Shown here: positions 1 through 64,000 of the stretch, in pieces
Numbering within the stretch: the stretch's first letter is position 1
Layout: each line of letters opens with the position of its first letter
Assembly (NCBI GenBank): GCA_028291545.1
Contig: JAQGHR010000130.1
Coordinates: 1-64,000, forward strand
Source: Planctomycetota bacterium
Lineage (GTDB): Bacteria > Planctomycetota > Planctomycetia > Isosphaerales > Isosphaeraceae
Length of the DNA stretch: 64,000 nt
Reading direction: 5' to 3'
Notes under the pieces: generated by a model
What the model saw: the letters and a program-made list of their open reading frames with translations, nothing else
The model's database searches: none
What the model was told of the DNA's origin: nothing
Position numbers and translations under genes: made by a program

Positions 1-2
1 CC

Positions 3-272
3 GCGCAAGCGGCCCGCCGCCAGGTAGGCCTTCCCGACGTACTGACCATCTCCGGAGAAGACCTGGAGGTGATCGGCGGCGGCCTCCTGCTCAATCGAGA
101 CACCGGCGAAGTCCAGGCCGTCGAGCGCGATCCCGGCACGATCAAGCTGGAGAACGGGATCGGGTCCGACCTGGTCCGCGTTCGCTGGTACGTCAAGGGG
201 ACGGGCGCTGCGAAGGTGACGTATACGTCGCAAAAGGGCGGGACCGGAGAGAAGATCGCCGTCATCAAGTGA
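3..272 (+). CDS. C-terminal fragment of an unidentified protein (5' end outside window)
   Basis: The reading frame is open from base 3 and ends with TGA at 270-272, so 89 residues of a gene that begins before the window are visible. The piece reads as beta-rich (LTISGEDLEVIGGGLLL, then WYVKGTGAAKVTYTS), like a small immunoglobulin-like or accessory domain that ends secreted planctomycete enzymes. A GTG at 69 could initiate a 67-residue protein, but no ribosome-binding site precedes it and the frame stays open upstream, so truncation by the window edge is the better reading. I cannot name the family. Confidence 0.55.
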   Translation, partial: AQAARRQVGLPDVLTISGEDLEVIGGGLLLNRDTGEVQAVERDPGTIKLENGIGSDLVRVRWYVKGTGAAKVTYTSQKGGTGEKIAVIK

Positions 273-318
273 CGGCGGTCGTGCTCCCGGACGGGTTGGC
301 AAGAGGTCAGCCGTTCGC

Positions 319-393
319 GGTGGGGCGGGCGTCCCTGCCCGCCTGCTCAAATGAAAATGCGTTTGTAGGCGGGCATGGACGCCCCGCCCCACC
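319..393. terminator. Large imperfect inverted repeat at a convergent junction (terminator or REP-like element)
   Basis: Bases 319-344 and 367-393 are inverted copies of each other with one bulged base and one mismatch, around a 22-base AT-richer loop (345-366). The arms are almost pure G+C (ggtggggcgggcgtcc at the left edge). It lies between the stop of the partial plus-strand gene (272) and the stop of the minus-strand gene (442), so it could end both transcripts. The GGGGCGGGC/GCCCGCC composition also resembles dispersed REP-type hairpins, which cannot be tested from one window. Confidence 0.6.
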
Positions 394-441
394 AGCCAAG
401 GCGGCAAGGCCACCGTCCGCATTGGCCAACCGAACGGGCCG

Positions 442-1686
442 CTAATTGAACCACAGCGCAAACCCGATGAATTCGCCCCGGAAGATGCGCATGAAGCGCG
501 CCCAGGTCTCGGGTTTCGTGACGGGCCCCTTTTCCAGGTAGGGCGCGGCGGCCGTGCCCTGGATCCACAGGATGGGGTCCATCTCGCGAGGATCGGTGAA
601 GACCTTCCGCAGGTTCACGCCCATGCCGTCCGCGTCGCGCCAGAAGGGCACGAGCATCTTGCCCGAGAGGATCATCTCCGCCTCGTCGAGGAAGCTCGTC
701 CAGCCCTTCACCATCTCGTCGGTGACCTTGCCGCCCGGCATGACGGTATCCTGCTTCGGGTTCGGGATCCATTCGTGGTCGTTGTCGGTCTCGGCGAGGT
801 ACGCCTTCCACGATTCCCGGCTGAGCGCGATCATCGTCTCCATGTGCTTGAGCGCCGACTCCATGCGAGCGGGCTCTTTCAAGGGGAATCGCAGCAGGTG
901 GATGAAGGCGACGAGATCGGAAATTTCCGCGGCGCGGAACCTGTTGAGGGCGGCGGGGTCGAACTTGAGGAACGGGAACGGCGTCTTCGGCCTGGGAAAG
1001 AACAGGTGGGCCGTGTGATTGAACAGTCGCTCGCCGTCGTGGGCGAGGTAGACCTCGCTGAACGTCATCAAGAGGTGGCAGTAACCTCGCATCCAGGCGA
1101 CATCGCCGTAATCGAATGTGACGGGCGATCCCTCGGGATCGTTACGCGTGTTGTCGCCGTTCCGCCCGACCTGGGCATTCAGGCGGGCATACACCGCCAT
1201 CAGCGTCTCGCCCTCCGTCGCCTTGCCGTCGCCGTCGAAATCCATCCGGACGCGGCCGAACCGAATCGGGAGTTTCACCGAGCTGTCCTTGACCTCGGCC
1301 AGGGTGGATTCAGCCGTCGTCAGGTCGGCGACGAAGGTCTCGAAAATCCTGCGCAGGTCGCCATACGTGATCGGCTCGGGCCTGGGATTGGTCGGGATCG
1401 GCAGACGAGCGAACGGGATTGCGTTGCCCAGGAGGTCGGATTGCAGGCCGTACTTGTGGAACCCCTGCACAAGATTCTCGACGGCCTGGACGAACTCGAC
1501 CGTCCCCAGCCCGAACCGCGCCTGGGCATCGTCCGGATGGTTCTTGAGGATCGCCTTGAGGGCTTTTTCGCCTCCCGCCAGGTCGCCCGAAATCAGGTAT
1601 TGCTCCGCGACCGGGCGATCCTCGGCGGCCTGGGCACCGGAGACGGCGACCAGGCCGAGCAACACCAAGGCGAAGGTAGCACGCAT
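442..1686 (-). CDS. Secreted hypothetical protein with TPR-like N-terminus and EF-hand-like loop
   Basis: A 414-residue protein with a Sec signal peptide (hydrophobic residues 4-20, cleavage near AQA-A at 18-21). Residues about 27-80 read as one or two tetratricopeptide-like helices (GGEKALKAILKNHPDDAQAR). Residues 149-160 (DFDGDGKATEGE) look like an EF-hand/dockerin-type calcium loop. The remainder has no motif I recognise. The ATG at 1686 has a GGAG about nine bases upstream on the minus strand. It is probably periplasmic. It stands alone, with the glutaredoxin-like gene's stop 142 bases upstream, and shares its 3' region with the inverted repeat at 319-393. Confidence 0.7.
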   Translation of the reverse strand: MRATFALVLLGLVAVSGAQAAEDRPVAEQYLISGDLAGGEKALKAILKNHPDDAQARFGLGTVEFVQAVENLVQGFHKYGLQSDLLGNAIPFARLPIPTNPRPEPITYGDLRRIFETFVADLTTAESTLAEVKDSSVKLPIRFGRVRMDFDGDGKATEGETLMAVYARLNAQVGRNGDNTRNDPEGSPVTFDYGDVAWMRGYCHLLMTFSEVYLAHDGERLFNHTAHLFFPRPKTPFPFLKFDPAALNRFRAAEISDLVAFIHLLRFPLKEPARMESALKHMETMIALSRESWKAYLAETDNDHEWIPNPKQDTVMPGGKVTDEMVKGWTSFLDEAEMILSGKMLVPFWRDADGMGVNLRKVFTDPREMDPILWIQGTAAAPYLEKGPVTKPETWARFMRIFRGEFIGFALWFN

Positions 1687-1827
1687 GGTTGAGATCTCCG
1701 AAAGGACGGCGGAACCGGGTCACTGCGAAGGTCGGTACCCGACCCGGCGGAGTGGAGTTTCAACCTGGTGTGAGATAAGCTAGAAGCGTTTGCAAATATA
1801 AGATCTGGACGTAGAGTTGGGCCAACT

Positions 1828-2115
1828 CTACGGATGAGAGAGCAATCGTTCCAGCAGGACCGGATTGACAACTCCCTTGAATCGCACCTTTCCATGAATT
1901 GCAACCACCGGAACCAGCAGGCCGTAGGCCGCGACCAGTTCCGGATCGCCGTCGATATCCACCGTGTCAATCGCGAGGTTGTACTTGCGTTGATATTTCG
2001 CGAGCATCTCCAGGGCCTTATGGCAGCAGCAGCATTCCTGGCGGGTATAAACCGTCACCGGGATGGAAGGGGCTTTGGGCCTTCGTCGCACGAATCGACT
2101 GAGGAGGGAGGTCAT
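1828..2115 (-). CDS. Small glutaredoxin/thioredoxin-fold protein with CCCC-H motif
   Basis: A 95-residue cytoplasmic protein. After about 20 basic residues comes a beta strand and the motif VYTRQECCCCHKA (residues 22-34), placed like the CxxC of glutaredoxin-like (DUF836-type) proteins, followed by VDIDGDPEL and LLVPVVAIHGKVRF, the usual cis-proline and final strand of a thioredoxin fold. Four consecutive cysteines instead of CxxC is unusual and may bind a metal. Its ATG overlaps the stop of the molybdopterin oxidoreductase by four bases (2112-2115, ATGA), so the two are translationally coupled and the small protein may serve redox or cofactor maintenance of the enzyme (inference). Confidence 0.75.
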   Translation of the reverse strand: MTSLLSRFVRRRPKAPSIPVTVYTRQECCCCHKALEMLAKYQRKYNLAIDTVDIDGDPELVAAYGLLVPVVAIHGKVRFKGVVNPVLLERLLSHP

Positions 2116-4184
2116 GGCGAATCCAGTCCTTTCACCTCGACGAGGTTGTCGAAAAAGGTTGCGCCTCCGCCCATATCGGTCAACGCGGAGGACGTGGTGC
2201 CGTTGACGTTCGTCCCGCCGGGGCTGAATTTGTTCCAGTAAACGCCGAGCGAGACGGCGACGCCCGGCTTGACCGCGCCGCTGAGCGACACCCGGGCGCG
2301 AAACCGTCCGCGAGCATTGTAGACCTCGGCCCACTGACCGTCTGTTAAGCCTCGCGAGGAGGCGTCCTCGATCGACAGCTCGATCGTGGGGTCTCCGGCG
2401 GCGTCGCGATGCTTCTTCGAATTGGCGAAGGTCGAGTTCAGGAACTGCGGACGGGGGGGACTGAGGAGTTGCAAGGGATACTCCGCCGCCAGGTCGGGCC
2501 GGGTCTGCGGGTCTTCTCGGGGCGGCACGTACGTCGGCAACGGGTCCAGCCCGGCGGCCTTCATCCGCTCGGAGTAAAGCTCGCACTTGCCCGAATCAGT
2601 CGGGAACTTGCCCTCGGCGAACGGGGCGAACCGATCGGGGAGATTGAGGCGAATCGAGCCCTCGTCCTTCAGGCGCTCCAGGGTGATCCCCCGCATGGTC
2701 GGGCCGCCATCGAGAGCGGTTCGGATCAGGGCCTCATCGTCGGGGAAAAGCTCGGGCTCGAACTCCATCGCCCTGGACAGCGCCCGGAAGACGTCGTTAT
2801 TCGAACGGCTCTCGCCGAGCGGTTCGATCGACCGGGGGTTGAACATCACGAACTGGTGGCCGTAGGAGCCGTGAATGTCGACGTGTTCGAGCTGGGTCGT
2901 CGCCGGCAGGACGATATCGGCGAAGTCGACCGTGTCGGTCGGGAATTGCTCGTGGACGACCGTGAACAGATCGTCGCGCATCAGGCCGTCGAGCACCTTT
3001 TTCTGATTGGGAGTAACGGCGGCCGGGTTGCAGTTGTAGACATAAAGGGCGTTCACCGGCGGGCCAGGCAACTCCCCGGCCAGGGCCTCGCCCAGCTCGT
3101 TCATGTTGATGGTGCGGGTGCCGGGGGGCGCCAGGTCGGGCCTGGTGAGTGGACCCATCGCGAAGTCGTAGGTGCCGCTCGTGGTGAGCAGCGCTCCGCC
3201 GCCGTAGTGACGCCAGGCGCCGACGATGGCAGGCAGACATGCGATCGTCCGCACGGCCATCCCGCCCCCGAAATGGCGCTGGAGGCCGTAGTTCAGACGG
3301 ATCAGCGAGGGTTGAACCGTCGCATACCGCCGGGCGAGGGATTCGATCGTTTCGGGAGCGATGCTGGTGACCTCGGAAACGCGCGACGGCGCGTAGTCCG
3401 CCAGGACCCGGTCGCGAAGCGCCGCCGCGCCGGTGGTTCCTCGTTCCAGATAATCCTGATCGTGAAGGGACTCTCGCCAGATGACGTGCATCAGCCCGAG
3501 CGCCAGGGCCGCATCCGTGCCGGGGCGGATGGCGATGTGTTCGTCCGATCGCGAGGCGGTGGGGCTGCGATAGGGGTCGATGGTGATGATCGTCGCGTCG
3601 TGCTTGTTGCGGGCCTCGACCATCAGGCTCCAGAGGTGGCTGTTCGTGTTGACGGTGTTCGATCCCCAGTTGAGGATCAGGTTGCACTCGGCGGCACCCA
3701 TCGGGTCGGCGCCGAAGCGGTTGCGGCCGACGGTGTACTCGTATCCGAGCGATCCGGCCGAGGCGCAGATCGTGCGATCGAGCATCGAGGCGCCGAGACG
3801 GTGGAAGAACCTGCGATCGAGGCTGCTGGCCTGGAGCTTCCCCATCGTGCCGTAATAGCTGTAGGGCAGGATCGCCTGCGGTCCGTCGGACGAGGAGGCG
3901 ATCGCGCGAAACCGGTCGGCGATCGTGGCGATCGCTTCGTCCCAGGTGATCCGCTCGAACTGGCCGGAGCCTTTGGGACCGATACGCCGCATCGGGTGCG
4001 TCAGTCGCTCGGGGCTGTAGACGCGATCCAGGTAGGTCGCCATCTTCTGGCAGAGAAACCCGCGCGTGAAGGGGTGATCGCGGTCCCCGCGCAGGTCCTC
4101 GGCCCGACCGTTCCGGACCGTCACGATCATGGAGCAGGTGTCGGGGCAATCCAGCGGGCAGACGTTCTTGATCACCGTCGTCAC
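2112..4184 (-). CDS. Molybdopterin-dependent oxidoreductase with N-terminal [4Fe-4S] site (DMSO reductase superfamily)
   Basis: A 690-residue enzyme of the formate dehydrogenase/DMSO reductase superfamily. Cysteines 9, 13, 17 and 45 (C-x3-C-x3-C...FLCQK) form the N-terminal [4Fe-4S] domain. Typical bis-MGD segments follow: FERITWDEAI, LILNWGSNTVNTNSHLW, ITIDPYRSPTA, IRPGTDAALALGLMHV and the C-terminal dinucleotide-binding domain ending near WNKFSPGGTNVN. There is no Tat signal, so it is cytoplasmic or needs a partner. The substrate cannot be told from sequence. The start is GTG at 4184 with GAGGAG upstream. It is coupled at its 3' end to the thioredoxin-fold gene; no dedicated iron-sulfur or membrane subunit lies nearby. 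Confidence 0.9.
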   Translation of the reverse strand: MTTVIKNVCPLDCPDTCSMIVTVRNGRAEDLRGDRDHPFTRGFLCQKMATYLDRVYSPERLTHPMRRIGPKGSGQFERITWDEAIATIADRFRAIASSSDGPQAILPYSYYGTMGKLQASSLDRRFFHRLGASMLDRTICASAGSLGYEYTVGRNRFGADPMGAAECNLILNWGSNTVNTNSHLWSLMVEARNKHDATIITIDPYRSPTASRSDEHIAIRPGTDAALALGLMHVIWRESLHDQDYLERGTTGAAALRDRVLADYAPSRVSEVTSIAPETIESLARRYATVQPSLIRLNYGLQRHFGGGMAVRTIACLPAIVGAWRHYGGGALLTTSGTYDFAMGPLTRPDLAPPGTRTINMNELGEALAGELPGPPVNALYVYNCNPAAVTPNQKKVLDGLMRDDLFTVVHEQFPTDTVDFADIVLPATTQLEHVDIHGSYGHQFVMFNPRSIEPLGESRSNNDVFRALSRAMEFEPELFPDDEALIRTALDGGPTMRGITLERLKDEGSIRLNLPDRFAPFAEGKFPTDSGKCELYSERMKAAGLDPLPTYVPPREDPQTRPDLAAEYPLQLLSPPRPQFLNSTFANSKKHRDAAGDPTIELSIEDASSRGLTDGQWAEVYNARGRFRARVSLSGAVKPGVAVSLGVYWNKFSPGGTNVNGTTSSALTDMGGGATFFDNLVEVKGLDSP

Positions 4185-4324
4185 GGCAGCTCTCCTCGCT
4201 CGGGATCCGGGACGTGCCGTGCCAGTTTACGACACCGCCCAGGATCACGACAGAGGCGATGGCCGAGGAGTTCGCCGGGCTGTCAACGGGTCGCGGATTC
4301 GAGCCTCAAACTCGAAGCACCCGT

Positions 4325-5620
4325 TCACGCACCCGAGCAATCGGCCTCCCGGACGGGACCGTCGGCGCAACGGTCCCGCCCGGGGGCGCCGCGGCCCGAG
4401 TCGGGCGACCCGGAGCCGAGGTCGATCGGCGGAGCCTCGGCAGGCTCCAGCCAGGTGACGGTCAGGGCCGCGCGTCCGGTCGCGACGTTCCAGAGCTTCA
4501 CCGTATGGTCGTCACTGGCCGACGCAAGCATCCGGCCATCGTGGGTAAAGGCGAGCGAGGTCACGGCCCCGGTGTGCCCGAGAAAGGTCGATTTTTCCTG
4601 ACCGGTCTCCAGATCCCAGAGGGTCACGGTGGCATCGAGGCTGCCGGACGCCAGCGTCACCCCGTCGGGCGCGAGGGCGACGGAAGTGATGTGCCGCTCG
4701 TCCTCGATCTGGCGGCGACGTGCCGCGGCTGGCTCGCGCCGGGTTGTCGGCGGCGTCGCGGGCGACGTTTGCGGACTGGCCGCACTCACCGATCTTGAAG
4801 GCTCGGCCGCGGCCTGCTCGCGCAGCGCTTGCAGACCGCTCACCCCGAGGCCCGCCGAGAGGATCAGACCGGCGGCTATCTTCAAGAAGGGTAGGGCACG
4901 AACCTGGAGGACCGTCGCGGCAAGCGCCGCGGCCGAATGCGACACGGACAGGCCCGTCACACTGGAGGCCGCAAGCTCCACGGTCCGGGTGACGAGCTGG
5001 GGGGCAACCGACGCGCGAGCCGTGCCGAGCGTCGAGGCGATGGCCGCGGTGGACAGCGCGAGTCCTCTCCGTGCGATCCGGCTGCGCAGCAGCGCCCTGG
5101 CCCGCGAGAGCCGCCCGCTGACGGTGCCGATGGGCCAATCCAACCGCCGGGCGGCCTCGGCGTGACTCTGACCTTCCAGGTCGCAGAGCACGATGGGCGT
5201 CCGGTATTTTTCGGGCAGACGGGCGATCTCGTCGTGAAGCGTCGCGGCGAGCGAGGAGTCGGGTTCGTCGCCGTGGACGACCCGGAAGGCGGCTCGTTCG
5301 CGATCACGTCTCCGGGCCGCATCCCGGCGAGACCGCATGGCCACGCGGCGGGCGACCCCGTGGAGCCACGGGCCGAGTGACTCGCGCTTGCGGATCGAAC
5401 CCGCCTGGCGGACCAGGACCAGGAAGGTCGCCTGGAACGCGTCTTCCACCCCGTCCGCCGGGCCGAGCACCTGGCGGCAGACGCCCATCACCATCGCGCC
5501 ATGGCGCGCGACGAGCACCTCGAAGGCCGCTTCACCGCCGTCGCGACGGTCGAGGAACCGTTCCAGGAGCTGCGTGTCGGACAGGTTCCCGACCGCCCCG
5601 ACCCGCATCAACGTATCCAT
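4325..5620 (-). CDS. ECF RNA polymerase sigma factor fused to a membrane segment and WD40 repeats
   Basis: A 431-residue fusion. The first about 190 residues are an ECF sigma-70 factor: region 2 (FEVLVARHGAMVMGVCRQVL and EDAFQATFLVL) and region 4 (LPEKYRTPIVLCDLEGQSH, AARRLDWPIGTVSGRLSRAR). Then comes a hydrophobic stretch (FLKIAAGLILSAGLGVSGL) and an Ala/Pro/Ser/Thr-rich linker, then two WD40 repeats (LASGSLDATVTLWDLETG, LASASDDHTVKLWNVATG). Two repeats cannot close a propeller alone, and the Gly/Asp/Pro-rich tail may reflect 3' decay. ATG 5620 is preferred over the 25-codon longer ATG at 5695 because family members start close to the LLERF helix. No anti-sigma gene is adjacent; the C-terminal part may do that job (inference). 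Confidence 0.88.
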   Translation of the reverse strand: MDTLMRVGAVGNLSDTQLLERFLDRRDGGEAAFEVLVARHGAMVMGVCRQVLGPADGVEDAFQATFLVLVRQAGSIRKRESLGPWLHGVARRVAMRSRRDAARRRDRERAAFRVVHGDEPDSSLAATLHDEIARLPEKYRTPIVLCDLEGQSHAEAARRLDWPIGTVSGRLSRARALLRSRIARRGLALSTAAIASTLGTARASVAPQLVTRTVELAASSVTGLSVSHSAAALAATVLQVRALPFLKIAAGLILSAGLGVSGLQALREQAAAEPSRSVSAASPQTSPATPPTTRREPAAARRRQIEDERHITSVALAPDGVTLASGSLDATVTLWDLETGQEKSTFLGHTGAVTSLAFTHDGRMLASASDDHTVKLWNVATGRAALTVTWLEPAEAPPIDLGSGSPDSGRGAPGRDRCADGPVREADCSGA

Positions 5621-6088
5621 GTGACGGAAGGTTGCTCCAAACCGTCCGCTAGCCATAAACCCCGCCCCCTCATCGGTCGCAGGTCTCGATTTCAACTCTA
5701 TAGTGCCTAGGCGTCATCCAGTCCTACATATTTTCGTCAAAATTGTCCGCAGAGGGAACCGCCGAGTCTCGCATGCGCAATATTGACTTGGCAGGGACCG
5801 CCCGATCATGAGACCTCTGAGGGAATTAAGGCGATTTGTGTAACAACTCTCGGAGGAGTGGCGCCGCGTCGAAATCCGCCGACAGTCGTCCGGTATGGTC
5901 GGTTGGATTATGGGGGTTGGTCTGAAGGTATGAGGGTTCAAGGGGAATTGAGTGATCGGGGCAAAAGCCCACCGGCGAGCGGTCCCGATAAGAAGGGTCG
6001 GGAGGCGTCGGCATTGGAATGCCGGCGTGGGTCATCGATCCGTCCGGATCGCGGCCCGGCGGGACTGCCCAGGAAGGGGTTCGCGGAC
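5621..6088. promoter_or_regulatory. Divergent intergenic region between the sigma factor and the efflux gene
   Basis: No supported gene in 468 bases. It must hold the promoters of both flanking genes. The 5700-5800 part is relatively AT-rich. At 6009-6024 there is a near-perfect operator-like palindrome (CGGCATT-gg-AATGCCG) about 65 bases before the efflux-gene ATG, and just upstream a small stem cccga/tcggg (about 5983-6001). I see no known riboswitch consensus here. Confidence 0.4.
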
Positions 6089-7678
6089 ATGTCACGACAC
6101 TTCGTGCCGTGGGTTCTGGTGATGGTTGTCGGGTGGAGTGTAGGCGCTCGCTCGGCAAGCGCCCAGGCGCCGACGATCGACACGGGTTTGCCGCCATCTC
6201 CCGGGGGAAGCCAATCGCTGCTCGGCGCCTCTCCGGGCGCGGGAGCGAGCGGGTTCGACAACACGCCCGGATTGGACCAGGGCGTCCTTGGCGGGCGACC
6301 CGGTGCTTCGACAAGCCGGGCGCCAGCATCCATCTCCACCCCAGGCATGGGGGGGGCGAACGCCGCGGTGCGCCAGCGGATCGCCGCGCCGACGGCCCTG
6401 CCAAACGCGGAGATCCCGGTCTACGGCAGCCTCGACTTCCCCACAGTGATCGACGACCCCGGCCCGCCCAACGGCCTGACCCTGGACGGCTCGATCGAGC
6501 GACTCGTTCGCGAAAACCTCTACCTTAAGGCCGCCGCCTTCGAGCTTCCCCAGGCCGAGGCCGACGTCTTGACGGCAAGCCTACGGGCCAACCCCATCTT
6601 CTACGCCGACAGTCAGCTCATCCCCTATGGGCAATATTCCCGCGCCCGCCCCGGTGGCCAGACACAGTACGACGTGAACATCTCGTATCCTCTGGACGTT
6701 TCGCGAAAGCGCCAGGCGCGGACGACCGTGGCTCAGCGAGCCAAGCGTGTGCTCGAGCAGCAATACAGGGATGCCGTGCGGCTCCAGATCGACAACCTCT
6801 ATACGGTCTACGTCGATGTCCTTGCGGCTCGGGCGACCTTGCGTTACTCCGAGGCCAGCGTCGAGGGGCTGGATAAAATCCTGGTCCCGGTGCGGCGCAA
6901 ATTCGAGCTGGGGGGGAGCAACAAGCCGGACTACCTGCGAGTTACCGTGCTGCGCGAGACGGCCGAGAACGGCCGCCTCGACGCCGAGACGCAACTCCGC
7001 AAGGCCAAGCGGAGCCTGGCCAACCTACTGAACATCCCGCCCGATCAGGCCGAGTCGCTGGACTTGCAAAGCCCCCTCCGGGACACCGCACCGCCCGCCC
7101 CACCCGAGGAGACCCTCATCCAGAACGCGCTGGCGAGCCGCCCCGACCTGATCGCCTATCGCCTCGGCGTGCTTCGGGCCGAGGCCGACGTCACCCTCGC
7201 GAAAAGGAACCGCTACCAGGACGTATACGTGCTCATGCAGCCGTATACCTTTCAGGATAACACGCCGAACGGACTCAAGAGCGCGACGTCCTGGGCACTC
7301 GGCGTGACCGTGCCGATCCCGATCTACAACCGGAACCAGGGCAATATCATGCGGGCGGAATTGAACGTCGGCCAGACGCACACGCAGCTCGCCGGCCAGA
7401 TCCGTCAGGTCATAACCGACGTGGAGTTGGCCGACCGGGAGTACCGCGTCACCCGCGACGCCGCCGAGCGATTCAGCACCATCCTCGCCCCGCTCGCCCG
7501 CGAGATTCTGGAGACCGCCCAGAGGCGATACACCCTCGGGGAGGACAGCCTGATCATTTTCCTCTACGCTAGAAATGAATACGTGTCGATCGTCAAGCAG
7601 AACCTCGACACCATCATTCGCCACCGCCGCGCGATGCTCGACCTCAACACGGCCGTCGGCCAGCGCATCCTGCCCTGA
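6089..7678 (+). CDS. TolC-type outer-membrane efflux protein
   Basis: A 529-residue protein of the outer-membrane factor family (TolC/CusC/CzcC-like), which forms trimeric export channels in the outer membrane. It has a signal peptide (MSRHFVPWVLVMVVGWS... ending near ASA-QA), a low-complexity Gly/Ser/Pro linker to about residue 110, then two OEP repeats with coiled-coil stretches (about 140-320 and 335-525), including YDVNISYPLDVSRKRQARTTVAQRA and ALGVTVPIPIYNRNQGNIMRA. The ATG at 6089 has AGGAAGGGG about ten bases upstream. No RND or membrane-fusion gene sits beside it, so the inner partner is elsewhere. The nearby ArsR and CusF-Sco genes make metal export plausible but unproven. Confidence 0.87.
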   Translation: MSRHFVPWVLVMVVGWSVGARSASAQAPTIDTGLPPSPGGSQSLLGASPGAGASGFDNTPGLDQGVLGGRPGASTSRAPASISTPGMGGANAAVRQRIAAPTALPNAEIPVYGSLDFPTVIDDPGPPNGLTLDGSIERLVRENLYLKAAAFELPQAEADVLTASLRANPIFYADSQLIPYGQYSRARPGGQTQYDVNISYPLDVSRKRQARTTVAQRAKRVLEQQYRDAVRLQIDNLYTVYVDVLAARATLRYSEASVEGLDKILVPVRRKFELGGSNKPDYLRVTVLRETAENGRLDAETQLRKAKRSLANLLNIPPDQAESLDLQSPLRDTAPPAPPEETLIQNALASRPDLIAYRLGVLRAEADVTLAKRNRYQDVYVLMQPYTFQDNTPNGLKSATSWALGVTVPIPIYNRNQGNIMRAELNVGQTHTQLAGQIRQVITDVELADREYRVTRDAAERFSTILAPLAREILETAQRRYTLGEDSLIIFLYARNEYVSIVKQNLDTIIRHRRAMLDLNTAVGQRILP

Positions 7679-7704
7679 GCCCTGAGCGACGGGGAGCGAA
7701 ACAC

Positions 7705-7746
7705 CGATGGCCGGGGCCAACTTCATGAGTCGGCCACCGGCCATCG
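7705..7746. terminator. Inverted repeat between convergent genes (probable bidirectional terminator)
   Basis: Ten-base perfect arms CGATGGCCGG (7705-7714) and CCGGCCATCG (7737-7746) flank a 22-base spacer that itself starts and ends with ggcc/ggcc(a). It sits in the 102-base gap between the stops of the efflux gene and the ArsR gene. No T-tract follows on either strand, so termination is inferred from position and stem strength. Confidence 0.55.
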
Positions 7747-7780
7747 ATTGTGCGGGGGGAATGCGACGGCGTTCGGTGGC

Positions 7781-8143
7781 TCAGCTCACGAGGCCCTGCA
7801 CGACTTTGGCAAGCTCGGTGCCGATATCGGTGAGGCTGTAGAAGTTGTTCTTGCCGGCGCGGCGGGGGGCGATCACGCCACCGTGACGCAGAAGGGCGAG
7901 ATGATGGCTGACGGCGGGCTGGCTCTGGCTGAGCTGGTCGCAGAGGGCACCGACGTGGCGCTCCCCTTCGGCGAGGATCAGGATCACCTGAAGCCGAGTC
8001 GGATCGCTCACGTGCTTCAACAAGATCGAGGCGCGGCGGACCTGCTGGATCCGCAGTTCGGCCTCTTTGGCACCTTTAGGCTTGGCCGCTACCTTGGGCG
8101 CCGTCACCACGGCCTTCAAGGTGCTCGTCTTCGTCGTCGCCAT
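7781..8143 (-). CDS. ArsR-family winged-helix transcriptional regulator
   Basis: A 120-residue regulator. A lysine/alanine-rich N-terminal tail (residues 1-28) precedes an ArsR winged helix: LLKHVSDPTRLQVILILAEGE, then LCDQLSQSQPAVSHHLALLRHGGVI (recognition helix) and the wing RRAGKNNFYSLT. The classic ELCVCDL metal-binding cysteines are absent; the only cysteine is in ALCDQL, so the metal ligand, if any, differs. The ATG at 8143 has GAGGAG six bases upstream; a longer frame to 8254 lacks such support. It may control itself, the neighbouring TolC-like gene or the Sco gene (inference). Confidence 0.85.
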   Translation of the reverse strand: MATTKTSTLKAVVTAPKVAAKPKGAKEAELRIQQVRRASILLKHVSDPTRLQVILILAEGERHVGALCDQLSQSQPAVSHHLALLRHGGVIAPRRAGKNNFYSLTDIGTELAKVVQGLVS

Positions 8144-8535
8144 CCGAATTCTCCTCTCATCCCCGGTGTAGACCAGGTTGCGGGCTACGTCGCCGTCCGC
8201 CGGACCCCGCACTGGACCCTGAGGCCATTTGGACGCACACGGTCCACGCCGCAACTGCGGCGAGCCCCACCCCGAGTGTCAATTCACCGAGGCCAGACGC
8301 GCGATAATCTAGCATAACCTCAGCGATTGACAACATCTTTTTCTCATTCTCTGAAATTGCGCCGATCTTTTTCTGTCACCACGCGCCGGAATTCCTTCAA
8401 CTGACCATGTATCGCAGGTGAGCCCCCGCCGGACCGATCGGCCGACTCGATCGATGCTCACACACCGGGATCAACGCGCAAAACGAGTACCGGTGTGCTG
8501 GCATGCCACTTGACCGGGGGGCTTCGCGCCTCGCG
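8144..8535. promoter_or_regulatory. Gene-free region upstream of the ArsR gene with AT-rich direct repeats
   Basis: There is no credible gene in these 392 bases. The AT-rich part (about 8320-8400) contains the decamer ATCTTTTTCT twice, at 8335-8344 and 8365-8374, spaced exactly 30 bases, which is about three helical turns. That arrangement suits two binding sites for a regulator on one face of the DNA, in the place expected for the arsR promoter. Confidence 0.35.
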
Positions 8536-9429
8536 TCAATTCTTCAGGAGCTTACGGACGATCTTGAACACGTCCTCGGATGTCCAGTCCGACCCCCCGA
8601 ATCGCCTTTCCAGACGGCCATCCGGGCCGATCACCGACGTCGCCAGGTTGTGGATGATCTCGTCCTTCATCGGGCCGTAGGTCAGTCCCATCGGCTCCAC
8701 CACCTTGCGAAGCTCCTCATGCGAGGCGACCGCGAATTGCCAGAACGGCGGTTTTGCGCCTCTCAGCTTCGCATGCTTCGCCAGGACCTCGGGCGTGTCG
8801 TGCTCCGGGTCGAAGCTCACCGAGAGCAGCCGAACCTTGTCCGCTCGGCCCGGCACCGACGCGATCATTCGTGCCAGCTCGGCGAACCGCTCGTCCATCT
8901 TCGGACAGAATTCCGGCCTCGGGCAGCGCGTGAAAATGAATGTCACAATGACAACTTTACCGCGCAGGTCCGACAGCTTGAGCGGCGTCCCCTCCTGCGT
9001 CGTCATCGTGAAGTCGGGCACCAGCTCCCCCGGCTCCAGCTTGGCGACCCTGGGCCGGAGCTTCGCCTCGCTCCCGGAAAGATCGAGCGTCAGCGCCTGG
9101 GGCTCGGCGGCCTGAGTTACCTCGAACTGGATCAGCTCGGAATGACTCCCCTGGACCTTGAGGATTGCGGAGATCTTGTCGCCGACCTGGAGGCTCTCGA
9201 GCGCATCCTTGTCCTCCAGGTGGAACGGCATGGTCATCGCGACCATGTACCCGGGGATCTCCTCGTGGCGGAGGGTCACCGTCTTCGCGCCCGGATCGAC
9301 CTTCCGGACGATGCCGACGATCGGGTATTTCTTGATGGGATCGGCCGTCGTCACGGCAGTCTTCACCGTGTCCTTGCCGCACCCCGCGAGCAGGACCATC
9401 AACCCGATTGCCGCCACTCGACCGCTCAT
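8536..9429 (-). CDS. Sco/SenC-family copper chaperone lipoprotein with N-terminal CusF-like domain
   Basis: A 297-residue lipoprotein (lipobox LAGC, Cys17). Residues about 35-93 form a CusF-like copper-binding barrel (IPGYMVAMTMPFHL with methionines typical of Cu(I) ligands). Residues about 130-297 are a Sco/thioredoxin-fold domain that in the family carries copper and electrons to cytochrome oxidase CuA. The redox motif is C169-x5-C175 (TRCPRPEFCP) rather than the textbook CxxxC, and the family's distal histidine is H260 (EIIHNLATS). The ATG 9429 overlaps the creatininase stop by four bases (9426-9429). The fusion puts copper loading and delivery in one protein. Confidence 0.88.
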   Translation of the reverse strand: MSGRVAAIGLMVLLAGCGKDTVKTAVTTADPIKKYPIVGIVRKVDPGAKTVTLRHEEIPGYMVAMTMPFHLEDKDALESLQVGDKISAILKVQGSHSELIQFEVTQAAEPQALTLDLSGSEAKLRPRVAKLEPGELVPDFTMTTQEGTPLKLSDLRGKVVIVTFIFTRCPRPEFCPKMDERFAELARMIASVPGRADKVRLLSVSFDPEHDTPEVLAKHAKLRGAKPPFWQFAVASHEELRKVVEPMGLTYGPMKDEIIHNLATSVIGPDGRLERRFGGSDWTSEDVFKIVRKLLKN

Positions 9430-10220
9430 GACAGGGAGTCCTCGCCTCGGAAGGGAAACGCGTCGTCCAGAGGGCTTCCCGAGAGATCGACCAGGAACCC
9501 CGCGAGCCGTTCGACGACGATCTCGGTCAGGGTTTGCCCTTTCTTGGCGGTCCCGGGCCGAGGATCGCCCGCGCCCGAGTTGGTCGTCAGCAGATGCCAG
9601 GGACGCGTGATTTCGACCCATCCCCGATTCACCGCCTCGAACCTGGACGCCGCCATCGATCCGGGGTCGGCCCGTTCGAGGGAGACCAGCTCGGGATAAT
9701 GGGCCAGGATCATGCTCGTCTCCAGCTCACCGGCGTGGTCGCCCGCGTCCTCAAAAATCGCCTTGTGCTGATCGGAAGCTATTTTATACCAGTTGCAGAG
9801 GAAAATCTGGACGGTCGTCGACCCGTGGAGCTGCCGGAGGACCCACTTCAGGTCATTCCCACCGTGACCGTTCAGGAGCAGGCATTTGCGGACGCCGTGG
9901 GTCGCCAGCGAAGCGATGAGGTCCGTGATCACGGCGGCGACGGTGGTCGGGTTCAGGTTCATGGCCCAGGGGAACCTCATCTGGTTCGTCTCGGTCCCGT
10001 AGGGCAGGGCGGGGAGCGCGACGACTCGCGCGCCTCGCTCCCGGGCGCGGCGGCACGCCAGGTCGGCGATCGTGTCGACCTGCAGCGTGTCGGTCGCATA
10101 CGGCATGTGGAGATTGTGGGGCTCCGTCGCGCCCAGAGGCAGGACGGCGACCTCGATCGGCGGGCCCGATTTGATGTCATGATAGCTCAGGTCGCCCAGT
10201 TGCCAGGGGCGTTTCATCAT
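9426..10220 (-). CDS. Creatininase-family amidohydrolase
   Basis: A 264-residue protein of the creatininase/MftE family of zinc amidohydrolases. Metal-ligand motifs visible are LPLGATEPHNLHMPYATDT (E and H, D), NGHGGN and the late acidic AGELETSM. The family includes creatinine, guanide and peptide-tail hydrolases, so the substrate is open. ATG 10220 is chosen; a TTG five codons upstream (10235) has no better ribosome site. It overlaps the downstream Sco gene by four bases, so the two form a coupled pair, though no functional link between them is evident. Confidence 0.85.
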   Translation of the reverse strand: MMKRPWQLGDLSYHDIKSGPPIEVAVLPLGATEPHNLHMPYATDTLQVDTIADLACRRARERGARVVALPALPYGTETNQMRFPWAMNLNPTTVAAVITDLIASLATHGVRKCLLLNGHGGNDLKWVLRQLHGSTTVQIFLCNWYKIASDQHKAIFEDAGDHAGELETSMILAHYPELVSLERADPGSMAASRFEAVNRGWVEITRPWHLLTTNSGAGDPRPGTAKKGQTLTEIVVERLAGFLVDLSGSPLDDAFPFRGEDSLS

Positions 10221-10341
10221 TCGGGTCTCACGCAAGGGGATGGGGGTGTCGCGGTTGCATGCGAAAGGGCGGACCGGTACGATTCAGGAGGGCTACGAGG
10301 CCGTCATTTCTCCCTGTCAATGAACCCGGTCGGGGCTCTTC

Positions 10342-11571
10342 ATGCAAGCCTTCGAGGCGACGAACGTCTATTTCGATCAGGCGGCCAGGCTCCTGGATCT
10401 GACCGGTAACATGCGGACGATGATGATTACGCCCGACCGCGAGCTGCGGGTCGAGGTGGCCATCGAGATGGACAACGGCGAGATCGGCAACTTCATCGGC
10501 TACCGCATCCAGCACGACAACGCCCGGGGCCCCTTCAAGGGCGGCCTGCGCTACCATCCCCACGTCGATCAGGACGAATCCCGCGCCCTTGCCAGCCTCA
10601 TGACCTGGAAGACGGCCGTCGTGGACCTTCCTTATGGAGGCGCCAAGGGCGGCATGAACTGCGATCCCGCGAAGCTCTCTCGCGGGGAGCTGGAGCGGCT
10701 CACCCGGCGATTCGTCCAGCAGATCCACGACTTCATCGGTCCCCACAAGGATATTCCCGCCCCCGACATGGGCACCGACGCCCAGGTCATGGCCTGGATC
10801 TTGAACGAATACTCCAAATATCACGGCTTCCATCCCGCCTGCGTCACCGGCAAGCCGGTCGAATACCACGGTTCCGCCGGCCGTGAAGCCGCGACGGGAT
10901 ACGGGGTCATGCTCTGCACTCGCGAGATGCTCAAGCGTCAGGGCCAAACCATCGCGGGCACCACGTTCACCATCCAGGGTTATGGCAACGTCGGCAGCTT
11001 CACCGCGCGGTTCCTTCACGATCTGGGCGGGATCATCATCGGCGTCTCCGATGCCTCCGGCGCGATCCTCCGTCCCGAGGGCCTCGATATCGCCGCGCTG
11101 GAACGCCACGTCACCGTGGCTCGCCGGGTCGCCGGTTTCAAGGGCGGCGAGGTGGGGACGAACGATCAACTCCTGACGATGCCCGTCGACGTGCTGATCC
11201 CCGCCGCCCTCGGCGGCGTCTTCGACAAGACCATCGCCGAATCCGTCCAGGCCAAGCTCATCGTCGAGGCCGCCAACGGCCCCACCTGGCCCGAGGCCGA
11301 CGTCGTCTTTACCCGTCGCGGCATTCCCGTCGTCCCCGATATCCTCGCCAATGCCGGCGGCGTGATCGTCAGCTATTTCGAGTGGGTCCAGAACCTCCAG
11401 CACTTCCGCTGGCCCCTCGAACAGGTCCGCCGCGAGCAAGAAACCCGCCAGGTCGAGAGCTTCGGCAAGGTTTACGACCTCGCTCAGAAAAAGGGCGTCT
11501 CCATGCGCACCGCCGCGTTCATGCTCGCCATCAATCGCGTGGGCAGGGCGAGGGTGCTGGGGGGGATTTGA
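10342..11571 (+). CDS. gdhA: Glutamate dehydrogenase (Glu/Leu/Phe/Val family)
   Basis: A 409-residue NAD(P)-dependent glutamate dehydrogenase, linking 2-oxoglutarate plus ammonia with glutamate. Seen in order: GYRIQHDNARGPFKGGLRYH, the catalytic-lysine segment WKTAVVDLPYGGAKGG, DIPAPDMGT, then the Rossmann motif FTIQGYGNVGSFTARFLHD and the C-terminal VPDILANAGGVIVSYFEW. Length fits the hexameric 410-450-residue class. ATG 10342 is the first good start. It is a single-gene unit, divergent from the creatininase gene with 121 bases between their starts. Leucine or phenylalanine dehydrogenase is a less likely alternative given the length. Confidence 0.92.
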   Translation: MQAFEATNVYFDQAARLLDLTGNMRTMMITPDRELRVEVAIEMDNGEIGNFIGYRIQHDNARGPFKGGLRYHPHVDQDESRALASLMTWKTAVVDLPYGGAKGGMNCDPAKLSRGELERLTRRFVQQIHDFIGPHKDIPAPDMGTDAQVMAWILNEYSKYHGFHPACVTGKPVEYHGSAGREAATGYGVMLCTREMLKRQGQTIAGTTFTIQGYGNVGSFTARFLHDLGGIIIGVSDASGAILRPEGLDIAALERHVTVARRVAGFKGGEVGTNDQLLTMPVDVLIPAALGGVFDKTIAESVQAKLIVEAANGPTWPEADVVFTRRGIPVVPDILANAGGVIVSYFEWVQNLQHFRWPLEQVRREQETRQVESFGKVYDLAQKKGVSMRTAAFMLAINRVGRARVLGGI

Positions 11572-11628
11572 GGTTGTTCGTTTGGGTACGGGTGTTGGTT
11601 AATTGAACTTTGGCCGTATCGGATCCGG

Positions 11629-11805
11629 TTGGAGTCTTGCGAGTCTGAAGTCTCCCAGATCGCTGCCGATACCGGATTGGCTGAGATGCGTATCGCGGCA
11701 ATCGTTACGGGCGCACCTGGGATCGACGAAAGTGAAATGCACGCCTTCGCCCGATACTTTGGGATCGATCCAGCGTCGTTCGGGAAACATGATAAGTCGG
11801 TTTGA
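11629..11805 (+). CDS. Short ORF with XRE-type helix-turn-helix look (possible remnant)
   Basis: A 58-codon frame from TTG 11629 to TGA 11805 reads, in its middle, VSQIAADTGLAEMRIAAIV then TGAPGIDESEMHAFARYFGID. That matches the spacing of a cro/CI helix-turn-helix (helix, turn TGL, second helix, G-x-x-x, then an A-x-x-x-G-I-D tail). An internal ATG lies at 11686. The frame continues open back to the gdhA stop, with no clear ribosome site, so this may be a decayed or partial regulator rather than a live gene. Nothing else in 11572-11858 looks like a gene. Confidence 0.35.
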   Translation: MESCESEVSQIAADTGLAEMRIAAIVTGAPGIDESEMHAFARYFGIDPASFGKHDKSV

Positions 11806-11858
11806 GCTCCCTTGCCCGCTGGGGTTCAACCCCACCGGAGGAAAGAGAGGCTTTCGAA

Positions 11859-12983
11859 GTGAGGGAACCCTTACAACCCGGGCGATGGTGGCGTCGCCGA
11901 TCCCGCCTCAGCATCCGCGGCCTCATCGGGCTGGTCCTGCTCGTGGGAGGGGTTCTTGGCGGCTTGGCGTATCTCGCACGACACGCGCGAGAGCAGCAAT
12001 TGGCTGTCGCTGCGATCGAGAAGGCCGGTGGCAGTGTGACGTACGATTGGCAATGGCGGGACGGCAAGCCCTTGCAATATCCCTCCGCGCCCCCTTGGCC
12101 GAAGTGGCTGATCGATGTGGTCGGGATCGACTTCCTGAGTCGTCCCGTCGCGATCTGGCTTGGGAACAAGGGGTCTGGTGCGGACGATTCTTTGATGGTC
12201 CACGTCGGTCGGCTTGATCGTCTTGAATATCTGGTCCTCATCAATACGGCAGTGACGGACAAGGGATTAGCGCGGCTGCGCGGACTCTCCCGGCTCAAGA
12301 CGCTGAACCTGAACCAAACCGCCGTTCAAGGGCCGGGCCTTGTCCATCTCCAGAAGATGGTGAACCTTGAAGAACTCGGGCTTCCGAGGATTGCCGTTTC
12401 CGACGACGACATTGCTCCTCTCGCTGATCTCACGAAGCTGAAGAGTCTCGGGCTTTCGGGAGATCGACTCACAAACACGGGGTTGTTCCGCCTTCGCCAC
12501 ATGCGGAAGTTGGAGAGCCTGAGTCTACACAATACGAAGATTACCGACCTGGGACCGATCCGCGAAATGACGTATCTCAAGATGCTCGACGTCTACGGGT
12601 CGCCTATCAGCGACGTGGGTCTCGCACCGATCGCGGAGTGCCGCGAATTGGAAACAGTCTTCGTCCAATCAAGTCGGATCACCGGCGAGGGTCTGAGGTC
12701 GATCTCCGGTTTGCCCAAGCTGAGGGCCTTGGCGATCGCGGACACGAAGATTATGGATGCAGGCGTTCCGCACCTCCTTGGGCTCTCTCGACTCAAGTAC
12801 CTGAACCTTTCCCGGACAGATCTCACCGATGTGGGGCTGGCACGCCTTGGCGGAATGACCGAATTGCAGTCGCTCGTGATCATCAAGACGAAAGTCACTC
12901 CCAAGGGAGTCGAGATTCTGCGCGCCAGACTCCCGACAACTACGGTCATGAGCAGCCTCGCCGATATCAAGCAGCCCCAATAA
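11859..12983 (+). CDS. Membrane-anchored leucine-rich-repeat protein
   Basis: A 374-residue protein. Near the N-terminus, after several arginines, is one membrane segment (LIGLVLLVGGVLGGLAYLA). From about residue 120 to the end run roughly ten leucine-rich repeats of 23-25 residues with the pattern L-x-x-L-x-x-L-x-L-x-x-T-x-(V/I)-T/S-D-x-G-L, for instance LEYLVLINTAVTDKGLARL and LKYLNLSRTDLTDVGLARL. This tandem form is common in planctomycetes and mediates protein contacts; the partner is unknown. GTG 11859 is chosen because GGAGGAAAGAGAGG lies just upstream; a TTG at 11802 would add 19 residues. The topology would place the repeats outside the cytoplasm. Confidence 0.8.
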   Translation: MREPLQPGRWWRRRSRLSIRGLIGLVLLVGGVLGGLAYLARHAREQQLAVAAIEKAGGSVTYDWQWRDGKPLQYPSAPPWPKWLIDVVGIDFLSRPVAIWLGNKGSGADDSLMVHVGRLDRLEYLVLINTAVTDKGLARLRGLSRLKTLNLNQTAVQGPGLVHLQKMVNLEELGLPRIAVSDDDIAPLADLTKLKSLGLSGDRLTNTGLFRLRHMRKLESLSLHNTKITDLGPIREMTYLKMLDVYGSPISDVGLAPIAECRELETVFVQSSRITGEGLRSISGLPKLRALAIADTKIMDAGVPHLLGLSRLKYLNLSRTDLTDVGLARLGGMTELQSLVIIKTKVTPKGVEILRARLPTTTVMSSLADIKQPQ

Positions 12984-13037
12984 GATCAGTTGAGCCGTTT
13001 CCTGTTTCAAAAGACTCGGTAAATCTCGGGATATTTC

Positions 13038-14468
13038 ATGGACCGTCACCACACGTACGAAAACCCCCTCATCACCCGCTACGCCTCCCGCACGATGGCG
13101 ACCCTGTGGTCGGCCCAGCGGAAGCATTCGACCTGGAGGAAGCTCTGGGTGGCGCTGGCCGAGGCGGAGCGGGAGCTGGGGCTGAATATCTCGGACGCGC
13201 AGATCCGGGACATGAAGGCGAAGGTCGAGGAGATCGACTTCGACGCAGCGAGGAAGCACGAGAAGAGGCTTCGCCACGATGTGATGGCGCACGTTCACGC
13301 GTTCGGAGACGTGGTGCCGAGCGCGAGGCCGATCATTCATCTGGGGGCGACAAGCTGCTATGTGACGGACAATACGGACCTGATCCTGATCCGGGAGGGG
13401 CTGCAACACGTTCGCGACGGGTTGGTGGGGGCCATCGACGCCCTGGCCACGTTTGCGATGAGGTGGAAGGATCTGCCCTGCCTGGGTTACACGCACTTTC
13501 AGCCCGCGCAGCTCGTGACCGTCGGCAAACGGGCGACGCTGTGGTGCCATGAGCTGATGCTGGACCTGGACGAGGTCGAGCACCGATTGAGCACCTTGAA
13601 ATTCCTCGGCGTGAAGGGGACCACCGGGACGCAGGCGAGCTTCCTCGCGCTGTTCGATGGCGATCATGAGAAGGTGGAGGCGCTCGACCGCAAGGTGGCG
13701 GAGGCGTTCGGATTCGCGGAGACCTACAGCGTCTCGGGGCAGACCTATTCGCGAAAGGTCGATGCGCACGTCGTCGCCACGCTGGCCGGGATCGGAGAGA
13801 CGGCGCACCGGTTCGGAACGGATCTACGCCTGCTCGCCCATGAGAGGGAGATCGAAGAGCCGTTTGAGGCCGAGCAGATCGGGTCGTCGGCGATGGCATA
13901 CAAGCGCAACCCGATGCGAGCCGAGCGCATGTGCTCGCTCGCGAGGTTCGCGATGGGGATGACGGCCCCCGCCTCGCAAACGGCGGCGACGCAATGGCTG
14001 GAGAGGACGCTCGACGATAGCGCCGTGCGGAGGCTGTTCCTGCCGCAAGCGTTCATGGCGATCGACGCCGTCCTGACGCTCTACCTGAACGTCGTGCCCG
14101 GGATGGTCGTCTATCCGAACGTGATCGCGAAGCACGTCGCCGAGGAGCTTCCGTTCATGGCGACGGAGAACCTCATGATGGCCGCCGTTCAGGCCGGCGG
14201 CGATCGTCAGGACGTACATGAGCGCGTTCGCACCCACTCCCACGCGGCCGGCGCGAGGATCAAGGGCGAAGGGGCGACGAACGACCTCCTGGATCGCCTT
14301 CGCGCGGACGGAGCGTTCGCCGGGATTGACATCGCCGCCGTCATGGACCCGGCGAATTTTGTCGGCCGCTCACCCCAGCAGGTCGAGGCGTTCGTGGCCG
14401 AGCAGGTCGAGCCGATCCGCCGGAAATATCCGGCGGCGCTGAGCCAGAGTCGGGACGTCGATGTCTGA
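13038..14468 (+). CDS. purB: Adenylosuccinate lyase
   Basis: A 476-residue enzyme of the fumarase/aspartase superfamily that releases fumarate from SAICAR and from adenylosuccinate in purine synthesis. Seen are [21 protein letters not shown]-region equivalent [15 protein letters not shown] and the superfamily signature [17 protein letters not shown] with the catalytic-loop serines, followed by the C-terminal helical domain. Length matches the PurB class of human type (about 480 residues) rather than the shorter Bacillus form. ATG 13038 starts 55 bases after the LRR gene. No other purine gene is adjacent. Confidence 0.92.
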
Positions 14469-14474
14469 TCCGAG

Positions 14475-14488
14475 CGAGCCCGGGCTCG
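14475..14488. terminator. Perfect palindrome at the purB/rpsU convergent junction
   Basis: CGAGCCCGGGCTCG is a 14-base perfect palindrome in the 68-base gap between the purB and rpsU stops. It can fold into a short five-pair stem with a CCGG loop on either strand. It is weaker than the other junction hairpins in the window. Confidence 0.35.
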
Positions 14489-14536
14489 TCGACCGCGACT
14501 CTCTCGTCTTGGAACATGGGCCGGCTGGCTGCCCGA

Positions 14537-14725
14537 TCAAACTCGGGCGGCCTGACGGGCCTTGCGGAGCCGCTTGAGCTCCTCGCGTCGGCGGCGTTCG
14601 CTGGGCTTCTCGTAATAGGCTTTGCGACGCATTTCTTTCCGAAGTCCGCTGCGCTCGCAGAGCTTGCGGAATCGACGAACGGCATCCTGGATCGACTCGC
14701 CGGAACGTACCCTAAGCTTCACCAC
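14537..14725 (-). CDS. rpsU: 30S ribosomal protein bS21
   Basis: A 62-residue, strongly basic protein that matches bS21 along its length: [20 protein letters not shown], then the [20 protein letters not shown] segment and an Arg/Lys-rich tail. bS21 sits near the anti-Shine-Dalgarno helix on the 30S platform. The start is GTG at 14725 (a second GTG follows directly), with GGGGG upstream; the frame continues 42 codons further to an ATG at 14851 but that stretch does not resemble the family. Confidence 0.9.
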
Positions 14726-15169
14726 AACCCGGACCCCCGCGTGAAGAAGGCTAGCCTGTTCGAAAAAACGCAATCGGTACGCGATCAAGCAAACGCACCG
14801 AAGTCGGTGGCACGGCCCCGCAAAGGGGTATCGGCTCCGCCCGGACGTCACAATCGCGGGAAGACGATCAGAATACCCGATCTCGGCCCCCCCGCCAAGC
14901 CCCGGCCCGAAGATTCTCGCTGCCGGGCGTTCCCCGGGTCGTTCCCGATATTTCGCGGGACTCCGCGAAACGCTATGGTCTGAGCATGAAACGGTTCAAC
15001 CTCCGAGTCTGCAATAATCTCCCTTCGGTCGCCGCCCGATGGCTTGACGGATGAAGCCGGAGGCCGTAAATTTGTGGTTTCCGATCGGGCTGGTGCTGGA
15101 TTCCCTCTACGGCAGCGCGCCGAGCCCGCTCCGCGATCTTGATCTCGTTCGTCCGAGGACCTCGCGTTC
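14726..15169. promoter_or_regulatory. Divergent promoter region of rpsU and rpsR
   Basis: This 444-base region separates the divergent ribosomal-protein genes rpsU (minus) and rpsR (plus). I see no credible gene; the open frames in it are high-GC shadows. A hairpin-forming segment gcgggactccgc lies near 14956. It presumably holds both promoters and the rpsR leader. Confidence 0.35.
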
Positions 15170-15448
15170 ATGCCCCGCAAAAAATTCGGCCGCAACCGTA
15201 AGAATCGTTGCCGCTTCTGCACCCCCGAAGGCTGCCCCAGGCCGGCCTACGTCGATTACAAGGACGTTGGCTTGTTGAAGAAGCTCTGCACCAACCAGAG
15301 CAAGATGTTCTCCCGCAAACGGAGCGGCAACTGCGCGGCCTTCCAGCGCGCCTCGAGCGATGCCGTCAAGCGGGCTCGCCAAAGAGAGGCGATTCGGCGA
15401 ATAGCCTACTTGAGAAATGCCTTGAACTGCGCATCGAGCGTCGTGTAG
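15170..15448 (+). CDS. rpsR: 30S ribosomal protein bS18 with altered C-terminus
   Basis: A 92-residue protein. The N-terminal two thirds fit bS18: RKKFGRNRKNRCRFC, with CxxC plus a third cysteine (CTPEGC) as a zinc-ribbon-type C+ paralogue, VDYKDVGLLKKLCT, and NCAAFQRASSDAVKRARQ. The usual ending IALLPY is missing and replaced by EAIRRIAYLRNALNCASSVV. The last 43 bases overlap the 3' end of the convergent DUF1570 gene, so a mutated stop or frameshift near the end may have lengthened it. ATG 15170 is clear. Confidence 0.85.
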   Translation: MPRKKFGRNRKNRCRFCTPEGCPRPAYVDYKDVGLLKKLCTNQSKMFSRKRSGNCAAFQRASSDAVKRARQREAIRRIAYLRNALNCASSVV

Positions 15449-16938
15449 GGGACGCCCAGGCGCCCGGAGAGCGGCGTCTTGAGCTTGCCGCGGTAGGCGT
15501 CGGCAACGTAGTCAAGGAAGGCCTCGCGATAGGTCCGGTTCTCTCCATTCAGGAAGAACGCCGTCAGGGCCATCGCCTGGGCGTAGTTGCGATACACGTC
15601 CTGCGGATCGCCGAACGCAGCCTTATCCATCTCGACGAATTTGGCGAGCGGCACGTATTCGCCGTTCACGATCAGCTTTTCTCTGGCCTGCTCGATCCGG
15701 GGACCGACGAGGCCGCCGACCAGGAGCGTGCCGTCCTCCTGCGCTTCCAGCGTCTCGAAGTAAGTCCCGAGTCCCTCCCAGATCCAGTAATTGGACGGGA
15801 GGGAGTCCACGTTCGACTTACCGGCCATCTCGAAGAGGATCTGATGCGACGCCTCGTGATAGAGCGTCGAATGTGCCGCGATGGGATTCTCAAGGTCGCG
15901 ATAGAAGTAGCTGCGGGGCTTGGCCTTGGCGAATCGCCTGGCCTCGGAAGGCGGCATGTAATAGCCCAGGCTGATGTCTTCATTCAGGCCGAACTGGTCC
16001 TTGAGGAACTGCACGTATTCGGGCCGCCTGGCGAAGTAGTAGACCTCGAACTTCTTGTCGGCGGCCACCGGCTTCTGGGTCGGTTTCGCGAATCGGATCG
16101 CCAGCGGTAATCGCTCCGCGCCGATCACGTCGGCGAACTGGGAGAGGAACATCTCCTGAAACCCTTCCAGGCGGCGCCCGAAGACGATGGATTCCGCGAG
16201 GGGGACGTTGGTCCGGATCTCGAAGTGGGGAGCGGTCTTGATCTGCCATCCGCGCGAAAACTCCTCCCGCTTCGCGTCGGCGGCTTCGGCCGGGAGCCAG
16301 CTCACGGGCTTGCCACTGGAGCTGAAGTCGCCGGGAAGCTCGCCGCGATCGAGGTGCGGCGCCCAGTCGGCCAGGACCCAGTCGAATTTGGGGTGCAGGA
16401 CATAGCCTTTCTCCAGCAAGCCGAGGGCGTGCGGAGTGGCCCAACCGCCCTTGTAGGGGAGAAATCCGATCAGACGGCGGGCCTCTGCATGGTTCGGATC
16501 CCGATCGAGGACGGCTCGCAAGCACGCATCCGCCAGCGCGAAGCGATGGACGCCCGGTGCGGCGGCCCGGCCGGCGAGCTTGAACAGGCTCCTGGCGCTC
16601 GTCTCGCGAATCGTTCTTGCCCGTTCGGGAAGGCCTGACGCGGCGGACACGGGCACGTTGGCCAGCCCTCGGCCGAGCTTGGGGACATACTCCGGGAGCG
16701 GTCGGAAACGGATGGGGCCGGAGCCTGCGTCGGGCTCAATTAACGCGCGAACGGTCCTGGATTCGGCGGTCTTGCCTTCCATGTCGAGCGTGGTGGCGAG
16801 CGCCTCCAGATCGGTGCGCTCGGCGGCGAGAACCGCCTGGAATTCCGCATGCAAGGCTCGGGACGCCGCCGCACCGGAGTTAGCCGCGGGGGCCAGAAGG
16901 ACGCCACTGAGGACCGTGAACCAGAGGACCGGAATCAT
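15406..16938 (-). CDS. Secreted DUF1570-type zinc-metallopeptidase-like protein
   Basis: A 510-residue exported protein with a signal peptide (IPVLWFTVLSGVLLAPAANS). A TPR-like middle region (about 110-180) precedes a peptidase-like domain with HEASH at 361-365 (an HExxH zinc site), and the third-ligand motif WEGLGTYFE with Glu388, the gluzincin pattern seen in planctomycete DUF1570 proteins. The segment around 235-330 (APHFEIRTNVP...) fits the same family. ATG 16938 is chosen because AGGAGG lies about nine bases upstream; another ATG at 16962 adds eight residues. The substrate is unknown. Its 3' end overlaps rpsR by 43 bases. Confidence 0.83.
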   Translation of the reverse strand: MIPVLWFTVLSGVLLAPAANSGAAASRALHAEFQAVLAAERTDLEALATTLDMEGKTAESRTVRALIEPDAGSGPIRFRPLPEYVPKLGRGLANVPVSAASGLPERARTIRETSARSLFKLAGRAAAPGVHRFALADACLRAVLDRDPNHAEARRLIGFLPYKGGWATPHALGLLEKGYVLHPKFDWVLADWAPHLDRGELPGDFSSSGKPVSWLPAEAADAKREEFSRGWQIKTAPHFEIRTNVPLAESIVFGRRLEGFQEMFLSQFADVIGAERLPLAIRFAKPTQKPVAADKKFEVYYFARRPEYVQFLKDQFGLNEDISLGYYMPPSEARRFAKAKPRSYFYRDLENPIAAHSTLYHEASHQILFEMAGKSNVDSLPSNYWIWEGLGTYFETLEAQEDGTLLVGGLVGPRIEQAREKLIVNGEYVPLAKFVEMDKAAFGDPQDVYRNYAQAMALTAFFLNGENRTYREAFLDYVADAYRGKLKTPLSGRLGVPYTTLDAQFKAFLK

Positions 16939-17070
16939 TCTCGATCGCCTCCTGAAGACCATCGTCCCACGGATCGGTCTGGACCTTCCGGCGACTCCGG
17001 CGCAGAATGCCGGCCCGAAGTCGGCCCATCGTTTCGCGAAGCGTTGCCTCGTATCACGGAGTATCGCGCC

Positions 17071-17613
17071 ATGACGGCCCGTCGTCCACCGGTTTCGTTC
17101 GGGATTGTGTTGCTCGCGGGCGTCGGCATCGGATGGGGCCTGGCCTCAAGAAACGCTCCCAAGCTGCTCGCCAACGGCGCCGATCGCTGGGGCGACCGGG
17201 CCCTTGCGGCGGGGCCGATCGCCGTGGAGATGACCGCCGACAAGATCCCCATTGCTCAAGACGCGCTGTATTACCTCAATTATTCGACCGGGAAACTACT
17301 CTCCACGATCCCCACCTATCAACAGACGGTCTCGGGCACGCAGGTCTTCACGGAATTCGCCGAGCGTGACCTGATTGCGGATTTCGGCATCAAGCCGGGC
17401 ATGAATCCGCATTTCCTGATGACCACTGGCAGCCTCGGGATGCGAAGCGCGGGCTGGTCGCCCCTCTTCGTCGTCGAGACCGAGAGCGGCCAGGTCGCGA
17501 CTTACAAGGTGACCGCCCAGTCCACGCCGGGCTCGACCCGCCCCAGCTTCCAGCTTCTCGACCGCCATACCGACGCACGCCTGGGTCGAGCGATCACCGC
17601 GGGATCGCGTTAG
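17071..17613 (+). CDS. Hypothetical exported protein
   Basis: A 180-residue protein with an N-terminal signal or anchor (SFGIVLLAGVGIGWGLA). The remainder is beta-rich (AVEMTADKIPIAQDALYYLNYSTGKLLSTIP, then SPLFVVETESGQVATYKV) with no catalytic motif I recognise. It starts at ATG 17071, divergent from the DUF1570 gene with 132 bases between their starts. Its 3' end faces the CvpA-like gene across the long inverted repeat at 17700-17772. Function unknown. Confidence 0.7.
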   Translation: MTARRPPVSFGIVLLAGVGIGWGLASRNAPKLLANGADRWGDRALAAGPIAVEMTADKIPIAQDALYYLNYSTGKLLSTIPTYQQTVSGTQVFTEFAERDLIADFGIKPGMNPHFLMTTGSLGMRSAGWSPLFVVETESGQVATYKVTAQSTPGSTRPSFQLLDRHTDARLGRAITAGSR

Positions 17614-17699
17614 CGCGGCCCGCTCTGGATCGTCGACTCTGACCCCGTCGTGTACGCCTATGAGGGTGTCGGAAGGAGTCCGGAGAGAAGTTCCTGCCA

Positions 17700-17772
17700 G
17701 TAGGTCCGACTTCAGTCGGTCCTTCCACTCTCTTGGTTCCCTGGTGGAAGGACCGACTGAAGTCGGACCTAC
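17700..17772. repeat. Perfect 29-bp inverted repeat (terminator and possible dispersed REP/MITE element)
   Basis: Bases 17700-17728 and 17744-17772 are exact reverse complements (29 of 29) around a 15-base loop. Each arm contains its own nested symmetry, ccgacttcagtcgg, so the whole is a palindrome built of palindromes. It lies between convergent stops (17613 and 17833) and could end both transcripts. The precision, larger than a terminator needs, suggests a recently arrived or actively maintained dispersed element. Confidence 0.75.
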
Positions 17773-17832
17773 TCGGGTTAGCCTCATCGGGATAGATCGG
17801 AAACGCTCATCAGCGCCCGACCCCCCTGGGCT

Positions 17833-18504
17833 CTACTGTCCCTTTGGTGCCGCTGCGGCGGCGGGAACCGGCGCGGTCGCGGGCGTCTCGGGCTCGGGCA
17901 CCGTGTCTTCGTAACTGGTACGATGGTAGGGGCGGGCATTCTGGTGATCGATCAGCCAGGCGCCGCGAGGGTCGAACATGGCGATCTCGCCGTCTTCGTC
18001 GTAGGCCGAATAGGCGTTTTCGGTCGTGAACTGCACGAACGCGAGCCAGAGCCGGTCCAGACCTTGGCCGAATGGCGGCTTGGTCTCGAAATCGATCGCG
18101 TTGAAGACCCGCCGATGCACCGGCGCGGTGTAGAGCACGCACAGCATGATCCCGACGGTCATCGCCGAGGTCGCGAACCCGAACAGGAGACGCCCCAGGT
18201 GGTAGACGGGCGTCGGGAGCCGGACCATCCGCGGCGCGATCATGTCGGTGATGACGCGGAGGATCACCATGGTGATCAGGAACAGGAAGAGCAAGCAGAT
18301 CATGTCTGCCCAGCCGGCCATCGCGCTGGCGTTGGCGGCCAGCAGTTGAGCGAGGGGCTCATAGAAATTGAATGCGATCAGGCCCGCGAACATGACGTTG
18401 AAGAACATCAGGATCGCTCCCCAGGCCCCTTCGCTCGATAGCGCGTAGGTCATCCCGAGGATCAGGACGCAGATCACGAGGTTGACCACCAATTCCATCT
18501 GCAT
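17833..18504 (-). CDS. CvpA-like multi-pass inner-membrane protein
   Basis: A 223-residue protein with about four hydrophobic segments in residues 5-130 (LVVNLVICVLILGMTYAL; ILMFFNVMFAGLIAF; MICLLFLFLITMVILRVI; ATSAMTVGIMLCVLYTA), laid out like the CvpA family, followed by a soluble tail ending in a Pro/Ala-rich stretch. CvpA proteins are linked to colicin V export and envelope functions; the exact role here is unknown. It starts at ATG 18504 and follows pilB on the same strand by 91 bases, so it may be in the pilT-pilB unit. Confidence 0.65.
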   Translation of the reverse strand: MQMELVVNLVICVLILGMTYALSSEGAWGAILMFFNVMFAGLIAFNFYEPLAQLLAANASAMAGWADMICLLFLFLITMVILRVITDMIAPRMVRLPTPVYHLGRLLFGFATSAMTVGIMLCVLYTAPVHRRVFNAIDFETKPPFGQGLDRLWLAFVQFTTENAYSAYDEDGEIAMFDPRGAWLIDHQNARPYHRTSYEDTVPEPETPATAPVPAAAAAPKGQ

Positions 18505-18524
18505 CGGGCGGGCTCCGCTGGGCG

Positions 18525-18552
18525 GTTCGCAGTTCGCAGTTCGCGGTTCGCA
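18525..18552. repeat. Four 7-bp tandem repeats (GTTCGCA/G)
   Basis: Four head-to-tail units GTTCGCA, GTTCGCA, GTTCGCG, GTTCGCA lie in the gap between pilB and the CvpA-like gene. The unit is short enough for slippage, so copy number may vary between strains. Confidence 0.6.
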
Positions 18553-18595
18553 GTAAGAGAAAGACAAGACGGCCGGTGAATAACCGGCCCTGCGA

Positions 18596-20338
18596 TTACT
18601 TCACAACTCGCAAGAGTTCCTTGATCGAGGTCTTTCCCTGGATGACCTGGCGGAGGCCGTCTTCCTGGAGGTAGATCATGCCGTTCTTTCGCGCCTCGGC
18701 CTTGATGGCGTTGATCGAGGGGTTCTCGCGGATCATGTCGCGCATCGGCTCGGACAGGACCAGCAGCTCGAAGATGCCGGTCCGGCCCTGATAGCCCGTC
18801 CCGCCGCACGTGGGGCAGACCTGCTCGGGCTCTTCGGGAGGACGGTAGAACACGTCCACCTTGTCCACCGGCAGGTTGGCTTTCTGGAGGAACTCGGGCT
18901 TCGGTTTGTACGGTTCCTTGCAGGTCTCGCAGAGGCACCGAACGAGCCGCTGGCCGAGTACCGCCGTGAGTGCGGATGCGATCATGAACGGCTCGACGCC
19001 CAGATCCAGCAGGCGGAACAAGGCGGTGACCGTGTCGTTGGCGTGGACCGTGGAGAAGACCATGTGACCCGTCGTGGCCGCCTGGCAGGCGATCGTCGCG
19101 GTCTCCTGGTCGCGGATCTCACCGATCATGATCACGTCGGGGTCTTGTCGGAGGATCGACCGGAGGCTCGTGGAGAAGGTTTGCCCGGCCTTCGTGTTGA
19201 TCTCGATCTGCGTGATGCCGTCGACGTGATACTCGATCGGGTCTTCGACCGTGATGATGTTCCGCTGGAACCGGTCGATCTCGCGGAGGCAGGCATAGAG
19301 CGTGGTGGATTTGCCCGCACCGGTCGGCCCGCAGCACAGGAACATCCCGTGCGGCTGGGTGACCAGCGATCGAATCTCGGCGGCCATCTTGGGGCGGACG
19401 CCGACCTCGTCGATCTTGGCGACGCTGGCGGCGTTGTCCAGGATACGCATGACCAGCTTCTCGCCCGACTTCGATCCCGAGGTGGCGACGCGGAAGTCGA
19501 TCTCGCGCCCTTCGAGCTTCGCGCCGAAGGAGCCGTCCTGGGGCTTGCGCTTCTCGGAGATGTCCATCGCCGAGAGCACCTTGAAGATGTTCACGACGGC
19601 CGTGCCGGTCTGCCGGTCGAACGGCTCGGCGGCGTGGAGGATGCCGTCGATGCGGTAGCGGACGGAGAGTTGTTCCTCGGTCGGCTCCAGGTGGATGTCC
19701 GTCGCGCGGCGGAGGACGGCGTCGTACACGAGCTCCTTGGCGCTCATGTAGAACTGCGATTCCTCGGCCTTCTGAACGCCGGTGGGGTCGATCTTGCCCT
19801 GGCTCTTACCCATGAAAACGATCGGCGGGCCGGTCTTATCCATGCCGTCGTCGGACCGGTTGAAGATCCCACGCATGCCGACCTTGTTCATCACGGAATT
19901 GGCGACTTCACCGAGGTGGTATGCAGTCAAGACCTTGCGGTCGTCGGGGACCGTCGCGTTGCGCTGGACGATGTAGTAGAAGAGCGGGCCGAAGTCCAGG
20001 AGCAGGAGGAGCAGGAGCCCGACGATGTACAGCGGGATCAACCAGACCATGGCGAAGCCGAGCAGGCCGGTGCCGAGCATGATCGAGTTCCAGGTCTCGA
20101 ACTTGAGGTTGCCCAGATCCTTGCAGTCGTCGTCCACCCAGTAGGTGGTCCTCGTCCAGAGGATGTAGATCAGCAGGACGGGGATGAACTTGAACAGATT
20201 CAGATAGAAGCCCGCCCCGCGCACGATCGTGGACGACTGCGCGAGCAGCAACCCCCCGATCTCGACGGCGTCGGCGGCGGAGGCGACGCCCAGGGTGATC
20301 AGGGCGAGGATCAGGAGAGTCAGACGCGAACGGAACAT
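18596..20338 (-). CDS. pilB: PilB/GspE-type secretion ATPase with membrane-embedded N-terminus
   Basis: A 580-residue type IV pilus or type II secretion assembly ATPase. The C-terminal two thirds are canonical: Walker A GPTGAGKST (337-345), Asp box IITVEDPIEYHVDGITQ, Walker B PDVIMIGEIRD, His box and the zinc motif CLCETC...CPTCGGTGYQGRTG. The N-terminus is unusual: a signal-peptide-like segment (1-23) and three further hydrophobic stretches (about 47-61, 85-104, 105-124) replace the usual soluble MshEN domain. ATG 20338 has GGAG eight bases upstream. It lies directly behind pilT and presumably extends pili or drives secretion; pilC, pilM-Q and pilins are not in the window. Confidence 0.88.
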   Translation of the reverse strand: MFRSRLTLLILALITLGVASAADAVEIGGLLLAQSSTIVRGAGFYLNLFKFIPVLLIYILWTRTTYWVDDDCKDLGNLKFETWNSIMLGTGLLGFAMVWLIPLYIVGLLLLLLLDFGPLFYYIVQRNATVPDDRKVLTAYHLGEVANSVMNKVGMRGIFNRSDDGMDKTGPPIVFMGKSQGKIDPTGVQKAEESQFYMSAKELVYDAVLRRATDIHLEPTEEQLSVRYRIDGILHAAEPFDRQTGTAVVNIFKVLSAMDISEKRKPQDGSFGAKLEGREIDFRVATSGSKSGEKLVMRILDNAASVAKIDEVGVRPKMAAEIRSLVTQPHGMFLCCGPTGAGKSTTLYACLREIDRFQRNIITVEDPIEYHVDGITQIEINTKAGQTFSTSLRSILRQDPDVIMIGEIRDQETATIACQAATTGHMVFSTVHANDTVTALFRLLDLGVEPFMIASALTAVLGQRLVRCLCETCKEPYKPKPEFLQKANLPVDKVDVFYRPPEEPEQVCPTCGGTGYQGRTGIFELLVLSEPMRDMIRENPSINAIKAEARKNGMIYLQEDGLRQVIQGKTSIKELLRVVK

Positions 20339-20411
20339 CGATGGCTCCGGCGGAAATCTTCGTGAGGTGGGCAGGAGGCGAGGGCGATCGGCGGGTTTCA
20401 CCCACCTTGCG

Positions 20412-21566
20412 TTACAAGATACCCGGCTGATTGATCGTGATCCCCTTGAGCGCCATCTTGAGCGCCTCGGGACTGGGGGCGACTTCATAGGCGGTGGATC
20501 GTTCAATCTTCTCGGCAACCACGAGCTGACGCAAGCTCTCGGTGAAGTCGAGCATCCCTTCTTCCTTGCCGATGCGGATGGCGTCGCCGAGCTTGTTGTC
20601 TTCCTCATTCATGATCAGCTTGCGGACGGTGGGGTTGGTTCGCATGATCTCCACGGTCGGCACGCGGGTCTGCCCGGTGTTCGTGGCCCACTCCTTGGTC
20701 GTGGGCAGGAGCTTCTGGGCGATCACGGTCTTCAGGTTGAATTCCATCGACTGCCGCAGCGCGCCGTGCATGTCGCGGGGGAAAAGGTCCAAAATTCGGC
20801 CGATCGTAGACGGGGCGGACGAGGCGTGGATGGTGCCGAACACCAGGTGACCGGTCTCGGCAGCGTGCATGGCGGCGGCAAACGTGTGGCGGTCACGCAT
20901 CTCGCCCACCAGGATGATATCCGGGTCCTGCCGCACCGCGTGCTTCAGGGCGGTGTCCCAATCGACGACGTCGATGCCGACCTCGCGCTGATTGATGATG
21001 GATTTGTCATCGGTGAACGTGAACTCGATCGGATCCTCGATCGTGACGATATGCATCCGCTCGTTCTCGTTGATGAACTGGAGCATGGACGCGATCGTCG
21101 TGGATTTGCCCGACCCGGTCACGCCGGCCAGCAGGATAATCCCCTGATCGTACTGGGTGATCTCGGCCATGATCGGCGGCAGGCCGAGGCCCTCGAAGTT
21201 GGGGATCGAGGTGCTCACGCGCCGGGCGACGAGGCTCAATCGGCCGCGCTGGCGGAACAGATTCACGCGGAACCGGGTCTCCAGCTTGCCGTCGAAGATG
21301 ATGTGCGCGAAGTCGATACCACCGGTCTCTTCGAGGATCTGCTTCTGCCTGGCCGTCAGCAGCGGGAACATCAGCCGTTCCATGTCATTGGCCGTCAGCG
21401 GCGGAGTCTGCATGACCCGGAGCACACCGGCCAGCCGCATCGCCGGCGCGAGGCCGACCTTGAGGTGGAGGTCGGACCCCTTATGCTTCATCACCATGCG
21501 GAAGAGCTTATTGGCCTCGGGTTCGCTGGCCAGCGGCTCGATCGAGGTTGCTTCCACGGTGGACAT
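20412..21566 (-). CDS. pilT: Twitching motility retraction ATPase PilT
   Basis: A 384-residue hexameric ATPase that depolymerises type IV pili. Visible are the N-terminal MKHKGSDLHLKVG, Walker A GVTGSGKST, Asp box HIVTIEDPIEFTF, Walker B DPDIILVGEMRD, the His box ETGHLVFGTIHASSA and the conserved PilT C-terminal AIRKGEEGMLDF-type element (here GKEEGMLDFTESL). The length is slightly longer than the 345-370 typical. ATG 21566 is used; the frame runs further upstream without family similarity. It precedes pilB by 73 bases on the same strand. Confidence 0.92.
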   Translation of the reverse strand: MSTVEATSIEPLASEPEANKLFRMVMKHKGSDLHLKVGLAPAMRLAGVLRVMQTPPLTANDMERLMFPLLTARQKQILEETGGIDFAHIIFDGKLETRFRVNLFRQRGRLSLVARRVSTSIPNFEGLGLPPIMAEITQYDQGIILLAGVTGSGKSTTIASMLQFINENERMHIVTIEDPIEFTFTDDKSIINQREVGIDVVDWDTALKHAVRQDPDIILVGEMRDRHTFAAAMHAAETGHLVFGTIHASSAPSTIGRILDLFPRDMHGALRQSMEFNLKTVIAQKLLPTTKEWATNTGQTRVPTVEIMRTNPTVRKLIMNEEDNKLGDAIRIGKEEGMLDFTESLRQLVVAEKIERSTAYEVAPSPEALKMALKGITINQPGIL

Positions 21567-21675
21567 GGGACGTGCTCCGGGGATCGCAGAGGCAGGATCC
21601 AAATTCGAGGATTCGAGATTCACGAGTGCAGATTCGAGATACGAAAGGGAGGTCTCAGCTATCCGAGCCTGGCAT

Positions 21676-22467
21676 TCAAGTTTCGATTGTCGAATCCTCG
21701 AGAATCCTGACCGGCACCCCGTGGCGGGCCAGATAGTCTTTGGTTTCGGAGATCGAGAATTCACGGAAGTGAAAGATGCTCGCCGCGAGTGCCGCGCTGG
21801 CGCCGCCTTCGACCAGGGCCGCCCGGAGGTGCTCCGGCTCGCCCGCTCCACCGGAGGCCACGACGGGGACCTCGACGGCGTCGCTGACGGCGCGCGTCAT
21901 GGGAAGATCATACCCATTCTTGGTCCCGTCGGCGTCCATGCTGGTCAGAACGATCTCACCGGCCCCCAGCTCCTGGACGCGAATGGCCCAGGCGACGGCC
22001 TCCAGGCCGGTGGGGATGCGCCCGCCATTGATGTGGACTTCCCACACCTCCCGGCCGTCGCGCTGCACTCGCTTCGGGTCGATATTCACCACGATGCACT
22101 GGCGGCCGAACCGGCGGGCGGCACGGCGGACGAAATCGGGGTCGCGCACGGCGGCGGAGTTGATCGAAACCTTGTCGGCCCCGGCGTTCAGGAGGGCGCG
22201 AATGTCCTCCAGGTCGCGGATTCCCCCGCCGACCGTGACGGGCATGAAGCAGACCTCAGCCGTGCGGCGGACGACGTCCAGGATGATCCCGCGATTCTCG
22301 TGGCTGGCGGTGATGTCCAGGAACACGAGCTCATCCGCACCTTCCGCCTCGTATCGCGAGGCGACCTCGACGGGGTCGCCCGCGTCGCGAAGGTGCAAGA
22401 AGTTCGTGCCCTTGACCACGCGCCCCGACTCGACGTCCAGGCACGGGATGATCCGCTTTGCGAGCAT
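21676..22467 (-). CDS. hisF: Imidazole glycerol phosphate synthase cyclase subunit HisF
   Basis: A 263-residue (beta/alpha)8 barrel. With the HisH glutaminase it makes IGP and AICAR in histidine synthesis. The catalytic aspartates sit in [16 protein letters not shown] (Asp near residue 11) and [14 protein letters not shown] (second Asp). Phosphate-binding repeats VTVGGGIR and [12 protein letters not shown] are present. ATG 22467 gives the family's normal 255-260 length; the frame extends nine codons more to 22494. No other his gene is adjacent, so the pathway is dispersed. Confidence 0.93.
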
Positions 22468-22600
22468 TCCGGGGTCCGGTGGGTGTTTCCGCATTGACGA
22501 ACGGTGGCGGGACCCGAATCGAGCATTCGGACATCCCAGTCACCCAGTTTATCGGGATGGTCCTGGCAATCCTAGACGCTCGCGAAAAAGGGCTGACGGC

Positions 22601-23176
22601 TCACGAGATCACCGCGAGCCAGAAAAGGAACGGCAACCCCAAAATCCACATCGCGCCGAGGCCGCGGCCCAGTCGATCGATCCAGCTCGGCTCTGCACGC
22701 CACCCCCCGGATAGGAAGAGCAGGGTCCACGCAAGGGCCACCGCAAGTCCGATAGGCGGGAGGAGTCGGCGGAAGACATCGAACGGAGCGAATGGAAGAT
22801 CGAACCTGATCGAGCTACCGAAAGGCAACAGGATAAACCAGGCCCACCGGCACATTTCGCCGAGGGGCCCGATCAGCGTTGCGATCGCGGCCGTCCATCC
22901 CGGCTGCCGGTACAGGCGGCGGTAGGATGGGCGTGGGCCGCGTAGACGCAGGGGGATCAGCGCAAGCGTCCACGCCCAGACGACCGGGAGCATTGCGATC
23001 AGGAGCACGAGCGCCGCCATCTTCAGGTCGGGGAGCGAAGTCGGGAAGCCGCCCACCATCGGGGCAATCACCGCCCGCGAGATGCCGAGGCCGACCGCCG
23101 TCGCCGCGACCAGACTCAACCCGTCAAGGATCGTGAACCGGCGTCGAGGCGTCTGGGCGAGATTTCCACGGCTCAT
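22601..23176 (-). CDS. Hypothetical multi-pass membrane protein
   Basis: A 191-residue protein with about five hydrophobic helices ([101 protein letters not shown]). No functional motif was recognised. Its start ATG overlaps the stop of the upstream HEAT-repeat gene by four bases (23173-23176, ATGA), so the two are translationally coupled and probably act together at the membrane. Confidence 0.65.
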
Positions 23177-23793
23177 CCTTCACTCTCTCCCCCGAGGGCC
23201 TTCCTCCAGAAGGCCACGCGCCCCTCGGCCACTCGCAGCGCCTCAATGAGCACCAATTCGTCGTGCTCATCCCTGGGGCCTTCTTCACAGATCTCCTCGA
23301 CGACCGCCAGATGTTCCTCGGGGATCAGCAGGAACGCCACCGCCGCCAGCCCAACGCGACGGTGGTCCGCATCCCCGTTCCTCGCCCAGTCGAGCATCCG
23401 GGGCAATAGCGAGTGATCTTTCTTCCGCGAGAGCGCCGAAGCTGCCGCCTCCCAGAGCGCGGGGCGAGGATCATCGAGCAGGCACCTCAATCGGTCGATC
23501 ACACGGGCGTCAAACGGCGGAGCCTCGCGGATCGCATTGAGAGCGAGTTCTTCGTCCGGATCGTCGATCATCGCCAGGACGATCTCCGACAGTTCCCCCT
23601 CGCCCCGCAAACGGTCCGAGAGCGCCGAGAACGCCGCGAGGCGCTCCGCCGACGGACGGGATCGGTCTTCAACGGTCTGGCGCAGACTCTCCACCGGGAC
23701 CGAGGCCAGCGACCCGCTGTCCTGCGGCTGGCCTTGCGTCTTCGCGATCAGCGCATCAACTCGTGCGAGCCGTTCCGAGAGAGATTCGTCCAT
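23173..23793 (-). CDS. Small HEAT-repeat-like protein
   Basis: A 206-residue soluble protein composed of paired helices. Repeats are visible as SALSDRLRGEGELSEIVLAMIDDPDEELALNAI, LRCLLDDPRPALWEAAASAL and LLPRMLDWARNGDADHRRVGLAAV, the spacing of HEAT/PBS-lyase-type scaffolds. No enzymatic residues were identified. Such proteins normally bind other proteins. It is coupled by a four-base overlap to the membrane protein downstream. Confidence 0.65.
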   Translation of the reverse strand: MDESLSERLARVDALIAKTQGQPQDSGSLASVPVESLRQTVEDRSRPSAERLAAFSALSDRLRGEGELSEIVLAMIDDPDEELALNAIREAPPFDARVIDRLRCLLDDPRPALWEAAASALSRKKDHSLLPRMLDWARNGDADHRRVGLAAVAFLLIPEEHLAVVEEICEEGPRDEHDELVLIEALRVAEGRVAFWRKALGGESEG

Positions 23794-23911
23794 GAAGGAC
23801 GATCATAGCACGGGCGACGGCCGATTCCTTATTCGTCTTGACGGATCGGCGACACCCGATATTATCCCGGCCTCGTCTTGATTCGCCGCGGGATTCGCAG
23901 CGGGACGGCCC

Positions 23912-24673
23912 ATGCTGGAGTCGATGATGTTCCGACGCACGAGATTTCCTCGCCGGATTCTGACGTTTCTGATATTGCCGGTCTCGGTCCTCTCGGCGGC
24001 GCGAGCCTCGGGCGGTTCGATCGAGAACTTCTCGCTGAACTATCACACGACGGGGGCGCTGGTGGGGGCGTCCCCTGAATTGGCCAGCGCGTTCTCGTTC
24101 GGCGATGTCAACTCATCGACCTACCCCTTCGTGCCCGGTTCGACAAATGTCAACTTCACCCTGCGGGTCTCCGAACCCGATACGTCCGTGGGGAGTGCGT
24201 TCACGTCCCAGTTCCGGATCGAGGTCAAGTTCGACCCGCCCTCGGACCCTGGGGACATGTTCCGGGTCGGCCCGCTCATCCTGAACGGACAACTCTCGGG
24301 CGTGCTGGGCGGACCCGAGTCCAGCGTCAAGATTCATTTCGACCCGCCCAGGTTCAGCGACGGTCGCACATTCGCCGACGGCCTCAAGATTTCGGGGGAC
24401 GGACTGATCGGGGCGACGCAATCCAGTTCGTTGATCTTCAACGGGACGGGGGGACTTCCCGACGGATCGTTCTCGCTCCTGCGGATGAGATCCTCCGATG
24501 TGGACGCGACCTGGCGGTCGTCCAGTCAATACGAGGTTCACTTCAGCGCGTCCCTGGAGGTTGTCGGCATCCCCGAGCCGTCCACGATCGCCTTCTGGGG
24601 CCTTGCGTGCCTGGCCTCGGCGGGTCTGCAATGCAGGAGACGCCGCGATTTCACGAACCGATCACCTCGATGA
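23912..24673 (+). CDS. PEP-CTERM sorting-signal protein
   Basis: A 253-residue secreted protein. It has an arginine-rich start and signal peptide (ILTFLILPVSVLSAARA), a beta-rich body (about 35-220), and at the C-terminus the PEP-CTERM tripartite signal: IPEPST, a hydrophobic helix (IAFWGLACLASAGL) and a basic end (CRRRR). In the family, this tail is cut by an exosortase (EpsH/XrtA type), none of which is in this window. The start is taken as ATG 23912; ATG 23924 or 23927 are alternatives. The last 23 bases overlap the 3' end of the convergent dinG gene. Confidence 0.85.
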   Translation: MLESMMFRRTRFPRRILTFLILPVSVLSAARASGGSIENFSLNYHTTGALVGASPELASAFSFGDVNSSTYPFVPGSTNVNFTLRVSEPDTSVGSAFTSQFRIEVKFDPPSDPGDMFRVGPLILNGQLSGVLGGPESSVKIHFDPPRFSDGRTFADGLKISGDGLIGATQSSSLIFNGTGGLPDGSFSLLRMRSSDVDATWRSSSQYEVHFSASLEVVGIPEPSTIAFWGLACLASAGLQCRRRRDFTNRSPR

Positions 24674-26618
24674 CTCGCGGACACTCCGGCAGTGATCCCA
24701 GAAACTGCCTGCCGTAGGGCTTGGTCAGGACGCGAGGATCGAGGATGGCCACGATGCCGGTATCGGTCCTGGAGCGAATGAGGCGGCCGAAGCCTTGTTT
24801 GAGCTTGAGGATGGCCTCGGGAACCTGATAGTCGAAGAACTTGTTGCCGCCCTTGCGCTGAATCTCTTCGAGGCGGGCTTCCAGCAGGGGATGATCGGGC
24901 ACGCTGAAGGGCAGGCGGGTGATGATCACGTTCGAGAGCGCCTCGCCGGGTACGTCCACGCCTTGCCAGAAGCTGTCGGTGCCGAAGATCACGCTGTCCA
25001 CGTCGGCCTTGAAGGCGGCGATCATCTTGGAGCGAGGCAGATCGTCGCCCTGGGAGAACAGGGCGATCCCCCGGGCCTCGCACCAGGGGCGTAAGGCGCG
25101 GGCGGAGTCGTTCAGCATGCGATAGGACGTGAACAGAACCAGGGCTTTCCCGTGGGTCTTTTCCAGGTAAAACCGGATGGCCGGGATGACTCGACGCTCG
25201 TACTCCTTGGGGTCAAGCGACGGGTCCGGGAGGTCGCGAGGGATGTGGATCGTGACCTGCGATTTGTAGTCGAAGGGGCTGCCGAGCTGGAGCGTCTTGC
25301 AGGAGGAGAAACCCAGCCGCGTCTGGAAGAAACGGAAGCTGGGCGGTGAACCGACCGAGAGCGTGGCCGAGGTCAGGACGCAGGTCGGCAGGCGACCGAA
25401 AAGGTCCCGCTTCAAGGTCGCGCCGACGTCCAGGGGCGCGGCGGCCAGCGTGACGCGGCGACGGGCCTTCTGCTCGACCTCGACCCAGTAGACGCTTTCG
25501 GGCGTTTCCTGACCGAGCCAGTTGCGGACCGCCATCGCCATCGTCTCGCAGCGGTTCGCGGCCGATTCCAGCTCAATTCTCTGCTCCTCTTCCTCGATCC
25601 CCGCCGCGCCCCGCCGGACGGCGGTCGAGAGTTTGAGCAGTTCCTCGGCGAGTGTGTCCGGAATCCCCGTCGGGGCATAAGCGCGACCGTTCGGCCGAGG
25701 CTGACGTTCGAGCCAGCCGGCGGCGTCATCGAAGAAGTCGTCCATGGCGCGGCTTGCACGTCGGACCTGATCCTGGGCCTCGTCCAGGCGATGGTAGACG
25801 AGTAGGCCCTTCGCGTTCCGCTCATTGAAAAGCCGGCCCAGCAGCTTCGCGACGCCTCCGCTCGCCAATCTCAGGCCGAGGTGCGAGGCGGCGACCTCCT
25901 CAAGCGTCTGGGCCTCGTCGAAGATCGCGATGTCGTGCTCCGGCAACAGGCTGGCGCCGGAGCTGCGAAGACCGAGGTCGGTCATGTACATCGCGTGATT
26001 GACGATCAGGATGTTGGAGGTCCAGGCCCGCCGCGACGCCTTGTAATAGTGGCAGGTCCGATAGGTCGGGCACTTCTTCCCCAGGCAGTTCCCATGGTCG
26101 CTCTCGACCGCGTCCCAGACCTCGGGCCGGGGCGAGAAATCCAGGTCCGAGCGGCTCCCGTCGGTCGTGGTTTCGGCCCATCGTCGCAGCGTCTCCAGTT
26201 GATGGAACGGCTCCGGCGTGTCGAAGGTCGCACCCGCCCGGCCGACCGCTGCCTTGAGGCGACGGAGGCTGATGTAATTGGCCCGCCCCTTCACCAGGGT
26301 CGCCGTGAACTCCTGCGGCATCACGGCGCGGAGGAACGGGATATCTTTGTAAAGGAGCTGCTCCTGAAGGTTGATCGTGTGCGTCGAGACCACGACCTTT
26401 TTGCCCATCTCCGCGGCCGCGAGGATCGCCGGCACGAGGTAGGCGAAGCTCTTTCCGACGCCGGTACCGGCCTCCACCATCAGATGCGACGACTCTTCGA
26501 TGGCGCGAGAAACGGCCTCGGACATGCGGAGCTGCTCCGCGCGGGCCTCATAGCCCGCCAGGCGACGGGCGACGGCGCCGCCGGGGCCGAGAATGGAAGC
26601 TGGGTCGAGGCTCGGCAT
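24651..26618 (-). CDS. dinG: DinG/Rad3-family ATP-dependent DNA helicase
   Basis: A 655-residue superfamily 2 helicase. Motifs in order: Walker A VEAGTGVGKSFAYLVP, VVVSTHTINLQEQLL, the iron-sulfur insert CLGKKCPTYRTCHYYKA, DEAH-type box AIFDEAQTLEE, VLTSATLSVG, DSVIFGTDSFWQGVDVPG and the final FGRLIRSRTDTG (motif VI). In DinG/XPD the cluster has four cysteines, the first in a KGRxNYLC motif; here that position is serine (KGRANYIS), leaving three. It likely resolves R-loops, G-quadruplexes or collapsed forks in DNA repair. Confidence 0.9.
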   Translation of the reverse strand: MPSLDPASILGPGGAVARRLAGYEARAEQLRMSEAVSRAIEESSHLMVEAGTGVGKSFAYLVPAILAAAEMGKKVVVSTHTINLQEQLLYKDIPFLRAVMPQEFTATLVKGRANYISLRRLKAAVGRAGATFDTPEPFHQLETLRRWAETTTDGSRSDLDFSPRPEVWDAVESDHGNCLGKKCPTYRTCHYYKASRRAWTSNILIVNHAMYMTDLGLRSSGASLLPEHDIAIFDEAQTLEEVAASHLGLRLASGGVAKLLGRLFNERNAKGLLVYHRLDEAQDQVRRASRAMDDFFDDAAGWLERQPRPNGRAYAPTGIPDTLAEELLKLSTAVRRGAAGIEEEEQRIELESAANRCETMAMAVRNWLGQETPESVYWVEVEQKARRRVTLAAAPLDVGATLKRDLFGRLPTCVLTSATLSVGSPPSFRFFQTRLGFSSCKTLQLGSPFDYKSQVTIHIPRDLPDPSLDPKEYERRVIPAIRFYLEKTHGKALVLFTSYRMLNDSARALRPWCEARGIALFSQGDDLPRSKMIAAFKADVDSVIFGTDSFWQGVDVPGEALSNVIITRLPFSVPDHPLLEARLEEIQRKGGNKFFDYQVPEAILKLKQGFGRLIRSRTDTGIVAILDPRVLTKPYGRQFLGSLPECPRVIEVIGS

Positions 26619-26668
26619 CCGGCCGTCCCCTGGGATGTCGTCGGATTCGATGAGACTCTCCCCACGTG

Positions 26669-27691
26669 CTATCGGGTCGCAAGCCCCTCGGTCGGGCTGC
26701 TCGCCGTGGCGTAGAGCTTCCTGGGGATGCGCCCCGCACCCGCCGCGAGCCAGCCGGCCTCGATCGCCAGACGCATCGCGTGGGCCATGCGGAGGGCGTC
26801 ACGAGCGCCGGCGATCCCGGTGTTGAGCAGGACGCCGTCGCAGCCGAGTTCCATCGCCATCGCCACGTCGCTGGCCGTGCCGACACCGGCGTCCACGATC
26901 ACCGGGTAGTCCGGATCATCGGCCTTCAGATCCTCGAGGATGATTCGAATATTGTTCGGATTCAGGACCCCCTGCCCGCTGCCGATCGGGCTGCCGGCCG
27001 GCATGACGCTGGCCGCCCCTTCGGCCTTGAGGCGGCGGGCCATCACGGGGTCGTCGCTGGTGTAGCAGAGGACCTGGAACCCCTCCTTGACCAGGACCCG
27101 CGTCGCTTCCAGGGTGGCCACGGGATCGGGCAGGAGCGTGCGGGTGTCGGCCAGCACCTCCAGCTTCACCCAGTCGGAACCGGGATTCTCCATCCCCAGG
27201 AGGATCTCGCGCCCCATCCTCGCGGTTCGCAGGGCCTCGTCGGCCGAGAAGCAGCCGGCTGTGTTGGGCAAGATCGTGTAGCGGGCGGGATCGATGAAAT
27301 CGAGGAGCTTCCGGCCGGTCGTATCCTGGAGGCGTTCGCGACGGACCGCGACCGTCACGACCTCGGTGCCGCTGGCGTCCAGACAATCGCGCATCAGTTC
27401 GAGCGAGGCGTACTTCCCGGTCCCCACCAGCAACCGGCTACGAAACCGGTGCCCACCGATCACCAGCTCGGGCGATCGCGGAGATTGCGGCGATCCGCCC
27501 CCGACCAGCGTGACGACTTCCAGGACGTCCCCGTCGCCCACGCGGACCTCCTCGTGGCGGGCGCGGGGCACGAGGTCGCGATTGACCTCGACGGCCACAT
27601 GCTCGGGCCGTAACCCGAGAAAAGCGATCAACTCCGCCACCGTCATCGACTCGGGCAGGGCGCGGGCCTCGCCGTTTAGTTGGATCGTCAC
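26669..27691 (-). CDS. thiG: ThiS-ThiG fusion: sulfur carrier and thiazole synthase
   Basis: A 340-residue fusion for thiamine thiazole synthesis. Residues 1-66 are ThiS ([21 protein letters not shown]... ending TLVGGG), an ubiquitin-like carrier whose C-terminal Gly-Gly normally becomes a thiocarboxylate. Residues about 75-330 are ThiG, a TIM barrel with the Schiff-base lysine in [10 protein letters not shown] and the phosphate loops [12 protein letters not shown] and [11 protein letters not shown]. Start is GTG 27691. In this fusion Gly-Gly is followed by a short linker (GSPQSPRSP), so release or an internal mechanism would be needed. Other thi genes are not nearby. Annotated fusions of this type are known in other bacteria. 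Confidence 0.9.
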
Positions 27692-28103
27692 GGAAGCACT
27701 TCGCCGTCAGGGCCGTCGGTTGCGAGGTTCCTCACGCCTGTCCATCGTAAGACCACCTCGCCGCTCCGGTCAAGGTTCACCGATTTCGACGCCGCTGCGT
27801 CAGATCAATGGTGAATGCTTGGCATCGTGCATGACTAAATCGTATTGTGTGTGTACGTTTTCATACGCGCGGTTTCCCCTCATATTCATTTCCTTCGATC
27901 TTTCTCATGTGAAGCGAATTGAGAATAGAGAATGGGCAATTTGATGCAGAAAATAAACGCGAGCAAAAAAAATTTTCTGGGGGTTGACTGGTGCGACTGG
28001 GAGCTTTGATCGGGGGAAGCGATGCGAGTTCCCGCTCCGAAAGAGCGATTTTCCCGGCTTTTTAGAGTCATCGAGAAATCCACCTAACGTTTTCAGGAAT
28101 CGT
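27692..28103. promoter_or_regulatory. AT-rich gene-free region between thiSG and the 28.1-kb ORF
   Basis: These 412 bases contain no credible gene. The stretch 27820-27990 is unusually AT-rich for this genome and includes gcaaaaaaaattttc at about 27963. Downstream, the short segments agttcccgctccgaaagagcg could fold weakly. It probably holds promoters for thiSG (minus strand) and for the secreted CAP protein unit (plus strand). Confidence 0.35.
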
Positions 28104-28511
28104 ATGTTGCAAGATGACAATCGTCCGGTCATCGGCTGGGATTCGGCTCATGAGGCCGAATCCGTTGATGAGCCCCTTGAAGGACGAAGGAACGAACGCG
28201 GCGCGAAATCCAGCAGAATCCCGGCGCAGATGTCTTTTCATGACGATACGAATTTGTTTGAATCGTGCACCCGCGGACGAGGCCCGAGAGAATCGGCCGT
28301 CCCGGGAGATACTGCGAGTCGTTCATTGATGAGAGCGGCTCAGGCCAGGATGGCTATCGCGGGTGCGTTGGGGCTCTCGCAAGCGGTTCGACCCTTCTGT
28401 ATGCCCAGGGCCGACACCTCCGTCCATCCAGGGCAATTCCGGGCGACGCGTCGCCTTCGTGGAACGTCGGTCCCGACGTTGGGACCCCTGAGCAGGACAT
28501 ACAACTCGTGA
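28104..28511 (+). CDS. Possible leader ORF coupled to the CAP-domain gene
   Basis: A 135-codon frame starting ATG 28104 with AGGAA five to eight bases upstream. The protein (MLQDDNRPVIGWDSAHEAES...) has no recognised domain and mixed codon use. Its TGA (28509-28511) overlaps the proposed GTG start of the CAP gene (28508) as GTGA, the geometry of translational coupling. The alternative is that it is a chance frame over the CAP gene's leader. I rate it about even. Confidence 0.4.
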   Translation: MLQDDNRPVIGWDSAHEAESVDEPLEGRRNERGAKSSRIPAQMSFHDDTNLFESCTRGRGPRESAVPGDTASRSLMRAAQARMAIAGALGLSQAVRPFCMPRADTSVHPGQFRATRRLRGTSVPTLGPLSRTYNS

Positions 28512-29332
28512 CCTCGACTCGGACCAGCCGATTTCGACCTGAACTGCAATCGCTCGAAGGTCGAGCTCTCCTCTCCGGCGCGACCGCCAGCTTGTCCCGC
28601 GGCGTTCTGACCATCACGCGCACCGATGCATCGCAAGTCCTCCAGGTGGACGTCCAGACCTTGACCGTGAAGGCCCATGGCAAGGCGGCGCCCGCGCCGG
28701 GCGGTGGCACCGTCATCGTGCAGGGCGTCGGCAGCTTCGCGGCCAGGAAGGTCAAGTCGATTTCGATCAATCCGGGCTGGACGACGGACAATATCATCGT
28801 CCACCAGCCGTCGAGGAAGGCGATCGCATTCCGTATCAATGGAACCTCCGGAACACCCCCGGTCGTTATCCCAGCCCCGAACACCAACAAGCCGCCCGTC
28901 CCGACCGGCGTCACCGGCGCACATTCGACCCTCGAACAGCAGATTTTCGACCTGATCAATGCCGAGCGCGTCAAGGCGGGCGTCCCCGCCCTGGCACTCA
29001 ACGCCAAGCTGGTCACCGCGGCACAGATCCACGCCCGGGACATGGCCGCGACGGACCTGATGGAGCACGACCTGAGCAACGTTCCCTCGATCGCGCAGCC
29101 GACGCTGCTCAGCCGCGCCGCCTTCGTCGGCTACCAGCGCGGTTACCTCGGCGAGAACATCGCCGCGTTCTTCAACGACGCGACGTCGCTCGTCGCCGGT
29201 TGGATGGCGTCCCCAGGGCACAAGTCGAACATCCTCAACACGAATCTGACCGAGGCCGGCGTGGGTGTTGGGGTTGACTCCCAGGGAGTCCTGTTCTTCT
29301 GCCAGGAGTTCGGCTCGCCCCCGCTCGGCTGA
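28508..29332 (+). CDS. Secreted CAP-domain (SCP/PR1-like) protein with LEPR-XLL-type N-terminus
   Basis: A 274-residue protein. The N-terminus RPELQSLEGRALLSG matches the LEPR-XLL-type motif found at the start of planctomycete surface proteins. Residues about 30-125 are beta-rich. A Pro-rich linker (IPAPNTNKPPVP) leads to a CAP domain (about 140-270): FDLINAERVKAGVPALALNA, IHARDMAATDLMEHD, GENIAAF and VAGWMASPGHKSNIL with the conserved His, Glu and Asn residues. CAP domains of bacteria are extracellular with varied roles. GTG 28508 is favoured because AGGA is 10 bases before it and the LEPR-XLL motif then falls near residue 10-25; longer frames reach 28265. Confidence 0.82.
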   Translation: MTSTRTSRFRPELQSLEGRALLSGATASLSRGVLTITRTDASQVLQVDVQTLTVKAHGKAAPAPGGGTVIVQGVGSFAARKVKSISINPGWTTDNIIVHQPSRKAIAFRINGTSGTPPVVIPAPNTNKPPVPTGVTGAHSTLEQQIFDLINAERVKAGVPALALNAKLVTAAQIHARDMAATDLMEHDLSNVPSIAQPTLLSRAAFVGYQRGYLGENIAAFFNDATSLVAGWMASPGHKSNILNTNLTEAGVGVGVDSQGVLFFCQEFGSPPLG

Positions 29333-29345
29333 TGTCTCGTCCTCG

Positions 29346-29897
29346 TCACCGATTCAGGCCCAGTGCGCGGCGATTGCGGTCGATCTGGTAGTGACAGAGG
29401 GCGACGGCGCAGGCGTCGGCCACGTCGTGGGGCTCGGGCAGGAGATCCAGGCCGAGTTCGGTGCGGATGGCGTGCTGCATCTGCTCCTTGGGGGCCTTGC
29501 CGCTGCCGGTCAGGCTCTTCTTGATGCGGGCCGCGGCGTAGCCGGTGACCGGGACGCCGCGACAGGCCGCCGCCAGCATGATGACCCCGCGCGCATGCGC
29601 CATCAGAATCGCCGTTCTCGGGAACCTCGGGTGGCTGTGGACCTGTTCCAGGGCCACCGCCGACGGCGGGTAGGCGTCCAGGACCTCCAGGATGCCCCGA
29701 TGGATCGTCTCCAGGCGTTGCGCCAGCGCCTTGGCATCGCGCCCCGCGCGAATCACGCCCGCTTCCACGACCCGTGCGCCGCGCTCACCCGGCTCGACCA
29801 CCGCATAGCCCGTCACGCTCAGACCGGGGTCGATCCCCACCACCCGGCCGGGAACGGGGAGGAACAGCGGCGGGATTTCTGGGGAGATCGTCGCCAT
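29346..29897 (-). CDS. ruvC: Holliday junction resolvase RuvC
   Basis: A 183-residue endonuclease that cuts four-way DNA junctions with RuvAB. The acidic active site is visible: Asp23 in VVGIDPGLSVTGYAV, Glu in SAVALEQVHSH, and the pair in PEPHDVADACAVAL. The lysine-rich segment YAAARIKKSLTGSG fits the family. ATG 29897 has AAGGAAGG upstream. RuvA and RuvB are not in the window. The stop is 13 bases from the stop of the convergent CAP gene. Confidence 0.93.
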   Translation of the reverse strand: MATISPEIPPLFLPVPGRVVGIDPGLSVTGYAVVEPGERGARVVEAGVIRAGRDAKALAQRLETIHRGILEVLDAYPPSAVALEQVHSHPRFPRTAILMAHARGVIMLAAACRGVPVTGYAAARIKKSLTGSGKAPKEQMQHAIRTELGLDLLPEPHDVADACAVALCHYQIDRNRRALGLNR

Positions 29898-29967
29898 GGA
29901 CGGGCCTTCCTTGGAAAAACACCTTTCGCCACAAAATCCGTTGCGGCGTGACGGTGGATGGATGCGT

Positions 29968-31440
29968 TCAGCCTTCGATCTTCCAGCCGGTACCGTCCGG
30001 CCGATCTTCGAGCACGACGCCCATCGCCGCAAGATCCTTACGGATTTGATCGGCCAGCGCGAAGTTTTTCTCCTTCCGAACTTGTGTACGGAGTTTCACG
30101 AGCATGTCGAGCAGCGCGGCCGTCAGCCCATCGTTCCGGGCGATGGGCGACTCGGGTGCGACCCGGAACAAACCTAAAATTCGGGTCAATTCGCGGAGGA
30201 CCGACACTCCGGACTCGAACGCCATCAACTCCGACGGTTTGCCGGCCGCGTCGAGACCGTGTTGATCGGCGAATCGATTGAGCGATCGCAGCAGCTCAAA
30301 CAGTTCACCCAGCGCCCCGCCCGTGTTGAAATCGTCGTCCATCGCGTCCAGGAACCGGGTCCGGTGCTCCTCGACTTCGGCGATGACGGTCGGCTGGCGA
30401 CCCTCGGGCTCGCGTCGGGGCGCGTCGATCGCGTAGAAACTCTCGCCCGTCAGCCGTTCATACCGGTCGAAGAAGTTACGGAACGCTTGCAGCCCGCGTG
30501 CGGTCTCCTCCAACCGAGAGGGTCCGTAATCGATCGGCCGACGGTAATGGCTGGAGAGGAGCAGCGTTCGGAGAGTATCGGGGTCGTGCTGCTTCAGAAG
30601 GTCTCCCATCAAGACGATCGTCTCGGGATCGCTCTTGCTGATCTTCTTGCCGCCCTTGGTCAAGAGCCCGTTATGGAGCCAGTACGAGGCGAACGGCTTG
30701 CCGGTGAACGATTCGGACTGGACCACTTCGTTCTCGTGGTGCGGGAAGACCAGGTCGAGACCGCCGCCGTGGATGTCGAAATGTTCGCCCAGGAGCTTCA
30801 TGCTCATGGCCGAGCATTCGATATGCCAGCCCGGCCGCCCGGGACCCCAGGGGCTGTCCCACGACGGTTCGCCCGGCTTGGAACTCTTCCAGAGCGCGAA
30901 ATCGCCGGGATGCCTCTTGATGGCCGTGGGCTCGATCCTCGCCCCGGCCTGGAGTTCCTCCAGGTGGCGATGGCTGAGCTTGCCGTACTCCGGGGCCTTC
31001 GTCACGTCAAAATAGACGTCGCCGCCCGAGGGATAGGCAAACCCCTTGGCGATCAGGCCGGCGGTGATTGATACGATCTCGTCGATGTACTCCGTCGCGC
31101 GGGGGAAATGGTCGATCCCGTCGACTCCCAGCGCCGTAAGGCACGACAGATAATCGGCCGTGACGCGCTCGGCCAGCTCCTTGACGGTTGTGCCTTCCTT
31201 TTGCGCCTGGACGATGAGCTTGTCGTCCACATCGGTGATATTCACGACCCAGGTGACGTCATACCCGCGGAAGGTGAGGAACCGCTTGATCGTGTCGAAG
31301 ATGACGGGGCCGACCATGTGGCCGACGTGGCTGTTCGAGTAGACCGTCGGGCCGCAGACATACATGCCGACCTTGGGGGGCGACACCGGAAGGAACGGTT
31401 CCTTCGTCTGGCTCAGGGTGTTGTAAACGCGCAACGGCAT
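29968..31440 (-). CDS. cysS: Cysteinyl-tRNA synthetase
   Basis: A 490-residue class I aminoacyl-tRNA synthetase. It shows the zinc-ligand cysteine C29 in MYVCGPTVY, HIGH motif as HVGHM (38-42), the further zinc residues WHIECSAMSM and HHENEVVQSE, and the KMSKS loop as KISKS, then the DALR domain and a C-terminal KNFALADQIRKDLAAMG helix. ATG 31440 precedes the CGPTVY motif by the usual distance. The ispF gene upstream ends 21 bases before it; the two probably share a transcript. Confidence 0.95.
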   Translation of the reverse strand: MPLRVYNTLSQTKEPFLPVSPPKVGMYVCGPTVYSNSHVGHMVGPVIFDTIKRFLTFRGYDVTWVVNITDVDDKLIVQAQKEGTTVKELAERVTADYLSCLTALGVDGIDHFPRATEYIDEIVSITAGLIAKGFAYPSGGDVYFDVTKAPEYGKLSHRHLEELQAGARIEPTAIKRHPGDFALWKSSKPGEPSWDSPWGPGRPGWHIECSAMSMKLLGEHFDIHGGGLDLVFPHHENEVVQSESFTGKPFASYWLHNGLLTKGGKKISKSDPETIVLMGDLLKQHDPDTLRTLLLSSHYRRPIDYGPSRLEETARGLQAFRNFFDRYERLTGESFYAIDAPRREPEGRQPTVIAEVEEHRTRFLDAMDDDFNTGGALGELFELLRSLNRFADQHGLDAAGKPSELMAFESGVSVLRELTRILGLFRVAPESPIARNDGLTAALLDMLVKLRTQVRKEKNFALADQIRKDLAAMGVVLEDRPDGTGWKIEG

Positions 31441-31461
31441 GGGAGGGAGTTCTCGTCTCGT

Positions 31462-31944
31462 TCAATCGAATTGGTTCGCGCGGATCAGGGCGGCGGCATC
31501 GCACCCGATGATCTCGCCGAGGCCCACCGGCCCGACACCCTCGCCGGTCTTGGCCTTGACGTTCACGTCGCTCAGGTTCAGCGCCAGCGTCTCTGCGAGA
31601 TGGGCCGCCATCGTCTGCTTGTACGGGGAGAGCTTGGGCGACTGCGCATGGATCGTGACGTCGATGTTCACGGCCACCCAGCCTCGCGACCGAACCATCT
31701 CGTACACCTGGGCCAGCAGGTCGCGGCCCGCGATCCCCTTCCACCGAGGATCGGTGTCGGGGAAGTGCTCGCCGATGTCGCCGAGTGCCGCCGCTCCCAG
31801 GAGCGCATCGGCCACGGCGTGCATCACGACGTCGGCATCCGAATGCCCCATGAGCCCCCTGGGATGCGGGATCGTCACTCCGGCCAGGATCAGAGGCCGT
31901 CCTTCGACCAGGCGGTGCGTGTCGTGTCCGATGCCCACCCTCAC
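31462..31944 (-). CDS. ispF: 2-C-methyl-D-erythritol 2,4-cyclodiphosphate synthase
   Basis: A 160-residue trimeric zinc enzyme of the MEP isoprenoid pathway. Metal and substrate motifs are RVGIGHDTHRLVEGRPL, GLMGHSDADVVMHAVADALLG and the C-terminal KAKTGEGVGPVGLGEI. Start is GTG 31944, with GGGAGG upstream and the canonical N-terminus; the frame extends 69 codons further without similarity. Just upstream of cysS, the same order (ispF-cysS) that many bacteria show. Confidence 0.95.
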   Translation of the reverse strand: MRVGIGHDTHRLVEGRPLILAGVTIPHPRGLMGHSDADVVMHAVADALLGAAALGDIGEHFPDTDPRWKGIAGRDLLAQVYEMVRSRGWVAVNIDVTIHAQSPKLSPYKQTMAAHLAETLALNLSDVNVKAKTGEGVGPVGLGEIIGCDAAALIRANQFD

Positions 31945-32314
31945 GGCGCCGCCTCCCTCTCCGTCAAACCCCCGGACCGAGCCAAGGTCGTCGGATGGGG
32001 ACGGTCCGGATGGTACCCCGATCGACGTTGCCTTGCCAAGACGCATGGGACGAATTGCCTCGCCCGCCCCGGTCTGTGGATTGTGGCGCCGGCTTGGCTC
32101 GTGACCGAGCGATGGCGTCGGATTCCGCGATCGTAAAGCCCGGCCGGTCACGATGTTGTTATGGAGAGCCAGGGTCGAGGCACACGGATCGAGCCGGGGA
32201 ACGCGGGGGAGATCCTCCCGATTCCCCTCAGGGGATCGAGTTTCGTCCCGAGGACCGCGAAAGCCAGCGGGGAAATCGCGTCCGAATCCGCCCGTGATCG
32301 GCCACCAAGGCGTC

Positions 32315-32791
32315 TTAATCGAACAGCGGTTTCACCCGATTGATGACGGAACCGGCGCGATCGTCCAGCGTGAGCCCGCCGAGCTGTTCGAGGGGCCTCG
32401 GACGACCTCGGTACGAGATCCCCCCGCGCAACACGCTCTTGTCCGAGGTTGCGCCGATCGGACGTAAGATATAGGAACCGGACGAGTCGTTGAAGAGTTC
32501 CAGGGTGCCTCCGCCGGTAAGCTCCAGGCGAACGGCGCTAGGGATCGTCGTCAGGCCCTCAATGGTGTAGTAAGTGAGCTTCGGGCCGCGGGCAAATTGC
32601 CTGGAAAAGGCACCCGGACTCCAATGAACGAGCCTCCCGACGGTTGTAAATCTCGCCACGGCCTCGTGGCGACGACCGACTTCGGTCTGTCTAGATCGAC
32701 ACGAGGATGTCGTCAAGGTCAGTGGTGCTCCGAGACTCCAGGCGATGACCCGAGCTGGACCGGAACCAGGGATGGGTTCACCGTTTCTCAT
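32315..32791 (-). CDS. Uncertain ORF; C-terminal half looks coding
   Basis: A minus-strand frame whose last about 90 codons read like a real beta-rich domain (KLTYYTIEGLTTIPSAVRLELTG, then LELFNDSSGSYILRPIG), while the upstream part is Arg/Ser-rich shadow-like sequence. It may be a degraded gene or a short protein. No ribosome-binding site is convincing for ATG 32791; the frame runs to 33007. The rest of 31945-33054 shows no gene. Confidence 0.3.
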   Translation of the reverse strand: MRNGEPIPGSGPARVIAWSLGAPLTLTTSSCRSRQTEVGRRHEAVARFTTVGRLVHWSPGAFSRQFARGPKLTYYTIEGLTTIPSAVRLELTGGGTLELFNDSSGSYILRPIGATSDKSVLRGGISYRGRPRPLEQLGGLTLDDRAGSVINRVKPLFD

Positions 32792-33054
32792 CCGGATTGG
32801 AATTCCGGGAAGAAATGTTGACAATGTAGCAGAGCGGCTTCCCAGGCCGGTTTCCCGCCGGATCGGTGGTTCTTGCATAACTACTGTGCTAGAAATAACT
32901 TGGGCGAAACCGTCGGAGACACGCAATTGTCGGCATGCGGCGTGCATTTCTTGAGCTTCGTCTCGCGAGAATGTCACGCGGGACGACTTCCGACGTTCTA
33001 AGATCATGTCGGAGTCGTTCGCAACTACAGGATTTCATCGACACGGAGGATGCC

Positions 33055-33249
33055 ATGCTCGTCTTAAGCCGCAAGCTGAACGAGAAGATCGTGATCAACG
33101 GCAACATCGTGATCTCGATCGTGAAGATTGATCGCAACCAGGTCCGGATCGGCATCGAAGCCCCCGGCGAGATTCCGGTCTATCGCGAAGAGATCCTGCC
33201 GGCCAACGTGAACAGCCATCGCGATGCCGAACTGCTGATCGAAGCCTGA
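33055..33249 (+). CDS. csrA: Carbon storage regulator CsrA
   Basis: A 64-residue RNA-binding dimer protein that blocks or stabilises mRNAs at GGA motifs in leaders. The whole family profile is present: [35 protein letters not shown] and [12 protein letters not shown], including the RNA-contacting Leu4/Arg6 and Val/Arg near 42-44. ATG 33055 has GGAGGA about six bases upstream. It is monocistronic; no flagellar fliW is adjacent. Confidence 0.95.
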
Positions 33250-33254
33250 AGATT

Positions 33255-33320
33255 CCCACGATTGTCGCGGTTTGTCGCTCGACATCCGCCGTTCGGTCCC
33301 GTATGTTCAACAATCGTGGG
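33255..33320. terminator. Inverted repeat downstream of csrA
   Basis: Eleven-base perfect arms CCCACGATTGT (33255-33265) and ACAATCGTGGG (33310-33320) flank 44 bases, starting six bases after the csrA stop. It is not a classical terminator because of the large loop, which itself can fold (cgacatccgccg region). It may protect the 3' end or act as a binding site for the aldo/keto reductase promoter. Confidence 0.35.
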
Positions 33321-33369
33321 CCGAGTGACGCATATCGCGCAGGCCGAGGCGACCCTGGAGTCATGAGCG

Positions 33370-34611
33370 ATGCAGGATAACGACATCAATGACGTGAGTC
33401 GTCGCGATTTCCTCCAGACCGGCGCCGCAGTCGCGGGCGTCTCGGGCCTGGCATTGGGCGGCGCCACACCGGCCACGGCGGCCGACGATCCGAAACCGGA
33501 GTCGAAGAAGACTCTTCCCACCCGTCCCCTTGGCAAGACTGGCGTCGATGTCACCATCCTGAACCAGGGGACCTGGCAGGCCTCGGGCCTGGACCGAATC
33601 CTCAGGTTCGCCTACGACCAGGGCATCCGTTACTTCGACACGGCCAAGTCTTATGGCTCCGAGCCGGGCATCAAGAAGTGGCTCCAGGCGATGCCGGAGG
33701 TCCGAAAGAATATCTTCCTGGTCACGAAGGATTCCCCGCACACACCCAAGCAACTGATCCCGATGCTCGACCAGAGGCTCGCGGCCCTCGGCGTCGATCA
33801 CGTCGATTTGATCTTCTGCCACGCGATGGGCGACCACAACGAGCCGATCGACTGGCCGAAGAGCAAGGAATTCAAAGAGACGATCGAGACGATCAAGAAG
33901 TCAGGCAAGGCGAAGTTCGTCGGCTTCTCGACGCACCACGCCCGCCGCGCCGAGTACCTTCAGGCTGCGGCCGATGGCGGGTTCGTCGACGTGATCATGC
34001 TCCAGTACACCCCCTGGCTGGACAAGGATGCGCCCCTGAATCGCGCTCTCGACGCCTGCTGGAAGAAGGGGATTGGCCTGGTCTCGATGAAGCAGGTTGC
34101 CGGGCAGTTCGGCGAGGCCACCAAGGGCGGCCCCCTGGACGAGGTGTTCAAGAAGGCGCCGATGCTCAAGGAGAAAGGGCTGACTCCCTATCAGGCGCTG
34201 CTGCACGCGATCTGGACCGACGAGCGGATTTCCACCAGTTGCGTCTCCATGCGAAACACCGACCAAATTCGCTCCAACGTCGATGCTGCCAGGCGCTTCG
34301 AGCCGCTCAAGCAGGCCGAATTGCATCAACTCCACGAGGCCGTCCTCGCCGCCGGCCCCACCCTGTGCGCCGACTGCGATGGCCGATGCGCAGTGGCCGC
34401 CGGCACCAAGGCCCGACTCGGCGACCTGACCCGGTATCTCACCTACCACGAATACCACGGTGACAAGCACGAGGCCCGACAGAACTACGCCGCCCTGACC
34501 GAGGCCGAGCGCGACTGGCGCGGTGCCGACCTTGCCGCCGCGCGTGAAGCGTGCCCGAGCGGGCTGGACTTCGCCCGGCTGCTGCCGAAGGCCGACGATC
34601 TCCTGAGCTGA
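33370..34611 (+). CDS. Tat-exported aldo/keto reductase with C-terminal cysteine cluster
   Basis: A 413-residue protein. Twin-arginine signal SRRDFLQTGAAVAGVSGLALG (residues 10-30) directs folded export. Residues about 48-320 are an aldo/keto reductase barrel: RPLGKTGVDVTILNQGTW, YFDTAKSYGSEPGIK with the catalytic Asp and Tyr, HVDLIFCHAMGD and the C-terminal SMRNTDQIRSNV phosphate-binding motif. A C-terminal extension has LCADCDGRCAVAAG and EACPSG, four cysteines placed like an iron-sulfur or zinc site. Function in the periplasm is unknown. ATG 33370. Confidence 0.87.
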   Translation: MQDNDINDVSRRDFLQTGAAVAGVSGLALGGATPATAADDPKPESKKTLPTRPLGKTGVDVTILNQGTWQASGLDRILRFAYDQGIRYFDTAKSYGSEPGIKKWLQAMPEVRKNIFLVTKDSPHTPKQLIPMLDQRLAALGVDHVDLIFCHAMGDHNEPIDWPKSKEFKETIETIKKSGKAKFVGFSTHHARRAEYLQAAADGGFVDVIMLQYTPWLDKDAPLNRALDACWKKGIGLVSMKQVAGQFGEATKGGPLDEVFKKAPMLKEKGLTPYQALLHAIWTDERISTSCVSMRNTDQIRSNVDAARRFEPLKQAELHQLHEAVLAAGPTLCADCDGRCAVAAGTKARLGDLTRYLTYHEYHGDKHEARQNYAALTEAERDWRGADLAAAREACPSGLDFARLLPKADDLLS

Positions 34612-34700
34612 ATTCCCGTTCAAGAACATCCGATCGGTCGGTTCACGGCCCGCGACCTTCGCCATGAGGCGGAGTTTGCGGGCCGCGATCGTGCGCGGAT

Positions 34701-34746
34701 TTCGTCAAGATAAGCACTGGCAAATTCGTCAAGATTTTTTTCTTGA
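34701..34746. promoter_or_regulatory. Direct repeat and T-tract hairpin upstream of the RRM gene
   Basis: TTCGTCAAGAT occurs twice, at 34701-34711 and 34725-34735, 24 bases apart. The second copy runs into tcaaga-tttttt-tcttga (34729-34746), a small T-loop inverted repeat. It may end the aldo/keto reductase transcript or be an operator/promoter part for the RNA-binding protein gene 166 bases downstream. Confidence 0.35.
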
Positions 34747-34912
34747 GTCCCGCCAAACGGCTCGCGCATAGTGAGCATGGCGTGAAGTGGCCCGTCCGGA
34801 CCGGTCGCTCCGGGGCGAGCGGCGTCACTCCGCCACGCTCTAATGGCGACGACGCACCGACGATCCGTAACGGGACGGACGCGGACGGTTTCCGAACAAG
34901 GCAGCGACGACC

Positions 34913-35221
34913 ATGGGCACGAACATCTATGTAGGCAACCTCCCTTACGACACGGCCGGCGACGATCTGGTGGAACTGTTCTCGACCCACGGAACCGTGA
35001 CGAGCGGCCAGGTGATCATGGACAAATTTAGCGGGAGGAGCCGCGGGTTCGGCTTTGTCGAGATGGCCAATAACGATGAGGCCCAGGCCGCCATCGACAA
35101 CCTCAACGGCTCGCCCTTCGGCGGTCGCCCGCTCACTGTCAACGAAGCCCGTCCCCGCGAAGAGCGCGGCGGTGGCGGTGCCGGCGGCGGAGGTGGTTAC
35201 GGCGGCGGGTACAACGAGTAA
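34913..35221 (+). CDS. RRM-type RNA-binding protein
   Basis: A 102-residue protein with one RNA-recognition motif: RNP2 as NIYVGNLPY and RNP1 as RGFGFVEM, in the correct spacing, followed by LTVNEARP and a glycine-rich tail (GGGGAGGGGGYGGGYNE). Such small glycine-rich RRM proteins of cyanobacteria and planctomycetes are often cold-responsive RNA chaperones (inference). ATG 34913 is at the RRM boundary. The leader of about 170 bases upstream is long for this genome and may carry regulation. Confidence 0.93.
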   Translation: MGTNIYVGNLPYDTAGDDLVELFSTHGTVTSGQVIMDKFSGRSRGFGFVEMANNDEAQAAIDNLNGSPFGGRPLTVNEARPREERGGGGAGGGGGYGGGYNE

Positions 35222-35407
35222 CTCGGACAGCCCAAGGGCCTGGACGAGAACCCGACTCGACCCGCAGTCGATGAGGAAGCGCGTTCCGGCCCAACAAATC
35301 TCCGAATCCGAAGGCGAGCTCGACGAATCGGGTTGCAAGCGGGCCGGTCGGTCCGCATAATGGGCTCTTTCCTCGCCATTCCGGCGAGCAGGGAGTCTGC
35401 GCGAGTC

Positions 35408-35548
35408 ATGAAGAAGAAAACCCGGCACCGCAAGAGCTACAGTTGGAAGAAGAAGTGCGACAGTTCCCCTGTCGCCAAGGGTCGCCGCCCCAAGAAGCAG
35501 GGCCGTAATCCGCACAAGCGTAAGCACCTCGGCGGCGTCGGGCTGTAA
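35408..35548 (+). CDS. Small very basic protein
   Basis: A 46-residue protein, more than 40% Lys/Arg (MKKKTRHRKSYSWKKK, then RRPKKQGRNPHKRKHLGG). Its composition is like small ribosomal or nucleic-acid-binding proteins, but I cannot match a family. ATG 35408 has GGGAG about 12 bases upstream. It lies between the RRM gene and the strong hairpin at 35571-35643 on the same strand, which fits a real short transcript. Confidence 0.6.
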   Translation: MKKKTRHRKSYSWKKKCDSSPVAKGRRPKKQGRNPHKRKHLGGVGL

Positions 35549-35570
35549 ATCTCGGCGTCGGCAACGTAAT

Positions 35571-35643
35571 CGCAAGCCATCGACAACGCCCGCGCCATTG
35601 AGAATAAATTTCTCAATGGCGCGGGCGTTGTCGATGGCTTGCG
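35571..35643. terminator. Perfect 34-bp inverted repeat between convergent genes
   Basis: Bases 35571-35604 and 35610-35643 are exact reverse complements (34 of 34) around a five-base loop (taaat). This is the strongest hairpin in the window. It lies 23 bases after the basic-protein stop and 18 bases from the DUF1501 stop. No T-tract follows the stem outside the loop, so it probably is a bidirectional terminator or a REP-like insertion acting as one. Confidence 0.75.
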
Positions 35644-35660
35644 ACGTTGTGCTGAAGACC

Positions 35661-36998
35661 TCAGATCAGTTCCTGGATCGGCTCGAAATCGTCGAGCAAC
35701 GGCATGGGCCGATTGGCTCGGTCGGGCACGGTCGTCGAGGGGCTGATACCCAGGTTGTGGTACAGGGTCGCGAAGACGTTCTGAAAGGTCACGGGCCGAT
35801 CCTTGGGGATCTCGCCGAGACGATTCGTCTGGCCGATAACCTGTCCGGTCCGCATGCCTCCCCCGGCCAGCAGCGCGCAAGCGACGGCGGGCCAGTGGTC
35901 GCGACCGCCGTCCTTGTTGATCTTCGGAGTCCTCCCGAACTCGCCCCAGACGACGACGGAAACGTCCTTGTCGAGTCCGCGGACATGCAGATCCTCGACC
36001 AGGGTCGACAGCGCGGCGTCCAACTTCGGGAGCCGCTCGCGGCACTGGCCGAAGTTGTTCGAGTGATAGTCCCACCGACCGAAGCCGATCGTGACGCAGC
36101 GTGCCCCGGCCTCCACCAACCGGCGCGCCATCAAGAACTGATCGTTGCAGCAGGGCCCGCCGTCGTCGACGTTCTTCATGTCGCCGATGCCATACTTGGC
36201 CCGTAGTCGGGGGTCCTCCTTGGTCACATCCAGGGCGTCGGCCAGCGCGCTTGAGGTCAAGATGTCGAACGCCTGACGAGAGAATGTGTCCAGGCCGGCC
36301 ATGGAGCCGCTGCTATCCATGTCACGCCGCAATCCATCCAGCTTACGCAGAAGCCCCTTTCGATCTCCCAGCCGACCGGCGCTCAGGCCCAATTTCGCCA
36401 GCGAAGGCAGATCTGCTCCGTTTGGCGTGAATGGGGCGTGGGCCAGGCCAAGGTAGCCGGGTTCGCCGTTGTCAGCCCAGGGCTTGTGCCCCATCCGGGG
36501 TGAGAGGCCCACGAACGGCGGAACGGACTCATTGACCGGCCCATTGAGCTTCGAGAGGATCGCCCCGAGACTCGGTCGGCCGCCCTGGGCCTTGCTGATG
36601 ACATCGGGGTAGCCCGTGTGGCATTGCACGGCGGCGTGCTCGCCGTGGGCACCGACGAGGGTGCGGATCACGGCGAATTTATCCATCATCCTGGCGAGTC
36701 GGGGCATGTGCTCGCAGATCTCGAGCCCGGGCACGTTCGTCGCAATCGGCTTGAACTCACCCCGGATGCTCGATGGAGCCTCGGGCTTGAGGTCGACCAT
36801 ATCCTGGTGAGGCGGACCGCCGGCCAGGAAGACCATGATCACGGCTTTGTGAGACTTGCCGACGCCGGCCTGCGCCTCGGCGCGAAGCACTTCGGGTAGA
36901 CTCAATCCGCCGAGGCAAAGTCCGCCGATCTTGAGGAAGTCCCGGCGGCTGATGCCGTCGCAGAACCCCGTTCGTCGCCGCCCGCTGAGGTTCAGCAT
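35661..36998 (-). CDS. DUF1501 family protein with Tat signal
   Basis: A 445-residue protein of the planctomycete-rich DUF1501 family, distantly related to alkaline-phosphatase/sulfatase folds. A Tat signal ([19 protein letters not shown]) precedes [24 protein letters not shown], the family hallmark, then [46 protein letters not shown] and [17 protein letters not shown]. Members are usually paired with a DUF1549/1553 cytochrome-type gene; none is adjacent here. ATG 36998 is chosen at the start of the Tat region. Confidence 0.9.
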
Positions 36999-37113
36999 TG
37001 CGGTCTCCGGTGTTTTCTGGCGTTCGGAAGGTGGGAGGGTCGCGTCGCCTCGCAAGCGCGGACCCACAATCGTCATCGGGCAAGCCAGTGTCTGGCGCTC
37101 AGTCTCGTTTCAC

Positions 37114-37132
37114 AGAGGTTAAACAAACCTCT
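37114..37132. promoter_or_regulatory. Short inverted repeat upstream of the DUF1501 gene
   Basis: AGAGGTT-aaaca-AACCTCT is a seven-base perfect inverted repeat 116 bases before the DUF1501 ATG, in an AT-rich spot. It could be an operator or a weak terminator of the upstream DUF3179 gene. Confidence 0.3.
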
Positions 37133-37221
37133 CTGTAAATCAAATCAAACAGAACCGGCGCCCCAAGTCAACGGGGAACCCGACGTGGACAAATGTTTGA
37201 TGGCGCGGCGCGCGATCCACT

Positions 37222-38286
37222 CTACGGTCGCTTCCCGGCTTCGTCGCCCCACACGGTCGTCTTCGGGTGGAATTGCATCCAGGTCGCCTGACGGATCAGG
37301 TACGCGGGGGATCGGACCAGGCGTTTCCCGGTGGAAGGCCCTCCCAGGGATCGCCCGGTGGCTGGGTCCCAGGTCGAGAGACTCTTCAGGTCCACCAGGG
37401 ATCCGTCGCGGTTCTCGAACTCAAGAAGCTCACCATCGACCGTGCGGTCGAAGACCCCATAAGCCTGGCTCTTCACGTCGAAGACCGTCAGGAGCGCCTG
37501 ATCCCCGATCCGATCGTTGATGGGGGAGAGGCGTCGTATCTCCTCCAAAGGCCAGGCCTTGGACCGATTTCCCAGGGTCATGCCCAGGATCAGCGGCGGA
37601 TCGGTCGGCTTGGCATCGGTCGTCCGGCGGCGATACGTATCGGAGAGTCGGGGGAGGGTCACGACCGTTGTCTGGGGATGTTGCGTCTTCCAGGACTTCC
37701 AATCCATCAAGACCGAAGGAACGACGGCGAGATCCTTGCCTTTGAGCAGTCCGTCCTCGGCGTGACCGAGCACCTGGCTCCACAGGCTCCCGGTCTCACG
37801 GTCGGCCATGACCATGCTACCTTCCCAGATCAGGCCGGGCAGGAATAGCGTGAGCACCCGGTCGTCGCAATTCCGGTTGAAGACCTGGGCGTTCTGGCAT
37901 CGGCTGCACCAGGTTACGGCGATGGGCTTGCCGCCGATCGTGTCGTTGAGAACCTCTTGCTGGGGCTCGGCCATCATATTGATCGGGTAGGCGCGGGCTT
38001 CCTTCACCTCTTCCACGCCGATGACGATCTCGTCGTCGCCAATCTCGCCCCCGGCCTGCGTCGCCGACAAGATGCGAAAGCTCTCCACCGCGGAGAATGG
38101 GCTCAGAATGGACTTCGGCCGGAATTCCCCAGGCCCGTCGGCTTCCTCCACTCTCGGCGCGCTCAGGCGGGGCGGGGGTCGATCGGTGTCCGCCTCGTTG
38201 TCGACCCCCAGCCTCGGCACGATCGCCACGATCAGCATGGCCACGATGCCGCCAAAGACGAGTAACAGCAGAGTATAGACCCGCAT
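37222..38286 (-). CDS. DUF3179 domain membrane-anchored protein
   Basis: A 354-residue protein with an N-terminal anchor (VYTLLLLVFGGIVAMLIVAIV) and a body of the DUF3179 type: AYPINMMAEPQQEVLNDTIGGKPIAVTWCSRCQNAQVF, DRETGSLWSQVLGHAEDG, WKSWKTQHPQTTVV, and a repeat-like second half. The WCSRC pair may bind metal or form a disulfide in the periplasm. The family's function is unknown. ATG 38286 sits just before the anchor. It precedes DUF1501 on the same strand with a gap of 223 bases. Confidence 0.85.
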   Translation of the reverse strand: MRVYTLLLLVFGGIVAMLIVAIVPRLGVDNEADTDRPPPRLSAPRVEEADGPGEFRPKSILSPFSAVESFRILSATQAGGEIGDDEIVIGVEEVKEARAYPINMMAEPQQEVLNDTIGGKPIAVTWCSRCQNAQVFNRNCDDRVLTLFLPGLIWEGSMVMADRETGSLWSQVLGHAEDGLLKGKDLAVVPSVLMDWKSWKTQHPQTTVVTLPRLSDTYRRRTTDAKPTDPPLILGMTLGNRSKAWPLEEIRRLSPINDRIGDQALLTVFDVKSQAYGVFDRTVDGELLEFENRDGSLVDLKSLSTWDPATGRSLGGPSTGKRLVRSPAYLIRQATWMQFHPKTTVWGDEAGKRP

Positions 38287-38491
38287 CGAATTCCTTCGGA
38301 AATGGTTCCCACGGGGCAATCGCCCTGATCCGGCCCACACTTCCGGAGATAGAGTCCGGCAACGCGCGGTCCCCTTTGGCTTCGAGGGATACGCAATATC
38401 TAGTATAGGTGAGCGTCGAACGGGGCGGCCTTGTCCAGGAAACCCGTGGACATGGCCGCCGCCTCGACTCTCCGCTCTGGTCCGCCCCCGC

Positions 38492-39841
38492 TCAACGGGC
38501 CAGGACCCACCTCGCCAGCTCGCGGAAGGTCGGTGCCTTCCCGTGCATGAGCAGGCCGGTCCGGAAGATCTTGCCCGACGCCCAGACGCAGGCCACGGCG
38601 GTCGTGGTCGTCAGGACGATCGACAGGATAACTTGCCACGCCGGGGGCGCAGGGCTCATCGCGATCCGCAGGGTCATCAGGATCGGGGTGGCCGGAGGGA
38701 TCAGGGACGCCACAACAGAGACCGTGCTCGAAGGATTGGTGAGCACCGGGGCGAGAAGGCCCATCGGCAGGATCGCCAGCATCATGATCGGCATCATCAT
38801 CGTCTGCGCGTCCTTCAGCTCGCTACAGGCCGAGCCAACCGCCATGTACAACGATCCGAACAGCAGGATGGCCAGCCCGATGAAGAGGACCAAGGTCGCG
38901 ATCAGGCCCGGCGTGAGCGCATCGGCGTAGCCGAACCGGGTCGCGCCGGCATACGACGCAGCCAGATACAGCGTCGTCGTGAGCATCGCCACCGAGACGT
39001 TCCCGAGCAGCTTTCCCATCATCATCTCGAAGGTCGAGATCGAACCCAGGAGCATCTCGCTGATCCGACTCATCTTCTCCTCGATCACCGTGCCGACGAG
39101 TTGCGGAGCCGTGGTCATGGTGATGAGGTAGACGATCATGGCCAGGCCCATCGGCATGAAGATCGATCGGACCGGATCGATTTTTTTCGCCGCCACGATC
39201 GACCCGGAATTCGGTGGTGGGCTTGTCCCCGGGGTTGTCGCGACTTGCGATGGGGCCGAGCCACGGCTGGCCAGTCCGAGGTTCTCGGTTATCAGGAATC
39301 GGTCGATGCGGGCCGCCAGGTTCGGGTCGACGTTCGCCGCCTTGTATCGTTGCGATCGGGCGATCGGGGAGACGACCCCTTCGAGCCAGCCGTGAAGCTC
39401 ACGATAATTCGGACTCTCCGAGTAATACTTCAGCACGATGGGCGCGCCCGCCCTGGCCTCGATCGCATCGGCCGGGATCTCCACGAACGCAAACAGTTCC
39501 TTGGCACGGACTTTCTCCGAGAGCGCCAGGACGGTGGCATCCGGGGGCTGGTCCCCGTCCTTCACCTCCGTCGGGTAGAATGCGGAAGCCGTGGGCTTAC
39601 CCTCGGGGGTGACCAGGCTCTTGTTCCTCTCCTCGGCCGCCTTCTTGATCGCGGGGAACAATTTGCCCGTCCGATCGATCACCGCGAACGGCCGAGGCAC
39701 GGTGTCCGACCGGTTCGCGAAGATCTGCATGAAGATCATCGCGGAATAGAGGATTGGCAGCATCAGCAGGCTGACCAGGAACGCCTTGGTCCGAACGGCG
39801 TTGCCGAACTCGGTCCGGGCCACGATCAGGATCTTATCCAC
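38492..39841 (-). CDS. ABC-2 type exporter permease (NatB-like)
   Basis: A 449-residue permease. One N-terminal helix (FLVSLLMLPILYSAMIFMQIF) is followed by a large extracytoplasmic domain (about 45-230) and then five to six helices, ending in a basic tail. The pattern TTAPQLVGTVIEEKMSRISEMLLGSIS is a hallmark of NatB-type ABC-2 permeases. The substrate is unknown (sodium, drugs or lipids in relatives). Its start overlaps the ATPase gene by eight bases (39834-39841), so they are one operon. Confidence 0.88.
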   Translation of the reverse strand: MDKILIVARTEFGNAVRTKAFLVSLLMLPILYSAMIFMQIFANRSDTVPRPFAVIDRTGKLFPAIKKAAEERNKSLVTPEGKPTASAFYPTEVKDGDQPPDATVLALSEKVRAKELFAFVEIPADAIEARAGAPIVLKYYSESPNYRELHGWLEGVVSPIARSQRYKAANVDPNLAARIDRFLITENLGLASRGSAPSQVATTPGTSPPPNSGSIVAAKKIDPVRSIFMPMGLAMIVYLITMTTAPQLVGTVIEEKMSRISEMLLGSISTFEMMMGKLLGNVSVAMLTTTLYLAASYAGATRFGYADALTPGLIATLVLFIGLAILLFGSLYMAVGSACSELKDAQTMMMPIMMLAILPMGLLAPVLTNPSSTVSVVASLIPPATPILMTLRIAMSPAPPAWQVILSIVLTTTTAVACVWASGKIFRTGLLMHGKAPTFRELARWVLAR

Positions 39842-40745
39842 GGCTCACGGCCTCCGGCTCGGGGTGGGCGATACGGACGAAGATGTCATGGAGGCTCGGC
39901 CTCGTGATCTCGAAATGGTGGACCTCGGTCCGGTTCAAGAGGGCCCGCAACAGATCCTGCGGGTCGCCGTTCCAGCGGACATCCTGGACGTTGCCGGAAT
40001 CATTCACGAACTCGACCCCGGACAGTCCATCCAGCGCCGCCATGCCATCGGCGGTCCGCACGCGAACGGTGTCCGAGCCGAACGACTCCTGGATCTCGTC
40101 GAGCGTCCCGTCCAGGACCTTCGTGCCCTTGAAGATCATGAAGATCCGATCGCAAAGCTTCTCGGCCATGCCCATGTCGTGGGTGGAGAAGACGACGGTC
40201 GTGCCGTTCTTTCGCAGATCCAGCACCGCCTCCTTGAGGATCTCCGCGTTGACGGGATCGAGGCCCGAAAACGGTTCGTCGAGGATCAATAACTCGGGCG
40301 CCGCCACGGCCGCCGCGATGAACTGGACCTTCTGGGCCATGCCCTTGGAGAGGGCGTCCACCTTCTTGTCCAGCCAGTCCGAGAGCTCCATGCGATCGAT
40401 CCAGGACCGGATGGAGGCGTCGAGCGCCGGTTGTTTCATCCCCTTGAGCTGGCCGTAGTAACGGAGCAGCCTGCGGACGGTCATCTTCTTGTAGAGGCCG
40501 CGCTCCTCCGGCAGATAACTGATCCGGTCGCGCGCCGTTCGGGTATCGGTCTGGCCCAGGACGACGATCTCGCCGCTGTCGGGCAGCAAGATGTTCATGA
40601 TCATACGGAGGGTGGTGGTCTTCCCCGAGCCGTTGGGCCCGATGAACCCGTAGAGCGAACCCCTCGGGACGTGCAGCGAGAGGGCGTTGACGGCGACGTG
40701 CTTGCCGTAGCTCTTGGTCACGTGCTGGATCGAGATTGCATCCAT
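39834..40745 (-). CDS. ABC transporter ATP-binding protein (partner of the ABC-2 permease)
   Basis: A 303-residue ATPase: Walker A GPNGSGKTTT, Q-loop region ISYLPEERGLYKKM, signature LSKGMAQKVQ, Walker B LLILDEPFSGLD and switch STHDMGMAEKL. The C-terminal extension of about 80 residues after the nucleotide-binding domain is of the NatA/CcmA type. ATG 40745; the frame extends 24 codons farther. It heads the exporter unit and is divergent from sufR, with the inverted repeat 40820-40839 between them. Confidence 0.92.
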   Translation of the reverse strand: MDAISIQHVTKSYGKHVAVNALSLHVPRGSLYGFIGPNGSGKTTTLRMIMNILLPDSGEIVVLGQTDTRTARDRISYLPEERGLYKKMTVRRLLRYYGQLKGMKQPALDASIRSWIDRMELSDWLDKKVDALSKGMAQKVQFIAAAVAAPELLILDEPFSGLDPVNAEILKEAVLDLRKNGTTVVFSTHDMGMAEKLCDRIFMIFKGTKVLDGTLDEIQESFGSDTVRVRTADGMAALDGLSGVEFVNDSGNVQDVRWNGDPQDLLRALLNRTEVHHFEITRPSLHDIFVRIAHPEPEAVSRG

Positions 40746-40819
40746 AAGGTCGGGTCCGAGGCTCCCAGGTGTGGATCGGGGTGGTTTGAGGAGGATTCGT
40801 CGGCCGAGCCCCAGCATTA

Positions 40820-40839
40820 TTCACAAGAAAAATTGTGAA
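40820..40839. promoter_or_regulatory. Candidate SufR operator (TTCACAA-N6-TTGTGAA)
   Basis: A perfect seven-base inverted repeat with a six-base A-rich spacer lies 86 bases before the sufR ATG and 75 bases before the divergent ABC ATPase ATG. The N6 spacing and the ACAA/TTGT core resemble the CAAC-N6-GTTG type site reported for cyanobacterial SufR. If it binds SufR it would autoregulate the suf unit and perhaps also the exporter. Confidence 0.5.
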
Positions 40840-40924
40840 AAAGGTCCGGAGCCGCATAGACGGTCGGGGAAGCCATTTCTACAATAGACAGGACGAGAGA
40901 GAATCCTCGCGAGGCGCGACGCCG

Positions 40925-41572
40925 ATGACGGAAACCTCCGATCGCCAGTTGCTGGATACGATCCGTCGCCACGGTCCGTTGACGGTGGCCGAGATGGTGT
41001 CGCATCTGGGCGTCACCCAGACGGCCGTTCGCAATCGTCTGACCCGCCTGGTCGAGGCGGGCCTGGTCGAGCGTCAGGCGCAGGTCGGTGCCCGGGGACG
41101 TCCCAAACACAGTTATCAGGCGAGTACGGAAGCTCACAAGCGTCTGGGCCAAAATTACGCCGACCTGGCCCTGGTCCTGTGGGATGAGATGATGCGGACC
41201 GTCGAGGACCGCAAGCTCCGCCGGTTCCTGTTCGGCCGGATCACTGACCGAATGGCCGAGATGTACCGGTCGGAGATCACCGCCGACGCCTGGGAAGGCC
41301 GACTCGTTCAATTAGGCACGATCCTCCACGGTCGTGGCGTCGAGGCCGAGGTCACCCGGCAAGGCGATGAATCGCCCATCTTGAAGCAACATTCCTGCCC
41401 GTACTTTGCCCTGGCCGAGACCGACCGCTCCGTCTGCGCGATGGAGCGGAAGATGTTCGAGAAGGTTCTCGGGCATAGCCTGCGACTCAGCCAGTGCCGC
41501 CTCGATGGCCATCGCTCGTGCGACTTCGAGTCGAAGCCAGGCTACGAGCCACCCCCGGCCCAGGCCGGTTGA
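40925..41572 (+). CDS. sufR: SufR-type iron-sulfur-sensing transcriptional regulator
   Basis: A 215-residue regulator. The N-terminal winged helix (DTIRRHGPLTVAEMVSHLGVTQTAVRNRLTRLVEAGLV, wing RGRPKHSY) binds DNA. The C-terminal half carries cysteines in SCPYFALAETDRSVCAM, SQCRLDGHRSCDF, with the CxnC pattern that holds a [4Fe-4S] cluster in SufR. In the family, holo-SufR represses the suf genes and loss of the cluster relieves it. Directly upstream of the suf genes, which supports the assignment. ATG 40925. Confidence 0.88.
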   Translation: MTETSDRQLLDTIRRHGPLTVAEMVSHLGVTQTAVRNRLTRLVEAGLVERQAQVGARGRPKHSYQASTEAHKRLGQNYADLALVLWDEMMRTVEDRKLRRFLFGRITDRMAEMYRSEITADAWEGRLVQLGTILHGRGVEAEVTRQGDESPILKQHSCPYFALAETDRSVCAMERKMFEKVLGHSLRLSQCRLDGHRSCDFESKPGYEPPPAQAG

Positions 41573-41592
41573 TCCCTGATTGAGGTTGTCCC

Positions 41593-41796
41593 ATGATCTT
41601 CAAGGTCGTCGTCGAACAGGGAGATGAGGGGTATATCGTCGCGAGTTGTCCCTCGCTCAGAGCATGCGTCTCTCAAGGGAAGACCCGAGAGGAAGCCATC
41701 GCGAATATCCGGGAGGCGATTGAGCTCTACCTGGAACCGTCACCGAACGAGCTGGCTGAGCGAGAAGGTCGGGAAGTCCTGGAATTAACCCTGTGA
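41593..41796 (+). CDS. hicB: HicB-like antitoxin
   Basis: A 67-residue protein matching the HicB/UPF0150 partial RNase-H-like fold: FKVVVEQGDEGYIVASCPSL, RACVSQGKTREEAIANIREAIELYLE. No C-terminal DNA-binding domain is present, so autoregulation would need the complex or other control. It follows the sufR stop by 20 bases and overlaps hicA by four (41793-41796, GTGA). Confidence 0.88.
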   Translation: MIFKVVVEQGDEGYIVASCPSLRACVSQGKTREEAIANIREAIELYLEPSPNELAEREGREVLELTL

Positions 41797-42011
41797 GTTT
41801 GCCTCTCTTGTCGGGGCGGCAAGTCCTCGCGGCACTGGGAAGGCTTGGATTTGAGGAAATACACCGTCGCGGCAGCCATGTGAAGATGGAGCATGCGGAT
41901 GGTCGCAAAATCATTTTTCCGTATCACGACGAGTTGGCTCGGGCGACTTTGAAGAATGCCCTCCGTGATGCGGACGTCGAGACCGAGGATTTCCTGGCCA
42001 ACGTGAAGTAA
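41793..42011 (+). CDS. hicA: HicA-like mRNA interferase toxin
   Basis: A 72-residue double-stranded-RNA-binding-fold toxin: LSGRQVLAALGRLGFEEIHRRGSHVKMEHADGR, with the catalytic histidine of the G-S-H motif, then IIFPYHDELARATLKNALRDADV. Family members cleave mRNA and are held by HicB. It starts with GTG overlapping the hicB stop. Gene order antitoxin then toxin is the reverse of the canonical hicAB order but common. Confidence 0.88.
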   Translation: MSLPLLSGRQVLAALGRLGFEEIHRRGSHVKMEHADGRKIIFPYHDELARATLKNALRDADVETEDFLANVK

Positions 42012-42045
42012 CCCGACTCTCGCTGACTTTCCGATAGGAGAACGA

Positions 42046-42879
42046 TTGGTGGAAGCCAAGGTCCTGCAAATCGACAACCTGCACGCCAGCATCGACGGCA
42101 AGGAGATCCTCAAGGGGGTCACGCTCACGATCCGCCAGGGCGAGGTCCACGCCCTGATGGGTCCGAACGGGTCAGGCAAATCGACCCTGAGCTACGCCCT
42201 CATGGGACACCCGAATTACGAGGTTACCGAGGGCACCGCCACGATCGACGGCCAGGACATCCTGACGCTGGAAGCCGACGAGCGTGCCAAGGCCGGCCTG
42301 TTCCTGGCGTTCCAGTACCCGACGTCGATCCCGGGCGTGACCGTGGCGAACTTCCTGCGGCATGCCGTCTCCAACGTCCGCAACCCGGACCGCAAGGAAG
42401 GCGAAGACCTGATACCGATGCGCGACTTCCGCAAGGAGTTGCGCGAGCAGATGGACGAGCTGGGGATGGACACCGAGTTCGCCCGCCGCTACCTCAACGA
42501 GGGCTTTTCCGGCGGCGAGAAGAAGCGGGCCGAAGTCCTGCAGCTCGCCATGCTTCGCCCCGCGTTCGCGATCCTCGACGAGACCGATTCGGGCCTGGAT
42601 ATCGACGCCGTCCGCGTCGTCTCCGAGGGCGTGAACCGGGTGGCCTCGAAGATCGGCACCGGCGTGCTGGTCATCACCCACTACAAGCGGATCCTGGAAT
42701 ACATCAAGCCCCAGTTCGTCCACATTCTCCTCGGCGGCCGGATCGTCGAGAGCGGCGGGCCGGAGCTGGTGGACAAGCTGGAGGCTGAAGGCTACGACTG
42801 GATCCGCGAGAAGCATCCCGAGGCCGCGAAGGACGAGGACGAGCTCGAGGCCAAGGAGAAGGCGGGCCAGTTCGCGTGA
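42046..42879 (+). CDS. sufC: SufC, ABC-type ATPase of the SUF complex
   Basis: A 277-residue ATPase of the SufBC2D scaffold, which drives iron-sulfur cluster assembly. It has LQIDNLHASIDGKEILKGV, Walker A GPNGSGKSTL, the SufC-specific GLFLAFQYPTSIPGV, signature FSGGEKKRAEVLQ, Walker B FAILDETDSGLDIDA and switch VITHYKRIL. Start is TTG 42046 or the GTG next to it, with AGGAG eight bases upstream. A Glu/Lys-rich C-terminal tail (about 260-277) is extra. It stands between hicA (34 bases upstream) and an antitoxin gene (39 bases downstream). Confidence 0.95.
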   Translation: MVEAKVLQIDNLHASIDGKEILKGVTLTIRQGEVHALMGPNGSGKSTLSYALMGHPNYEVTEGTATIDGQDILTLEADERAKAGLFLAFQYPTSIPGVTVANFLRHAVSNVRNPDRKEGEDLIPMRDFRKELREQMDELGMDTEFARRYLNEGFSGGEKKRAEVLQLAMLRPAFAILDETDSGLDIDAVRVVSEGVNRVASKIGTGVLVITHYKRILEYIKPQFVHILLGGRIVESGGPELVDKLEAEGYDWIREKHPEAAKDEDELEAKEKAGQFA

Positions 42880-42918
42880 TGGTTCCTGAGTCCCGCGAGA
42901 ACCTGGGGGATCGGTCCG

Positions 42919-43164
42919 ATGGCCGAGCAAATTTGCCTCTCACTGCCTGACGAGACCAGGGCTGCGCTCGATGAATACGTGCGAAGGACAGGGGTCAGCA
43001 CAGAGGATGTTTCCCGCGGACTCCTGGAATCCATGCTGTTTTCGGATCGATTCCACCGCTTGCGTGAGGTCCTCGTGCCCCGGGCTGAAGAGCAAGGCGT
43101 CTTGACGGATGACGACGTCTTCGAGCAGGTCTCGCGACCCTGGTCTTCGATACAAATGTCTTGA
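42919..43164 (+). CDS. Antitoxin-like protein partnered with a PIN toxin
   Basis: An 81-residue protein, MAEQICLSLPDETRAALDEYVRRTGVSTEDVSRGLLESMLF..., with the beta strand plus two helices of ribbon-helix-helix antitoxins at the N-terminus and an acidic tail (EEQGVLTDDDVFEQVS) suited to neutralise a PIN ribonuclease. Its 3' end overlaps the proposed PIN start by 25 bases. ATG 42919 is clear. Confidence 0.75.
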   Translation: MAEQICLSLPDETRAALDEYVRRTGVSTEDVSRGLLESMLFSDRFHRLREVLVPRAEEQGVLTDDDVFEQVSRPWSSIQMS

Positions 43165-43538
43165 TCGCCGCCTTTATCGGCCGTGGAGTGTGTGCCATCC
43201 TTTTTGAGAAGTGTGCCCTTGAGCACGAGATCGCTTGTTCGGATGTCATCCTTGGAGAGTTGCGCCACCACCTCGTCGGCAAATTCAAATATTCCTCCCT
43301 CGACGCGGAGGACGTCGTGGATGTCGTTCGGACCGTTTCCCGGATGGTCGAGCCCGCCACCCTCGAATTACCCGCATGTCGCGACCCGGACGACGATCTC
43401 ATCCTCGCGACAGCCGTCACCGCTCGTGCCTCTTGCCTCGTGACAGGCGACAAGGATCGCCCGGTCCTCGAGCGATACAAGGGGATTGAAATCATCCGCC
43501 CGAATCAATTCGGAGATGTCGAGTTCTCGCCTCGTTGA
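43140..43538 (+). CDS. PIN-domain ribonuclease toxin with non-standard start
   Basis: A 132-residue PIN protein. The first active-site motif VFDTNVLIAAF is encoded at 43143-43175, and the rest (ACSDVILGELRHHLVGKF, CRDPDDDLILATAVTARASCLVTGDKD) holds the other acidic residues and the terminal VTGD/KD element. The only in-frame canonical start (TTG 43161) would cut off the FDTN motif; between the upstream stop (43110-43112) and it, only CTG 43140 can begin a complete protein. Either CTG is the start or the gene is read by frameshift from the antitoxin, or is damaged. Confidence 0.7.
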   Translation: MVFDTNVLIAAFIGRGVCAILFEKCALEHEIACSDVILGELRHHLVGKFKYSSLDAEDVVDVVRTVSRMVEPATLELPACRDPDDDLILATAVTARASCLVTGDKDRPVLERYKGIEIIRPNQFGDVEFSPR

Positions 43539-43637
43539 CGCTAGGGACGTCGGCCCTCCGCTGAGGCCATCGCCTTCCCAAGACCCTAATATGACTCTGG
43601 ACGACCTCGCTCCCCGCCCGAAGAAGGATACAAGCCC

Positions 43638-45056
43638 ATGTCCATCGACCTCGGCCTACAAGTTCAAGGCATCAAAGACGACTACAAGTACGGCTTCCGG
43701 GACTCGGACGCCAACTACTCGTTCAAGAGCGGCAAGGGCCTCTCGAAGGAGATCGTCGAGCAAATCTCCGATATGAAGGACGAGCCACAGTGGATGCGCG
43801 ACTTTCGCCTGAAGGCCCTGGAAGTCTTCTGGCAGAAGCCGACCCCGCAGTGGGGCGGGCAGTTGAACGAGCTGAACTTCGACGACATCCACTACTACAT
43901 GAGGGCCGCCGATCGCCAGGGCCAGTCCTGGGATGATATGCCCTCGGAGATCAAGAACACCTACGACAAGCTCGGCATCACCGAGGCCTAGCGTCGAGGG
44001 TTGATCGCGGGCGTCGGCGCGCAGTATGAGTCGGAGGTCGTCTACCACTCGCTACGTGAGGATCTCGCCAAGAAGGGCGTGATTTTCACCGACACCGACT
44101 CGGCGGTCCGTGAGTACCCCGACCTGGTCCGCGAGCACTTCGCCACGATCATCCCGATCCAGGACAACAAGTTCGCCGCCCTCAACTCGGCCGTCTGGTC
44201 GGGCGGATCGTTCGTCTACATCCCCAAGGGTGTGAAGGTGGATGTCCCGCTCCAGGCCTATTTCCGTATTAATGCCGAGAACATGGGCCAGTTCGAGCGG
44301 ACGTTGATCATCGTCGAGGAAGGCGCCCAGGTTCACTATGTCGAGGGTTGTACCGCCCCGATCTACACCAGCGAGAGCCTGCACTCGGCCGTCGTCGAGG
44401 TCATCGTCAAGAAGTCCGGCCGATGCCGTTACACGACGATCCAGAACTGGGCGAACAATATCTACAACCTCGTGACCAAGCGGGCGTATGCCTACGAGGA
44501 CGCGGTCATGGAGTGGGTGGACGGCAACCTCGGCAGCCGCCTCACGATGAAGTACCCGGCCGTCCACATGGTCGGCAAGGGGGCTCGCGGCGAGATCCTC
44601 TCGATCGCCTTCGCCGGCAAGGGCCAGCACCAGGACGCCGGCGCGAAGGTCGTCCACTCCGCGCCCTACACGTCGTCGCGGATCATCTCCAAGAGCATCT
44701 CCAAGAACGGCGGCCGCGCCAGCTACCGCGGTCTGCTCCGGGTCGATGCCGGTGCCAAGGGCTCGCGCTCGAATGTGGTCTGCGACGCCCTGATCCTCGA
44801 TCCCCAGTCCCGATCGGATACCTATCCCTACATCGAGATCGACGAGGACGACGTCAAGATCGGCCACGAGGCCAGCGTCTCCAAGATCGGCGAGGAGCAA
44901 CTCTTCTACCTCATGAGCCGTGGGCTCTCCGAGGCGGAAGCCTCCACCCTGATCGTCAGCGGATTCATCGAGCCGCTCGTGAAAGAGCTGCCGATGGAGT
45001 ACGCCGTCGAGATGAACAAGCTGATCCAGTTGCAGATGGAAGGCTCGGTGGGGTGA
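43638..45056 (+). CDS. sufB: SufB, interrupted by an in-frame TAG
   Basis: The scaffold subunit of SufBC2D. The 473-codon frame from ATG 43638 to TGA 45056 is colinear with full-length SufB, including [70 protein letters not shown] and [16 protein letters not shown]. Codon 118 (43989-43991) is TAG, lying in the conserved stretch GITEA[10 protein letters not shown], where relatives have glutamate; GAG to TAG is a single G to T change. Both halves are well conserved and in frame, so this is either suppressed, translated as two pieces (possible TTG restart at 44001, with no usable ribosome site), a recent mutation, or an error of sequencing. Confidence 0.88.
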
Positions 45057-45210
45057 GCCCGAGCGGCGTGGAATGCTTCCTCCGCGCAAATCTGGAGTCG
45101 CTCTTGATGCCGTGGGAAGAGAGGGTCGGGCGGCGACCCTCGATTTCGGCCGGTTTCGTCGCCTGTCCGTTCAAGTTCGCACGCGTTCTGGCCGAGAGGA
45201 GGACGATTTC

Positions 45211-45408
45211 ATGACGGCGTCGGTACAACAACTCCTCGAGACGTTCGATCGCCTGTCCGAGCCCGAACGACTCGAGGCTGCCGCCGAAATCCTTCGTCGC
45301 TCCAGTGAACCGGAGTGTTCCCCGCTGGACGACGAGACGCTCAATCGGATCGCCGAAGAATCGTTCCGCGAATACGATCGACGCGAGGCCGCCAGTGCCC
45401 AGGGTTGA
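45211..45408 (+). CDS. Antitoxin of a MazF-type pair
   Basis: A 65-residue acidic helical protein (MTASVQQLLETFDRLSEPERLEAAAEIL..., then DDETLNRIAEESFREYDRREA). Small, acidic and directly before a MazF-fold toxin, with the same layout as other MazE-like antitoxins. ATG 45211 has GGAGG upstream. It overlaps the toxin start by 14 bases. Confidence 0.75.
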   Translation: MTASVQQLLETFDRLSEPERLEAAAEILRRSSEPECSPLDDETLNRIAEESFREYDRREAASAQG

Positions 45409-45709
45409 TCGGGGCGAGGTCTGGCTCGTCGATCTCGGATATACGGCGAAAACTCGACCGTGTCTTGTACTCAGCATTCCACCTGTCGACACAGAACGAG
45501 CCTTGGTGACGTTGGTTCCTCACACGACGTCTCCGTGGGGCACGCAGTTCGAGGTAAATATCGCCGTTTCATTCCTCCGGCCCGGCGTCTTCGATGCGCA
45601 GAATCCGACAACGACGACCTTGGCAAAATTGATCAAGAAGCTCGGCGGCCTCGCGGCAGACGATCTTGCCGAGGTCGAGAACGCCGTGCGGTACTGGTTG
45701 GGACTTTAG
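45395..45709 (+). CDS. MazF/PemK-family endoribonuclease toxin
   Basis: A 104-residue toxin: RGEVWLVDLGYTAKTRPCLVLS is the family N-terminus (with the RGEVW and R-P-x-L-V-L signatures), followed by RALVTLVPHTTS, the second conserved region, and a helical C-terminus. Members cut mRNA at specific short sites. Start GTG 45395. It is 16 bases before sufD. Confidence 0.88.
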   Translation: MPRVDRGEVWLVDLGYTAKTRPCLVLSIPPVDTERALVTLVPHTTSPWGTQFEVNIAVSFLRPGVFDAQNPTTTTLAKLIKKLGGLAADDLAEVENAVRYWLGL

Positions 45710-45725
45710 CGGGAAGATATCCGAG

Positions 45726-47060
45726 ATGAGCAGCGCACCCGTCACCACCTCCGCCACTGGCGGCTTCACCGAATCCGCCTTCGAGGCCTTCCTCACCGGC
45801 CGGGACGAACCCGCCTGGCTCGTCGATCGTCGCCGCGAGGCGTTCGCCCAGTTCCAGGCCGCGCCTTGGCCGACGCTGCGCGACGAGGAATGGAGGCGGA
45901 CGGATATCCGGGCGATGAAGCTCGCAAGCTTCCGTCCCCCGGCTCAAGTCGCCGCTTCGGCGGAATCCCGGGCGGCGCTCGCGCCGTCGTGGGACGCCCT
46001 GAGCACGCACTATACCTCGGGCATCGAGCAGATCGATGCGTCGGTGACGCGTCGGGCCGACAATTCCACGCTCCCGCCCGGCACGGTGTTCGTCGATCTC
46101 GCGACCGCCGCCAGCCAGCACCAGGAATTGCTCCGGCGTTACCTGTTGACCGATGCCGTCCAGCCCGGCACGGACGCATTTTCCGCCTTGCACGCGGCGT
46201 TCTGGACGGGCGGTACGTTGCTTTACGTTCCCAAGGGCGTAAAGGTGGACGTCCCGCTGTTCAGCCTCGTCGGCCTGTCCTCGGCCGGGGCGGTGGACAT
46301 GAACCATACGCTGGTCATCCTGGAAGAGGGGGCCGAGGCCACGCTCGTCCAGGAGACGGCGGGCAAGGGGCGCAATGACGCGGCGGCGTTGCATTGCGGG
46401 GCCGTCGAGCTCTTCGTCGGCAAGGGGGCCAGCCTCCGGTTCGTGAACATCCAGAACTGGGACCGCGGCACCTGGCACTTCAGCCGGGAACGGGCCCTGG
46501 TCGGCCAGGATGCACGCCTGCAATGGACTGTTGGCGGGTTAGGCGGGCGGCTGGCCAAGGTGAATCAGGAAGTCGCGCTGACGGGGCAGGGGGCCAAGGC
46601 CCAGGTCAATGGGGTGATGTTCACCAGCGGCCGGCAGCATCTCGCGTATTTCACGCGACAGGACCACATGGCCCCTCACACCACCAGCGACTTGCTGTAT
46701 AAAGGCGGCCTCAAAGATTCTTCCCGGATCGTCTGGAAGGGGATGATCCGCGTCGAGAAGGATGCCCAGAAGACCGACGCCTATCAGAAGAACAACAGCC
46801 TCCTGCTCTCCGAGGCCGCGCGGGCCGACTCGATCCCCGGCCTGGAGATCGAGGCCAACGACGTCCGCTGCACGCATGGCGCGACCGCCGGCGCGGTGGA
46901 CGAGGAGATGGTCTTCTATCTTCGCTCGCGGGGCATCCATCGCGACGAGGCGGTCCGCCTGATCGTCGAGGGGTTCTTCGCCAACGTCTACGACCGCATC
47001 ACGCTGGAGCCCGTCCGAGAGACGCTCCGCCAGGCGGTTGCCGATAAACTCGAACTCTAA
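45726..47060 (+). CDS. sufD: SufD, SUF scaffold subunit
   Basis: A 444-residue paralogue of SufB that completes SufBC2D. It has WLVDRRREAFAQFQAAPWPTLRDEEWRRTDI (typical SufD N-terminus), then the beta-helix with [69 protein letters not shown] and a C-terminal helical DEEMVFYLRSRGIHRDEAV. ATG 45726. It ends 110 bases before the sulfurtransferase gene. Confidence 0.94.
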   Translation: MSSAPVTTSATGGFTESAFEAFLTGRDEPAWLVDRRREAFAQFQAAPWPTLRDEEWRRTDIRAMKLASFRPPAQVAASAESRAALAPSWDALSTHYTSGIEQIDASVTRRADNSTLPPGTVFVDLATAASQHQELLRRYLLTDAVQPGTDAFSALHAAFWTGGTLLYVPKGVKVDVPLFSLVGLSSAGAVDMNHTLVILEEGAEATLVQETAGKGRNDAAALHCGAVELFVGKGASLRFVNIQNWDRGTWHFSRERALVGQDARLQWTVGGLGGRLAKVNQEVALTGQGAKAQVNGVMFTSGRQHLAYFTRQDHMAPHTTSDLLYKGGLKDSSRIVWKGMIRVEKDAQKTDAYQKNNSLLLSEAARADSIPGLEIEANDVRCTHGATAGAVDEEMVFYLRSRGIHRDEAVRLIVEGFFANVYDRITLEPVRETLRQAVADKLEL

Positions 47061-47169
47061 GAACCATTGTCCGTTGACCGTCGTCAGCTTTTAGAACGAG
47101 GTGTTCGGCCCGTCGCCTTGGCGCCCGGAGCCCAGACTGACGACGGAACCTTCTCCCGGAGCAAGCGCG

Positions 47170-48039
47170 ATGTCTGGAACTTATGCCCGTCCCGAAGCCC
47201 TCGTCTCGGCCGACTGGGTCCAGGAACACCTGAACGACCCGAAAGTTCGCATCGTCGAGACCGACGAGGATGCCGCGCTCTATCATATGGGCCACATCCC
47301 CGGGGCGGTCGAGATCGGCTGGCACCTCCAGCTCCAGGATCAACTCCGCCGCGATTATATCGATGTCCCCCGCTTCGAGGCCCTGTGCTCGGCCGCGGGG
47401 ATCGCGAACGACACGACGGTCGTCTTCTACGGCGACAATGCGAACTGGTGGGCCTGCTACGCCCTCTGGGCGTTCCAACTGTTCGGCCACAAAGACTGCC
47501 GGATCATGGACGGCGGCTATGCGCTCTGGAAGGCGGAGGGCCGCCCGATGACGACGGAGATTCCCTCCCCCACACCCACGCCCTACAAGGTTCAGAAGGC
47601 CGACGAGGCCGCAATTCGCGCCTTCCGCGACGAAGTCCTCGCCCATGCCAAGGCCGGCAGGCCCATGATCGATGTTCGCAGCCCCGACGAGTACACCGGC
47701 AAGAAATTACACATGGAAGGCTACCCGCAAGAGGGCGCCCTCCGTGGCGGCCACATCCCCGGTGCCCGGAGCGTCCCCTGGAAGCGCGCCATCAACGCCG
47801 ACGGGACCTTCAAATCGGCCGATGAGCTACAGGCGCTTTACGAGGGAGAGATCGGCATGAAGCCGAGTGATGATGTCGTGGCCTATTGCCGGATTGGCGA
47901 GAGGTCGAGTCACACATGGTTCGTCCTCAAGTACCTCCTGGGCTACCCCAAGGTTCGCAATTACGACGGCTCATGGACCGAGTGGGGTAACCTCGTGCGC
48001 GTCCCCATTGCCCTGGGTGAAGAGCCGGGGAAAATTTAA
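47170..48039 (+). CDS. Two-domain thiosulfate/3-mercaptopyruvate sulfurtransferase
   Basis: A 289-residue tandem rhodanese. The first domain ([35 protein letters not shown]) is inactive-looking; the second ([28 protein letters not shown]) carries the active cysteine in [15 protein letters not shown]. The CRIGERS loop resembles thiosulfate sulfurtransferases of the CysA type. It lies where a cysteine desulfurase (sufS) normally stands in a suf operon, so it may feed sulfur to SufE or the scaffold (inference). ATG 47170. Confidence 0.9.
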
Positions 48040-48107
48040 ACTGTAGGTCGGGCCTCGGCCCGCTTCCCCTTTTCAGAACATGAGTATAAGTACCGCGAGG
48101 ATGACCC

Positions 48108-48557
48108 GTGCCCGCCGCGTTGGATGAGATTATTGAGGAACTGCGGGACACCGATCGGCAGGAGCGCATCGAGCTCCTGATCGACATGGCCAAAAGGCTC
48201 CCCCCTCTGCCGGACCGCCTCGCGCATTTCAAGGACGAGGCCCACCGCGTCCCCGAGTGCCAGTCGCCCGTGTTCCTCGTGGTGGAGATCGACGGCGATC
48301 GCGTTCGCCTGTTCGCCGACGCACCCATCGAGGCCCCGACCGTCCGCGGATTCGTCGCAATCCTGGTCGAAGGGCTCGATGGGGCAACGGTCGAGGAAAT
48401 CCTGACGCTCCCGTCCGATCTGGTCGAGCGGACCGGGATGCCGGAGATCCTCGGGATGCTCCGGGTCCGCGGCCTTCACGGGGTCCTGGGACGGATGAAA
48501 ATGATGGTGGCCCGCGCCGCGGCGGTGGATGCCGCGTCGCGAGATCGAGCGAATTGA
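48108..48557 (+). CDS. sufE: SufE sulfur acceptor
   Basis: A 149-residue protein. The sulfur-accepting cysteine is in HRVPECQSPVFLVVE (around Cys51), and the rest fits SufE (RQERIELLIDMAKRLPPLPDRL, GFVAILVEGLDGATVEEIL, GMPEILGMLRVRGLHGVLGRMK). SufE takes persulfide sulfur from SufS and passes it to SufB. Start is GTG 48108 with GAGG upstream. It sits between the sulfurtransferase and the DUF59 gene. Confidence 0.93.
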   Translation: MPAALDEIIEELRDTDRQERIELLIDMAKRLPPLPDRLAHFKDEAHRVPECQSPVFLVVEIDGDRVRLFADAPIEAPTVRGFVAILVEGLDGATVEEILTLPSDLVERTGMPEILGMLRVRGLHGVLGRMKMMVARAAAVDAASRDRAN

Positions 48558-48589
48558 GACCCGTCGCAACCTCTCCGAGGATTGGAATC

Positions 48590-48889
48590 ATGCCCGACCA
48601 AACGACCATCCTGGACGCGCTCCGCACCGTGAAGGACCCGGAACTCGGGGTCAACGTCGTCGATCTCGGATTGGTCTACACGGTCCAAACCCGAGAGGAC
48701 CAGGTTGACGTGGAAATGACGTTGACCTCACCTGCCTGCCCCGCCGGTCCCCAGATCCTTCGTGAGTCGGCGGCGGCACTGGAGAAGATCGAGGGCGTCA
48801 CGAAGGCCAACGTCCGGCTCGTCATGAATCCTCCCTGGTCCCAGGATAAGATGAGCGATGCCGCCCGCGACGAATTAGGAATTTTCTGA
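48590..48889 (+). CDS. DUF59/MIP18-type iron-sulfur assembly protein (SufT-like)
   Basis: A 99-residue protein with the DUF59 signature KDPELGVNVVDLGLVYTV and the cysteine-bearing MTLTSPACPAGPQI, and a helical end with MNPPWSQDKMSDAARDELGIF. SufT-type members help maturation of Fe-S proteins. ATG 48590 with GAGG upstream; it closes the suf unit. Confidence 0.9.
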   Translation: MPDQTTILDALRTVKDPELGVNVVDLGLVYTVQTREDQVDVEMTLTSPACPAGPQILRESAAALEKIEGVTKANVRLVMNPPWSQDKMSDAARDELGIF

Positions 48890-49153
48890 GGCGAAATCGG
48901 CCTTCTTCGGCCGAGCTACACCTGGTTTCCCCCGGCGGTGTCGCTTTTTGAGGACGTTGCCAGACTCTCCGTAGACACTCCCGCCACAGATGACATGATA
49001 GCGAGATTTTTAGCGAGGCGTTCACTGGCCTCGTGACTTAGGCTGGTCTCGTGGGTGTGCAGCAGGAGTCGTGAAGACTCCTCGCGCGACGTCGCCGCAC
49101 CCTGCCGGACCCGGTGTGAGTGGCTCGGCGATCGTTGGCCCGGGGAGCACGGC

Positions 49154-49930
49154 GTGGCTCGAAAGAAGACAGCGACAGTTCGGGTCAACGTGAAGGCGCA
49201 AATCTCGGGCCGCCTCCGTGCAATCCGTCAGGAGCTTTTCGGCGAGCACGGCGGGCCGGAGCTGGCTCGCCGCCTCAATCTTCCCGCGCGGACCTGGTAC
49301 AACTACGAGACCGGCGTCACCGTCCCGGCCGAGGTGCTGCTCAGCTTCATCGATCAGACCGGGACCAACCCGGTCTGGCTCCTCAGCGGTGAAGGGGCGA
49401 AATTCACGCGCGGCCCCGAAGAATTCGCCCTGGACGACATGACGCCTCAGCAACTCATCCGTCGTGGCCTGGAAAAGCTCGAGGAATCGTCGAGCGGAGC
49501 GGCCGAGAACCGGGTGCAAGACTGCCTATCCCTGGACCTGGTGCCGCTGTCCGCCCTCTGCCAGTACCGGCACGGAACGGTCGATTCCGAGGATCAGGTC
49601 CTGGCCGATCAGCAATGGATCCCTCATCCGTCCGAGACCGTGGCTGCTCGGCTTGAAGATGAAGCCATGACCCCGGTGTTACCGGCCGGGTCGGTCGTGG
49701 CGATCGACTTTTCCGTGCGAGATCCCGCGTTTCTCACCGGGCGCCTGGCCGTCATCTGCATCAGCGGAGTCGCGATCGTGCGATGGCTGGAATTGACCGG
49801 CCGCCACATCGTCTTGCGCCCCAATCAGATCAGTCGCGCTTATCCGATGATCCCGCTCGAGCTCGGTGGCGAGGCTCAGGAATCGATCCTCGGTCAAGTC
49901 GTCTGGTCCTGGAGCCAATTCGGGGAGTGA
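49154..49930 (+). CDS. S24/LexA-fold XRE regulator without the catalytic dyad
   Basis: A 258-residue regulator. An XRE helix-turn-helix (about 15-75; LARRLNLPARTWYNYETG) is joined by a linker to a peptidase S24-type C-terminal domain (about 160-258). The family's catalytic Ser in the D-S-M motif is Ala171 here (LEDEAMTP) and the usual Lys is Arg210 (GVAIVRWLEL), so self-cleavage should be impossible. It could act as a stable repressor sensing something else. GTG 49154 has GGGGAG upstream. No phage gene surrounds it. Confidence 0.82.
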   Translation: MARKKTATVRVNVKAQISGRLRAIRQELFGEHGGPELARRLNLPARTWYNYETGVTVPAEVLLSFIDQTGTNPVWLLSGEGAKFTRGPEEFALDDMTPQQLIRRGLEKLEESSSGAAENRVQDCLSLDLVPLSALCQYRHGTVDSEDQVLADQQWIPHPSETVAARLEDEAMTPVLPAGSVVAIDFSVRDPAFLTGRLAVICISGVAIVRWLELTGRHIVLRPNQISRAYPMIPLELGGEAQESILGQVVWSWSQFGE

Positions 49931-50089
49931 TCCGCGATCGGAACCGGTTTGCCGAGCCGGTGGCCGCGAGATCGTCCTGATTTCGCTTGCCTTCCCGATC
50001 CGCCTCCCCCATCCTGAAGCCTATGGCCGCGCGTCGCCCTCTCTCCGACGACCGCGCGGCGCATCCTGTCTTCGAGGCATCCGTCCGCC

Positions 50090-51475
50090 ATGACGTCGCT
50101 CCGCGCTTCCGGCGTTCGACGGCTGAACGCGCTGCTGCAACAGTCGCGTGAGCCGGTCTTCGTGATCGACCCGCAAGGCCGATTCGTCTTCGTCAACCGG
50201 GCCTGGGAAGAACTCACAGGCCACTCGGCCGAGCGGACGCTGGGCGGGACGACGATCCCCGTCGGCGCGTCGTCGGCAACGGACTCCGAGTCCGCGTTTT
50301 TCCCGCCGGCGGAGGCGTTCAACGGCGTCCCGTCCGGTGGCATCAATCTCATTGTTCGCGAGGGGGGCGAACGCCTCTGGCGGCGGGTCGAGTTCTGGCC
50401 CTATCACGACCCCGAGGGCAAGCTCCTGGGTATCTTCGGGCTGGTCCGGGACGTGAACGCTCATCCTCACGCCCCCGAGGCCGAGTCCTTGAAGGCCCGA
50501 TCCGAATTGCTGGAAGCCCGCGAGGCACTCCGACTTCGACATGGGTTCGACACGCTCGTCGGTCGAGGCCCTCGACATGAGCGGTTGCTCGAACAGATCA
50601 CCGCCGCCGCGTCTTCCAGAGCACCGGTTCTCCTCGTCGGTGAGCCCGGCACGGGAAAGCGGCAGATCGCGCGAATCCTCCATCAGCGGGGCTCGACACC
50701 CGACGCCCCGCTCGTTCCCATCGACGTCTCCGCGTTGTCGGCCGACGTGGTCGAAAAGGAACTGTTCTTCCCGCAAGTTGATGGGACGGCCCGCCTTGGT
50801 TTGCCCGAGGACGCGACGCTCTCGTTCGGCGACCTCGTCGATCTTCCTCGCGACCTCCAGGCCCGCCTCGCCACCGCGATCCGTGGCTCCTCGATCCGGC
50901 TGATCGCCAGGACGTGCGTCGATCCCGAGCAGGCGGCGCGGGACGACCGCTTGCGGAGCGACCTCTATTACACCCTGACCGTTCTCGTCCTTCGACTGGC
51001 CCCATTGCGGGAACGCATTGACGAACTTCCGCTGCTGGCCCAGCATTTCCTGGAGGTCGCGAACCGTCGAGGCCCCGGCAGGCGTTCCGGATTCCATCCC
51101 GAGACCCTTGAAGTCCTGGCCGCGTACGACTGGCCGGGGAATCTCCGCGAACTTGCCCGCGTGATCGAGTCCGCGCACGGTCGTGGGGAGACCGATCGCA
51201 TCACCGCCGAGGACCTCCCCGCCGCCATCCGGGGTGACCTCGCCTCCTCTTACGCCGCGCCAATGCCGACCCCGGCGATCACTCCTCTGGATCTCTGGCT
51301 CACCCAGTTGGAGCGCCGCTTGATCGAGCAGGCTCTCCAGCGCGCCCGGCAGAACAAATCTCGCGCCGCCGAGCTTCTCGATATCTCGCGCCCCAGGCTC
51401 TACCGCCGCATCAAAGAGCTGAACATCCCCGATGAAGGCGACGCCGCCGAGGACGTGCCCGCCGAGAGTCGCTGA
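50090..51475 (+). CDS. PAS and AAA+ regulator resembling a degenerate sigma-54 activator
   Basis: A 461-residue protein. PAS domain at about 12-125 (PVFVIDPQGRFVFVNRAWEELTG), then an AAA+ core (about 150-385) with Walker A GEPGTGKRQIARIL and the R-finger region SDLYYTLTVLVLRLAPLRER, then a Fis-type HTH (ELLDISRPRLYRRIKEL). The sigma-54-binding GAFTGA loop is not present (LFFPQVDGTARLG) and Walker B (normally LFLDE) reads TLSFGDLVD. It may regulate without remodelling sigma-54. ATG 50090 lies 159 bases after the S24-type gene. Confidence 0.85.
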   Translation: MTSLRASGVRRLNALLQQSREPVFVIDPQGRFVFVNRAWEELTGHSAERTLGGTTIPVGASSATDSESAFFPPAEAFNGVPSGGINLIVREGGERLWRRVEFWPYHDPEGKLLGIFGLVRDVNAHPHAPEAESLKARSELLEAREALRLRHGFDTLVGRGPRHERLLEQITAAASSRAPVLLVGEPGTGKRQIARILHQRGSTPDAPLVPIDVSALSADVVEKELFFPQVDGTARLGLPEDATLSFGDLVDLPRDLQARLATAIRGSSIRLIARTCVDPEQAARDDRLRSDLYYTLTVLVLRLAPLRERIDELPLLAQHFLEVANRRGPGRRSGFHPETLEVLAAYDWPGNLRELARVIESAHGRGETDRITAEDLPAAIRGDLASSYAAPMPTPAITPLDLWLTQLERRLIEQALQRARQNKSRAAELLDISRPRLYRRIKELNIPDEGDAAEDVPAESR

Positions 51476-51944
51476 GGTGCCGGACGGGGTAAAGTCGGCG
51501 TCTCGCCCACTCGAGAAATTCCGCTTGTTATGGGTGCCACCCGGAGGACGACGCGGAGCGTGGGAAAGCGACGGAATTCATCGGTATCGTATTAAGACGA
51601 TTGAAAAATGCTAAAATGAAAAAGAGCGGATTAATCCAATGAAATCGCTCCAATCCGATGGAGGTCGCGAGCCAGACGTCCCGCTGACCACGATAATCTT
51701 CATCGGTGGCCGGGGTCCTCGACCTCAGATCGGTGGAGGACACGCCAGGGAAGGGGTTTCGATCCCTCTCCGGGGATTTTTATTCGCCGGCCTCGTCGTC
51801 TTGGCACAAATCCCCATGGTTCGTGACGACGCAATGCCGTTTCACCGGGCGATTCACCTACCGGTTTCCGGGGACTTCTGCTAGATTCTCGCCCCAGTCG
51901 GTCAGGACACCCCATCGCCAAAGCACGGACGCGGGCGGACACCA
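51476..51944. promoter_or_regulatory. Gene-free region upstream of lpxB
   Basis: No credible gene in 469 bases. The stretch 51590-51650 is AT-rich and holds the perfect palindrome GGATTAATCC (51628-51637). It probably carries the lpxB promoter. Confidence 0.35.
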
Positions 51945-53183
51945 ATGCGCATCTTCATCTCGGCGGGCGAGCCGAGCGGCGACCTCCACGCCGCCAATCT
52001 CGCGCGGGCGATCCTTGCCCGGCGGCCTGATACGGAAATCGTCGGCTTCGGGGGCGAACACCTCAAGGCCACCGGCGCGACGTTGCTCTACCCGCTCACC
52101 GAGCTGGCCGTGATGTGGTTCGGCCGGGTCTTGCTCAACCTGCGCAAGTTCTTCAAATTGGCCGACCAGGCCGACGCCTACTTCCGCGACGAGAAGCCGG
52201 ATGCCGTCGTCCTGATCGACTACCCCGGCTTCCACTGGGCGCTGGCCAAGAGGGCCAAGGCACGGGGAATCCCGGTCATCTACTACGTGCCACCGCAATT
52301 GTGGGCCTGGGCCGGTTGGCGGGTGAAGAAGGTCCAGAAATGGGTTGATCACGTCCTCTGTAGCCTTCCGTTCGAGCCGCAGTGGTATCACGAACGAGGA
52401 GTGCCGGGCGCGACGTTCGTGGGACATCCCTACTTCGACGAGCTGGCCGACCGTCCCCTCGATCATGAGTTCCTCGGCGAGCAGTCGATGCGGGAGGCCC
52501 CCGTCGTTGTCCTCCTGCCCGGTTCTCGGACCCAGGAACTCGAGCGCAACTTTCCGGCGATGCTCCGCGCCGCGTCGAAGGTGCTGGCGAGGCGAAAGAA
52601 CGTCCGGTTCGTGGTCGCATGCCTCCACGAAAAGCACCGATCGCTGGCCCGCGAGATGTTGCGCCAATCGGGACTGCTGATCCCCTCGCTCGAAATCCAC
52701 TGCGGCAGGACGGCCGAGCTGATCCGCATGGCCGACCTCGCCTGGGCCGTGTCGGGCTCCGTGGGCCTGGAGTTGATGAACGAGGCGCTGCCTACGGTCG
52801 TGGTCTACACGATCAAGCCCTTCGATCTGATGGTGGCCCGCCGGTTCATGACCACGAAGTTCATCAGCCTCGTGAATCTCCTCGCCGACGCCGAGGTCAT
52901 GCCCGAGTATCTGACCGACCGTGACGTTTCGTCCGAGATGGCCGAACACGCGCTCCTCTGGCTGAACGACCCCGCCGAGCGGGCCAAGGCATCCCAGTGC
53001 CTGGCCTCGTTGCGAAATCGGGTGGCGGTCCCCGGGGCGTCGGAGCGAGCGGCGGATCGTGTCATCGGCGTGATTGAAGGTCGATCGGCCACCCTTCGCG
53101 GCCCACATCGGCCGCCGGAATCTCGCCCGGCCCGGCGGGACGAGGACGGTTCCGCTCCGGGGATGAGTCTTACGTCTTCCTGA
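51945..53183 (+). CDS. lpxB: Lipid-A-disaccharide synthase
   Basis: A 412-residue family 19 glycosyltransferase that joins UDP-2,3-diacylglucosamine and lipid X in lipid A synthesis. Motifs are MRIFISAGEPSGDLHAANL, DAVVLIDYPGFHWALAKRAK, IYYVPPQLWAWAGWR, VVVLLPGSRTQELERNFP and AWAVSGSVGLELMNEALPTVVVY. A Pro/Arg-rich tail of about 30 residues is extra. ATG 51945. It supports a lipopolysaccharide outer membrane. Confidence 0.93.
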   Translation: MRIFISAGEPSGDLHAANLARAILARRPDTEIVGFGGEHLKATGATLLYPLTELAVMWFGRVLLNLRKFFKLADQADAYFRDEKPDAVVLIDYPGFHWALAKRAKARGIPVIYYVPPQLWAWAGWRVKKVQKWVDHVLCSLPFEPQWYHERGVPGATFVGHPYFDELADRPLDHEFLGEQSMREAPVVVLLPGSRTQELERNFPAMLRAASKVLARRKNVRFVVACLHEKHRSLAREMLRQSGLLIPSLEIHCGRTAELIRMADLAWAVSGSVGLELMNEALPTVVVYTIKPFDLMVARRFMTTKFISLVNLLADAEVMPEYLTDRDVSSEMAEHALLWLNDPAERAKASQCLASLRNRVAVPGASERAADRVIGVIEGRSATLRGPHRPPESRPARRDEDGSAPGMSLTSS

Positions 53184-53289
53184 GCGTGGCGCCCGGCTGA
53201 TCGTTTGGGCCTGGATTGGCGGGCATGCGTGTTGCGTGCGATAATCGCGGGCTGAGCAACCCGTAACGCACCGATCTGGATACGCCCAA

Positions 53290-55350
<2,061 letters not shown>

Positions 55351-55523
55351 GGTCGCCATGGCATGCCCTACGGGCATCTTGCCTCCCGGCCCGTTGGTGG
55401 ACTAGATTGATAGGGGGCGCGTCCGCGCGGCCCCGGTCGATTCGGCGTCGGCGCGCCGCCTCCCCCGGCCGAGATTGAACGGAACTCCACCCGGACGGAT
55501 GACTCAGGCCCCAGGAGGGCGAT

Positions 55524-56894
55524 ATGCCTCGCCGAAACTTGCGAGCGGTGCTGGTCGTCTTGGCGATCTCGCTGCTGTGCTGGCGCACCAGCCTCTCGGC
55601 CAAACCTCGCGACGAGATCATGGAACTCTATGGCGTCTTCGTGGACGCCGTCGAGCAAGTGGAAGCCAATTACGTGCGGTCCGTGCCCCGCAAGGAACTG
55701 CTCGAGAGTGCCCTTCGGGGCATGCTGCAGAATCTGGACGAGCACTCGACCTACCTCAACGAGACGGACTGGAAGCAGTTCCAGAAAGAGATCGGCGAGA
55801 GCTACATCGGGATCGGCGTGAGTGTGGTCATCGACGCCGAAACGAACCGGCTCAAGATCCTCGCGCCGCTCGTCGGCGCCCCGGCGTATGTGGCGGGTGC
55901 GATGGCGGGCGATACGGTGCTGGAAGTCGACGGCCAGTCCACCGAGGGGTGGTCCCGCGACAAGGCCGTCGAAGCGCTCCAGGGCCGGCCCGGAACGTCG
56001 GTCAAGCTCACCGTCCTGCACCCCGGGGCGGAGAAGACCGAGACGCTCGCGATCCAGCGGGCGGTGATCGAGCAGCCGAGCGTCCTGGGCGACCTCCGCA
56101 AGCCCGACGACTCGTGGGATTTCTTGATCGACAAGGACGCCAAGATCGGCTACATCCGCCTCGGCGGCTTCCACCAGGATACGCCCGAGGACTTCAAGAA
56201 GGCCCTGACGGAACTCAAAGCTCAGGGCATGAAGGGCCTCGTCATCGACCTTCGCAACAATCCCGGTGGCCTCCTGACCGCCGCGGTCGAGATGTGCGAC
56301 ATGTTCGTCGAGAGCGGCCGTATCGTCAGCACCAAGGGCCGCAACACCAAGGAAAAGGTGTACGACGCCGAGAAGGGCGGCCTGTACGACGCGCCTGATG
56401 CGAAGCCATCGGAAGGGCTCCCGATCGCGATCCTGGTCAACCAGTATTCGGCCTCCGCCGCCGAGATCCTCTCGGCCTGTCTGCAGGACCACCATCGCGC
56501 CGTGGTCGTTGGACATCGCACGTATGGTAAGGGCTCGGTGCAAAACATCGTGCCCCTGGACGACGGCGACAGCGTCTTGAAGCTGACCGTGGCAACCTAC
56601 TGGCGGCCCTCGGGCAAGAATATCCACCGCTTCAAGAACGCCAAGGAAAAAGATGAATGGGGCGTTTCGCCCGACCCCGGCTACGAGGTCAACCTCTCGG
56701 ACACCGAGCTGGAAACCTGGCTGTATGCCCGGCGCGACCGCGACCTGATCTCCAGCCATAACCCGGTCAAGCCCAAGATCGGCAAAGATGGGAAGCCCGA
56801 GCCGGTCAAGCCCTACGTGGACAAGCCGCTCGATAAAGCCCTGGAGTTTGTTCAGGCTCAGATCAAGGGCGCAAAGGCCGAACCGCCGAAGTGA
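55524..56894 (+). CDS. C-terminal processing peptidase (S41 family)
   Basis: A 456-residue periplasmic protease with a signal anchor (VLVVLAISLLCW). A PDZ domain spans about 95-180, and the S41 catalytic Ser311/Lys336 dyad is in NQYSASAAEIL and RTYGKGSVQ, with the substrate-cleft sequence LRNNPGGLL. Members trim the C-termini of envelope proteins. A C-terminal tail follows (about 375-456), and a Lys/Pro-rich end. ATG 55524. Confidence 0.93.
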   Translation: MPRRNLRAVLVVLAISLLCWRTSLSAKPRDEIMELYGVFVDAVEQVEANYVRSVPRKELLESALRGMLQNLDEHSTYLNETDWKQFQKEIGESYIGIGVSVVIDAETNRLKILAPLVGAPAYVAGAMAGDTVLEVDGQSTEGWSRDKAVEALQGRPGTSVKLTVLHPGAEKTETLAIQRAVIEQPSVLGDLRKPDDSWDFLIDKDAKIGYIRLGGFHQDTPEDFKKALTELKAQGMKGLVIDLRNNPGGLLTAAVEMCDMFVESGRIVSTKGRNTKEKVYDAEKGGLYDAPDAKPSEGLPIAILVNQYSASAAEILSACLQDHHRAVVVGHRTYGKGSVQNIVPLDDGDSVLKLTVATYWRPSGKNIHRFKNAKEKDEWGVSPDPGYEVNLSDTELETWLYARRDRDLISSHNPVKPKIGKDGKPEPVKPYVDKPLDKALEFVQAQIKGAKAEPPK

Positions 56895-56945
56895 TCCTGG
56901 ATCCCGCGAAGTTCGAGGCCGGATTGACTCCGCTCTAGTAGTGGG

Positions 56946-56961
56946 TCTCGAATCTCGAACT
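56946..56961 (+). repeat. Copy 1 of a dispersed 16-bp sequence (tctcgaatctcgaact)
   Basis: The 16 bases tctcgaatctcgaact occur here and again at 59933-59948, in both cases soon followed by gga(a)atctcaa and a C-rich end. Shorter relatives (gattcgagat and its complement) are found at 21611-21640 and 59854. It lies in the ctp-tsaD gap. Confidence 0.5.
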
Positions 56962-57054
56962 CGCCTCCGGAAATCTCAATCCGTTCCCGGCCGGTTCCCT
57001 GCCCGATCCTTCGCGGCGTGGAACCGGCCTGTCTTCTTATGGAGACATCCACGA

Positions 57055-58149
57055 GTGCTGCTCCTCGCCCTGGAGACAACCTGCGACGAGACGGGTGCCG
57101 CCGTGCTCGACGGGCCGGCCCCGCCGATGATCGGCGTCCCGCGCGTGCTATCGAGTGTCGTTGCTTCGCAGATCGACCTGCACGAGCGGTTCGGAGGCGT
57201 CGTCCCGGAGATCGCGGCGCGGGCGCATGTCCGGCAGCTTCTGCCGGTGATCGACGAGGCCCTCAAACGCGCGGGAGTGACCCTCGCCCAGATCCACATG
57301 ATCGCCGTCGCAACCCGGCCGGGACTCGTCGGGGCGCTGATCGTGGGATTGACCGCCGCGAAGAGCCTCGCCCTGGCCCTCGACGTACCTCTCGTGGCGA
57401 TCGACCACCTCGAAGGACATCTCTACGCCTGCCAGCTCGCCTATCCCGATCGCGAAGTCTATCCTTGCGTGGGTCTGGTTGTTTCCGGTGGGCATACGAG
57501 CCTGTATCATTGCCGAGGTCCCATCGATGCCGAACTCCTCGGCGGCACCATCGACGACGCGGCCGGTGAGGCGTTCGACAAGGTTGCCAGCCTTCTCGGC
57601 CTCGGCTATCCCGGCGGCCCCGAGATCGAGCGCGTTGCGCGGTCGGGCAATCCGAAGGCATTCGCTTTCCCCCGGTCATTCCTCCACGACGAGCGGATCG
57701 CTTTCAGCTTCTCGGGCCTGAAGACCGCCGTGCTCTATGCCCTGAAAGGTCAAGACGCCCGAACAACGTCGGTTGCGCCTCCCCCCGCTCTCGTGGCCGA
57801 TCTGGCCGCGAGCTTCCAGGACGCGGTCGTCGAGATCCTCGCCGCCAAGGCTCGCCAGGCGTTGCGCCGGACCGGCCTCCGCCGGCTCGGCCTGGGCGGC
57901 GGCGTGGCAGCCAACGGCCGATTCCGCGATCGGATCGCCGCCATGGCCCGGGATGAGGGCGTCGAGCTCTTCATCCCTCCGTTGTCCCTCTGCACCGACA
58001 ATGCCGCGATGGGCGGCATCGCGTTCGCGAAGCTCGCGGCGGGACAGGTTGCGGAACTGGATGTGGATGTGACGCCGGGATTGGTGAGGCCGGGGAGGTC
58101 GAACGGATCGTCAACGAAAACGGGGGCCGGAAAACCGGCCCCCGCATGA
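57055..58149 (+). CDS. tsaD: tRNA N6-adenosine threonylcarbamoyltransferase TsaD
   Basis: A 364-residue ASKHA-fold ATPase that forms t6A37 in tRNAs decoding ANN codons. Seen are LALETTCDETGAAV, the iron ligands His118 and His122 in IDHLEGHLYA, VVSGGHTSLY, IDDAAGEAFDKVA and the C-terminal GGGVAANGRFR. GTG 57055 with GGAG eleven bases upstream gives the family's expected N-terminus; the frame runs farther upstream over the ctp gene. Its last codons form the hairpin at 58122-58143. Confidence 0.93.
   Translation: MLLLALETTCDETGAAVLDGPAPPMIGVPRVLSSVVASQIDLHERFGGVVPEIAARAHVRQLLPVIDEALKRAGVTLAQIHMIAVATRPGLVGALIVGLTAAKSLALALDVPLVAIDHLEGHLYACQLAYPDREVYPCVGLVVSGGHTSLYHCRGPIDAELLGGTIDDAAGEAFDKVASLLGLGYPGGPEIERVARSGNPKAFAFPRSFLHDERIAFSFSGLKTAVLYALKGQDARTTSVAPPPALVADLAASFQDAVVEILAAKARQALRRTGLRRLGLGGGVAANGRFRDRIAAMARDEGVELFIPPLSLCTDNAAMGGIAFAKLAAGQVAELDVDVTPGLVRPGRSNGSSTKTGAGKPAPA
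58122..58143 (-). terminator. Intrinsic terminator of groEL inside the tsaD 3' end
   Basis: Nine-base GC stem GGGGGCCGG/CCGGCCCCC with an AAAA (TTTT on the minus strand) loop. On the minus strand it is followed by gttttcgtt, a T-rich run, so it fits rho-independent termination of the groEL transcript. The same bases encode the last residues of TsaD. Confidence 0.65.
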
Positions 58150-58174
58150 TTCTTCCGAGTGGACGACTTGAATC

Positions 58175-59956
<1,782 letters not shown>

Positions 59957-59977
59957 TCAAATCCTTCCGGGACGGGT

Positions 59978-60271
59978 TCAACCTTCGACGACAGCGAGGA
60001 TGTCATCCTCACGCATCAGGAGTACTTCCTTGCCCGCGTCCAGCTTGAACGGGTCGCCGGCGTAGGAGGTGAAGATGACGTTGTCGCCGATCTTGACCTG
60101 CAACTCGCGACGCTTGCCGTCCTTGGTGATCCGGCCGTCGCCGACGGCCACGACCTTACCCTTCTGCGGCTTGTCTTTGGCCGTGTCCGGCAGCACGATG
60201 CCACCGGCCGTGGTGGCCTTGGCCTCCTCACGCTCGACAACCACCCGATCCCCTAGGGGCTGAATCTTCAT
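59978..60271 (-). CDS. groES: 10 kDa co-chaperonin GroES
   Basis: A 97-residue lid protein of GroEL with MKIQPLGDRVVVER, GGIVLPDTAKDKPQKGKVVAVG and GDNVIFTSYAGD, plus the C-terminal LLMREDDILAVVEG, as in all GroES. ATG 60271; the upstream frame to 60331 lacks family residues. I found no CIRCE element (TTAGCACTC-N9-GAGTGCTAA) upstream, so HrcA control is not evident. Confidence 0.97.
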   Translation of the reverse strand: MKIQPLGDRVVVEREEAKATTAGGIVLPDTAKDKPQKGKVVAVGDGRITKDGKRRELQVKIGDNVIFTSYAGDPFKLDAGKEVLLMREDDILAVVEG

Positions 60272-61306
60272 CGCTCTCGTCTCCTCGATCGATCGCCGGC
60301 CCGATTCTCGCCGCAGCGCCGAGCCGGTCACAAGTCGTCATCTCGAATCCGACTCGTCACCGCGCCACTACCGACACGAGAACGGACGGACGTTCGCGAC
60401 ACCCAAGATGCAATCGTTGTGCCTCGGATCGATCCTGCAATGTAAGTCGAACTTGCATATTAACTTGCAAGAAATCATGCCGGGTCCGACTCAACCGTGG
60501 CGAACTGCCGAAGCCGCCTGGATGGCTCATACCGTCCTGCCATTTCGGCAGCCGAAGCCGCGTCTCCCGATTCGCGGTTTGTCCGAGAACCGCCGGGGAA
60601 AGATTCGTGTGATAGGATTGTGAGAATCCCGGCCCAGCCGCACCTCCCGATTCCACAACCCCCTTGTGACCAACCTGGCCGGCGACCCCGCGTGGCCTAA
60701 AAATCGCGAAAAGTCTCTCCAATCGAGAGATCGCGTAAAGTAATTGCGTGCATGCAATTACAGCAAATTTCCATATGGAGAGGAAAGGAATTGCGATTAT
60801 TTTGAAAAGATCCGTGGGTAGAGTGATTGACGGGTTGTCGCGAATCGTTAGTATGGATGCACGCTGCTGTCACTCATGCCTTCGGTTCATAGCTTTCCCC
60901 GCCGAGCTTATTTCGTCGCGACGATTGCGTCTACGCGGTTCGGTATCCTGACGTCCGGGGGGCTCCCGTGCGTCGTTGACTGGTCCTTTTCTCCGTGTGT
61001 GGGGACCACGTCCACATCCGTGATGGGTTGTGAAACCGGGGAGGATTTGAGGTGGGGTAGTGGCGCAGAAGCCACGTTTGTGGATCGATGAATGCCATCG
61101 ATCCCGAAATCTCGACGACCCGAGCCAGGGATGGGCTCGTTTTGGGCCTTGCGAACCGTCAAGGAACGACGGAGAACGCGAGCCGCTTCGAAACACCCAG
61201 GTGTGATCGAATCGTGTGCGATCCACCTCTCTGTCCGTGACGGTCGGCATCATCGCCGGAATACGCACCCGCAAGAAACGAGATCCCACGAGGGAGCCCC
61301 AGACCC
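60272..61306. promoter_or_regulatory. Long gene-free region with three operator-like palindromes
   Basis: No credible gene in 1035 bases between groES and the giant secreted protein. Three inverted repeats are visible: cttgca-N8-tgcaag (60453-60472), TCTCTC-caatc-GAGAGA (60714-60730) and GTAATTGC-gtgcat-GCAATTAC (60740-60761). Bases 60700-60860 are relatively AT-rich. It presumably serves the divergent groES and the secreted gene. Confidence 0.4.
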
Positions 61307-64000
61307 ATGATCGCGAATCTACGAGAGCTCCTGCGCCGAGGCGGGAGCAGGCGTTTTTCCGCATCGGCCGCCGATCGTCCCCGATCTCTGCGCCGAAAGA
61401 TGTCGCTGGAGTTACTGGAGGAGAGGCAGCTCCTGGCGGGGGGCCTGGTCGTCACAGGTCCGTTCAACGTCACCCAGCTCGCCGGCAACCAGTCCGAGCC
61501 GACGATCGCGCTCAATCCGCTCGACACCAAGAATCTCGTGGCGTTCGCCAACAACAACGATGCGAACCCCGAGGCGTTGGTGGCGTCGTATAGCAACGAC
61601 GGCGGCAAGACCTGGACGGTGAATGGTCTGTTCGCCAACGGGTCGGACGCTTTGCCGCACGCCTGCTGCGACGCCAGCGCCTCGTTCGACCAGTTCGGCA
61701 ACCTGTTCATGGTCTACCTGACCCGGGACGGGCGGGCTCCGTTGGTGATGAGCACGGACGGCGGCAAGAGCTACACACTGGTGACCACCATCAGCAGCGC
61801 AGCCGACCAGCCCAAGCTTGCGATCGGACCCGGTGGGTCGAAAGCGGCTGAGAGCCTCTGGATCGAGTACGCCGATAACAGTGGCAAGATCGGCGGCGTG
61901 GGCATGGCCGTGACCGGTCTGGGCACGGTGGGCGCCCCGACCGTCGCGCAACTCGTGCCTGGTTCGGACGGTGGGAACTTCGGGAAGCCGGCGATCGGCC
62001 CGAAGGGCGAGGTCATGTTCAGTTTCGAGTTACCGTCCGGTGGCGTCGGCCCGGCTACGCTGTACACGGCCCTAGACCCTGACGGACTCGATACGGCCCT
62101 GGGATTCGCGGCGGCGGTCAAGCTGACCGACGTCAACGTCGGTGGTTTCGCCCCGATCCCCGCGCAGCCCGCTCGGACGATCGACAGCGAAGTGTGCCTC
62201 GCGTACGACTACAGCGGCGGCACGCACGACGGACGACTCTACGCGGTGTTTACCGATTCGCCGGCCGTCAATAACGCCGACACGAACATCTTCTTGATGT
62301 ACTCCGACGATGACGGCAAGACCTGGTCCGCCCGAACGCGGGTCAACGACGATACCACGACGAACAGCCAGTTCTTCCCCAGAGTCGCCGTCGATCAGTA
62401 CTCCGGAAACGTCGGCGTCTCATTCCAGGATTGCCGCAATGACAAGGGGAGCGGCTCCGACGATCTCGACGGCATTGCCAACACCGATGCGGAGTTCTTC
62501 GCCACGGTCAGTACCGACGGCGGACAGTCGTTCCTCACCAACGTCCAGGTGAGCAACGGCCCCTCCAACGCGGAGAAGTCCGGCAACGGCGGCAACAACG
62601 GCAATGATTACGGCGACTATACAGGGCTAGCATTTGCTCACAATATCCTCTATCCGATCTGGACCGACAACAGCTCGACGCTGGGCGGCAACCCGGATCG
62701 TCCTAACCTGGAAATCGCCACGGCCCAGGTGAGTGTGGCGACGCTGACCGTAACGGCGAAGCCGATCTCTCCGACCGAGCTGACCCAGTTCAACGGAGTC
62801 GTCGCGACTTTCAAACCGGCCTCGGCCGGGATCCCGACCACGTCGTTCACCGCCCAGATCGCCTGGGGCGACGGCACACTGAGCGCCGGGACGATCACCA
62901 ATGTCGGCGGCGGTTACCAGGTTAATGGCAATCACACATACGGGATCGGTGGGACTTACGCGACGGTGGTCACCGTCACCCAGCTCGGCGGCACAACTGC
63001 GACCGGCACGGGCGTGGCCACGGTTGTGGGCTTGCCGATCAATGCGACCGGAACGACGCTCACTCTGAAGGAAGGCGATTCGTTCAGCGGCATCCTGGCT
63101 CATTTCGTCGACACGGCCCCCGTCGTTCGCCCCGCCGGATTCTACTCCTCGACGATCAGCTTCGGCGACGGGGTCAACGGGACCGGCACGGTCGTGGCGA
63201 GTCCGACCGGCGGATTCGATATCCTCGACCCGACGGGCCACGTCTACGGCGGTGGAACCTACACGGTCATCATCTCGATCACCAAGCCGGGACTGACGGT
63301 AACCACGCAGTCGTCTGCTCTGGTCACCGATAGTCCGCTGACGGCCGCCGGCCTGAATTTTCATCCGCTTGAAGGCCAGAATTACAAGGGCGCTCTCGCC
63401 ACCTTCACCGATGCGGATCCCCGGGTGCCCGGCGTCACGAATTACTTCGCCACGATCGACTGGGGCGACGGCTCGAGTCCCACGGCGGGGCGCATCGCAC
63501 CCAATCCGGTCGGTCCCGGTTTCATTGTTCAGGGCGACCATCCCTACAACGTCGGCTCGTTCACGGTCGTCGTCACGATCGGCAACTTCTCTGGCGGCAG
63601 CACGGCGGTCGCCGTCTCCTCCGCGGATGTGCAGGATGCGCCGCTGACGTCGCAGGGATTCGACATGGCTCAGACGGCCGGGGTGACCTTCAACTCCATC
63701 GTGGCCGGGTTCAGCGACTCCGACCCGAGGTTGAATCCCAGCTCTCAATACGCCGCCATGATCGATTGGGGGGACGGCACGACGCAACCTGGCCAAGTCG
63801 TCGTCAACGAGGACGGCGGCTATCTGGTCAAGGGAATCCACGCTTACCGGCCCGGCAGCTTCCAGATTAGCACCACGATCACCGACAATGCCGGCGCGAC
63901 CACGGTTGCCACCAGTACGGCCACTGTGCCGGATTCGCCGGTGACGCTCGTGCTTTCAACGAAGGTCGTCCTGCCCGAGGGAGTCGCTCAGGACGCGATC
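61307..64000 (+). CDS. Giant secreted surface protein, BNR/sialidase-like then PKD-like repeats (3' end outside window)
   Basis: 898 codons are visible and the frame is open to the window end. The N-terminus has a basic stretch and a LEPR-XLL-type motif (MSLELLEERQLLAGG). Residues about 50-470 are beta-propeller-like BNR repeats (SNDGGKTWTVN, MSTDGGKSYT, YSDDDGKTWSA, STDGGQSFL). From about 480 onward come at least four PKD/SdrD-like beta-sandwich repeats of about 100 residues, each with a W/F-G-D-G motif (IAWGDGTL, ISFGDGVN, IDWGDGSSP, IDWGDGTTQ) and a tail such as HxYxxGxxxTVVVTI. ATG 61307 has only a weak GGGAG upstream. It is likely anchored or matrix-forming at the cell surface. Confidence 0.85.
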   Translation, partial: MIANLRELLRRGGSRRFSASAADRPRSLRRKMSLELLEERQLLAGGLVVTGPFNVTQLAGNQSEPTIALNPLDTKNLVAFANNNDANPEALVASYSNDGGKTWTVNGLFANGSDALPHACCDASASFDQFGNLFMVYLTRDGRAPLVMSTDGGKSYTLVTTISSAADQPKLAIGPGGSKAAESLWIEYADNSGKIGGVGMAVTGLGTVGAPTVAQLVPGSDGGNFGKPAIGPKGEVMFSFELPSGGVGPATLYTALDPDGLDTALGFAAAVKLTDVNVGGFAPIPAQPARTIDSEVCLAYDYSGGTHDGRLYAVFTDSPAVNNADTNIFLMYSDDDGKTWSARTRVNDDTTTNSQFFPRVAVDQYSGNVGVSFQDCRNDKGSGSDDLDGIANTDAEFFATVSTDGGQSFLTNVQVSNGPSNAEKSGNGGNNGNDYGDYTGLAFAHNILYPIWTDNSSTLGGNPDRPNLEIATAQVSVATLTVTAKPISPTELTQFNGVVATFKPASAGIPTTSFTAQIAWGDGTLSAGTITNVGGGYQVNGNHTYGIGGTYATVVTVTQLGGTTATGTGVATVVGLPINATGTTLTLKEGDSFSGILAHFVDTAPVVRPAGFYSSTISFGDGVNGTGTVVASPTGGFDILDPTGHVYGGGTYTVIISITKPGLTVTTQSSALVTDSPLTAAGLNFHPLEGQNYKGALATFTDADPRVPGVTNYFATIDWGDGSSPTAGRIAPNPVGPGFIVQGDHPYNVGSFTVVVTIGNFSGGSTAVAVSSADVQDAPLTSQGFDMAQTAGVTFNSIVAGFSDSDPRLNPSSQYAAMIDWGDGTTQPGQVVVNEDGGYLVKGIHAYRPGSFQISTTITDNAGATTVATSTATVPDSPVTLVLSTKVVLPEGVAQDAI

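Follow-up and report, generated by a model that had tools for sequence, protein, structure and literature searches.

The gene at the centre of this report raises the question of what an S24-fold regulator does, and how its state is set, once the residues for self-cleavage are gone from it. The gene lies in a window of 64,000 nucleotides, the whole stretch of DNA that was analysed (positions 1 to 64,000, forward strand, of contig JAQGHR010000130.1, assembly GCA_028291545.1), from a Planctomycetota bacterium of the family Isosphaeraceae. The initial annotation, made from the sequence alone, had described the product as a LexA/S24-fold repressor with Ala and Arg in place of the catalytic Ser-Lys dyad, unable to cut itself by the known route, so that its switch must come from a ligand, a partner or stress. 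The coordinates of the features discussed here are given in Table 1.

Table 1. Positions in the window of the regulator gene, its functional sites and its neighbours
Feature	Position	Strand	Basis or remark
MarR-type regulator of the suf cluster, maybe SufR-like	40835-41572		upstream
sufT-like gene (FeS_assembly_P), upstream neighbour	48587..48889	+	Pfam; start codon is the authors' choice
S24-fold regulator gene with dead dyad (group A)	49154..49930	+	GTG start, 258 aa; Pfam Peptidase_S24, E 5.9e-8
CI/XRE-type helix-turn-helix, residues about 16-81	49199..49396	+	Sub-threshold Pfam matches, conservation, XRE/CI folds
S24 (LexA/CI) fold domain without lysine, residues 121-258	49514..49927	+	Pfam, predicted structure, lysine positions
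Cys136-Gln137 at the place of the scissile Ala-Gly	49559..49564	+	Alignment with AAG-bearing relatives
Ala171, position of the catalytic Ser (E. coli LexA S119)	49664..49666	+	Alignments; motif DEAMTP
Arg210, position of the catalytic Lys (E. coli LexA K156)	49781..49783	+	Alignments; motif VRWL
PAS + AAA+ (sigma54-activator-like) + Fis helix-turn-helix gene, downstream neighbour and candidate partner	50090..51475	+	Pfam, 33-genome alignment, linkage

The start codon is in a register shared across 42 orthologues, the window's own included, 40 of which begin with GTG and two with TTG. Pfam places the Peptidase_S24 domain (PF00717) at residues 146-250 with 32.9 bits against a cut-off of 23.3. 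The helix-turn-helix models that matched the protein at E-values up to 1 were HTH_31 (0.002) and Phage_CI_repr (0.027), both under their Pfam cut-offs, and HTH_19; no LexA model, as expected for a LexA-type winged helix-turn-helix, was among them. NCBIfam gave no match at E-values up to 0.1, and the protein matched phrog_4, annotated as a transcriptional repressor, with an E-value of 7.9e-20. The predicted structure (mean pLDDT, 78.8; pTM, 0.53; 76 to 94 in ten-residue blocks of the S24 part) has the LexA/CI fold, with Z scores of 14.8 and 14.2 for LexA, 13.6 for lambda CI, 11.8 for 186 CI and 11.7 for UmuD'. Foldseek agreed on this fold, with 2fjr as its best match, and the helix-turn-helix part resembled XRE/CI folds at Z scores of 8 to 10. 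The predicted model thus bears out the fold that had been proposed, as likeness of fold only, residue pairs not being part of the output of the comparison tools used. The DNA-binding domain is of the XRE/CI type rather than that of LexA, and the genome encodes a canonical LexA separately.

Placing the dyad positions fell to alignment. A profile of 34 orthologues, compared with E. coli LexA in the PDB, put position 171 on S119 and position 210 on K156, with a best E-value of 0.036 and thus a weak sequence signal. The PDB searched by sequence with the window protein alone yielded no S24 chain, and a profile comparison with the LexA of its own genome alone reached 6% probability. When 31 S24 proteins with an intact dyad, from 31 Isosphaeraceae genomes, were aligned with the group, their Ser and Lys fell in columns 171 and 210 in all 31. 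The lysines of the window protein are at positions 4, 5, 14, 83 and 108 only, and since none follows residue 108, a Ser-Lys dyad is impossible in its S24 domain whatever the alignment. The LexA profile, the intact-dyad columns, the fold and the lysine count together confirm that Ala171, in the motif DEAMTP, and Arg210 occupy the dyad positions; a search for another Ser and Lys that might fill them found no candidate Lys. Of the features of an active S24 peptidase the protein has the fold, and the Ser, the Lys and the Ala-Gly (or Cys-Gly) bond are all absent, as is with them the equipment for the RecA-dependent self-cleavage of LexA. The sequence evidence strongly supports the view that the protein would not cleave itself by the known route.

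The substitution at position 210 is a property of the family. An orthologue (group A) was found in 42 of 45 Isosphaeraceae genomes, the window's own included, at 46 to 63% identity, and some match in 44 of the 45; named examples come from Singulisphaera acidiphila, Aquisphaera insulae, Tautonia sociabilis and Paludisphaera soli. Among the 45 family genomes no group A orthologue was found in G005, G012 and G034, which are 93 to 99% complete, so the gene is not indispensable. In a class-wide sample 46 of 297 genomes gave a match, and outside Isosphaeraceae only 2 of 252 did, weakly. One orthologue (L124) sits on a contig labelled Alphaproteobacteria bacterium RI_251, perhaps a mislabelled bin.

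All 42 group A proteins have Arg at position 210, whereas position 171 is Ala in 28 and Ser in 14. The survey of homologues therefore upheld one half of the proposed substitution, Arg210 being fixed and Ala171 not. Twenty-four proteins lack Ala-Gly and have Ala and Arg, 14 lack it and have Ser and Arg, and four have Ala-Gly, at the equivalent of 136-137, with Ala and Arg; in none of the 42 is more than one of Ser, Lys and Ala-Gly found together. A Lys occurs somewhere from residue 150 on in 29 of the 42, never at 210; together with Ser171 in 14 proteins, this makes an unusual cleavage mechanism formally possible there. On a tree of the 42 proteins, built by a quick method and with a long-branch warning that covers the window's own row, position 171 requires at least 10 changes and position 210 is unvarying. 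The Lys-to-Arg replacement is therefore the event that became fixed, with the Ser site drifting between Ala and Ser, and the change at the dyad positions is old. Much of the helix-turn-helix is invariant among 34 aligned orthologues, which speaks for purifying selection, and within the S24 domain Arg210, S180, D185 and R222 are invariant in all 34, Ser180 and Asp185 in all 42.

Three S24 matches exceed the cut-off in the genome of the window, which is 77.7% complete: the window protein, a paralogue (group B) and the canonical LexA, in which AAG, Ser and Lys are all present. Across the family a match of at least 84 bits was found in 44 of 45 genomes (in the exception, G009, a partial match of 50 bits lies at the end of a contig), and the intact dyad of these S24 matches was read in 31 genomes. 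Group B, represented by 28 fetched paralogues (L050 3946-4737 and 27 further loci, L045-L072), has a dead dyad too, with Arg (27) or Gly (1) at position 210 and Ala (23), Ser (2), His (1), Asp (1) or Thr (1) at position 171. An FHA-like gene lies upstream of paralogue B on the same strand in 26 of the 28 loci. Loci that extend far enough also show tig- and clpP-like genes past it, on the opposite strand; these three gene names were assigned by eye.

When 392 genomes of the phylum were searched with a profile, 40 matched at E-values of 1e-6 or lower, two of them Isosphaeraceae. Twenty places outside the family were picked by hand, favouring coverage of the S24 domain, so that the frequencies among them are biased. 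Six of these relatives have Lys at position 210, all with Ser and five with the AAG site; in the other 14 that position is Arg, the Ser site being occupied by Ser, Asp, Glu, Ala, Gly or Cys, and Ala-Gly is lost in 13 of them. The exception (L167, in G644), on a long branch, keeps AAG and Ser with Arg for Lys, and from its sequence looks like a possible intermediate in the loss of self-cleavage, with the Lys lost first. A wider tree, of 55 proteins picked by hand, calls for two changes at position 210 and 11 at position 171. Many family genomes also encode short relatives of about 90 residues with the same DNA-binding domain and nothing else (most of the 20 places fetched, L180-L199), and in L192 and L193 the same helix-turn-helix is fused to a domain that is SnoaL/NTF2-like by eye. 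Such Cro-like paralogues may compete for an operator of group A; this is only an idea, because by eye their recognition helix is partly unlike that of group A.

These observations support with good confidence the reading of the window protein as a non-cleaving, chromosomal CI-like regulator of Isosphaeraceae whose S24-fold domain is no longer a peptidase. What sets its state is a separate matter, and here the neighbourhood of the gene comes in. A suf cluster precedes the gene, with a MarR-type regulator, ABC ATPase, SufB, SufD, rhodanese, SufE and SufT-like gene, and the PAS + AAA+ + Fis-type gene and lpxB follow it. Within the cluster of the window an ORF with a PIN_3 domain (43161-43538) separates the suf ABC ATPase gene from sufB, and the early N-terminal region is missing from the ORF of sufB (44001-45056), SufBD_N being matched only from model position 106; a truncation, an insertion or a matter of the start site may account for this.

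In 34 of 42 genomes the PAS-AAA+ gene is found no more than 4 kb downstream of group A. Of the other eight, five have less than 2 kb of downstream sequence, and in three, all of one genus, it is absent from the 5 to 6.3 kb available. Some cases count against a strict pairing: in these three, G017, G018 and G020, the PAS-AAA+ gene, which resembles a bacterial enhancer-binding protein (bEBP), is elsewhere in the genome and does not adjoin group A; G005 has a bEBP-like gene (49%) without group A; and in L042-L044, three of the 34 linked loci, the neighbour shares only about 30% identity and may be a different gene. In three loci (L035, L077 and L082) about 1 kb separates the regulator from the bEBP-like gene, with no clear gene and with short translated pieces that look similar by eye; Rfam at gathering thresholds (four sources) and ARAGORN (three) found no RNA gene or tRNA in this gap.

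The downstream protein itself appears catalytically degenerate. The motifs sought in it were the GAFTGA loop and the Walker A and Walker B patterns. A GAFTGA-like loop was found in none of the 33 aligned genomes. The Walker B acidic pair was found by pattern in two, and in five at most if the Glu-Asp of L042-L044 is included, so that it is missing in 28; the Walker A pattern is kept in 26. The window's own PAS-AAA+ protein has neither GAFTGA nor the Walker B acidic pair. As a control, G[AS]F[TS]GA was found in 8 of 11 strong PF00158 proteins of the same genome, two others having near variants and one showing none, and RpoN is present in that genome.

Where a regulator of this kind would bind was sought upstream of the gene. 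In the 300 bp upstream of the 42 orthologues an inverted repeat, TCCCG-N4-CGGGA, lies just ahead of the start codon; in L014, L019, L021 and L026 it falls at about -23 to -9, mostly as TCCCG-N4/5-CGGGA and often followed by TnGAGCnCC before the GTG. Stems of at least 5 occur in 19 of the 42, where shuffled sequences gave 2.7 on average and 8 at most, and the repeat is absent upstream of the window gene itself. Its spacer varies in length and several copies are preceded by a GGAGG-like stretch, so that a hairpin in the 5' leader is as likely as an operator; when 48-nt stretches were folded, other structures were often preferred. A scan allowing one mismatch found it in 41 of 45 genomes, mostly in few copies and up to 15 per genome among the matches listed, compared with 0 to 4 per genome, among the matches listed, for the reversed pattern. 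We make no claim for the repeat as an operator or the mark of a regulon, on these grounds: its absence in the window, its varying spacer, the preference for other folds and the matches genome-wide. No operator or regulated gene of group A was found in the upstream regions of the 42 orthologues or in the 45-genome scan, so that the term "repressor" rests on homology.

The initial annotation had held that a switch must act through a ligand, a partner or stress. This does not follow, since the protein may be unswitched or may be set by its synthesis or turnover. It is quite possible, if not the reading we favour, that it is a constitutive repressor without a signal switch, whose level is governed by transcription, translation and ordinary proteolysis and whose S24 fold is a plain dimerisation domain. 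No ligand or partner is evident in the present data, and the inverted repeat ahead of the start codon in many orthologues, though not in the window, could set synthesis. The invariance of Arg210, S180, D185 and R222 in 34 of 34 sequences is perhaps more than a plain dimer domain needs, however, and neighbours with signal domains are conserved.

Less probable, and on balance unlikely, is a role as regulator of the adjoining suf operon for Fe-S assembly, perhaps as a redox or Fe-S sensor. In 33 of 42 genomes a sufT-like gene on the same strand precedes the regulator by no more than 2 kb (for some of the remaining nine the upstream sequence is shorter than that), and position 202 is Cys in 14 of 42 proteins. 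Yet the suf cluster has its own MarR-type regulator, and where the suf genes are reversed, in the Tautonia-type loci L091, L093 and L094, the regulator and the PAS-AAA+ gene are still together. The other cysteines of the domain speak against sensing as well: position 124 is Phe in 38 proteins, Tyr in 3 and Cys in 1, and at position 136 Cys is outside the seven commonest residues. With two of its three C-terminal cysteines hardly conserved and the third in 14 of 42, Fe-S sensing through them was set aside as unlikely.

Self-cleavage by some other chemistry, in which for instance Ser180, or Ser171 in the proteins that have it, would be the nucleophile, helped by an Arg or Asp, strikes us as highly improbable. 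Ser180 and Asp185 in every orthologue and Ser171 in a third of them (14/42) would offer the parts, but the window protein lacks Lys throughout this domain, Ala-Gly occurs in only four of 42 proteins and there always with Ala171, and LexA altered by K156R alone serves as an uncleavable form in the work described in PMC5760743. That the gene is a decaying prophage repressor, as its CI-type domain order and phrog_4 match might suggest, is scarcely credible given that 42 of 45 family genomes have an orthologue, that sufT precedes it in 33 of 42, that the helix-turn-helix is largely invariant in 34, and that the surroundings are chromosomal (suf, bEBP-like gene, lpxB) with no prophage context seen.

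For the non-cleaving CI-like regulator itself we propose that a dimer would bind a conserved operator as a repressor through the conserved helix-turn-helix, and that the S24-fold domain would now serve dimerisation and the reception of a signal. Its state would then be set by binding and not by cutting, with no RecA-driven self-cleavage, and switching would be reversible, most likely by a bound partner and otherwise by a ligand or a modification. A partner is the first guess because groups A and B each have a conserved neighbour with a signal domain; the PAS bEBP-like gene beside A and the FHA-like gene beside B make the idea plausible from gene order. That a specific partner throws the switch, with the PAS bEBP-like protein next door as the first candidate, we put forward tentatively; the neighbours of A may simply be the suf locus.

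S24 regulators with a dead dyad are already known, and by our comparison the closest worked example for the window regulator is CI of coliphage 186, followed by the LexA of Synechocystis. Like the window protein, 186 CI combines a CI-type helix-turn-helix with an S24-fold domain (2fkd, Z 11.8; 2fjr, Z 11.2), and in an alignment that is weak, about 0.8 bits for the C-terminal stretch, its residues at the Ser and Lys positions are Gly and Arg. According to PMC3121763, the antirepressor Tum binds 186 CI and prevents its binding to the operator. The 186 protein is the product of a phage gene with this antirepressor, whereas the window regulator is chromosomal and family-wide and has no antirepressor known for it. 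The LexA of Synechocystis PCC 6803 is likewise a chromosomal S24-fold regulator without the Ala-Gly site and without the dyad Ser, and the accounts in PMC7567884 and PMC2921402 describe an absence of cleavage products in salt stress and propose gradual control by phosphorylation. That protein is the LexA of its organism, whereas the window regulator has a CI/XRE helix-turn-helix and stands alongside a canonical LexA.

With canonical LexA, lambda CI and UmuD the window protein has its C-terminal fold in common, but without Ser, Lys and Ala-Gly it would not be cleavable with RecA by the known route. A helix-turn-helix combined with an S24 domain is found also in IrvR, HdiR, PrlP and Bacteroidetes S24 regulators, which PMC7101444, PMC12273997 and PMC8565304 describe as employed outside or instead of LexA. 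The downstream gene in turn is without the GAFTGA loop, as are the bEBPs NtrC of Caulobacter and Rhodobacter and VspR; PMC10274813 also describes the motif, and reports that such proteins work at sigma70 promoters in Caulobacter and Rhodobacter. The downstream protein differs from these in its PAS domain and in the missing Walker B acidic pair (28 of 33). In the open-access literature, searched by titles and abstract openings, we recognised nothing on Lys-to-Arg S24 regulators of planctomycetes or of this family. What is apparently new, within the literature searched, is a family-wide chromosomal S24 regulator, with Arg in all orthologues seen, beside a catalytically degenerate bEBP-like protein.

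The pattern of Arg at the Lys site, a family-wide chromosomal case in Isosphaeraceae, extends into the phylum. A broader and more speculative picture, which we consider rather doubtful as yet, is that Planctomycetota have a large class of S24-fold regulators that dropped catalysis through the Lys-to-Arg change and turned the former active-site cleft, in which Arg is retained and Ser may vary, into a pocket for a partner or ligand. Two of them in Isosphaeraceae would each be coupled to a signal reader of its own, A to a PAS protein with a dead-looking AAA+ domain, and B to a protein of FHA-like type. In that broader picture A and its neighbour, each once an enzyme, would together make up a switch that works through binding alone. 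For annotation, an Arg in place of the Lys could be a convenient sign of a non-cleaving regulator, and the genes conserved beside the regulators are testable candidates for switching a repressor without proteolysis.
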